Source: a virus. From it: a DNA stretch of 27,047 bases. The position numbers and the translations under genes are program-made. How positions within the stretch are numbered: the stretch's first letter is position 1; every line of letters starts with the position of its first letter. The notes beneath the pieces were generated by a model, which was not told the DNA's origin, made no database searches, and saw only the letters and a program-made list of their open reading frames with translations. The DNA is taken from positions 1 through 27,047 of the IMG/VR virus record IMGVR_UViG_3300008116_000599. One strand, 5' to 3'. Shown here piece after piece: positions 1 to 27,047 of this stretch.

Positions 1-2
1 AA

Positions 3-8
3 TATAAT
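3..8 (+). promoter_or_regulatory. Candidate -10 box for the replication operon
   Basis: A perfect TATAAT lies at the very left edge of the window. Transcription would start near position 15, just before the structured leader at 21-88 and the first gene at 94. The -35 region is outside the window, so this rests on the -10 box and its position only. Confidence 0.4.
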
Positions 9-20
9 AACTGAATATTA

Positions 21-88
21 CATAGCCCCACTATGTCGAGTACTCTCCTGTCCTCCGTATTGGGGCTATGTATCTAACTGACAGGAGA
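21..88 (+). promoter_or_regulatory. Leader with predicted H-type pseudoknot over the Shine-Dalgarno
   Basis: Positions 21-30 (CATAGCCCCA) and 61-70 (TGGGGCTATG) are perfect reverse complements, giving a 10-bp stem. Inside its loop, 44-52 (TCTCCTGTC) is a perfect 9-nt complement of 80-88 (GACAGGAGA), which is the Shine-Dalgarno of the gene starting at 94. Stem plus loop-to-downstream pairing is the classic H-type pseudoknot layout and would hide the ribosome-binding site. The pairing is read directly from sequence; regulation is inference. Alternatively, the loop copy may be a minus-strand Shine-Dalgarno for a divergent gene to the left, but no well-spaced minus-strand start follows it. Confidence 0.5.
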
Positions 89-93
89 AAACT

Positions 94-282
94 ATGATTG
101 AGCTACAGGGCTACAAAATCCCTGGTCACATATCCTACTCGGCATTCACGACTTACCTTACCTGCGGATACCAGTACTACCTGAGTAGACTCCTCTCCTT
201 ACCTGAGGAGCCAAGTGTCTGGTCTGCTGGTGGACGTGCGTTCCACTCGGCAACCGAGGAATGGGACAAAGCCAATGACTAA
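94..282 (+). CDS. Cas4/RecB-like nuclease, N-terminal part (split by frame change)
   Basis: This 62-residue ORF holds the N-terminal part of a PD-(D/E)XK nuclease of the Cas4/RecB type. Near residue 24 there is a cysteine in a TCGYQYY context, as in the first Fe-S cysteine of Cas4-like proteins. Residues 45-51 (AGGRAFH) resemble the family's conserved G-x-x-x-H motif. The catalytic D/ExK residues and the other cysteines are in the next ORF, in the +1 frame. The start has an ideal GACAGGAG Shine-Dalgarno 6 nt upstream. The ORF ends in TAA at 280-282, overlapping the ATG at 275. It may be one chain made by +1 frameshifting, two subunits, or a gene broken by a single-base indel (biological or assembly error). 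Confidence 0.7.
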   Translation: MIELQGYKIPGHISYSAFTTYLTCGYQYYLSRLLSLPEEPSVWSAGGRAFHSATEEWDKAND

Positions 283-877
283 CCAACTCTGGACTAAAGC
301 GTGGGCTGAAGAAACCAAGGACTTAGACTTTACGAAAGCCCGCGTTGCGGGCAGAGCCACCAAGGCTAACCCGAATAAAGAAGACGGTAACTGGTGGAAC
401 GAGCAAGGTCCTATCTGGGTCGACCAGTACATCCAGTGGCGCAAGATGAATACCAACTGGAAGATTTGGAAGACGCCCCAAGGAGCTAAAGCCATCGAAC
501 TAGAACTCAATCCCACCATTGCCGACGTGCCGGTGAAGATGGTGATTGACCGTGTCTTTGAGGTTGACGGTGAACTTGTCATCGTTGACCTGAAGACATC
601 AACACGCAGACCAACATCAGACCTTCAGCTTGGCTTTTACAAAGTCGGCATCGAACTGATGCTGGGTGTGACAATCAATCAAGGTAACTACTGGATGTCC
701 CGCGAAGCGGGGACAGGAGAGATGATTGACTTGTCGAGATATACCTTGGATATGCTCGAGTACCTTGTGTCTAACTTCGAGAAGGCACGCCAATCTGGTA
801 TATTTCTACCTAACCTATCCAGTTGCAGTTTCTGTGGATTCACAGACTTCTGCCAATTCACGAAAGAGAAGCAATGA
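275..877 (+). CDS. Cas4/RecB-like PD-(D/E)XK nuclease, catalytic part
   Basis: About 200 residues carry the core of a PD-(D/E)XK exonuclease: an aspartate in MVIDRVFEVDG, followed by a D-L-K in VIVDLKTST, the metal-binding and catalytic signature. The C-terminus has CSFCGFTDFC, matching the C-terminal cysteines that bind an Fe-S cluster in Cas4-like proteins; the partner cysteine is in the preceding ORF. The frame is open further upstream (to 215), but that part shows no family resemblance, so I take ATG 275 as the possible independent start. There is no good Shine-Dalgarno before it, which favours translational coupling or frameshifting. In phages these proteins act in recombination or DNA end processing. 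Confidence 0.75.
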   Translation: MTNQLWTKAWAEETKDLDFTKARVAGRATKANPNKEDGNWWNEQGPIWVDQYIQWRKMNTNWKIWKTPQGAKAIELELNPTIADVPVKMVIDRVFEVDGELVIVDLKTSTRRPTSDLQLGFYKVGIELMLGVTINQGNYWMSREAGTGEMIDLSRYTLDMLEYLVSNFEKARQSGIFLPNLSSCSFCGFTDFCQFTKEKQ

Positions 878-1257
878 ACAACGACGATTGGAAGATTCAG
901 GTCTCCATCAAATCGTCTGCATCTAAAGATGCGGATATGATAAACGTCCGTGCCAATACAGCAGACGAGCTAAGCGTCCTGCTTGAAGGGGTGGGTGATT
1001 ACGCTACGCAGATTGCGTCGACAGCAAAGTTGATTCAGATTGCGTACAACGCCATCCCTTTATCGACGCCCGTTTCCACTACAAGCACTCCGCCAACGCC
1101 ATCCTCAATTCCAGACCAGGCGAGAACAGCATCGCCTACCTGTATTCACGGTCCACGAATCTGGCGCAGCGGGGTAAGTAAGAAAACGGGACAGCCCTAT
1201 GCTTTCTGGTCTTGCCCTCAACCACAGGGTGCTGACCAGTGTAAGCCAGTGAACTAA
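874..1257 (+). CDS. Small protein with C-terminal zinc-finger-like motif
   Basis: A 127-residue protein. The start at 874 overlaps the previous stop as ATGA and has GAGAAG just upstream. The N-terminal ~65 residues look like a compact alpha/beta domain, followed by a Ser/Thr/Pro-rich linker (residues ~68-90). The C-terminus has a Cys/His pattern (C-I-H-G ... S-C-P ... D-Q-C) around a KTGQPYAFW segment, typical of small zinc-binding nucleic-acid modules in phage replication regions. Its place between a nuclease and a helicase-like ATPase suggests a DNA-binding accessory role, but no specific function can be assigned. Confidence 0.8.
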   Translation: MNNDDWKIQVSIKSSASKDADMINVRANTADELSVLLEGVGDYATQIASTAKLIQIAYNAIPLSTPVSTTSTPPTPSSIPDQARTASPTCIHGPRIWRSGVSKKTGQPYAFWSCPQPQGADQCKPVN

Positions 1258-1266
1258 ACTAGAGTT

Positions 1267-1309
1267 TGGCAACCGCCTGTCATAAGGGGAAGGTGATGGG
1301 CGGTTACCA
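1267..1309 (+). promoter_or_regulatory. Stem-loop in the 140-nt spacer before the DnaB-like gene
   Basis: TGGCAACCGCC (1267-1277) pairs with GGCGGTTACCA (1299-1309) at 10 of 11 positions, around a 21-nt loop. There is no T-run after it, so it is not a simple intrinsic terminator. The loop contains the purine-rich Shine-Dalgarno and the ATG of the tiny ORF at 1296. Confidence 0.4.
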
Positions 1310-1367
1310 ACAAACAATCGCAACAGAGGCAGTTTGTGAGGGTGTTCTCGCCTTATGTCGTAAGTAA
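1296..1367 (+). CDS. Possible 23-residue leader peptide
   Basis: An ATG preceded by AGGGGAAGG opens a 23-codon frame ending in TAA at 1365. Its last codons are formed by the repeated CTTATGTCGTAAG element. The next gene starts 30 nt downstream. A good Shine-Dalgarno in an otherwise empty spacer suggests it could be a translated leader, but a frame this short can arise by chance. Confidence 0.25.
   Translation: MGGYQQTIATEAVCEGVLALCRK
1353..1363. repeat. Copy 1 of the TTATGTCGTAA element
   Basis: Exact 11-bp element, also found at 7369, 8521, 8717 and (inverted) 9782. Here it lies 35 nt upstream of the DnaB-like gene's ATG, followed by the GACAGGAG Shine-Dalgarno. Confidence 0.5.
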
Positions 1368-1397
1368 GAATCCTCTCCCTCAAGACAGGAGAACTCA

Positions 1398-2180
1398 ATG
1401 AAAACGCTTACCCGCTCCATCGGTAGGAGTGACATCGGTGGCGAACCACTGCCACCAGTATTCAAGTCTTTTGATAATCATAAGGTTATCTTCCGCAGGG
1501 CGGAAGTATCTATGCTCGCCGGAACTCCGGGTGTCGGTAAGTCGACGCTGGCTCTGGCACTGGCACTCAAGATGAAGGTGCCAACGCTCTACATCTCAGC
1601 CGATACCAATGCACACACGATGGCGATGCGGCTTGCCTCGATGATTTCTGGCAAGAATCAGACTGACGTAGAGCACCTACTTCAGACTGACCTTGGCTGG
1701 ACTAAGGCAACACTTGCTCGTAGCAATCACATCGTCTGGTCCTTTGAGTCAAGCCCCAGCCTCCAAGACATTGACGAGGAAGTTCAAGCCTTTGAAGAAC
1801 TATGGGGATGCCCGCCTGTGGCTATCTTCGTGGACAACTTGATGGACATTGCAACCGATGGTGGCGAAGAGTTCGCCTCAATGCGTGCCATTATGAAAGA
1901 GCTCAAGTTCCTAGCCCGTGCCACCAACACGGCAATCATCGTCCTTCACCATACCTCAGAGGCAGTCCTCGGAACCCCGTGCCAGCCACGCTCTGCGCTA
2001 CAGGGCAAGGTCGCACAACTTCCAGCCCTTATCTGTACACTTGGGGTTGTGGGTACAGCGATGGCAGTAGCACCAGTCAAGAACCGCTATGGCAGGGCTG
2101 ACGCTAACGCTAACCTTCACGCTTGGTTGGCATTCAACCCAGAGTTTATGTACATAGAAGACATTCCGGAGAGCAACTAA
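1398..2180 (+). CDS. DnaB-like / RecA-fold ATPase (replicative helicase candidate)
   Basis: A 260-residue RecA-fold ATPase. Walker A is GTPGVGKST (residues 42-50), Walker B is the hydrophobic strand ending in VDN (residues 141-147), and a sensor-like strand ends in LHHTSE (~183-188). The N-terminal primase-interacting domain of full-length DnaB (~450 residues) is absent, so this is the short single-domain form often called DnaB-like helicase in phages. It would unwind DNA at the phage fork with the primase encoded downstream. The ATG has a GACAGGAG Shine-Dalgarno 6 nt upstream. A RadA/KaiC-like ATPase without helicase activity is the alternative. Confidence 0.85.
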   Translation: MKTLTRSIGRSDIGGEPLPPVFKSFDNHKVIFRRAEVSMLAGTPGVGKSTLALALALKMKVPTLYISADTNAHTMAMRLASMISGKNQTDVEHLLQTDLGWTKATLARSNHIVWSFESSPSLQDIDEEVQAFEELWGCPPVAIFVDNLMDIATDGGEEFASMRAIMKELKFLARATNTAIIVLHHTSEAVLGTPCQPRSALQGKVAQLPALICTLGVVGTAMAVAPVKNRYGRADANANLHAWLAFNPEFMYIEDIPESN

Positions 2181-2383
2181 TGAACGATTACATCGTGCAG
2201 GAAGAAGAAGATTTCCAGCAGAACCTCCGCTTACTGGCTAACGCATCGGCTAAAGAGCAGGTTGCTAAGCTGGCTTTGCGACTGATGAATCACAAGATTG
2301 ATGTGGTTGACGAGTACACACAGGGCGTGGCTGATGGCATCACCACCGCTGTGAACATACTCAAAAAGGAACTCGGTTTGTGA
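2180..2383 (+). CDS. Small acidic hypothetical protein
   Basis: A 67-residue protein starting with a TAATG overlap with the ATPase gene and ending in a GTGA overlap with the next. Residues ~20-65 look mainly helical, rich in Ala, Lys and Leu. I do not recognise the family. The coupling suggests it is made with the helicase and resolvase; a small replication accessory is possible but not shown. Confidence 0.75.
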   Translation: MNDYIVQEEEDFQQNLRLLANASAKEQVAKLALRLMNHKIDVVDEYTQGVADGITTAVNILKKELGL

Positions 2384-2736
2384 GTTCAGCAAACAAGCGC
2401 AAGGGTGCACAGTTTGAAACCGACGTCCTCAAGTGGCTAAGGGAACACGATTACATCTCCAGCGCAGAACGCTTGTCCAAGGCGGGAGCCAAGGATGAGG
2501 GTGATATTGTGGTGAAGAATCTCAGAGACTGGGCTTTCATACTAGAACTAAAGAACAGACAGAAATTAGATTTACCTGCCTTCTGGAGCGAAGCGCAGGT
2601 AGAAGCAGAGAACTATGCGAAGGCTCGTGGGTTATCCCTTGTCCCGCCAGCCTTCGTCATAGTCAAGCGTCGAGGAGTGGGGATTGGTAAGTCGTGGGTT
2701 ATTCAAGACTTGGAGCAGTGGGTAAAGGTTCTCTAG
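2380..2736 (+). CDS. Holliday-junction-resolvase-like PD-(D/E)XK nuclease
   Basis: A 118-residue protein with the layout of archaeal/phage Hjc-type resolvases: an N-terminal KRKGAQFETDV helix with the conserved glutamate (residue ~13), a G-A-x-D-E-G-D segment with the metal-binding aspartate (~residue 42), then the strand ILELKNRQK carrying the E-x-K pair (~residues 55-57). It would cut branched DNA such as Holliday junctions or replication intermediates. GTG start overlaps the previous TGA (GTGA), indicating translational coupling. The length fits the family. A different small phage endonuclease with the same fold is the alternative. Confidence 0.75.
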   Translation: MSSANKRKGAQFETDVLKWLREHDYISSAERLSKAGAKDEGDIVVKNLRDWAFILELKNRQKLDLPAFWSEAQVEAENYAKARGLSLVPPAFVIVKRRGVGIGKSWVIQDLEQWVKVL

Positions 2737-3101
2737 AAAGTGACCTTCCATCCATAGCTGACGTCCTGCAGCACTACGGTGCTGACCTAAGACGTAATAA
2801 AGGTCAGGTCAATCTGCGTTGCCCGTTTCACAAAGACCAACATCAAAGCGCGACTGCCAACCTCGATAAGAATATCTTTATATGTTTTGCTTGTGGTGTA
2901 CAAGGCAACAGTTTACAAATCATCAGTGGACAGGAGGGAATAACAATCAATGAAGCAAAGCGTTTTGCAGAAAGAATTACTGGCGAAGGCGACGGACAAG
3001 TACAGCGAAAGTATTCATCTGGCGGAAGATTACCTGCGCCTAAGAGGAATACCCCTGGAAGTAGCACGTCTGGCTCGATTAGGCGTAGTAGAGGAGCCTG
3101 A
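2694..3101 (+). CDS. DNA primase, CHC2 zinc-finger part (split primase)
   Basis: Carries the DnaG-type N-terminal zinc module: C43 and H46 (CPFH) and C64 and C67 (CFAC), with the typical G-x-x-x-x-L-x-x-x-x-G tail, in which the zinc binds template DNA. Residues up to ~95 (INEAKRFAERI) look genuine. The remaining ~40 residues are Gly/Ser/Arg-rich and probably only read through the next gene's frame. Start is uncertain: GTG 2694 or GTG 2718 are the only in-frame options, neither with an ideal Shine-Dalgarno. The catalytic Toprim domain lies in the +1 frame from 2950. The 152-nt overlap means either two cooperating proteins or a frameshifted single primase. Confidence 0.75.
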   Translation: MGYSRLGAVGKGSLESDLPSIADVLQHYGADLRRNKGQVNLRCPFHKDQHQSATANLDKNIFICFACGVQGNSLQIISGQEGITINEAKRFAERITGEGDGQVQRKYSSGGRLPAPKRNTPGSSTSGSIRRSRGA

Positions 3102-3567
3102 GATTGGACACGAAGCGTTTCAGGGAAGACTATCTATCCCGTATATTACTAAGTCTGGCGTTGTTGACCTGCGCTTTCGTAGCCTCAATCCTGCTGTAGA
3201 GCCTAAGTATATGGGCTTGACCGGAGCTGAGACCAAGATGTACAACGTGCTGGATGTAGAGAAGGCATCGGATTGGATTGGTGTCTGCGAGGGTGAGCTC
3301 GATACCCTGACTCTGTCTGGCTGCATTGGTATCCCTTGCGTGGGTGTTCCGGGTGCGAACAGTTGGAAGAAGCACTACACCCGCCTGCTTGCTGACTTCG
3401 AGAGGGTCTTCGTCTTTGCTGATGGTGACCAACCGGGGCGTGAGTTTGCCTCAAGTCTAGCTCGAGAGCTCCCTGTCACCATCGTCAATCTCCCTGATGG
3501 CGAGGATGTCAACTCCATCTACGTGTCCGAAGGACCGGACTATCTGATTTCTAAGGTATCGGGATGA
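2950..3567 (+). CDS. DNA primase, Toprim catalytic part (split primase)
   Basis: A 205-residue protein with the DnaG/Twinkle-type Toprim fold. It has a YLRLRGIP-type linker helix (residues 28-35), the catalytic EGELD motif (114-118) and the metal-binding FADGDQPG motif (156-163). It would synthesise RNA primers with the zinc-finger part encoded just before. Its ATG has its own strong Shine-Dalgarno (ACAGGAGGG, about 11 nt upstream), which supports independent initiation rather than frameshifting. The coding start lies 152 nt inside the upstream ORF. I recall similarly split primases in some actinobacteriophages, but this needs checking. Confidence 0.85.
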   Translation: MKQSVLQKELLAKATDKYSESIHLAEDYLRLRGIPLEVARLARLGVVEEPEIGHEAFQGRLSIPYITKSGVVDLRFRSLNPAVEPKYMGLTGAETKMYNVLDVEKASDWIGVCEGELDTLTLSGCIGIPCVGVPGANSWKKHYTRLLADFERVFVFADGDQPGREFASSLARELPVTIVNLPDGEDVNSIYVSEGPDYLISKVSG

Positions 3568-3929
3568 TGGATAACTACTGTGACCCCTGCGGGGAGCACT
3601 TCGATAACTCGTTTGATTACATCGACCACATCACTGCTGATTATGGGAACAAGGAAGAATTCGACCCGTCTCTTCTTCTGCCCAATGGCTCTCGATTTAT
3701 GGTTGGTTCACTCCTCAGGTTTATGTATCACCACGCCGACGAGCCGGAACAAATAAGACAAATAGCACAATCCTCATATGTTACACTTTTCGCTGCGGAG
3801 ATTCAGTCTGAGGAAGTAGAAGTGATGATAGAGGATATGGTCGTTATGTCTGAAATGATGCAATTCGATTTGAGCTTGAAGAAACTGCTAGAAGAAAGCA
3901 AACCCGATGACAACGAGAATGGAACGTGA
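3564..3929 (+). CDS. Hypothetical protein with an N-terminal CxxC
   Basis: A 121-residue acidic protein starting with an ATGA overlap with the primase stop. An N-terminal C-D-P-C followed by H-F-D-N and a later D-H-I resembles a C2H2-type zinc finger (residues 6-23). The rest appears helical, with a methionine-rich acidic segment near residues 85-102. No family recognised. A second in-frame ATG at 3567 is equally possible. Confidence 0.7.
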   Translation: MMDNYCDPCGEHFDNSFDYIDHITADYGNKEEFDPSLLLPNGSRFMVGSLLRFMYHHADEPEQIRQIAQSSYVTLFAAEIQSEEVEVMIEDMVVMSEMMQFDLSLKKLLEESKPDDNENGT

Positions 3930-3935
3930 AGAGAT

Positions 3936-4307
3936 ATGGACAATCCTAAGCCATCTGACCGACCTTGGTTACGCAATCACAAGTCACCAAACGAGGGAGG
4001 GTCACCTGCTCGTCACTCTGACAGTTCCATTGCTGAGTTCGAGAGAAACATAAGGGAGATAATGGACGAGCTAGCTACGCTGGCTGTCCAGAAGCAGGTT
4101 GATTACGGTCCGAAGAACATCTCGAACTCTCCTTATGGTCCAGTACAGGGGCTCGTCGTCCGCATCTACGACAAGATTGCACGCATCGTCAACCTCACTA
4201 AGAACGACATCGACCCACAGAACGAGTCGCTCGAAGACTCCTTCAAAGACCTAGCTAACTATGGCGTCATCGGTCTTATGGTCTTACGAGGTAAGTGGGA
4301 TAGGTAA
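3936..4307 (+). CDS. Nmad1-like (DUF1599-type) nucleotide-modification-associated protein
   Basis: A 123-residue protein. Residues 33-123 fit the small helical domain often labelled nucleotide modification associated domain 1: a helix with MDELATLAVQKQVDYGPKN, a V-V-R-I-Y-D-K-I-A-R-I helix, and a final E-D-S-F-K-D-L-A-N-Y-G helix before LRGKW. In phages this domain accompanies modified nucleotides or DNA; a dUTPase/MazG-like all-alpha fold has been suggested. The first ~30 residues are charged and probably disordered. It sits between replication proteins and a nuclease-like gene. Biochemical activity is not shown by sequence. Confidence 0.7.
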   Translation: MDNPKPSDRPWLRNHKSPNEGGSPARHSDSSIAEFERNIREIMDELATLAVQKQVDYGPKNISNSPYGPVQGLVVRIYDKIARIVNLTKNDIDPQNESLEDSFKDLANYGVIGLMVLRGKWDR

Positions 4308-4690
4308 TGAAGAACTCCAACTTCGACTTGGACTTCGGCTACGGGTCAGAGGGTGAGAACCTCGTCAATGAACTTCTGACTGGTGGCAGGACTGTCGAAG
4401 TAAAGCGAGACCGGAAGTGGCACAGCACTAACAACCTTTACATCGAGGTTGAGTGTTGGTATATGACTACCCAATCGTGGGAGCCATCCGGTCTGTCGGT
4501 AACGACGGCTGCATACTGGGCGTTCGTGCTCGAGTCATCAACCTTCATCGTTCCCACTTATGTCTTACGACAAACTGTTTTAGAAAAAGGAAGACAGATT
4601 ACCTGCGACATTCCTCCGAATAAGTCGAAGGGTTATCTCATCACCGTCGAGGACCTACTTGGCGGTACAAAGAAATGGGGAAAGCAATGA
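4307..4690 (+). CDS. Putative PD-(D/E)XK-like endonuclease
   Basis: A 127-residue protein with a TAATG overlap at its start and an ATGA overlap at its end. The N-terminal half reads G-S-E-G-E-N-L-V-N-E-L-L, then TVEVKRDRKW (E-x-K, residues ~31-33), then IEVECW (~46-51). A helix glutamate followed by E-x-K and another acidic strand suggests a restriction-endonuclease-like core. This is a moderate guess from the pattern; the aspartate ligand would be in the FDLDFGYG segment. It may act in DNA repair or host DNA degradation. CTTATGTCTTACGAC (4557-4571) is a partial copy of the repeated 11-bp element. Confidence 0.6.
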   Translation: MKNSNFDLDFGYGSEGENLVNELLTGGRTVEVKRDRKWHSTNNLYIEVECWYMTTQSWEPSGLSVTTAAYWAFVLESSTFIVPTYVLRQTVLEKGRQITCDIPPNKSKGYLITVEDLLGGTKKWGKQ

Positions 4691-5427
4691 AGGTAATCGT
4701 CTGTGTGAGTGACTTGCAGATTCCTTACCACCACGAGGGTGCCGTCGATGCGCTCGCCCGATTCATCAAGAAGTACAGACCAGATGAGGTTGTGTCGGTA
4801 GGTGACGAGATGGATATGCAGACCATAAGCCGTTGGGCTAAAGGTACGCCACTCGAATACGAAGGTAGTATTTCCCGAGACAGAGACTTGACGACTCGCA
4901 CGCTTGAGCGGTTGAAGGTCGAACATATGATTCGTAGCAATCATACTGACCGCTTGTACAACACCGTGATGTTGCGCTCGCCAGGATTGCTTGGTCTTCC
5001 TGAGCTCACGCTCCCTAACTTCCTAAGACTTGATGACATCGGAGTAACCTACCACACAAAGCCATATGAACTAGCTCCGAACTGGTTGCTCTTTCACGGT
5101 GACGAGGGCAATGTTCAGCCTACCTCCGGGGCTACTGCATTGGGCTTAGCGAAAAGGGCGGGGATGAGCGTCGTCTGTGGGCACACGCATCGTATGGGTC
5201 TTACACATTTTACTCAGTCTTATTACGGTGGCAAGCCACGCACTGTCTGGGGTATGGAAGTCGGATGTATGATGGACTTCAAGCACGCTAAGTATGTAAA
5301 AGGTGGGCTCTTCACGTGGCAGTTAGGCTTTGGAATCTTATTCGTTGACGGGCAGAAGGTCACCCCTACCATCATCCCAATGAACCTTGACGGAAGTTTC
5401 GTCTTTGAAGGGAAGCTCTGGAAGTAA
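4687..5427 (+). CDS. Calcineurin-like metallophosphoesterase
   Basis: A 246-residue protein with all the metallophosphoesterase motifs in order: D9 (SDLQ, with Q where many members have H), GDEMD (39-43), NH in SNHTD (85-86), the FHGD histidine (138) and GHTH (165-168). These bind two metals and hydrolyse phosphoesters. Phage members of this type are often placed with replication genes; the substrate (cyclic nucleotide, nucleic acid or protein phosphate) cannot be read from sequence. A 2',3'-cyclic phosphate substrate is worth noting, since the ribozymes in this genome would generate such ends. The start at 4687 is preferred over 4675 because it forms an ATGA overlap with the upstream stop. 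Confidence 0.88.
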   Translation: MKVIVCVSDLQIPYHHEGAVDALARFIKKYRPDEVVSVGDEMDMQTISRWAKGTPLEYEGSISRDRDLTTRTLERLKVEHMIRSNHTDRLYNTVMLRSPGLLGLPELTLPNFLRLDDIGVTYHTKPYELAPNWLLFHGDEGNVQPTSGATALGLAKRAGMSVVCGHTHRMGLTHFTQSYYGGKPRTVWGMEVGCMMDFKHAKYVKGGLFTWQLGFGILFVDGQKVTPTIIPMNLDGSFVFEGKLWK

Positions 5428-5428
5428 T

Positions 5429-6073
5429 ATGGACTGGGAAAGAATAAAGCGATGGGACTATGTCGTTGATGCGGTGGCTAGTGAGTACTCCCGTAAGTTC
5501 GATATGGTAGAAACTTCTGACCTAAGACAGGCACTGTATCAGTGGTTTCTGGAGCACCCCAATAAGCTTGATGAGTGGGAAGCAATCGGTGAGAAGGATG
5601 CAAAGAACCTTATCTACCGGAGCTTACGCAATGAAGCACTTGATTATTGCCAGAGGTGGAAGGCGAAGTCTGTTGGCTATGACGTTGGTGACTTGTTCTA
5701 CTATGCACCTGATGTCGTCGAAGCCATCCTCCCTGCTGTCTTACGTGGTGAGTTTGGCGTAGCACACAAGCTCAATCTCGGTAGGGTTGGTAGACCTACA
5801 GCACCCGCCGAAGGCGGTAACCTCTTGACGATGATGGTTGAGATTGACTGGGGCTTTTGGAAGTTGTCGAAGGAAGACAGGCACATCTTGTTTATGCGTC
5901 ACGCTGAGTCGCTTGACTTCAAAGAGATGGCTAATGTCCTAAGTCTTGGTTCCGAAGATGCAGCAAGGATGAGGCACAAGCGTTCTATCAATCGTCTCAT
6001 TCGCAAGCTCGGAGGGTTCAAGCCTTATCTCGAAGAGGACTCGAAGCCAGCCGAAGAACCCGAAGATGACTAG
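5429..6073 (+). CDS. Sigma-70-like / HTH transcription factor
   Basis: A 214-residue protein starting two bases after the phosphoesterase stop codon. The C-terminal part (residues ~147-202) is a region-4-like helix-turn-helix: LSKEDRHILFMRHAESLDFKEMA, then a recognition helix with AARMRHKRSINRLIRKLG. The N-terminal half has region-2-like helices ending in NEALDYCQRW. The middle is Gly/Pro-rich linker. It may direct RNA polymerase to phage promoters, perhaps those of the head genes. It is shorter and more divergent than host sigma factors, so plain HTH regulator is the alternative. Its TAG overlaps the TAG of the convergent gene on the other strand. Confidence 0.65.
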   Translation: MDWERIKRWDYVVDAVASEYSRKFDMVETSDLRQALYQWFLEHPNKLDEWEAIGEKDAKNLIYRSLRNEALDYCQRWKAKSVGYDVGDLFYYAPDVVEAILPAVLRGEFGVAHKLNLGRVGRPTAPAEGGNLLTMMVEIDWGFWKLSKEDRHILFMRHAESLDFKEMANVLSLGSEDAARMRHKRSINRLIRKLGGFKPYLEEDSKPAEEPEDD

Positions 6074-6240
6074 CGATTGTCGGTTTTGTAGAAGCCACTG
6101 CCCTTGAAGTGCACGGCTGGTGATGACCACACTCGTATCATATTTCTACCGCACCCATCGCACTCTGGACCGAACTCGAAGTAGTCTCTGGTTTCTGTCT
6201 TGAGACTGCAATACTTACACTTGTATTCGTAGATAGGCAT
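6070..6240 (-). CDS. FmdB-like zinc-ribbon protein
   Basis: A 56-residue protein beginning MPIYEYKCKYC, the hallmark of FmdB/CxxC_CXXC regulatory zinc ribbons, with a second knuckle C-D-G-C (~residues 28-31) and a tail W-S-S-P-A-V-H-F-K-G-S-G-F-Y typical of that family. It probably binds zinc and nucleic acid or protein; exact role unknown. ATG 6240 is chosen because the family always starts at this motif. It is the last gene of the minus operon and its stop codon overlaps that of the convergent sigma-like gene (6070-6073, CTAG), with no terminator hairpin between. Confidence 0.85.
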   Translation of the reverse strand: MPIYEYKCKYCSLKTETRDYFEFGPECDGCGRNMIRVWSSPAVHFKGSGFYKTDNR

Positions 6241-6241
6241 A

Positions 6242-6409
6242 TCAATCAATCTCCGTTGGAGCGGTAGCGATAGCACCGCATTCTTTGCACTCTTGTCTTA
6301 GGTCATACCAAGCAACTGTTCTAGTCTCGGCGTCCCACATCACTGTGACGTTCCACATCATAGACCCACACACGCACACCATTATGGGCTCGCCCCGTAG
6401 GTCTATCAT
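6242..6409 (-). CDS. 55-residue zinc-ribbon protein
   Basis: A short frame read directly from the minus strand. It starts with an ATGA overlap at the stop of the lysozyme-like gene (6409) and ends one base before the ATG at 6240. The product begins MIDLRGEP, contains C-V-C-G (~residues 12-15) and C-K-E-C-G (~42-46), separated by a W-N-V-T-V-x-W-D strand pair, matching a small zinc ribbon. The perfect fit between two neighbours and paired cysteines make it very likely real, although it is shorter than usual gene-finder limits. Confidence 0.8.
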   Translation of the reverse strand: MIDLRGEPIMVCVCGSMMWNVTVMWDAETRTVAWYDLRQECKECGAIATAPTEID

Positions 6410-6831
6410 CAGTAGTGATTATACCTGAGGTGGTACCTCATAGCCCTGCAAGGGGTCTCGTAGCGGTGTCGGATGTACTTATAGGCGTGAAGTATCTGGA
6501 TGGCTGGCTCTTTGGACTTCTCTTTGAGTCGTTGTCCTATGCCGAAAGCCGATGAGCCCTGCTGGTTCTTAGCTAGGTGGTCAAACTTGGATTCTTTGTC
6601 GAAGATGTACTCGATGCACCGCCATTGCATCCCCTTCCATCCGTAGCCTACCCAAGCGTAACGCTTTGCCAGCTTGCGGTTAGCTTTCTTCTCTTTCCAC
6701 GTAGCCTGATGAGCCACACTCTCTGTCGTTTGCTCGGGTGAAATGGACTTGGTCTTGAGCACAGGAGATACGAGAGGCGTCGCAGTTATGATTGCTAGCA
6801 CAACACCCAAGACCAAGCCACGTCTTTTCAT
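6409..6831 (-). CDS. Lytic-transglycosylase-like (SLT-fold) protein with N-terminal signal/anchor
   Basis: A 140-residue protein. Residues 1-25 are a signal peptide or membrane anchor (KRR then a hydrophobic run). Residues ~68-140 fit a goose-lysozyme/SLT-like muramidase: catalytic glutamate E80 in DKESKFD, then the G-S-S-A-F-G-I-G-Q motif (92-100), and a Y-I-R-H-R-Y helix near the end. It would cleave peptidoglycan glycan strands outside the membrane, in lysis or cell-wall remodelling. ATGA overlap with the WhiB gene. Small and far from structural genes, so it may act on resuscitation- or lysis-type processes rather than as the virion lysin. Confidence 0.75.
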   Translation of the reverse strand: MKRRGLVLGVVLAIITATPLVSPVLKTKSISPEQTTESVAHQATWKEKKANRKLAKRYAWVGYGWKGMQWRCIEYIFDKESKFDHLAKNQQGSSAFGIGQRLKEKSKEPAIQILHAYKYIRHRYETPCRAMRYHLRYNHY

Positions 6832-7175
6832 TTTGTAATCGGATACCTTCCTCGGACATTGTTCACGAGTGAGCCCTCATTACGCAGGATTCGCACGTTT
6901 CTAGGGTTGACGAGTCTAACACGCTCGGACATCATCAGCCCACCCCAAATGCCCTTGTGCTTGATGTTCTCATCCTCGAGACCCTGAGCCAGACACTGAG
7001 CCTTGACGGGGCATTCGTCGCACAATGTGAGGGCGTCGATTATTCTTAGGACTTGAAGTTCTATCTCATCCTTGAATTGTTTCCAGTCATACCACCACAA
7101 ATCCGGGTCGGGATGACCTGAACACCTAGCCTGTGAGTGCCACTCTGGCGCACGCTGCACCTCCGGGAACATCAT
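6828..7175 (-). CDS. whiB: WhiB-family Fe-S transcriptional regulator
   Basis: A 115-residue protein with the complete WhiB signature: C18 in ARCSGHPDPDLWW, then C52-x2-C55-x5-C61, and the GIWGG turn (75-79) followed by a basic tail (S-E-R-V-R, R-N-V-R). The four cysteines hold a 4Fe-4S cluster and the turn contacts the sigma subunit. WhiB proteins are essentially actinobacterial; phage copies (for example the TM4 one) can repress host whiB genes. This is the strongest clue that the host is an actinobacterium. ATG 7175 overlaps the upstream TGA (TGATG); ATG 7172 is equally possible. Confidence 0.92.
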   Translation of the reverse strand: MMFPEVQRAPEWHSQARCSGHPDPDLWWYDWKQFKDEIELQVLRIIDALTLCDECPVKAQCLAQGLEDENIKHKGIWGGLMMSERVRLVNPRNVRILRNEGSLVNNVRGRYPITK

Positions 7176-7399
7176 CAGCTCACCACTTCTGGTAGGTGTT
7201 TCATTTCGATGATGCTCTCAGCCTTGCCGTAGTCGATGTCCTCAAGATGGAGCACAGAGTACTGTTGGCGTTCATATAACACTTCGTCTTGCTTGTCTGG
7301 TGTTAGCTCGTCCCAATTCTCGGGGATGTCCTTCTCGTTGATAGTGACATCCACAATCCGTGTTCCTTTTATGTCGTAAGACACACGATATGTCTTCAT
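7175..7399 (-). CDS. Small hypothetical protein
   Basis: A 74-residue acidic protein with alternating beta strands in the N-terminal third (KTYRVSYDIKGTRIVDVTI) and an acidic helical region after. It resembles many small phage proteins of unknown role. It starts in a TAATG overlap with the zinc-ribbon gene upstream. The repeated element TTATGTCGTAA lies within its N-terminal codons (7369-7379). Confidence 0.7.
   Translation of the reverse strand: MKTYRVSYDIKGTRIVDVTINEKDIPENWDELTPDKQDEVLYERQQYSVLHLEDIDYGKAESIIEMKHLPEVVS
7369..7379. repeat. Copy 2 of the TTATGTCGTAA element
   Basis: Exact copy, but inside the 5' end of the 74-residue gene, about 20 nt after its ATG. It could be coincidence in coding sequence, or an element acting just downstream of a start. 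Confidence 0.4.
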
Positions 7400-7572
7400 T
7401 AGTCAATCTCCGTTTCGTTGTAGGTCTTACAGGTTGGGCACTTCCAATAAACAGTTGTCGAGTACTCGGCTATCTTGCCCCAGGTATCGTGTTCCTTTTC
7501 GCAAGATATACATTCAGCAGACACTTCGATTTCGTAGTAGACAGGCTCGAGGTAATACGCCCACGCTCCCAT
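7399..7572 (-). CDS. 57-residue zinc-ribbon protein
   Basis: Read directly from the minus strand: begins MGAWAYYLEP, with C-I-S-C (~residues 21-24) and C-P-T-C (~45-48), the two knuckles of a zinc ribbon around a W-G-K-I-A-E-Y-S strand region. It starts in a TGATG overlap with the upstream gene and ends in a TAATG overlap with the downstream gene. Exact fit between neighbours plus the cysteine pairs support a true gene. Confidence 0.8.
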   Translation of the reverse strand: MGAWAYYLEPVYYEIEVSAECISCEKEHDTWGKIAEYSTTVYWKCPTCKTYNETEID

Positions 7573-7853
7573 CAGTTGACACTCTCTATCAAGAGCTCCG
7601 CTCTCCGGTCTAGGTACGAGTCGATAGCTTTCTCCGCCTCGTCGCGCTTTTCGTAGAAGATTTCAGCGTCCACGATACAGTCGCGCATAAAGTCGGCGAT
7701 GAGCTCCTTGTCGTCTTCATCCCAGATTTCGCAGGCTTTCTGCCAGATGTGAGCTTTGGTCTCTTTGGCAGATGAACCGAACCACACCACCATCACGTCG
7801 TCTTCTGGTGATTGATGTGCCTGAAGTAGTCGGATAACTTCTCGAACTTTCAT
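7572..7853 (-). CDS. Hypothetical acidic protein
   Basis: A 93-residue protein beginning MKVREVIRLLQAHQSPEDDVMVVWF, a pattern common in small phage proteins (a helix followed by P-x-D-x-V-x-V). The C-terminal part is helical and strongly charged. GGAG lies upstream at proper spacing within the end of the tiny membrane-protein gene, and ATG 7853 overlaps that gene's TGA (ATGA). No function assigned. Confidence 0.75.
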   Translation of the reverse strand: MKVREVIRLLQAHQSPEDDVMVVWFGSSAKETKAHIWQKACEIWDEDDKELIADFMRDCIVDAEIFYEKRDEAEKAIDSYLDRRAELLIESVN

Positions 7854-7942
7854 TTTATGTTCTCCATTTCCTTAGCGTTGATTGTAATACCAATGACTGA
7901 CACCATCATAATGATGCTCAGCATAAAGCACAACATAAGCAT
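7850..7942 (-). CDS. 30-residue single-span membrane microprotein
   Basis: A 30-codon frame: a Met/Leu/Ile/Val-rich hydrophobic stretch (residues 1-22) followed by a charged tail KEMENIK. It has an excellent Shine-Dalgarno (GGGGAGG, 7 nt before the ATG) at the end of the upstream gene and begins one base after that gene's TGA. It ends in an ATGA overlap with the next ATG. The site and overlaps argue that it is translated; it may be a small inner-membrane protein. Function unknown. Confidence 0.65.
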   Translation of the reverse strand: MLMLCFMLSIIMMVSVIGITINAKEMENIK

Positions 7943-7943
7943 T

Positions 7944-8204
7944 TCATTTCCTCCCCGTCTTTGATTTATGTCTTATGTCCGAACCGTGTCCGCAGCGTTC
8001 CAGCTCGATGAGGCAGTCCCCGCAGATGACAGGCGAGTAACTGATTCGCCCTTTGTCTAGCGTTACGGTGTAGTAATCCCACCGCGACTCGTCCTCTGGC
8101 GAGTATGGAGACCGGCTCCCGCCTGTTAGGTCGTCGTCACACATTGCGAAATGGTCGAAGTACATTCGACGGCTACACACTCCACACGTTGCCACGTTAT
8201 TCAC
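7944..8204 (-). CDS. Zinc-binding hypothetical protein (two CxxC pairs)
   Basis: An 86-residue protein with C-G-V-C (residues 7-10) and C-G-D-C (~61-64), plus extra Cys/His (M-C-D, R-C-G-H-G), suggesting a zinc knuckle around an acidic, Tyr-rich middle. GTG start at 8204 overlaps the end of the upstream membrane-protein gene (GTGAATAA). The basic C-terminus (RHKSKTGRK) fits nucleic-acid contact. No family recognised. Confidence 0.7.
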   Translation of the reverse strand: MNNVATCGVCSRRMYFDHFAMCDDDLTGGSRSPYSPEDESRWDYYTVTLDKGRISYSPVICGDCLIELERCGHGSDIRHKSKTGRK

Positions 8205-8352
8205 CGAAGCATTCGATGAATGTCCCGTAGCAGAAGCCCGGGTCGACGTAGTGGATGTGAGTTGCTAGGTGATAGACCGCACTGAGCCCAACTAGCCCGG
8301 CTGTTATTAGAAGGATGGCGAAGACCACCTCTCCGCGTCGCGTGAGTTTCAT
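8197..8352 (-). CDS. 51-residue single-span membrane protein
   Basis: Read directly from the minus strand. MKLTRRGE is followed by one hydrophobic span (about residues 9-27) and a short outer tail with two cysteines (G-F-C-Y and E-C-F). Positive residues before the span predict N-in orientation. It begins in an ATGA overlap with the zinc-finger gene upstream and overlaps the next gene's GTG by 8 nt. The two tail cysteines could form a disulfide outside the membrane. Function unknown. Confidence 0.75.
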   Translation of the reverse strand: MKLTRRGEVVFAILLITAGLVGLSAVYHLATHIHYVDPGFCYGTFIECFGE

Positions 8353-8507
8353 CGCACATCACCTCCGTCTCTCTTGATGTTCTCCCGGCAGTCGAAGCAC
8401 ATCATCTCCCGCCAGAACTTGACTCGCCCTTTCTCGGTGATGCGCCTGCCCCAAACTACCGTCGTGTCCTTGTATTCGAGACACTGGCTACACGTTAGCG
8501 CGTTCAT
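8349..8507 (-). CDS. 52-residue zinc-binding protein
   Basis: Starts at ATG 8507, behind GACAGGAGAAAAA. C-S-Q-C (residues 6-9) and C-F-D-C (~37-40) form a two-knuckle zinc site around a basic middle (W-G-R-R, K-G-R-V-K-F-W-R). Likely nucleic-acid or protein binding; no specific family. An upstream in-frame ATG at 8552 is rejected because the Shine-Dalgarno lies between the two. Confidence 0.75.
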   Translation of the reverse strand: MNALTCSQCLEYKDTTVVWGRRITEKGRVKFWREMMCFDCRENIKRDGGDVR

Positions 8508-8520
8508 TTTTTCTCCTGTC

Positions 8521-8531
8521 TTATGTCGTAA
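8521..8531. repeat. Copy 3 of the TTATGTCGTAA element
   Basis: Together with the GACAGGAG Shine-Dalgarno it fills almost the whole 25-nt spacer between the genes at 8533 and 8507 (minus strand order: TTACGACATAA, then GACAGGAG, then ATG). Confidence 0.55.
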
Positions 8532-8532
8532 G

Positions 8533-8700
8533 TTATTCACTGATGATTTCATAGTCTGAGTCTTGGGACATCTGCCCGCTGTTGCCTTGATGTGCGACGA
8601 TGCTCCTCGCCTCTTCGATGGCTAACTCTCTCGAGTATGCCTCCACTCCGATGAAAGCGGTATAAGTTACTTTTATTTCATATTCTCTTAGGGTGCTCAC
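8533..8700 (-). CDS. 55-residue hypothetical protein
   Basis: Read directly from the minus strand: GTG start at 8700 behind a perfect GACAGGAGAAAC ribosome-binding motif, giving VSTLREYEIKVTYT and an alpha/beta pattern ending DSDYEIISE. It has the E-A-x-x-x-A-x-x-E-A helix common in small phage proteins that adapt to the host. Well placed between two spacers that both carry the repeated element and Shine-Dalgarno. No function assigned. Confidence 0.75.
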   Translation of the reverse strand: MSTLREYEIKVTYTAFIGVEAYSRELAIEEARSIVAHQGNSGQMSQDSDYEIISE

Positions 8701-8716
8701 TGTCGTTTCTCCTGTC

Positions 8717-8727
8717 TTATGTCGTAA
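8717..8727. repeat. Copy 4 of the TTATGTCGTAA element
   Basis: Lies in the 27-nt spacer between the genes at 8728 and 8700. In the direction of transcription it directly precedes GACAGGAGAAAC, as in copy 3. Confidence 0.55.
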
Positions 8728-9081
8728 CTACTCGACGGCGTCGAGGGTTTGGCGTGCGATGATGTCGAAGGGAAGTGAGCCCTGATTCTTGAGAAGTTGG
8801 GCGATGAAGAGTGAGGCGGTCTCGCTAATGTGCTCTCTCACGAGGTCGGTTACTTGCTCGGCTAGGTGCTCCCAATCCTCACGCAGTCCGTCGCTTAGAA
8901 CTACCAGCGGGCTAACACGTCCAGCATTGACGGCGTCTTTCGCATTCTCTACGAGTTGCTCGTACGTTTCTCCGTCGTTCTGTGCTACGAGTAGCCAATC
9001 CTCCGCGAACCCTTGCGCCAATACGATGCGCCGGACGTCGTCGCTTAGTGTTTCTGCCTGTGCTTGTGCCATTGTGTTCAT
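8728..9081 (-). CDS. Acidic hypothetical protein
   Basis: A 117-residue protein starting at ATG 9081, behind GACAGGAGAAACAGC. It is helical and acidic: residues 12-47 form one amphipathic unit and residues 60-115 another, with a repeated L-x-E-D-W pattern (AEDWLLVAQ and REDWEHLAE), suggesting an internal duplication. No catalytic motif. It might be a protein inhibitor or DNA-mimic type protein given the acidity, but that is speculation. Confidence 0.75.
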   Translation of the reverse strand: MNTMAQAQAETLSDDVRRIVLAQGFAEDWLLVAQNDGETYEQLVENAKDAVNAGRVSPLVVLSDGLREDWEHLAEQVTDLVREHISETASLFIAQLLKNQGSLPFDIIARQTLDAVE

Positions 9082-9108
9082 TGCTGTTTCTCCTGTCGTT
9101 GTCGTGCT

Positions 9109-9182
9109 AGGTGGACACTCGCCACCTCGTGCCCCGCTAGTGTCTCGCACACTTGCGCCCTCTGTCTAGGGTGCGGGGCTGT
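9109..9182 (-). ncRNA. Structured intergenic RNA element, type A
   Basis: This 106-nt spacer (9082-9187) folds strongly. A 7-bp stem GCCCCGC/GCGGGGC (9179-9173 with 9137-9131) encloses two hairpins, CCCU/AGGG (9171-9168 with 9161-9158) and CGCA/UGCG (9157-9154 with 9149-9146). A further hairpin AGGTGG/CCACCT follows (9127-9122 with 9114-9109), then the Shine-Dalgarno. It shares the flanking ACAGCCCC ... GGGGCAC and the following hairpin with the spacer at 9793-9858. It lacks the hammerhead core. Class unknown. Confidence 0.5.
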
Positions 9183-9187
9183 GAGTC

Positions 9188-9607
9188 TCAGACCCTGAGC
9201 CCTAGAGCCCTGCTCACTGATGCGAAGCCTTGGGAGACCTTGAGAAACTCCCACTCTTCACCGTCGAAGAGATAGGCGTAATCCGCCCAGCACTCCCCGG
9301 CGTGATGAATAAAGTCACCGATACCGGCAAGGGTGACAGCCTCCTGATTCTGTTCGCCTCTATCCCTGCCGTAGGCGGTACACCACTCCGGGTGTAGTGA
9401 TGAGTTCATAAACTCGTGCGCCTCTCCGATGTCCTGACCAAGGCTCGAGAGGTTGCCTAGGTTGATGAGTTGCTCCACCTTGTCGGGGTGGCGATAGTGC
9501 TCCTCGAGTCTTGCCCCTACGCCCTCAAGATAGCCGTCGAAATGGCAATAGATGGCGCGGATGGTGCGGTCTTTCTGTAGTGCTCCGATGACGCTTCTGG
9601 TGCTCAT
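9188..9607 (-). CDS. Conserved phage hypothetical protein (STRSVIG type)
   Basis: A 139-residue protein whose start MSTRSVIGAL, the IRAIYCHFDGYLEGVG segment (residues ~16-31) and the closing YLFDGEEWEF strand match a family I recall as widespread in phages of Actinobacteria and Firmicutes, with no known function. ATG 9607 overlaps the upstream TGA (ATGA) and has GAGGGAG upstream. Family recognition is by memory of the pattern. Confidence 0.75.
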   Translation of the reverse strand: MSTRSVIGALQKDRTIRAIYCHFDGYLEGVGARLEEHYRHPDKVEQLINLGNLSSLGQDIGEAHEFMNSSLHPEWCTAYGRDRGEQNQEAVTLAGIGDFIHHAGECWADYAYLFDGEEWEFLKVSQGFASVSRALGLRV

Positions 9608-9765
9608 CCCTGCTCCCTCTCTGTGAAGTAGACCTCTGCACACTCATCGGAGCAGAGCCACGCGCTGTGGGTGTTTGGACTGTGTCGACGTCCGCCACCG
9701 CTCCACGTAATTACGTACTCCTTGAATGTGTCTCTATTGCACTTGACGCACTTTCGAGGTTTCAT
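9604..9765 (-). CDS. 53-residue zinc-ribbon protein
   Basis: Starts at ATG 9765, behind GACAGGAGAAACAGAA. C-V-K-C (residues 6-9) and C-S-D-E-C (~38-42) form a zinc-binding pair separated by a Ser/Gly/Arg-rich turn. The C-x-x-x-C with following A-E-V-Y-F resembles the treble-clef type small phage proteins. Longer upstream in-frame starts are rejected because the structured spacer and the Shine-Dalgarno lie there. Confidence 0.75.
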   Translation of the reverse strand: MKPRKCVKCNRDTFKEYVITWSGGGRRHSPNTHSAWLCSDECAEVYFTEREQG

Positions 9766-9781
9766 TTCTGTTTCTCCTGTC

Positions 9782-9792
9782 TTACGACATAA
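9782..9792. repeat. Copy 5 of the TTATGTCGTAA element (inverted)
   Basis: TTACGACATAA on the plus strand, immediately upstream of the GACAGGAG of the gene at 9765. Relative to transcription it is in the opposite orientation to copies 3 and 4, yet it abuts the Shine-Dalgarno in the same way. Confidence 0.5.
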
Positions 9793-9858
9793 AGCGAGAC
9801 TCTCTCGCCTTATGGTGCCCCCGTCGGATTGTGAACCCGTAGCCCGTAGCGCGGGGGC
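9793..9858 (-). ncRNA. Structured intergenic RNA element, type A-like
   Basis: A 7-bp stem GCCCCCG/CGGGGGC (9858-9852 with 9823-9817) encloses a 28-nt region with a small inner hairpin (CGGG/UCCG). A perfect 6-bp hairpin GCGAGA/TCTCGC (9808-9803 with 9799-9794) follows, then the repeated 11-bp element and the Shine-Dalgarno. Flanks ACAGCCCC and GGGGCAC match the spacer at 9109-9182. The 3' part ends ...GGGGGCACCA and has a TTC loop, so it faintly resembles a tRNA acceptor/T-arm, but no D or anticodon arm fits. Confidence 0.45.
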
Positions 9859-9865
9859 TGTCTTG

Positions 9866-10042
9866 CTAGGCGTGAAAGACCTCCTCGAATAGGTCTCTGA
9901 GTAGTTCCGCAATGAAGTTATCCGCCCGCCCCTGAACCTCGTCGACAATCTTTGAAAGTTGCTCGGGCGTTAGGTCTTGCCCGTAGTTCGACGAGTACGA
10001 GTCTAGAATCTCTTCCGCTGTTAGGTTGATGACTGTCTTCAT
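9866..10042 (-). CDS. 58-residue acidic hypothetical protein
   Basis: Read directly from the minus strand: ATG 10042 follows GACAGGAGAAAGCAGA. The product begins MKTVINLTAEEI and is helical and acidic throughout, with a Leu/Phe-rich amphipathic C-terminal helix (FIAELLRDLFEEVF). Its transcript segment is predicted to be released from the upstream gene by the hammerhead at 10075-10127. No family recognised. Confidence 0.75.
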   Translation of the reverse strand: MKTVINLTAEEILDSYSSNYGQDLTPEQLSKIVDEVQGRADNFIAELLRDLFEEVFHA

Positions 10043-10074
10043 TCTGCTTTCTCCTGTCGTGTTTCTGATTCGCT

Positions 10075-10127
10075 AGGCTCATCAGTTAGGGCACTTACCC
10101 TAAGACCCCCGTGAGGGGGTTTCGCCT
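10075..10127 (-). ncRNA. Type II hammerhead ribozyme, copy 1
   Basis: Reading the minus strand from 10127: AGGC (stem II 5' side), GAAA (10123-10120), stem III CCCCC/GGGGG with UCAC loop (10119-10106), then U10105 and C10104 (cleavage after C10104, GUC triplet). Stem I UUAGGG/CCCUAA follows (10103-10098 with 10091-10086), then the core CUGAUGA (10085-10079) and GCCU (10078-10075), which closes stem II with AGGC. Every invariant hammerhead core position is present, and A15.1 pairs with U16.1. It starts 3 nt after the SprT-like gene's stop, and the next Shine-Dalgarno begins about 17 nt after its 3' end. Confidence 0.9.
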
Positions 10128-10130
10128 TGG

Positions 10131-10757
10131 CTACTGAGCGCGGAATTCCACCCCGCAAGACTGGCATAGAGGGGCGCACCTTTCAAGCACCCTTGCAGAG
10201 ATTCTCATCTTCTCGCCACAGTCACAGACCGCCACCTTGAGGTTTTTATTTCTGCCCGCACTCTTCTTCCCTTGCTCAGAATCTGCCATAAGTGAGAGGG
10301 CGTTCTCAATCAAGGCGAGGGCGTCGCTCCATCGGTTAGCGCACTCGTCGCTCACCTCTGTCACGCTCCACCCGATGCCTTTCGCTTGAGTGATGGTGAG
10401 CCCTAGGGCTTCCGCTGTTGCCTTGAATTTCTGATTATGGTACCCGTCCCCGCTCACGCCTTGGATTCCATTCTGTGCGTCGATGCTGTGCGCTACCTCG
10501 TGAAGAAGTGTCCCAAGCACCGCCCGGGCTCCTCTCTCGAAGTAGTTCGCGCTTATCATCACCTCGTGAAACGATTCCTCGCCCGCTTTCCATAGTTTCG
10601 AGTGCGTGAAATGTCCCATAGTCCGCCCGGTCTTGCGGGTGACGAGGATGGTCACGCGGGGGGCTCCTGTCTTCTCTCGAATGATGGAATGCGCCCCCTC
10701 GAGGGCGGACACGATGCCGGAGAGGTGCTCTGTGCGGGTCTCTGTTGCTGTGCTCAC
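10131..10757 (-). CDS. SprT-like zinc metalloprotease with C-terminal zinc ribbon
   Basis: A 208-residue protein. The catalytic HEVAH motif is at residues 86-90, with a later histidine (Y-H-N-Q, ~107) as third zinc ligand, as in SprT/Spartan-like proteases. The C-terminus carries C-D-C-G (178-181), C194, C198 and C201, forming a zinc ribbon as in SprT. Such proteins are thought to degrade DNA-protein crosslinks or nucleic-acid-bound proteins. GTG 10757 is chosen because it overlaps the upstream TGA (GTGA); the reading frame extends further upstream but through the previous gene. A hammerhead follows its stop codon directly. Confidence 0.85.
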   Translation of the reverse strand: MSTATETRTEHLSGIVSALEGAHSIIREKTGAPRVTILVTRKTGRTMGHFTHSKLWKAGEESFHEVMISANYFERGARAVLGTLLHEVAHSIDAQNGIQGVSGDGYHNQKFKATAEALGLTITQAKGIGWSVTEVSDECANRWSDALALIENALSLMADSEQGKKSAGRNKNLKVAVCDCGEKMRISARVLERCAPLCQSCGVEFRAQ

Positions 10758-10915
10758 GCGGTCACCTGCTTCACGGTGAATGCTGTCCCTCTTTCGCCCT
10801 CGCGGTAATCCTTGAGGATTTGCAGGGCTTCCGCCTTGGTGCTTGCGGTGTAGACCGCTTCCCATCCTCCGGCGTAATAGCCTCGTACTTCCCAGAGTGT
10901 CTGTTTCTTGCTCAT
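10754..10915 (-). CDS. 53-residue conserved phage protein
   Basis: Begins MSKKQTLWEVRGYYAGGWEAVYTA, then a T-K-A-E-A-L-Q-I-L-K-D-Y-R helix and a final beta strand. This W-E-V-x-G-Y-Y-x-x-G-W-E-x-V pattern is common among tiny actinobacteriophage proteins of unknown function. ATG 10915 follows GACAGGAGAAACAGCA; translationally coupled to the SprT-like gene by GTGA. Its 5' leader is produced by hammerhead copy 2. Confidence 0.8.
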   Translation of the reverse strand: MSKKQTLWEVRGYYAGGWEAVYTASTKAEALQILKDYREGERGTAFTVKQVTA

Positions 10916-10941
10916 TGCTGTTTCTCCTGTCTCTTTGGCTT

Positions 10942-10998
10942 GGCTCTTCAGTTGGGAGGGAGCCACCCTGCCCAAGACCCCCGTGAGGGGGTTTCGCC
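10942..10998 (-). ncRNA. Type II hammerhead ribozyme, copy 2
   Basis: Minus strand from 10998: GGC (stem II), GAAA (10995-10992), stem III CCCCC/GGGGG with UCAC loop (10991-10978), then U10977 and C10976 (cleavage after C10976). Stem I UUGGG/CCCAA (10975-10971 with 10956-10952) extends by GGG/CCC (10968-10966 with 10960-10958) across a small internal loop. Then the core CUGAAGA (10951-10945) and GCC (10944-10942) closing stem II. The last G of the upstream TAG stop codon (11000-10998) is the first base of stem II. The next Shine-Dalgarno begins about 10 nt after the 3' end. Confidence 0.9.
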
Positions 10999-11453
10999 TA
11001 TCCTCTGACCATCTCGCTGTCTTTCTGTGCCTTGAGGTACTTCTCTCTCAGTGCCTCGAGTTTTGGCTTCAGAGTCTCATCGTCACGCTTCCAAAGAGTC
11101 GAAACTCTGTCCTGTAGTGCTCTGAGGGATTCTGATTCAAAGAACCCCGTCCCATTGCGTAACTCTTGGATTTTTGCATCACGGGCGTCGGACAGTTCGC
11201 GCTGTATCTTCCTCAGTTCTCGAATCTGCTCCTCGATTGCCTTATCCTCGAGAGACCATTTCTCCCAAGCATCGTCCACGTCGCGCTTGATTGCTCGCTC
11301 GTTATCCATCACCGCCATATTGATGTCATTCTGAGCCTCGCGGTATTCACGAGAGAACTTCTCCCTCTCGAGTTTTGCGACGGCTCCAAGGAAAGCGCGG
11401 GCGCGGGCGGGGTTGAGGTTCTCTTTTGCCCAAAGTTCGTCTTTGATGCTCAT
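10998..11453 (-). CDS. Charged coiled-coil hypothetical protein
   Basis: A 151-residue protein starting MSIKDELWAKENL at ATG 11453, behind GACAGGAGAAACGACA. It is almost entirely Lys/Glu/Arg-rich helix with heptad-like Leu/Ile spacing (residues ~25-95 and ~105-150), so a coiled coil is likely. No catalytic motif. It lies between hammerhead copies 2 and 3. Confidence 0.78.
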   Translation of the reverse strand: MSIKDELWAKENLNPARARAFLGAVAKLEREKFSREYREAQNDINMAVMDNERAIKRDVDDAWEKWSLEDKAIEEQIRELRKIQRELSDARDAKIQELRNGTGFFESESLRALQDRVSTLWKRDDETLKPKLEALREKYLKAQKDSEMVRG

Positions 11454-11480
11454 TGTCGTTTCTCCTGTCTTTCTTAGCCT

Positions 11481-11536
11481 GTCTCTTCAGTAGGGGGAGG
11501 CTAACCCGCCCTAGACCCCCTTGCGGGGGTTTCGAC
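11481..11536 (-). ncRNA. Type II hammerhead ribozyme, copy 3
   Basis: Minus strand from 11536: GUC (stem II), GAAA (11533-11530), stem III CCCCC/GGGGG with GCAA loop (11529-11516), then U11515 and C11514 (cleavage after C11514). Stem I UAGGG/CCCUA (11513-11509 with 11495-11491) has a weak extension. Then the core CUGAAGA (11490-11484) and GAC (11483-11481) closing stem II. Relative to copies 1 and 2, stem II changes G-C to U-A with both sides altered, a compensatory change. The G of the upstream TAG stop (11538-11536) is the first base of stem II. Confidence 0.9.
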
Positions 11537-11745
11537 TAGTTCGCCAGTTGGGCGATGACTTCCTCCATCTTGAGACCCTCCTCGAACTGGCGGGCAATCT
11601 CTCGAATCTGAGAGCGCGAGAGTTCAATCTTCAGACCGTTATCGAATCGAATCCACGCATAACTAGAAGTGAGCCCGACGAACTCAACGCCTGTCTCTTC
11701 AGTGATTGAAACGCTAACGGTGGCGGGTGTTGGTGTCTTCTTCAT
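11536..11745 (-). CDS. 69-residue hypothetical protein, first gene of the minus operon
   Basis: Starts at ATG 11745 behind GACAGGAGAAACACCAA. Thr/Pro/Val-rich N-terminal beta strands (TPATVSVSITEETG, then WIRFDNGLKIELSRSQ) are followed by an amphipathic helix ending in E-E-V-I-A-Q-L-A-N. It looks like a small sandwich-plus-helix domain. Function unknown. As the promoter-proximal gene it is likely among the earliest expressed of this operon. Confidence 0.78.
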   Translation of the reverse strand: MKKTPTPATVSVSITEETGVEFVGLTSSYAWIRFDNGLKIELSRSQIREIARQFEEGLKMEEVIAQLAN

Positions 11746-11763
11746 TTGGTGTTTCTCCTGTCT

Positions 11764-11797
11764 ATCTGTGGCGCGTATTTCGCGCTCACTGTCAGAT
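11764..11797 (-). promoter_or_regulatory. Leader hairpin before the minus operon
   Basis: Minus-strand stem: AUCU/AGAU, GUG/CAC and GCGCG/CGCGC (11785-11781 with 11775-11771) around an AAAUA loop, with small bulges on one side. It lies a few bases upstream of the first gene's Shine-Dalgarno. It contains GAAA but no CUGANGA, so it is not a fourth hammerhead. Could be a 5'-end stabiliser or an operator. Confidence 0.4.
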
Positions 11798-11879
11798 GGT
11801 CTCACGCCTTAGGGCAGAAGTGCAACATTTACCCCCTCATTTCTGTCATTATTTTTGAGCAACTTCTACCCCTGAATCT

Positions 11880-11894
11880 TGAGAATCATTCTCA
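11880..11894. promoter_or_regulatory. Fur/Zur-like 7-1-7 palindromic operator
   Basis: TGAGAATCATTCTCA is a perfect 15-bp palindrome with one central base. It matches the 7-1-7 arrangement of Fur-family boxes (TGATAATNATTATCA for Fur; actinobacterial Zur boxes are close to TGAAAATCATTTTCA). It lies 135 bp upstream of the minus operon's first ATG. Binding by the host Zur or Fur, or by a phage repressor using the same dyad, is inference. Confidence 0.5.
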
Positions 11895-12218
11895 TTTCTA
11901 GGGGCTCCTCATCTACTACGGGGGGAGGGGAAGAGGACGGGGGGAGAGTCACCCGCCCCGCATTCCCCGCACTTCCTGCCCTTGCTCAGTGCTTTTGCGT
12001 TTATTGCCTAGGAATCTGCATTTATTTATATGTCGACATTTATATAAGTCCTAAGACAGAAGAGGGAAGAGAGGGCAGAGAGTCGAGGGGGGGTGACGGG
12101 CTCAGGTGGCAGAGATTGACCCCGCGCTTGATAAACTCGCGGGTGTATATATACATATACTCACCCTAAATTTTTCTGTTATATCGGGGGGTATATAGGT
12201 ATAAATCGGACATATTAT

Positions 12219-12231
12219 CGCCCAATGGGCG
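12219..12231. repeat. Inverted repeat CGCCCA-A-TGGGCG
   Basis: A 6-1-6 perfect palindrome. With flanking ATATT (12212-12216) and AATAT (12232-12236) it extends to 11 bp per arm with a 2-nt bulge. Possible operator upstream of the head genes. Confidence 0.5.
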
Positions 12232-12251
12232 AATATTAGAAATATCTTGAG

Positions 12252-12269
12252 GAAAACTGTTCGGTTTTC
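12252..12269. repeat. Inverted repeat GAAAAC-6-GTTTTC
   Basis: Perfect 6-bp arms around TGTTCG. No T-run follows directly, so an operator or RNA hairpin fits better than a terminator. Confidence 0.4.
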
Positions 12270-12293
12270 TGATTTGAACAGGTTATCTTATAT

Positions 12294-12317
12294 GTATAGA
12301 TATTTATATATCTATAC
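12294..12317. repeat. Inverted repeat with 10-bp arms
   Basis: GTATAGATAT (12294-12303) and ATATCTATAC (12308-12317) are perfect reverse complements around TTAT. It lies about 65 bp upstream of the terminase start in very AT-rich DNA; possible operator or DNA-unwinding site. Confidence 0.5.
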
Positions 12318-12330
12318 GGAGCGTCGCTCC
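12318..12330. repeat. Inverted repeat GGAGCG-T-CGCTCC
   Basis: A 6-1-6 perfect palindrome immediately adjoining the previous dyad. CGTCGC here also pairs with GCGACG at 12347-12352, so alternative hairpins are possible. Confidence 0.45.
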
Positions 12331-12372
12331 GCCTCTTGCGGGCTACGCGACGTTATAGATTATATATATATT

Positions 12373-12378
12373 TATAAT
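12373..12378 (+). promoter_or_regulatory. Candidate -10 box for the head operon
   Basis: TATAAT lies only 4 bp before ATG 12383 and 13 bp before ATG 12392. No Shine-Dalgarno precedes either start. A transcript starting 6-13 bp after this box would be leaderless or nearly so, a mode common in actinobacteria. No clear -35 box is visible at 17 bp upstream. Confidence 0.4.
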
Positions 12379-12382
12379 ATAT

Positions 12383-14257
12383 ATGGTACTAATGGGGAGA
12401 AGACCAGGCAAGGTGGACATCACCAAAGCTGAGGCTATGGAGCGGGTGCTCCACCAGCTGAGCCAAGGTTCGACCATCAAGGCAGCGATGGAGTCGGTCA
12501 ACCGCAATGAGGTGACCTTCCGCCAATGGACGATGGCTAACCCTGACTTCAAAGAGCGAGCCGACAAAGCACGCCTGGAGGGCAAAGGGGTCAAGGCAGA
12601 ACTTGCCAACCTCAAGGACATTGCCTTTGAGCAGTTTTCCGAGGAGTTCCTCGATACCAAGCTCTTCCCTCACCAGCAGAACTGGATTGACCTGATTGAG
12701 GGCAAGGAGCCCCGCTGGCTTCACCCCTCGATGGTCTACGAGCCAGGAGCTGCCAACCGAGTTCTTATCAACGTTCCCCCTGAGCACGCCAAGTCGACGG
12801 TACTGACCATCAACTACGTGACCTACCAGATTGCGACCAAACCGAATGTGAGAATCATTCTGGTTTCTAAGACGCAGGGTATGGCTCGTAAGTTCCTTTC
12901 AGCCATCAAGACCAGGCTGAGCCACCCAAGCTGGATAAAGCTCCAGACTGCCTTTGGTCCGAATGGTGGCTATAAGGCGGATTCGCCGACGTGGTCGGCA
13001 GATATGATTTACCTGGGTACAGGACGTGACTCAGGCGAAAAGGACCCAACGGTTCAAGCCTTGGGGTTCGGGTCACAGATTTATGGTGCTCGTGCTGACC
13101 TGATTATCCTTGACGATGTCGTGATGAACTCGAATGCCCACGAGTGGGAGAAGCAAATTGAATGGCTTCAAAAGGAAGTTATCACGCGTTTGGGACGACA
13201 CGGAAAACTACTCATCGTAGGAACCCGTGTCGCTCCCGTAGATTTGTATAAGCAGATACGAGAAGGTGGCAACTGGACAGGTGGTAAAAGCCCGTTCACC
13301 TATATGGCGATGCCAGCCGTTCTGGAGTATGACGAGAAGCCCGCAAACTGGAAGACGCTGTGGGCGAAGACAGACCGCCCTGAGGGCGAGAATGATGAAC
13401 CAGATGCCGAGGGACTTTACCCCAAGTGGGACGGACCAGCTCTCTTCACTCGACGAAGCGAAGTGGCTCCTTCTGTCTGGGCAATGGTTTACCAGCAAGA
13501 GGACGTCATCGAAGACTCCATCTTCGCGCCAGCAGCAGTTGCCGGATGCGTCAACGGGATGCGAAAGCGTGGACCCCTCAAGCCTGGTGCTCCAGGTCAT
13601 CCGCAATCCGTCGAGGGCTATACCGTTATAGGGCTTGACCCAGCAATGACGGGTAACACCGCAGCCGTAGCGACAACATACAACAAGGCTGACGGGATGA
13701 TTTACATACTCGATGCCGTCAATATGACGGACCCGACGCCGATGAAGATTAGGGCGTTGATTGAGGATTGGGTACAGCGGTATAGACCGCAGGAGCTACG
13801 CATTGAAATCAACGCACACCAGAAAGCATACGCACTCGACGATGACCTCCGCAACTGGCTCTCGATGTATGGATGCCAGCTCAATTCGCACTTTACTGGC
13901 AAGAACAAGTGGGACACTTCTTTTGGTGTTGCTTCTATGGCGAGCCTTTTCGGTTCCCTTCGAGATGGAAGATTTCAAGATAACAACCTGATAGAGCTAC
14001 CCAGCAACGAGGGCTCTGAGGGTCTCAAGGCTTTGGTGCAACAGCTGATTACGTGGAAGCCAGATACTAGAAACGCAACAGACTGCGTAATGGCGTTGTG
14101 GTTTGCCATCATCCGTATCCGCGAGATGATGCAACAAGGCAGTCAGAATCAACGGTGGGTCCAGAATCGCTGGGCTACCAGGTCGCAAACACAGCGCAGA
14201 ATGTCTATCAATCTTGATGAAGCCTTTGCTGAGCAATGGCAAGATACATACAGATAG
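12383..14257 (+). CDS. terL: Terminase large subunit with N-terminal HTH
   Basis: A 624-residue packaging motor. Residues ~15-65 are a helix-turn-helix resembling terminase small subunits (STIKAAMESVNRNEVTFRQW). The ATPase follows, with Walker A PPEHAKST (132-139; H-A-K in place of the usual G-K) and Walker B LIILDD (240-245). The RNase H-fold nuclease has D419 (IGLDPAMTG), E475 (RIEINAHQK) and a later aspartate in ATDCVMALW. It pumps DNA into the prohead and cuts concatemers. No separate small terminase is seen in the window, so the HTH may supply that function. ATG 12392 is an alternative start; both lack a Shine-Dalgarno. Confidence 0.93.
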   Translation: MVLMGRRPGKVDITKAEAMERVLHQLSQGSTIKAAMESVNRNEVTFRQWTMANPDFKERADKARLEGKGVKAELANLKDIAFEQFSEEFLDTKLFPHQQNWIDLIEGKEPRWLHPSMVYEPGAANRVLINVPPEHAKSTVLTINYVTYQIATKPNVRIILVSKTQGMARKFLSAIKTRLSHPSWIKLQTAFGPNGGYKADSPTWSADMIYLGTGRDSGEKDPTVQALGFGSQIYGARADLIILDDVVMNSNAHEWEKQIEWLQKEVITRLGRHGKLLIVGTRVAPVDLYKQIREGGNWTGGKSPFTYMAMPAVLEYDEKPANWKTLWAKTDRPEGENDEPDAEGLYPKWDGPALFTRRSEVAPSVWAMVYQQEDVIEDSIFAPAAVAGCVNGMRKRGPLKPGAPGHPQSVEGYTVIGLDPAMTGNTAAVATTYNKADGMIYILDAVNMTDPTPMKIRALIEDWVQRYRPQELRIEINAHQKAYALDDDLRNWLSMYGCQLNSHFTGKNKWDTSFGVASMASLFGSLRDGRFQDNNLIELPSNEGSEGLKALVQQLITWKPDTRNATDCVMALWFAIIRIREMMQQGSQNQRWVQNRWATRSQTQRRMSINLDEAFAEQWQDTYR

Positions 14258-14263
14258 GAAACT

Positions 14264-16048
14264 ATGGCACTATCAATCGAACAGGTAGCAGCGCGAGTTG
14301 AATCGCTTCGCTACCGAGCAGCAGACAGGGACGCACGCAACCTCGACGTCCTTGCTGTACGTAAGGGTCAGATTGCTAGCGTCTATCCTGACTTCTTTCC
14401 AGATGGCGTAGATGCAAATGTCGTTGCTAACTTTGTGGATGTCGTGGCTCGAGACCTCTCGGAGGTTATGGCGCCACTACCGGCGGTCAACTGCAACGCA
14501 GCGAACTCGGTTTCTGACCGTGCTCGTAAGTTTGCTGATACGAGGACTCGTATTGCCTCTAACTACTTTGCTCATTCTGACCTCTCTGTGCAGATGTACC
14601 AAGGAGCAGACTGGTACATCACCTATGGATTCCTCCCGTTCGTAATCGAACTGGATGATGAAGCAAAACTACCTCGCATCCGCATAGAAAACCCAATAGG
14701 TGCTTACCCGGATTTTGACCGCTATGGACGATGCGTAGCTTTTGCCAAACGCTATACGATGACGCTGGGCGAACTCGTCTCACTATTTCCTGAGTATGAG
14801 TATGAACTGCTTGGAAAGCTTCGCTACGAGCAGGACCTTACCCAACAGGTTGAGTTAGTTCGCTACTACGACAAAGACCAGTCGATTGTCTACTTGCCAG
14901 ATAAGGATAACTTGGTTCTTTCCAGGGCTAAGAATCCACTAGGCAAGATGATGATTGTGGTTGCACGCAAGCCATCTGTCGATGGTGAGATGCGTGGTCA
15001 ATTCGACGACATCATTGGCATCCAGCTCCTGCGTAACCGCTTCGCGCTTCTTGCGATGGAAGCAGCCGAGAAGAGCGTCCAAGCTCCTATCGTCTTGCCG
15101 TCCGACGTACAAGAGCTTATGCTTGGTGGAGATGCGGTCATCCGCACCAACTCCCCAGCCGGTGTACGACGTGTTGAGCTGACCCTTCCTCAGGGCGCAT
15201 TCACTGAGCAGACTTTGCTCAACCAAGAAATGCGTGTGGGTGCACGTTACCCAGAGGGTCGTACCGGAAACATCGACGCATCTATCGTCACCGGACAAGG
15301 TGTACAGGCACTTATGGGTGCATTCGATACACAGGTCAAGAGCGCCCAGGCTATCTTCGCTAGCGCATTGCGTGATGTTATTTCCGTCTGCTTTGAAGTA
15401 GATGAGATGATTTTCCCAGAGCCAAAGACCATTCGTGGTGTTGACTCCGGTAGCCCATACGAAATCACCTACAATCCACGTAAGGACATCAAGGGCGATT
15501 ACTCTGCCGATGTTCGTTACGGAATGCTCGCTGGTCTGAACCCAGCACAAGGTCTTATCTTTATGCTTCAGGCTCTCGGTGGAGGACTTATTTCCAAGGA
15601 CCTCGCTATGCGCGAGCTTCCATTCACCGTCAATGTGACCCAAGAGCTCGAGAAGATTGAAGTCGAGAGTATGCGTCAAGCTTTGCTTGCTTCGCTGACT
15701 GCCTACACACAGGCAATCCCAGCGTTGGCTACGCAAGGTGGCGACGTTTCTGACGTTGTACGTAAGATTGCTGCAGTTATCCAAGCCCGTCAAAAGGGCA
15801 AGGCTATTGAAGATGCTATTGAAGAAATCTTCGCTCCTGCAGAACAGGTTCCCTCTGCTGGGGCTGCCAACGAAATGGTTGAGCAACCGTCCCCTGCTCC
15901 CTTAGGTGCTCCAGTGGAGGGCGCTCTTCCGGCTCCAGGACCAGAAATGGCTCCGGCAGCTGGCGCTCCAGACATCCTCAGCCTTCTATCCAGTATCTCA
16001 GGTACGGGTGAAGCCAACGCAAGTGTGAGAACTATTCGACGCCGATAA
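14264..16048 (+). CDS. Portal protein
   Basis: A 594-residue protein directly after the terminase, with ATAGGA before its ATG. Size, position and content fit a head-tail portal: N-terminal helical start, a core around ADWYITYGFLPFVIE (residues ~115-130), a long helix-rich part with QLLRNRFALLAMEAAEKS (~250-270), and an unstructured Pro/Ala/Gly-rich C-terminus (~530-580). The portal forms the dodecameric ring through which DNA enters and leaves. No strict motif exists for portals, so the call rests on length, domain pattern and gene order. Confidence 0.85.
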   Translation: MALSIEQVAARVESLRYRAADRDARNLDVLAVRKGQIASVYPDFFPDGVDANVVANFVDVVARDLSEVMAPLPAVNCNAANSVSDRARKFADTRTRIASNYFAHSDLSVQMYQGADWYITYGFLPFVIELDDEAKLPRIRIENPIGAYPDFDRYGRCVAFAKRYTMTLGELVSLFPEYEYELLGKLRYEQDLTQQVELVRYYDKDQSIVYLPDKDNLVLSRAKNPLGKMMIVVARKPSVDGEMRGQFDDIIGIQLLRNRFALLAMEAAEKSVQAPIVLPSDVQELMLGGDAVIRTNSPAGVRRVELTLPQGAFTEQTLLNQEMRVGARYPEGRTGNIDASIVTGQGVQALMGAFDTQVKSAQAIFASALRDVISVCFEVDEMIFPEPKTIRGVDSGSPYEITYNPRKDIKGDYSADVRYGMLAGLNPAQGLIFMLQALGGGLISKDLAMRELPFTVNVTQELEKIEVESMRQALLASLTAYTQAIPALATQGGDVSDVVRKIAAVIQARQKGKAIEDAIEEIFAPAEQVPSAGAANEMVEQPSPAPLGAPVEGALPAPGPEMAPAAGAPDILSLLSSISGTGEANASVRTIRRR

Positions 16049-16062
16049 CTTAGGAGGGGACA

Positions 16063-16599
16063 ATGACTACGATTATCGGCATTGAGTATCCAGACCGCAG
16101 CCTTATCGTCGCAGACAGCAGGGTTGTTGATGACGCGGGGCGTGTCTATGCCCATCAAGTGATGAAGAAGATTGCCCGCAGAGGAGCAATTCTCATCGCT
16201 GGTGCAGGAGAAGTAGCACCGTGCGACATCGCACAGAACATCTGGACTCCGCCGAATGTTACGGCGAGCGCCAAGAAGGACCCGTATCACTTTATGATTA
16301 CCAAAGTGATGCCATCCCTTCGCAAATGCCTAGTCGAAAATGGATACAACTTCGACGAGGAGAAGAAAGACGGAATGCGATTCCAGTTCCTGATGGCGTG
16401 TGGTGGTGAACTCTTCGACATCGACGAGGATTTGTCGGTGATGAAGAATGAAGACAACATCTATGCCATTGGTTCCGGTGGAGCTTTTGCTCTAGGTGCT
16501 CTTTATGCTGGCGCAGAACCGCTCAAGGCTATGGAGATTGCTTCCAAGGTGAGCGCATACTCTGCACCTCCATTTTATGAGGAGGTTCAGTACAAGTGA
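16063..16599 (+). CDS. Proteasome beta / HslV-like Ntn hydrolase
   Basis: A 178-residue protein starting MTTIIGIEYPDRSLIVADSR. Counting from the threonine after Met, it has T1, D17 (VADSR) and a lysine pair near 34-35 (K33 equivalent), the catalytic set of proteasome-type N-terminal nucleophile hydrolases. The Y-A-I-G-S-G-G-A-F-A-L-G-A-L segment near residues 126-139 is equally typical. A strong Shine-Dalgarno (AGGAGGGG) precedes it. It sits between portal and scaffold, where phages usually keep the capsid maturation protease, so a head protease role is plausible. Self-compartmentalised degradation of host proteins is the alternative. Confidence 0.82.
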   Translation: MTTIIGIEYPDRSLIVADSRVVDDAGRVYAHQVMKKIARRGAILIAGAGEVAPCDIAQNIWTPPNVTASAKKDPYHFMITKVMPSLRKCLVENGYNFDEEKKDGMRFQFLMACGGELFDIDEDLSVMKNEDNIYAIGSGGAFALGALYAGAEPLKAMEIASKVSAYSAPPFYEEVQYK

Positions 16600-16823
16600 G
16601 CAAGTTTACTGAGGCAATGAACAAGGCTTTACAGGTTCTTGCTGAGGAGTTAGAAGACTCAGAGAACCAGATTTGTACAGGATGGGTCCTTGTCAGCGAA
16701 TGGTCTGACTTTGAGGGAACCAGATACCTGATGACTGATGTAAGCGAGAATATGAATCCCTGGCTTGCCAAGGGAATGCTCATATCCGCTGAAGAATATT
16801 CTTATGTACCAGAGGAGAAGTAA
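16596..16823 (+). CDS. Small hypothetical protein in the head operon
   Basis: A 75-residue acidic protein with a GTG start that overlaps the protease stop (GTGA); GAGGAGG lies about 10 nt upstream. An N-terminal helix (KALQVLAEELE) is followed by beta strands around GWVLVSEWSDFEGTRYLMTDVSE. The pattern is seen in other actinobacteriophage hypothetical proteins. Function unknown. Confidence 0.72.
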   Translation: MSKFTEAMNKALQVLAEELEDSENQICTGWVLVSEWSDFEGTRYLMTDVSENMNPWLAKGMLISAEEYSYVPEEK

Positions 16824-17332
16824 TGGCTCGAGGTGGCGCTAATGGGGGACCGCAGTACAACCCGGCAAACGTTTCTGCCACTGGTGGAGCAGGACAATCA
16901 GGCAAGTTCGTCGCAGAAAAGGTAGCTAAGGCTACTCAACTGCGACCAAGTGGATTCCCGCAAGGAGAGAACAAGGCTTTGGCAGAACAAATGAGCGCAG
17001 GTGGCAACGTCGCAAGCACAGCAAGTGCAGCCAACCCAACACCAGAGACGCCAGCAGCCCCTGCTATGGGCGGTCTTGCTGAGTTGATGTCCCAGGTTCA
17101 GCCACTTGATGCTGAGCCAACAGAGTATTTACCGATTTCAGACGGTGTTGACTTCGGTGCAGGACGTGGAAGCGAGGCTTTGCCCCCACGATTCCAGCAG
17201 GATAACCGTACTATTGAGAACGTAGACCTGGTCAAGCGCTATATGCCAGACCTGCTCAACGCAGCACGTATGCCAGGAGCTCCTGATTCTTACAAGCGAA
17301 TGATAAACGCCCTCCTTAGAGAGGTGATGTAA
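16823..17332 (+). CDS. Putative small virion protein, Ala/Gly/Pro-rich
   Basis: A 169-residue protein with TAATG overlaps at both ends. Residues 1-90 are Gly/Ala/Asn/Pro-rich and likely disordered. The C-terminal part (DNRTIENVDLVKRYMPDLLNAARMPGAPDSYKRMINALL) is an ordered helical domain. Similar small proteins occur between portal and capsid genes as head or scaffold accessories. No precise function. Confidence 0.68.
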   Translation: MARGGANGGPQYNPANVSATGGAGQSGKFVAEKVAKATQLRPSGFPQGENKALAEQMSAGGNVASTASAANPTPETPAAPAMGGLAELMSQVQPLDAEPTEYLPISDGVDFGAGRGSEALPPRFQQDNRTIENVDLVKRYMPDLLNAARMPGAPDSYKRMINALLREVM

Positions 17333-17538
17333 TGCGATGGCAGGAGAATACGTTCTTCGACCATCTCGATAAGTTCGGTAACTCACTGGGTTACGACAAC
17401 TTCGGTGTCGCATTTATGCTGTCGATGGTTCCTTGGGAATCTCCAACAGATAGAGATAACTTCATCCGAGAAATCACCGGGCAAGATGTCAAGGGCGGAG
17501 AGCCCACACGATTCAACCAAGATTATGTGGAGTTCTAA
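17332..17538 (+). CDS. Small hypothetical protein
   Basis: A 68-residue protein, TAATG-coupled to the preceding gene. Aromatic-rich N-terminus (RWQENTFFDHLDKFGNSLGYDNFGVAFML), then W-E-S-P-T-D-R-D-N-F. Function unknown; gene order suggests a virion component. Confidence 0.68.
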   Translation: MRWQENTFFDHLDKFGNSLGYDNFGVAFMLSMVPWESPTDRDNFIREITGQDVKGGEPTRFNQDYVEF

Positions 17539-20500
17539 ATGGCTTTTTGGGATAAGTTCAAAGAACTTCTTATAGGAGCAATCCCTGGTGGAAACATTCT
17601 TGCTTCAAAGCAAGTCCAGGATGCCGCTATCAAGGCTGGAAAGATTGTCGCTCCAGTCGTTGAACCCGTTGTGGAGAAGGTTGTCCCTGTCGCAAAGTTT
17701 CTTGCTAGCGGTGTTACTGAACCACTCAAGGGTGTAGGCATACAGTTTGGTGGAGGTCCTGGTGGACTTGTCGCTGGTGCTGGTGCACAGATTGGTACAT
17801 CTCGCGTTGGGGCACAGCTTGAGCGTGACTTGGGCGTAGAACTCAACTCAAAGCTTCGTGATGGTCTTTCTCAATACAACAAGGAGACAGCACAAGAGGC
17901 TGTTGTTCCACTTGACCCACTACTTCAGACGGCAGTTGCTGCCGAAAAGTACGTCTTTGAGCCTGTCGTCAAGCGTCCTATCGGTACCGCTGCGCTGCTT
18001 ACTGACCCAGAAAGCCCCCTCTTTGAGGATGGTCCATATGGCAAGGGTCTGCAGATTGATGATATTCAAACCGCCTACAACCGAACCAAGGACGTATCTC
18101 TCGGTGTAGCCCTTACTAAGTCTTACCTCAACCCATTCCACGTCACTGGAATATCTGATGCCATCCTTGAAAGTGGCGGAGTTGATATTGACCGTGTCAA
18201 TCTGTGGAATGACGAAGACATCCAAAAGAACTTTGTGGACAATACCACTGGTCGATGGATGACTGGTCTTACAGATGCAGTTATCGGTAACGTTGCAATA
18301 TTCGGAGCTACAGCTGGAGCCGTATCGGCTCTCAAGGCATCTGCTCGTGCTGCAGGACTGAGCAATAGGCTCAACGTTTACGATGTTGATGCACTGGTCA
18401 AGCTTGAAAAGCTGGCAGATGACCACATCTCAGGTAGAACAAAGACTGTCTTTGGTTCCGATATTGAGAAGATTGCAGCGTCTGATGACATTATTGAAAT
18501 CAAAAATATCCTCAAGCCACATACCAACAACTCGCGTCTATCCACGATAGCGCTTGAGACCAAGGACCCAGCATTTGTAAGGGATTTACTTCTGGCTGAC
18601 AAAGGCTATGGTCCTGCTATTGGTCGCATTATGAATGCCAACAAGGCAGATGATTTGTGGTATGTGTCAAATGCAGCAGATGAAATCGCTGCCGATTTTG
18701 CACAGACTGGCAAGTACCGCTCCTATAACACTGAAGTCAAAGAGCGCTGGAGCAAGGCATTTGATGATGCTATTGCAAAGAACCCAGAGTCAGAGAAGCT
18801 TTTCAATGCCTTTATGACCGATAGGTATGACCCGCTTACCGGCAAGTTCTTGCCAGAGCCAAGGGTTCTAGGTACGACATATGTACCTATGGAGCCTGTT
18901 ATTGGTCGTGAAGCTTTTATCAAGCTTCGTGGTGTAAAACAGAAGTTCAAGACAGCCACAGAAGTTCGTGATTACAGCAATGTAGGTGGCGTTGTTTCTA
19001 CCCTTATTGGTAGTGGACGTCGCGGTGGTGCAGCCACAGCCCTCATTCACTTTACCGGAAGCAAGCTTCCTCGCGGAATCGTCAGCCATTCAGGTCTTAG
19101 ACCATCTGATGCTATCGAGGAAATCAATGCGTGGCTAGATGACATCCCACTATTCCGGCGCGGTGGCAATCAAATTTCTCTTTCTGATGGGACAACAATT
19201 ACCGCAGCTGAGTATCGTCGCAATCTTATTGACGAATTTCTCAAGCAAGAAACAGACGGGGCACGAGCTGGTTTCTTCCAGCGTATGAACGAAGAAGCAG
19301 CCCTTGATATTCTCTCTACTATGGGTCTTAGCAGGGTACAGGCTAAGTCTTTTATCGACGAAGTACAAGAGTCTCTTAGGAGTTATCACGGAGACCTCAA
19401 GCGTGACTCCTATGCAATGGACCCAAGTGGAGTCAAGGTGGTGGTTTCCCCACAAACCCAGCGTCAGTTGGCTGATGCAACACCGCTAATTCCTATGGGC
19501 AAGATTGTCCGTGAGGCTTCACGCGTCAACGGTGCTTTCAACCCACGAAGTAACATTTTTACTGATGTGGGACGTGGGCTCTTTGAGTTCGGTAATAAGA
19601 CGTTCTCATTTGCACAGCTTGTGCGTCCAGCGTACATCCCAAAGAACTCTATCTTTGAGCCATTGAACGCAGCACTTATGTCTCAAGGCTCAAAGTTCCT
19701 TGCTGACAGTGCTAAGACTTTTGCCAAGAACACAATCTTCAATAACCAGCAACGCTTCAATGCGCTGGTCAATAGGGCTAACATCAAGAGTGCAGCTCGC
19801 AAGAAAGCCCTCAAAGAAGAATACGGTATGTATACACAGCAATATGAAAACGCTGTGGACATTGTAGATAACGCTACTGCTGAATGGATAGAGTATTTTC
19901 TCAATCCTGCAGCCCGCTCTCCTGTCGCAAGGCGTGATAACTCAGAAGTGGTCAAAGCTGACCTACGAGCAGCTGAGCGTCTTGTTGCTAATCTTGAAGA
20001 AAAGATGCGCCGACGGGCACGTGAGTTCGGTCTTCAGCGGGAGGAAGTTCCAACCCTTTATGGTCTGACTCGTCGAGTTCAGTATCTCAAGTCTCTCAAA
20101 GACCCAAGGCTGGGTAGCGATATTCGTAGTGCAGAACTTGCTATCGCAAGGGCAGCGCAAGACATCAACACTCTAGCCCCTGACCTCAACAAACTGGATG
20201 CTGGCGTCAAGAAGGCATACGACGACATCGACAGAATCCTTACCGAGATGGGTCCATCCCGCAAGGCTTTGGCTGATGAGTGGTCCGTTGTTGACAACAC
20301 CAGGATTCGTCGCAGGGGACGTCAAGAAGAAGAAGGTTATGTGATGTCCAATGGACAGACCATCAACATTCCTCGTCTTGAAAGCGAGAATCACTTAGGA
20401 ACCTCCTATAAGGCTGAAATTTCTAACCGACATACCCGTGAATTGGAAATCCTTGGGGACAAGACATTCGCAACTAGGACTCAGATTCTTGGGCGTCGTT

Positions 20501-22734
20501 CACCTAACCGCATTACCGATGTTACTGACCCGCTCTACTTTGATGAACTTGCATATGTAGTCAATAACTATATGCGTGGCGATGTTCTTGTAGACCAGAT
20601 TCTTGCTGGTCGCAGTCGTGATGAAATCATTCAGACCTGGGGAATGCAACGTGCTGGCAGGTCCTATGCCAATGACTTTGGAAGAGACCCAAGCGACATC
20701 ATCGACATCATTGATGACCAGATTTCTTACGTCAACCGATACCTGCCTACACTTGAGGCTAAGGCTTACGCAGCATCTAGCGAAGTTCGTGGGAACCGAT
20801 TGGCTCAGCTTTTGGGAGACAAGCTCGATGAGCTTACTCCAATCAACCCACTTGAGAACAAGTACGCAACCCCGATTGAACAAGCTAAGAACTGGCTTGA
20901 TGCCATCGACAGAGCCACTGCAAAGGCGTGGACTGGAATTGCTGCTCCTGAAAATGCAATCCGATGGGCGTGGGGTAGCGCTGAGTTCAAGCAGCGAACC
21001 ATTGAAAAGCTTGAACTGTTAGCTAGCCAAGGCTATGAAATTACAACAGCAACAGTGAACTCAGTACGTCAGGCTGCAGCCATCGAGATGGTCAAGGAAG
21101 CAGAAAAAACTTTCTATTCCATTCGTCGCCAGAATCGTGCACTGTATGCAGCTCGAACACTGTTCTCTTTCCCCGCTGCAGCAGCTAGCGGTTTGTATCG
21201 TTACACTCGATTTGCTGCCAAGTCTCCTCAGCGTATGGCTGGCTTCCTCAACAGCTACTACGGAGTCTTCAACAGCTTTGGAGTTGACCAATATGGCAAT
21301 CCAGTTGAGGACCCACTAGAGGCGCAGTATCTCATCGTTCCGGGAACCAAGGAACTTGGTCTCAAGCAGGGGCGTGGAATTATGGTGGGAACCAGAGCGC
21401 TCAACTTCTTGGCTAACCTACCAGGACCATCCTACGCATTTCCGATTGCTGTGGGTCAGGTTCTCAGTATGAAGCCTGGTAACGATAAAGTTCTCAAAGA
21501 AGTCATCGACAAAACATTTGGTCAGATTCCTGGTCAGTCATATAACGAACTGTTCCCATACGGAATCGAGACCGACCTTGGCAAGTCTGCATTACAGACC
21601 TTTACCCCAGCCTGGGCAAGAAACTTCATCACTTATCTAAACGGAGATGAATCTAAGAAAGAATGGTTTGACTCATACATTTCCGAGTGGAACTATCAAA
21701 TGACCCTATACGAAATGGGTCTTGGCAAGTCTCCAACAGAAAACACTGTCCGTAAGCAAGCCAGCAAGAAGTATCTTGAAAAGGCACTTTGGCAGTTTGC
21801 TTCTCCTCTTGGAACCCCTGCTGTTGTGGATGCTCGACCAGATAATATCTTCTCGACATACTTCCGTCTTGCGACAGAAAAGTACAAGATGCAGGGTATG
21901 AACGATAGGGAAGCCAAGGCTGCTGCTGAGCAGGATATGAATGCTCGCATTGCTCCTATTACTGGCGGAGTCGAGTTTCCAATGGAGCGCCTCAACTATG
22001 GCGCTAAGGTAAAGCCAAAGGCAACCTATGTCGTACCTACGGTTGAAGGCTATAAACGAGTCTGGGAAGACTTTGACTACCTAGCCAACAAGCTGGGAAG
22101 CCGTAACAAGAACCTTATTGGGCTCATAACCTCTGACCTTCAGGGCGCAGAGTCTGACCCCAACATTGCCCGAATCCTCAATCGACCAGGGACAACCCTG
22201 CCTGATGGCACGGTCCTCAATCTGCCAGCCAAGAGTGTTGCAGATGTTGAGAGAGACATCGAGGTATCTCGTGTCTGGAAGGCTTACTCGGATTACAAGA
22301 AGGTTCTCAACGAAGTAGCACGAGATAAAGATTATGCTAGCTACGCCTCAGTTGAGGAACTTCGCCAGCTCTTGCAAAACTATGCAAAGCAACTAGGCGA
22401 GTACTCACCGCAGTGGCTTTTCGAGTACAACCGTAACAAGCGTGAAGACTATGCGTACCAGTATGCCTGGGGATTGAACCAGATTGTCTTCGACAAGAAG
22501 TTTATGGATAAGCACGGAAACAGCCAGTACTGGGTTGATGTTCGAGCCTTCCTAAAGTATAGAAGTGATTTTGTAAATCTGCTCAAGGATGCCCCTACGG
22601 GATACAAGAGCGACGTCATCAATTCTTGGCAAGCATATGTTGCAAGTCTCATTGACACAGCTAATCCAAAGCTTGTCAGCTTGATTGACCGATATTTTGA
22701 GAATGACACGTTGAGAGAGGTAAAACTTGACTAG
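17539..22734 (+). CDS. Giant (1731-residue) internal virion / polyvalent-like protein
   Basis: The largest gene of the window. Seen: a Gly/Ala/Val-rich N-terminus (residues ~20-100), a hydrophobic segment near 242-265 (VIGNVAIFGATAGAVSAL), charged coiled-coil stretches near ~803-830 and ~855-905, and an Ala-rich hydrophobic patch near 1210 (LFSFPAAAASGLYRY). No catalytic motif stands out. Its size and place beside the portal suit an ejected internal core protein or a large polyvalent protein that enters the host with the DNA. GGAG lies 6 nt before the ATG. Function remains a guess; expression with the virion genes is supported by the uninterrupted operon. Confidence 0.8.
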   Translation: MAFWDKFKELLIGAIPGGNILASKQVQDAAIKAGKIVAPVVEPVVEKVVPVAKFLASGVTEPLKGVGIQFGGGPGGLVAGAGAQIGTSRVGAQLERDLGVELNSKLRDGLSQYNKETAQEAVVPLDPLLQTAVAAEKYVFEPVVKRPIGTAALLTDPESPLFEDGPYGKGLQIDDIQTAYNRTKDVSLGVALTKSYLNPFHVTGISDAILESGGVDIDRVNLWNDEDIQKNFVDNTTGRWMTGLTDAVIGNVAIFGATAGAVSALKASARAAGLSNRLNVYDVDALVKLEKLADDHISGRTKTVFGSDIEKIAASDDIIEIKNILKPHTNNSRLSTIALETKDPAFVRDLLLADKGYGPAIGRIMNANKADDLWYVSNAADEIAADFAQTGKYRSYNTEVKERWSKAFDDAIAKNPESEKLFNAFMTDRYDPLTGKFLPEPRVLGTTYVPMEPVIGREAFIKLRGVKQKFKTATEVRDYSNVGGVVSTLIGSGRRGGAATALIHFTGSKLPRGIVSHSGLRPSDAIEEINAWLDDIPLFRRGGNQISLSDGTTITAAEYRRNLIDEFLKQETDGARAGFFQRMNEEAALDILSTMGLSRVQAKSFIDEVQESLRSYHGDLKRDSYAMDPSGVKVVVSPQTQRQLADATPLIPMGKIVREASRVNGAFNPRSNIFTDVGRGLFEFGNKTFSFAQLVRPAYIPKNSIFEPLNAALMSQGSKFLADSAKTFAKNTIFNNQQRFNALVNRANIKSAARKKALKEEYGMYTQQYENAVDIVDNATAEWIEYFLNPAARSPVARRDNSEVVKADLRAAERLVANLEEKMRRRAREFGLQREEVPTLYGLTRRVQYLKSLKDPRLGSDIRSAELAIARAAQDINTLAPDLNKLDAGVKKAYDDIDRILTEMGPSRKALADEWSVVDNTRIRRRGRQEEEGYVMSNGQTINIPRLESENHLGTSYKAEISNRHTRELEILGDKTFATRTQILGRRSPNRITDVTDPLYFDELAYVVNNYMRGDVLVDQILAGRSRDEIIQTWGMQRAGRSYANDFGRDPSDIIDIIDDQISYVNRYLPTLEAKAYAASSEVRGNRLAQLLGDKLDELTPINPLENKYATPIEQAKNWLDAIDRATAKAWTGIAAPENAIRWAWGSAEFKQRTIEKLELLASQGYEITTATVNSVRQAAAIEMVKEAEKTFYSIRRQNRALYAARTLFSFPAAAASGLYRYTRFAAKSPQRMAGFLNSYYGVFNSFGVDQYGNPVEDPLEAQYLIVPGTKELGLKQGRGIMVGTRALNFLANLPGPSYAFPIAVGQVLSMKPGNDKVLKEVIDKTFGQIPGQSYNELFPYGIETDLGKSALQTFTPAWARNFITYLNGDESKKEWFDSYISEWNYQMTLYEMGLGKSPTENTVRKQASKKYLEKALWQFASPLGTPAVVDARPDNIFSTYFRLATEKYKMQGMNDREAKAAAEQDMNARIAPITGGVEFPMERLNYGAKVKPKATYVVPTVEGYKRVWEDFDYLANKLGSRNKNLIGLITSDLQGAESDPNIARILNRPGTTLPDGTVLNLPAKSVADVERDIEVSRVWKAYSDYKKVLNEVARDKDYASYASVEELRQLLQNYAKQLGEYSPQWLFEYNRNKREDYAYQYAWGLNQIVFDKKFMDKHGNSQYWVDVRAFLKYRSDFVNLLKDAPTGYKSDVINSWQAYVASLIDTANPKLVSLIDRYFENDTLREVKLD

Positions 22735-23830
22735 GTATAGAAAGACGAGCCTTCCGCCTCCTCCAGAAGTTACCGTAGATTTTGGTGGCAAGGGCAAGGA
22801 AAAGACTTACCTCTGGATGCCAGACAAAGAAGGTAACCTGGTTCGCAAGGAAGCCTCTACTGTCAAGAAAAGCTTTGCAAAGCTTTCCGCTGATGCACAG
22901 ATTGCTCTCACTGAATACCTCATCCGGGTTCAGAACAAGGTGCCAACTGACGCAGCTCGTCGCACCCTTTTCAATGCCATCGTTGATGGTGCAGTAGCTT
23001 CCTACAAGGAAGGCAAGAAGGACACCCCTTGGCAAATCCTGGGCATTATGACCCAGAACGCCCCGGACCTTGCCAACCAACAAGTCAGCTACACGCAATA
23101 TGACAGAGTCACAGCCGATGCCCTCCTCAATCAGATTTCTGAATCCATCGGGTTCAACGTTGACCTTCTGACTGAAGAAGACAGAGCAGACTTTCTCAAG
23201 AAAATCAATGAGCAAGCGCAGGCTGGTGGCAAGCAGGTAACCCGTCAGGTCTCTGGTGGTGGCGTCGAAACCATCACTACCCCAGCAGTCTTCAATGCTA
23301 AGGACTTTGCACAGAACTACATCTGGGCTAAGGTCAACCTGGGAGACCCAACAACCATCCCAACTGCCGTCATCAATCAGGCATCTGGAATCCAAAAGCT
23401 TCTCAAGGACAATGGAATTGACCTGAGTGACCTTGAGGTAAACCAGCTTAGCCTTGACCTATCCACAGGGGAAAAAGACCTCCAGGCAATCCAGAAGGAC
23501 TTTGCAGAGATGGCAGCTAGGAATTATCCACAGCTTGCTGAACGACTCCGTGCAACTCCTGGTCTTACTGTACGTCAGGCTGTTAGCCCGATTATCAATA
23601 CCATTGCTAAGACGTGGAATGTAGACCCAAACACCATTGATATTAGTGACCCAAGAATCGACCAGCTGATTAGACCAGATGGCATTGTTGGCAAAGAACC
23701 TCCAAAGACAAACTATGATGCACAGCTATGGGCTGTCAACCAAGCTGAGTATGAATCAACACCAGAAGCAATCAGCAAGGCTCAAGAAGCAGCTCTCGGG
23801 CTTGCTAAGGCTATGGGTTGGGGAGTGTAA
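22727..23830 (+). CDS. Putative virion protein (internal core or head)
   Basis: A 367-residue protein starting at TTG 22727, which overlaps the giant gene's stop (TTGACTAG) and follows GAGAGAGG at good spacing. No in-frame ATG gives a comparable start. N-terminus PPPPEVTVDFGGKGKEKTYLW, then largely helical with repeated K-x-I-x-E-x-A patterns. Unknown family; neighbours suggest a partner of the giant protein. Confidence 0.75.
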   Translation: MTRYRKTSLPPPPEVTVDFGGKGKEKTYLWMPDKEGNLVRKEASTVKKSFAKLSADAQIALTEYLIRVQNKVPTDAARRTLFNAIVDGAVASYKEGKKDTPWQILGIMTQNAPDLANQQVSYTQYDRVTADALLNQISESIGFNVDLLTEEDRADFLKKINEQAQAGGKQVTRQVSGGGVETITTPAVFNAKDFAQNYIWAKVNLGDPTTIPTAVINQASGIQKLLKDNGIDLSDLEVNQLSLDLSTGEKDLQAIQKDFAEMAARNYPQLAERLRATPGLTVRQAVSPIINTIAKTWNVDPNTIDISDPRIDQLIRPDGIVGKEPPKTNYDAQLWAVNQAEYESTPEAISKAQEAALGLAKAMGWGV

Positions 23831-25189
23831 ATGGCTAAAAAGAAAAAGTCTCAAGCTGCAGACGCAAACGACCTTGCAACACTGCGCTATCAGGCTATGC
23901 AACAAGCAGTCAATGCTGGCAAGCAAATCTCTGCAGCAGCTCCTACTGCTCCTGCGCCAGCTGCAAAGCCAGCACCTGTAGTCCAAGAGCAAGCTACTAA
24001 GACAGCCGAAGCTGTTGCAGCATCACAGATTTCTGGAGCCGAAAGAACTGTAACCAGGACAGACCGATACGGCAATACTGTGCAGGTCATTGCTGATGGT
24101 CCTATGGCTGGTACCATATCTGGTACTGGAGGCATCCTCTATGAGCCACCAGTTCAAGAGTATGAGCTACCGACAGTTACGGGATTCCGAAGCCCCGGTG
24201 GCGTAGCAGGTCAGAATGTAGCAGTGAGCCCTACTGGCGTCGTCACGATGACCCCATCAACTCCAGCTGCAACTGGTCCAACTCTTGCCCGTAATGAGTT
24301 CGTCAGGGTTCTTGGTCAATTCTTCCCCGAGTCTGATATGGGCGCAGGTTGGATGGATTCACTTTACGATGTGGTTTCTGGCTTCTATAAGACTGGCATA
24401 CAGATTCCAGAAGCCTTGAACTTGTCTCTTCGTGAGGCACGGACCAATCCAAAGCTCAAGCCTTTCGCTGACCGCTTCAAGGGAATCTTTGCTATCGAAG
24501 ACCTCAAGGCTGCAGGAAGACCAGTTATCGTTCCAACGATTGCTGAGTATGTTCGTTCAGAGGCTCAGGTCGCAGACCTTTTGACACAGGCAAACCTTGG
24601 CGATATGGCTAACAGCGAGGGAATCTCACAGATTCTTGGTAAGGGACTTTCTGTAAGCCAAGTTGGCGACAGAATCAATCGAGTATTCTCACGTATTGAC
24701 CTAGCTCCTCAATCAATCAAGGACACTCTTGGTCGCTACTTCCCGACTGTCGACAGAGGAACTCTTGCCAGAACATTGCTTCTCGGTGAGCGTGGAACAC
24801 AGCAGTTGGTCGACGAGTTGGCAGGGCTTGAGGTTCTTGCAGCAGCCGAGCAACAGGGCATTGGAGCCCTTGGCGCAGGCGCTATCCCAGGCGGAGTAAC
24901 TCGTGAAAGAGCACAAGAGTTTGCTAGAGCTGGAGTCACATACGGCTCAGCTCTTCCAGCCTTTGCCAAAGTACGTCAAGCAGCACCAGTCGAGCAGAAG
25001 CTCGCTGGTATCTCTAGGACTCCAAGCATCGGACAGACTGGTGTGGAACAAGCACTTGTACTCGGACGAGCATCAGAGACTGAAAGACTTCAACAGTTGG
25101 CAGAAGAAGAAATAGCTAGATTCCAAGCACGCTCAGGTATGGCGCAGCCAGGACTAGCATCACAGCGCAGAGCTAATCGCGCTTTCTAA
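23831..25189 (+). CDS. Putative virion protein, Ala/Pro-rich N-terminus
   Basis: A 452-residue protein starting MAKKKKSQAAD, directly after the preceding stop with GGGGAG upstream. Residues ~30-60 are Ala/Pro-rich and ~60-150 look like extended beta. Residues 155-330 are a helical domain, including NEFVRVLGQFFPES, WMDSLYDVVSGFYKTG and repeated Q-x-x-x-x-I-x-x-x-L patterns. The C-terminus is Arg/Gln-rich (FQARSGMAQPGLASQRRANRAF). Its role is unknown; probably an internal core protein, by gene order. Confidence 0.75.
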   Translation: MAKKKKSQAADANDLATLRYQAMQQAVNAGKQISAAAPTAPAPAAKPAPVVQEQATKTAEAVAASQISGAERTVTRTDRYGNTVQVIADGPMAGTISGTGGILYEPPVQEYELPTVTGFRSPGGVAGQNVAVSPTGVVTMTPSTPAATGPTLARNEFVRVLGQFFPESDMGAGWMDSLYDVVSGFYKTGIQIPEALNLSLREARTNPKLKPFADRFKGIFAIEDLKAAGRPVIVPTIAEYVRSEAQVADLLTQANLGDMANSEGISQILGKGLSVSQVGDRINRVFSRIDLAPQSIKDTLGRYFPTVDRGTLARTLLLGERGTQQLVDELAGLEVLAAAEQQGIGALGAGAIPGGVTRERAQEFARAGVTYGSALPAFAKVRQAAPVEQKLAGISRTPSIGQTGVEQALVLGRASETERLQQLAEEEIARFQARSGMAQPGLASQRRANRAF

Positions 25190-25198
25190 ATAGAATCC

Positions 25199-25265
25199 TA
25201 ACGGACCGACCAGCCCCGTTGGTGTAAGAGACTGGTAGTAAGAGCCGGACCATTCCCCCTAATGG
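25199..25265 (+). promoter_or_regulatory. Structured 5' leader before the scaffold gene
   Basis: The 123-nt gap 25190-25312 can form AACGG/CCGTT (25200-25204 with 25216-25220) or, alternatively, ACCAG/CTGGT (25209-25213 with 25232-25236). CCATT/AATGG (25250-25254 with 25261-25265) is also possible. The first two exclude each other in part. No T-run follows. It may stabilise the mRNA 5' end or regulate scaffold and capsid translation. Confidence 0.35.
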
Positions 25266-25312
25266 AACCCGAGGCTTACGCAAACAAACAAACGAAAGGG
25301 TGGCGAGTTGCT

Positions 25313-25777
25313 ATGAGCAACAACTACTGGGAAGACGAAGAAGACGACCTCGATGTAAACGAAGGCGACGGCAATGACTTGGTCAAGAAACTAAGGAAAG
25401 CCAAAAGAGCCGACGAGAAGCGCATCAAGGAACTATCAGAGCAACTTGATGGTTTCCTCAAAGAGAAGAAAGAGTCTACTGTCCGTCAAGTCCTAGAGAA
25501 AAAGGGTGTAAACCCAAAGGCTGCACGACTTATCCTGAAAGATATAGAGGACGTCAACGAGGAGTCAGTATCAAGCTGGCTCGATGATAACGGAGACCTC
25601 TTTGGATTCCAGGCTCAAGAGTCAAAAGTAGATGGCAATGACCTTGCTGCATTACGCCAGCAGGATGTCCTCACGCAGTCTGCAGTTACTCCCGACAAAG
25701 CAGAAGATTTTGAGCATAGGCTCAACAATGCTTCCTCAGCCGAGGAAATCATAAGTCTTCTGCGTTCACAACAATAA
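25313..25777 (+). CDS. Scaffolding protein
   Basis: A 154-residue protein starting MSNNYWEDEEDDLDVNEGDG, very acidic at the N-terminus. A coiled-coil heptad region (residues ~25-58, with KRADEKRIKELSEQLDGFLKEKKES) comes next, then a helical C-terminus. Its position just before the major capsid gene is standard for scaffolds, which shape the prohead and are then removed or cleaved. ATG 25313 is preferred over the in-frame ATG at 25262 because the latter lies in a structured leader. The Shine-Dalgarno is weak (GGCGAG). Confidence 0.78.
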   Translation: MSNNYWEDEEDDLDVNEGDGNDLVKKLRKAKRADEKRIKELSEQLDGFLKEKKESTVRQVLEKKGVNPKAARLILKDIEDVNEESVSSWLDDNGDLFGFQAQESKVDGNDLAALRQQDVLTQSAVTPDKAEDFEHRLNNASSAEEIISLLRSQQ

Positions 25778-25802
25778 CCGTTCATAGTCATAGGAGACTA
25801 AA

Positions 25803-27005
25803 TTGCCTAACGCATATACCGACACAGGTGCCTCCTCTCTCGGAGGTTCCGTTGGTGGTGCAGGTCTAGTTCAAAAGGCGTATGACCGCCTTCTTGAATT
25901 CGCTCTCCGCTCAGAACCACTTATCCGTTCTGTTGCAGATAAGCGTCCTGCACGCCAAGCATTCCCAGGTTCAACTGTCGTACTCCAGAAGTACGTCGAC
26001 CTTGACCAAGCAACCGGCACACTGACCGAAACAACGGACCCAGATGCAGTTGCTCTCTCAACCCCGAACTCCGTCACCATCACTCTCAACGAGTATGGTA
26101 ATGCAGTTCTCGTAACCCGAGCACTCGAGCTCTTCTCGCTCGCAGATGTCGACCCAGCGATTGCAAACATCATTGCTTACAACCTCGCTGACTCCATCGA
26201 CACCGTTGCGATGACGACCCTCCGCTCCGGTTCCAACAACATCTTCGCAGGCAACGCAACTGCTGTTGCTAACGTCGATGCTGCTGACACGATTGACTCT
26301 GCCGACATCCGCCGTGCAGTTGCTAAGCTCCGCTCCAACAAGGCTAAGGCTCGCCGAGGCTCGATGTACTGGACCGGAATTCACCCTGAGGTCTCTCACG
26401 ACCTCCGTGCTGAGTCGGGCAACCTTGGTTGGAACTTCGTCCACGCACAGAGCAACCCAGCCGTCAACAACATCTGGGCTGGTGAGATTGGTGAGTACGA
26501 AGGCGCATTCTTCATCGAGTCGCCACGTCTCTACAACGCCAAGGAAGGCGCTGACCAGACTCCTCTCGCTACCACCGCAGTAACCGTTGCTGGTACTTCC
26601 GGAGGCTTCACCGTTGGTGTTGCTTCTTCGGCAGTCATCGCAACTCGTGCTGAGGTTGGCGACAAGATTACCGCAACCGGTATGGGAACTGGCGCGAAGA
26701 TTACTTCGATTGCTAGCTCTGGAGCTAACGTCATTTTCACTGTTGACGTTGCCAACACCACTGCGGTAGCAACAACTGCTGCCGTTCAGGTTACTCCAGT
26801 AACCCGTGTATTCAACACAATCGTCTGTGGTGCACAGGCAATGGCTGAGGCTGTTGCTGAAGAGCCACACGTCGTCATCGGTAACGTGACGGACAAGTTG
26901 ATGCGTTTCCGCCCAATGGGCTGGTACGGCGTACTCGGCTTCGCTGTCTACCGTGATGAGGCGTTGTTCCGAATCACATCTGGTTCCTCAATCGCTGCTC
27001 TCTAG
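25803..27005 (+). CDS. Major capsid protein (N4 gp56-like, HK97 fold) with inserted domain
   Basis: A 400-residue protein starting at TTG 25803, with ATAGGAGAC upstream. The N-terminal half (LVQKAYDRLLEFALRSEPLIRSVADKR, then GSTVVLQKYVDLDQATGTLTETTDPD and NEYGNAVLVTRAL) matches the N4 gp56-type HK97-fold capsid proteins. Residues ~246-334 form a Thr/Ala/Val/Gly-rich beta region that looks inserted before the conserved end (VFNTIVCGAQAMAEA and YGVLGFAVYRDEALFRI). It assembles the icosahedral shell. The insertion probably faces outward, as do Ig-like or decoration domains of other capsids. Codon use is shifted to C-ending codons, as expected of an abundant protein. Confidence 0.9.
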   Translation: MPNAYTDTGASSLGGSVGGAGLVQKAYDRLLEFALRSEPLIRSVADKRPARQAFPGSTVVLQKYVDLDQATGTLTETTDPDAVALSTPNSVTITLNEYGNAVLVTRALELFSLADVDPAIANIIAYNLADSIDTVAMTTLRSGSNNIFAGNATAVANVDAADTIDSADIRRAVAKLRSNKAKARRGSMYWTGIHPEVSHDLRAESGNLGWNFVHAQSNPAVNNIWAGEIGEYEGAFFIESPRLYNAKEGADQTPLATTAVTVAGTSGGFTVGVASSAVIATRAEVGDKITATGMGTGAKITSIASSGANVIFTVDVANTTAVATTAAVQVTPVTRVFNTIVCGAQAMAEAVAEEPHVVIGNVTDKLMRFRPMGWYGVLGFAVYRDEALFRITSGSSIAAL

Positions 27006-27020
27006 TTGATTGACTGGTGG

Positions 27021-27038
27021 GCTAGGGAAACCTAGCCT
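27021..27038 (+). terminator. Stem-loop after the major capsid gene
   Basis: GGCTAGG and CCTAGCC form a perfect 7-bp stem closed by a GAAA tetraloop, 16 nt after the capsid stop. No T-run follows before the window end, so an intrinsic terminator, RNA-processing or mRNA-stabilising hairpin are all possible. Such a hairpin often follows capsid genes. Confidence 0.5.
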
Positions 27039-27047
27039 ACTGGTAAG

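What the first reader, a model, noticed from the sequence alone, without database searches (positions are those of the whole stretch)
10075..11536. Three type II hammerhead ribozymes in consecutive intergenic spacers of one phage operon
Each of three successive spacers on the minus strand (10127-10075, 10998-10942 and 11536-11481) contains the complete hammerhead core in type II order: stem II side, GAAA, stem III, U-C, stem I, CUGANGA, stem II side. All three have a GUC cleavage triplet. Stem II is GGC/GCC in two copies and GUC/GAC in the third, a two-sided compensatory change. Stem I keeps pairing while its sequence changes (UUAGGG, UUGGG, UAGGG). Hammerheads are established in phage and bacterial genomes from published surveys. 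A tandem series cutting a polycistronic phage mRNA between its genes is, as far as I know, unusual.
Basis: partly seen in the sequence, partly recalled or inferred. Interest (0 to 1): 0.95.

Follow-up and report, generated by a model that had tools for sequence, protein, structure and literature searches.

The report
Self-cutting RNAs between phage genes
Three self-cleaving RNA motifs (type II hammerhead ribozymes) sit in three nearby gaps between genes of a phage operon, probably cutting its long messenger into single-gene pieces, and related phages put either such ribozymes or tRNA-like elements in the same kind of gap, which hints at a wider mRNA "punctuation" system.

Summary
All three minus-strand hammerheads match Rfam Hammerhead_II (42.4, 37.9 and 33.3 bits; gathering score 37). 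A core-plus-pairing descriptor finds exactly these three; shuffled windows average 0.017. Twelve of 16 related IMG/VR records carry them (one only as a weak match), with compensatory changes in every stem and in the loop I/3'-tail pseudoknot of copies 1 and 2.

"Unusual" needs correcting: clustered phage hammerheads, and the idea that they cut long transcripts into gene-length mRNAs, were published in 2011 (PMC3088659). What I found no report of in the papers searched: arrays of 8-12 per genome, also in cultured Streptomyces phages; ribozymes sitting directly behind the stop codon (94 of 142; control 7); and covarying tRNA-like elements in other spacers of this operon and in arrays of related phages, beside orthologous genes that in sister phages have hammerheads.

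Best reading: the ribozymes cut the early polycistronic mRNA at gene boundaries, leaving stop codon and hairpin on one side, and hairpin, Shine-Dalgarno and start codon on the other. tRNA-like elements may do the same through tRNA-processing enzymes. Cleavage was not tested.

The parts
11481..11536 (-). Hammerhead copy 1 (type II, long stem I); predicted cleavage after C11514; pseudoknot 11504-11499 with 11479-11474 (UUAGCC/GGCUAA)
   Evidence: Rfam 42.4 bits; descriptor; covariation
10942..10998 (-). Hammerhead copy 2 (type II, long stem I); predicted cleavage after C10976; pseudoknot 10965-10961 with 10940-10936 (UGGCU/AGCCA)
   Evidence: Rfam 37.9 bits; the minimum-energy fold is the hammerhead fold; covariation
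10075..10127 (-). Hammerhead copy 3 (type II, short stem I, no pseudoknot); predicted cleavage after C10104; competing hairpin CUGAU 10085-10081 with AUCAG 10069-10065
   Evidence: Rfam 33.3 bits; descriptor; competing hairpin in the minimum-energy fold and UCAG in tails of short-stem-I relatives
11536..11745 (-). ORF (69 aa); the G of its TAG stop is the first base of hammerhead 1
10998..11453 (-). ORF (151 aa); the G of its TAG stop is the first base of hammerhead 2; homologues lie between other RNA elements in relatives
10754..10915 (-). ORF (53 aa) after hammerhead 2
10131..10757 (-). ORF (208 aa), SprT-like, PHROG 6361; its stop is 3 nt before hammerhead 3
   Evidence: Pfam PF10263 E 1.2e-5; phrog_6361 E 2.8e-47
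9866..10042 (-). ORF (58 aa) after hammerhead 3
9817..9858 (-). tRNA-like element A: 7-bp acceptor-like stem, T-arm-like hairpin, 3' ACCA, then a further hairpin
9131..9179 (-). tRNA-like element B: 7-bp stem, small hairpin, T-arm-like hairpin, 3' ACGA, then a further hairpin
   Evidence: with its relatives 98% of cells paired, 6 pairs with two-sided changes, 0/500 shuffles

Best explanation
The three elements are type II hammerhead ribozymes in a phage early operon. As RNA polymerase passes each spacer, the RNA folds and cuts itself after the GUC, between stem III and stem I. The upstream piece keeps its stop codon and ends in the stem III hairpin with a 2',3'-cyclic phosphate. The downstream piece starts with a 5'-OH and the stem I hairpin, followed by its Shine-Dalgarno sequence and start codon. 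The polycistronic messenger is thus split into short mRNAs of one or two genes with hairpin-protected ends, so that each gene cassette can have its own stability and dosage and can be exchanged without disturbing its neighbours. Shown: fold, core, covariation, conserved position, arrays in many phages. Inferred: cleavage, end protection, and its use for cassette independence.
For: Rfam hits and descriptor against shuffles. Twelve of 16 related records match the model at E<=0.1, one of them (G005) only weakly; one to three copies by strict descriptor in the other 11. Among 17 hammerheads chosen by synteny rather than structure, compensatory changes occur in stems I, II and III and the pseudoknot. 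Pseudoknots over 170 hammerheads: mean best helix 4.50 against 3.66 +/- 0.05 when tails are dealt to other copies. Placement: 132 of 142 non-redundant copies follow the stop of a frame of 40 or more codons, 94 with the stop 2-8 nt before GAAA, control 7; the next start codon is 22-29 nt after stem II in 109 of 161. In Streptomyces phage Janus every spacer of 79 nt or more in the array examined holds one and none overlaps an annotated gene. No promoter- or terminator-like sites at the spacers. Tested arrays elsewhere do cleave (PMC3088659). Orthologous genes in a sister phage are flanked by tRNA-like elements, which resemble substrates of RNA-cutting enzymes.
Against: No cleavage data for this phage. 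Copy 3 lacks the pseudoknot and its predicted minimum-energy fold buries the catalytic CUGAUGA in another hairpin. Copy 1's predicted fold depends on how much flank is given, though RNAfold cannot model the pseudoknot. Four more distant relatives and the two OX37664x phage records have no hammerhead, so it is not essential to the gene set.
Confidence: 0.78

Rival explanations
1. Translation-coupled or switch-like cleavage: a ribosome ending at the fused stop codon covers the 5' half of the ribozyme and keeps it open; copy 3's alternative CUGAU/AUCAG hairpin sets an off-state or traps the product. Cleavage is then a regulated timing device, not constitutive processing. (This can hold together with the best explanation.)
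For: Stop codon fused to or just before stem II. UCAG tail in 31 of 46 short-stem-I copies against 5 of 138 long ones. The base before UCAG can pair with core position 7 in 22 of 27 copies, with U-A, C-G, U-G and G-U seen.
Against: Fusion to the stop may be mere genome compactness; many short-stem copies belong to one clade, and there are only three C-G cases.
Confidence: 0.3
2. The elements persist mainly as recombination or cassette-exchange junctions: conserved RNA-element DNA between short genes gives homologous sites for swapping genes.
For: The order hammerhead(s) then tRNA-like elements is kept while gene families f8, f7, f2 and f3 move between positions among relatives.
Against: Compensatory changes in stems and pseudoknot show selection on RNA pairing rather than on DNA identity; exchange may be a by-product.
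Confidence: 0.12
3. The ribozymes yield circular or religated RNAs: pieces between two hammerheads carry 5'-OH and 2',3'-cyclic phosphate ends that RtcB could join.
For: The expected end chemistry; the possibility is raised in PMC3088659.
Against: No RtcB in 23 phage records, though hosts may supply it; circles were looked for and not found by Perreault et al..
Confidence: 0.03
4. Only the hairpins matter (terminator or mRNA stabiliser) and the hammerhead cores are inactive relics.
For: Strong C/G stem III hairpin; no activity data here.
Against: Core bases are kept in relatives while stems drift in a paired way; no terminator-like sites at the spacers.
Confidence: 0.05

Closest known systems
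Clustered hammerheads in prophages (Perreault et al. 2011, PMC3088659; triple around ardA in A. tumefaciens, arrangements in C. scindens and A. caulinodans)
   Same: Several hammerheads flank single genes or short blocks on one phage transcript; the same proposed role in making operon- or gene-length mRNAs; the type II architecture with pseudoknot comes from the same paper.
   Different: Here all copies are type II, arrays run to 8-12 per genome elsewhere, placement behind the stop codon is quantified, and some arrays mix hammerheads with tRNA-like elements.
Rfam RF02276 Hammerhead_II
   Same: Core, stem order, pseudoknot (copies 1 and 2), covariance-model score.
   Different: Copy 3 is below the gathering score: short stem I, no pseudoknot, competing hairpin.
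Mitochondrial tRNA punctuation (own knowledge, not read here)
   Same: Structured RNAs between genes mark where a polycistronic transcript is cut.
   Different: Here the marks are self-cleaving ribozymes and tRNA-like elements without an anticodon arm.

Membership tests
Type II hammerhead ribozyme (RF02276) | Conserved core CUGANGA, GAAA and U-H cleavage site | tested here: met
   All three copies; CUGANGA, GAAA and GUC read directly
Type II hammerhead ribozyme (RF02276) | Stems I and III closed by loops, stem II open | tested here: met
   Descriptor and Rfam alignment
Type II hammerhead ribozyme (RF02276) | Covariance-model score above the gathering score | tested here: inconclusive
   42.4 and 37.9 pass 37; copy 3 scores 33.3
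Type II hammerhead ribozyme (RF02276) | Loop I/3'-tail pseudoknot (common, not universal) | tested here: inconclusive
   Present and covarying in copies 1 and 2, absent in copy 3
Type II hammerhead ribozyme (RF02276) | Covariation of stems in relatives | tested here: met
Type II hammerhead ribozyme (RF02276) | Mg2+-dependent self-cleavage | not testable with these tools
   Needs in vitro transcription
Clustered phage hammerheads cutting an mRNA | Two or more on one strand between genes of one phage transcript | tested here: met
   Three same-strand spacers in the window; 45 of 119 pattern-selected loci with two or more, none on mixed strands. That they share one transcript is inferred
tRNA gene (for the elements at 9858-9817 and 9179-9131) | Complete cloverleaf with anticodon arm | tested here: not met
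   ARAGORN finds none; no Rfam tRNA match; no anticodon arm
RNase P or other tRNA-processing substrate (for the tRNA-like elements) | Acceptor and T-arm stack of about 12 bp with T-loop | tested here: inconclusive
   11-12 layers, covarying, T-loop UUCGAGY in Endor1; the window copies have deviant T-loops. Cleavage not tested

The most novel reading that the evidence does not exclude
Many actinobacterial phages punctuate their early-gene transcripts at almost every longer gene boundary with one of two interchangeable cutting marks: a type II hammerhead that cuts itself, or a small tRNA-like element (acceptor stem, D-loop-like GG, T-arm) recognised by the host's tRNA-processing enzymes. Gene cassettes move between the marks.
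Probability: 0.5. Interest if true: 0.88.

Novelty: new variant of a known kind. Interest (0 to 1): 0.7.

Why it matters
The role of bacterial and phage hammerheads has lacked a clear answer. Arrays in cultured Streptomyces phages (Janus, Tefunt, Sentinel), and a sister phage such as Endor1 with tRNA-like elements beside orthologous genes instead, make the question testable: if two unrelated RNAs that both lead to RNA cutting replace each other between the same kinds of genes, cutting at gene boundaries is probably what is selected.

Tried and rejected
Terminators or promoters in the spacers: none found there. Annotated tRNAs: none. Rfam identity for the tRNA-like elements: none. A loose two-mismatch stem III pattern was uninformative: 12 hits against 7 expected. 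One IMG/VR pattern for copy 2 was mis-written and found nothing. RtcB in the phages: none; the T4 RNA ligase search had no positive control and says nothing. Phage Alderaan was tried because infection RNA-seq is described for it in PMC9239200: it has neither hammerheads nor tRNA-like elements by the strict descriptor. A MAFFT alignment of all slots misplaced the long stem III of some copy-3 relatives, so pairs were counted from core anchors. A strict 12-layer tRNA-like descriptor missed all but one Endor1 copy, because the others have 11 layers.

Full report
What is there. On the minus strand, three spacers of an operon that runs from about 11.8 kb down to about 6 kb carry complete type II hammerheads: 11536-11481, 10998-10942 and 10127-10075. 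Rfam gives 42.4, 37.9 and 33.3 bits against a gathering score of 37. A descriptor demanding GAAA, CUGANGA, a U-H cleavage site and all three stems finds exactly these three in 27 kb; first-order Markov shuffles average 0.017. The record is a 27,047-base virus record of IMG/VR with terminase, portal, DnaB-like helicase, sigma-factor-like and WhiB-like genes, so an actinobacterial host is likely (inference from WhiB).

Relatives. The SprT-like gene (10757-10131) led to 16 IMG/VR records. Twelve have a match to the hammerhead model at E<=0.1. The strict descriptor finds one to three copies in 11 of them; the twelfth, L010 in G005, has a diverged copy 3 (21.9 bits; sequence). The record holding L006 carries the same three ribozymes unchanged and is not independent. 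For 17 hammerheads taken by position next to homologous genes, every stem shows compensatory change: stem II second pair U-A/G-C; stem III third pair C-G/G-C/U-A/U-G (unpaired in two of 17); stem I second pair A-U/G-C/U-A/C-G; also pseudoknot pairs 3, 5 and 6.

Two sub-types. Copies 1 and 2 have the long stem I with the loop I/3'-tail pseudoknot. Over 170 distinct hammerheads the loop-to-tail helix scores 4.50 on average, against 3.66 +/- 0.05 when tails are dealt to other copies. Copy 3 belongs to a short-stem-I type without pseudoknot. In that type the 3' tail often holds UCAG, complementary to the catalytic CUGA (31 of 46 against 5 of 138 in the long type), and the base before it can pair with the variable core position in 22 of 27 copies. 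The predicted minimum-energy fold of window copy 3 shows this hairpin. It may be an off-state or a trap for the cleaved product; this is a lead only, since many of these copies are from one clade.

Prior knowledge. Perreault et al. 2011 already reported clusters of hammerheads flanking genes in prophages, tested three arrangements and proposed cutting into operon- or gene-length mRNAs (PMC3088659). Later papers on phage arrays were not found in the open library; most subscription papers are missing from it, so this is weak evidence of absence.

How common. By descriptor, 76 hold at least one type II hammerhead and 45 hold two or more (up to nine); no locus mixes strands and the median gap between neighbours is 476 nt, about one small gene. 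Whole-record Rfam counts reach 8-12 in genomes of about 50 kb. L083 lies in the cultured Streptomyces phage Tefunt. L072 and L114 lie in records with the lengths of phages Janus and Sentinel, and the Rfam positions fall in the spacers of the Janus record. In Janus all ten spacers of 79 nt or more in the array examined carry hammerheads (eleven in all), none in annotated genes. In Sentinel four of ten Rfam hits overlap annotated genes, which I did not resolve.

Geometry. Of 142 non-redundant hammerheads, 132 follow the stop of a frame of 40 or more codons. In 94 the stop ends 2-8 nt before GAAA, and in 54 it touches or overlaps the first stem II bases; a control 300 nt upstream gives 7 and 3. 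The next start codon is usually 22-29 nt after stem II. The ribozyme thus fills the gap from stop codon to Shine-Dalgarno. After cutting, the upstream mRNA would keep its stop and end in the stem III hairpin; the downstream one would begin with the stem I hairpin.

Other spacers. The next long spacers of the same operon (9858-9817 and 9179-9131) hold another covarying RNA: an acceptor-like stem, a small hairpin, a T-arm-like hairpin, one linking base, the closing strand, then AC-N-A and a further hairpin. On 11 sequences 98% of cells pair, 6 pairs have two-sided changes, and no shuffle in 500 reaches this. It also occurs in relatives without hammerheads, such as L004, L005, L018, L019 and L020, and has no Rfam match.

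Endor1. Streptomyces phage Endor1, of the same subfamily as Janus, has no hammerhead in the 19 kb examined but nine elements with a 5-bp acceptor, a link with GG, a 6- or 7-bp T-stem and a T-loop beginning UUCGA. Covariation over the eight regular ones: 100% paired, 7 of 11 pairs with two-sided changes. I call these tRNA-like; processing by tRNA enzymes is an inference. Spacers on the same side of three orthologous genes carry a tRNA-like element in Endor1 and a hammerhead in Janus, two of the three also in Sentinel. The neighbouring genes on the other side of the spacer differ, so the spacers are comparable rather than strictly orthologous. Among all loci held, 41 have three or more such elements, up to eleven, all on one strand, with none in shuffled Endor1; most of these loci were fetched with patterns made from Endor1, so this is not a survey. 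Arrays with both kinds on one strand include L212, L262, L276, L126 and L234, besides the window's family. Of 231 tRNA-like elements in such arrays, 217 are followed within 8 nt by a hairpin; no shuffle control was run for that count.

Cassettes. In relatives the order of RNA elements is kept while gene families change places. The 151-aa family lies between hammerheads 1 and 2 here, between hammerhead 3 and the first tRNA-like element in L008, L010 and L015, and between the two tRNA-like elements in L016.

Verdict. The tandem arrangement alone is a new member of a described kind. The long arrays, the stop-codon geometry and the apparent exchange with tRNA-like elements make it, in my view, a new variant. 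Self-cleavage here, processing by tRNA enzymes, and the benefit to the phage are untested.

Noticed in passing
window 9858-9817 and 9179-9131 (minus); L004, L007, L011, L018, L020 and others: Covarying tRNA-like three-way-junction RNA with T-arm-like hairpin and 3' AC-N-A, in spacers after the hammerheads; no Rfam family. In some relatives a GNRA-capped hairpin (GUGAN-GNRA-NUCAC) precedes it.
   Followed up: partly
L181 (Streptomyces phage Endor1) 13490-18600, nine elements; L213, L191, L225 and about 40 other loci: Tandem arrays of about 40-nt tRNA top-half mimics (acceptor, GG link, T-arm) in consecutive spacers, nearly always followed by a hairpin; not found by ARAGORN in Endor1 and without an Rfam match there.
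   Followed up: partly
window 10085-10065 (minus) and short-stem-I hammerheads in other loci: 3' tail UCAG complementary to the catalytic CUGA, with the base before it often able to pair with the variable core position: a possible off-state or product trap.
   Followed up: partly
L072 (record of the length of phage Janus), L083 (Tefunt), L114 (record of the length of Sentinel), L142, L157, L117, L066: Arrays of roughly 6-12 type II hammerheads in phage genomes or fragments, not annotated in the deposited Janus and Sentinel records.
   Followed up: yes
L007, L008, L009, L010, L011, L013, L014, L015 slot 3: Copy 3 in several relatives has a longer stem III (CCUAG-CCCCGA/UCGGGG-CGAGG and variants) with an internal loop and a variable third pair.
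   Followed up: no
window 12380-11860: AT-rich region between divergent early (minus) and late (plus) genes; possibly the promoter or origin region.
   Followed up: no

Follow-up and report, generated by a model that had tools for sequence, protein, structure and literature searches.

Why should the stop codon of a phage gene lie inside, or directly against, a stem of the hammerhead ribozyme that follows it? The question is raised by a 27 kb tailed-phage fragment from IMG/VR (27,047 nt, analysed over its whole length and referred to as the window), which carries three type II hammerheads (RF02276), all on the minus strand and each at a gene junction. The terminase of this phage shares 79% identity with the terminase of unannotated Caudovirales sp. 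ct2KA10 genomes. The hammerheads lie within a block of small minus-strand genes that extends from about position 11745 downward (Table 1); one of these genes, encoding an SprT-like protein, has an uncertain start (10757 or 10655). Between this block and the plus-strand terminase, the stretch 12000-12400 is AT-rich with many TATA runs and is probably a divergent promoter region.

Table 1. Genes, stop codons and structured RNA elements of the window
Feature	Positions	Strand	Remarks
Gene upstream of copy 3	11536..11745	-	69 aa; no Pfam match
TAG stop before copy 3	11536..11538	-	G 11536 is a base of the outermost stem II pair
Type II hammerhead copy 3	11473..11537	-	RF02276 42.4 bits, E 1.1e-5
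Gene between copies 3 and 2	10998..11453	-	151 aa; no Pfam match above cut-off
TAG stop before copy 2	10998..11000	-	G 10998 is a base of the outermost stem II pair
Type II hammerhead copy 2	10933..10999	-	RF02276 37.9 bits
Gene directly downstream of copy 2	10754..10915	-	53 aa
SprT-like gene, upstream of copy 1	10131..10757	-	PF10263 25.6 bits, at curated cut-off
TAG stop before copy 1	10131..10133	-	Stem II 3 nt off
Type II hammerhead copy 1	10067..10127	-	RF02276 33.3 bits, under gathering score 37
Gene downstream of copy 1	9866..10042	-	58 aa; followed by tRNA-like element
tRNA-like element	9813..9861	-	Model R1 52.2 bits; fold z -3.4; 7 nt after TAG at 9866
tRNA-like element	9127..9182	-	Model R1 73.3 bits; 8 nt after TGA at 9188

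Copies 3 and 2 score above the RF02276 gathering threshold of 37 bits and copy 1 below it. The core motifs read CUGAAGA, CUGAAGA and CUGAUGA, GAAA and GUC occur in all three copies, and the predicted cut, after GUC, falls between 11514 and 11513 in copy 3, between 10976 and 10975 in copy 2 and between 10104 and 10103 in copy 1. Minimum-energy folds of copies 3 and 2 contain stems I, II and III, with stems I and III closed by hairpins and stem II open; the fold of copy 1 contains stems I and III only, and its stem II (GCCU/AGGC) was read from the sequence. Reading of the sequence likewise suggests a possible loop I pseudoknot of 7 bp in copy 3 (UUAGCCU with the 3' tail AGGCUAA) and of 5 bp in copy 2 (UGGCU with AGCCA), while a search of the copy 1 sequence for an evident loop I pseudoknot gave none. 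The minimum-energy z-scores of the hammerheads (-0.5, -0.7 and -3.0) are not discriminating. On a scale on which C11.1 of CGAAAC is 0 and the position given is that of the last stop base, the stops lie at -2 in copies 3 and 2, where stem II consists of 3 bp including the G of the stop, and at -7 in copy 1. The preliminary description had taken the stop G's 10998 and 11536 to be the first base of stem II and the stop of copy 1 to be 3 nt off, and these coordinates were confirmed.

The same description offered translational gating as the reason for this arrangement. A ribosome whose A site holds a stop codon shields about 10-12 nt beyond that codon; according to the proposal, the terminating ribosome hides GAAA and stem III, and cutting waits for translation of the upstream gene to slacken. 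The geometric half of this idea held, in that for copies 2 and 3 the ribosome would sit on GAAA and on the 5' strand of stem III, but no comparative result pointed specifically to gating as the reason for the arrangement, several weakened it, and we regard it as improbable. About as improbable, in our judgement, is the corollary that the hammerhead stays open during heavy upstream translation and cuts once ribosome flow falls, which would turn it into a read-out of translation. Cleavage is irreversible and therefore a passing ribosome could only delay the cut, for which a single ribosome-free interval is enough, although such a delay might still be biologically useful.

The generality of the arrangement was assessed in about 300 phage contigs, fetched by patterns blind to stop codons, in which a structural search for hammerheads and a simple codon-usage gene caller yielded 459 distinct type II hammerheads. 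All but two of these (457/459) lie between genes, and for 428 an upstream gene ends nearby. In the 428, stop and stem II are separated by a median of 1 nt (quartiles -1 and 5); 125 members of the type II sample have exactly the last base of the stop as the outermost stem II base. In the least biased subsample, a same-strand gene end is found at -9 to -2 for 82 of 93 type II hammerheads, compared with 1.1% of random positions. The upstream genes represent 334 non-homologous protein families, 265 of which have the stop at -9 to -2; with so many unrelated families, the fusion cannot be a single inherited junction. Fusion of stop codon and hammerhead is therefore real and widespread among these phages. 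Genome contigs of bacteria and archaea, scanned with the narrow pattern, yielded no such hammerhead.

Because the offset mostly falls at -9 to -2, where about 76% of the type II copies have their stop, in most copies a stop-bound ribosome must lie over GAAA and stem III. Such a majority within the footprint of the terminating ribosome counts in favour of gating, but about a quarter of the type II copies, most of those in cultured Streptomyces phages included, lie outside it. As only one of the four fetching patterns leaves base -2 free, TAG enrichment was not counted on the large sample; among loci fetched by the pattern beginning at CGAAAC, TAG is the stop in 20 of 21 cases at -2 and in 15 of 25 at -3, against a background of 19%. 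Stem II wants a G at that base, and the stop codon is therefore chosen to fit the ribozyme.

The packing is tight on the other side as well, with a median of 13 nt, pseudoknot tail included, from the end of stem II to the Shine-Dalgarno sequence. Hammerhead-free gaps of the same contigs have a median of 3 nt, and 42% of them are overlaps, so packing accounts for a good part of the arrangement. Genome-wide compaction as the sole cause of the offset was nevertheless rejected: the offset is nearly independent of contig-wide looseness (rho -0.15), and 77% of the copies in the loosest quartile still have the stop at -9 to -2. As looseness explains so little of the offset, general compaction of the genome is not the whole reason for it. 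For intrinsic-terminator hairpins of these contigs the median distance past the stop is 23 nt (quartiles 9 and 48), and for the hairpin of the hammerhead the distance is only 5-10 nt; taken together with the tight offset in loose contigs, this means that the hammerhead hugs the stop more closely than a generic hairpin does. Both observations can be counted in favour of gating; terminator hairpins, which must fold promptly, stand much further off, so that hammerheads evidently tolerate the ribosome. A GC-rich 3'-terminal hairpin left behind the stop is common to hammerheads and intrinsic terminators, but the hammerheads lack a U-tract. A terminator role for them was rejected, as no T-run follows stem III and the terminators are located elsewhere.

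The junction after the SprT-like gene can be compared between orthologs. It retains a hammerhead in the window and in seven relatives, with the stop at -7 in the window and at -3, -4 or -8 in the relatives. The register of stop against core is thus not conserved at this orthologous junction (-3 to -8), and such drift argues against gating. The retention itself bears on a different possibility, namely that we are looking at remnants of hammerheads, inactive or no longer under selection, whose overlap with stop codons reflects deletion bias only. Copy 1, below the Rfam cut-off and with no evident pseudoknot, might be read in this way, and the phage is known from a contig only. Yet none of the three copies has a damaged core or cleavage site, and stem II differs between copies in paired fashion (GTC/GAC in copy 3, GGC/GCC in copy 2; AGGC/GCCT in copy 1). 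Moreover, loop I pairs with the tail (run of at least 5) in 51% of the copies of the family and in 19% after shuffling. We find it very hard to believe that these are remnants.

In two other relatives (L243 and L024), a tRNA-like element, also close behind the stop, replaces the hammerhead at the SprT-like junction. Two elements of this kind are present in the window, at two further junctions of the operon, and neither was reported by Rfam or ARAGORN; Rfam also reported none in 12 further contigs. Their architecture comprises an acceptor stem, a small hairpin at the D-arm position and a T arm, with no anticodon arm; the element at 9813..9861 has the acceptor stem, the T arm and a 3' ACCA, and likewise lacks the anticodon arm. 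The T arm contains GGTTCAAGACC in many relatives, and the 3' end is ACCA, ACGA or ACTA. A covariance model (R1), built from seven seed sequences including both window elements, matched 20 copies in 12 loci and 55 copies in 26 further contigs. In alignments that were fitted to the model, paired changes far exceeded those in shuffled and slid controls (103 cells vs 26; score 0.436 vs 0.138). In the first set all 20 copies lie between genes on the coding strand, as do 52 of the 53 copies examined from the second, where the acceptor stem begins a median of 9 nt after the stop and never less than 6 nt. In the window (9126-9082 and 9812-9766, minus strand) and in L053, L061 and L016, another hairpin comes directly behind the tRNA-like element; relatives join differing hairpins to the same tRNA-like part, as if the modules on either side recombined at a point between them.

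The tRNA-like fold is a predicted substrate of RNase P, which would cut at the 5' end of the acceptor stem, and a distance of at least 6 nt would accommodate the leader that the enzyme contacts. Processing of this type has precedents: tRNAs punctuate the polycistronic transcripts of mitochondria, and RNase P cuts a tRNA-like structure in MALAT1/mascRNA. In those systems, as predicted here, a structured intergenic element is cut and separate messages are released. The difference is that hammerheads cut themselves, RNase P being the presumed agent only for the phage tRNA-like elements. A substitute that stands at least 6 nt from the stop, with no overlap needed, counts against gating. Hammerhead and tRNA-like element thus each seem to be placed as near the stop as their own mechanism permits.

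Other hammerhead classes place the stop differently. Type I hammerheads have the same core as type II in a different permutation. In the 56 phage type I hammerheads, the stop lies at -5 to -11, at the core UGA or in stem II. The UGA of CUGANGA itself is the stop of the upstream gene in 11 of them (e.g. L415, L528, L557, L569, L577 and L589), and in nine others the stop lies within the stem II region. Most type I stops are on or near CUGANGA, in line with gating, but they are spread over several places, the core UGA included, which is not. A further point against gating comes from the cultured Streptomyces phages Hank144 and Amethyst, in which the annotation as deposited puts the stop at -18 to -48 for 8 of 11 copies. 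On the minus strand of these two phages (L633 and L634, respectively), recurring TGTGCAAGTGT or GTGATACTGT motifs precede most hammerheads. Type III hammerheads (24) are too few for conclusions. In five of them (L420, L431, L495, L510 and L518), a short GC hairpin lies right behind the stop and shares its G-rich strand with the 5' half of the open stem III. Once the RNA has been cut, this hairpin could serve as a 3'-terminal hairpin like stem III of type II, or it could be a competitor of folding.

The type I data also bear on the idea that the stop bars ribosomes from the catalytic core and that the halted ribosome prevents mispairing, so that translation would aid cutting. There is a precedent for it, since most group I introns have an in-frame stop right after the 5' splice site that keeps ribosomes out, and translation of the upstream exon helps splicing (PMC3073962). 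The phage T4 group I introns described there resemble our case in having a phage ribozyme beside a stop codon, but in T4 ribosome and ribozyme folding do interact, whereas a dependence on translation is hypothetical here; T4 splicing restores one reading frame, whereas hammerhead cutting is predicted to separate two genes. Within the type II sample, the rarity of stops past C11.1 (2/428) agrees with exclusion. However, CGAAAC contains no stop codon, so the wall at -2 is partly forced by the sequence, and in about 20 of the 56 type I hammerheads the reading frame runs into the core or stem II. We therefore consider protection of the core by the halted ribosome unlikely, if somewhat less so than gating.

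In our opinion, the hammerheads are probably mRNA punctuation modules, packed as close behind the stop codon as their own mechanism allows. We favour punctuation because the type II hammerheads are intergenic and tightly packed on both sides across 334 unrelated families; because hammerhead-free gaps are compact, the TAG codon is selected and type I stops lie further in; and because hammerhead and tRNA-like element interchange at the SprT-like junction. It is also favoured by the demonstration that tandem phage hammerheads cleave polycistronic RNA in vitro, with one triple set doing so in E. coli (PMC3088659). Against punctuation are the low score of copy 1, which has no evident pseudoknot, and the insufficiency of compaction alone.

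The punctuation mechanism could operate as follows. The minus-strand genes presumably form one message. Each hammerhead would cut it behind GUC, which the anatomy places about 24 nt downstream of the stop codon. The upstream message would retain its full reading frame, and its 3' end would be formed by the GC-rich stem III hairpin carrying a 2',3'-cyclic phosphate. In the downstream message a 5'-OH would be followed by the stem I hairpin, immediately ahead of that message's own ribosome-binding site, and both ends may be expected to resist exonucleases. A stop in or against stem II would then be the tightest packing that spares the catalytic core from translation, with the last base of the stop doubling as the outermost base of stem II, and occlusion by the ribosome would be a tolerated side effect of this packing.

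The ribozymes themselves are ordinary, and their role has already been proposed: Perreault et al. (2011) suggested that hammerheads cut long phage transcripts into gene-length mRNAs (PMC3088659). Our hammerheads resemble theirs in being type II, in having loop I pseudoknots and in flanking single phage genes in rows. What differs is that here stop and stem II share bases, next to many unrelated genes; the text of PMC3088659 makes no mention of stop codon position. A literature search that covered few of the subscription journals turned up no paper treating stop codons in connection with hammerheads, and within the literature searched the fusion of stop codon and hammerhead, like its tRNA-like counterpart, appears to be unreported. 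If it were true that the ribosome times the cut, this would represent a new kind of translation-controlled RNA processing. Taken together, the strict stop rule and the replacement of a hammerhead by a tRNA-like element point to intergenic cutting of the transcript as the task shared by both, and thus speak to what phage hammerheads do in vivo, a question that has stood since 2011.
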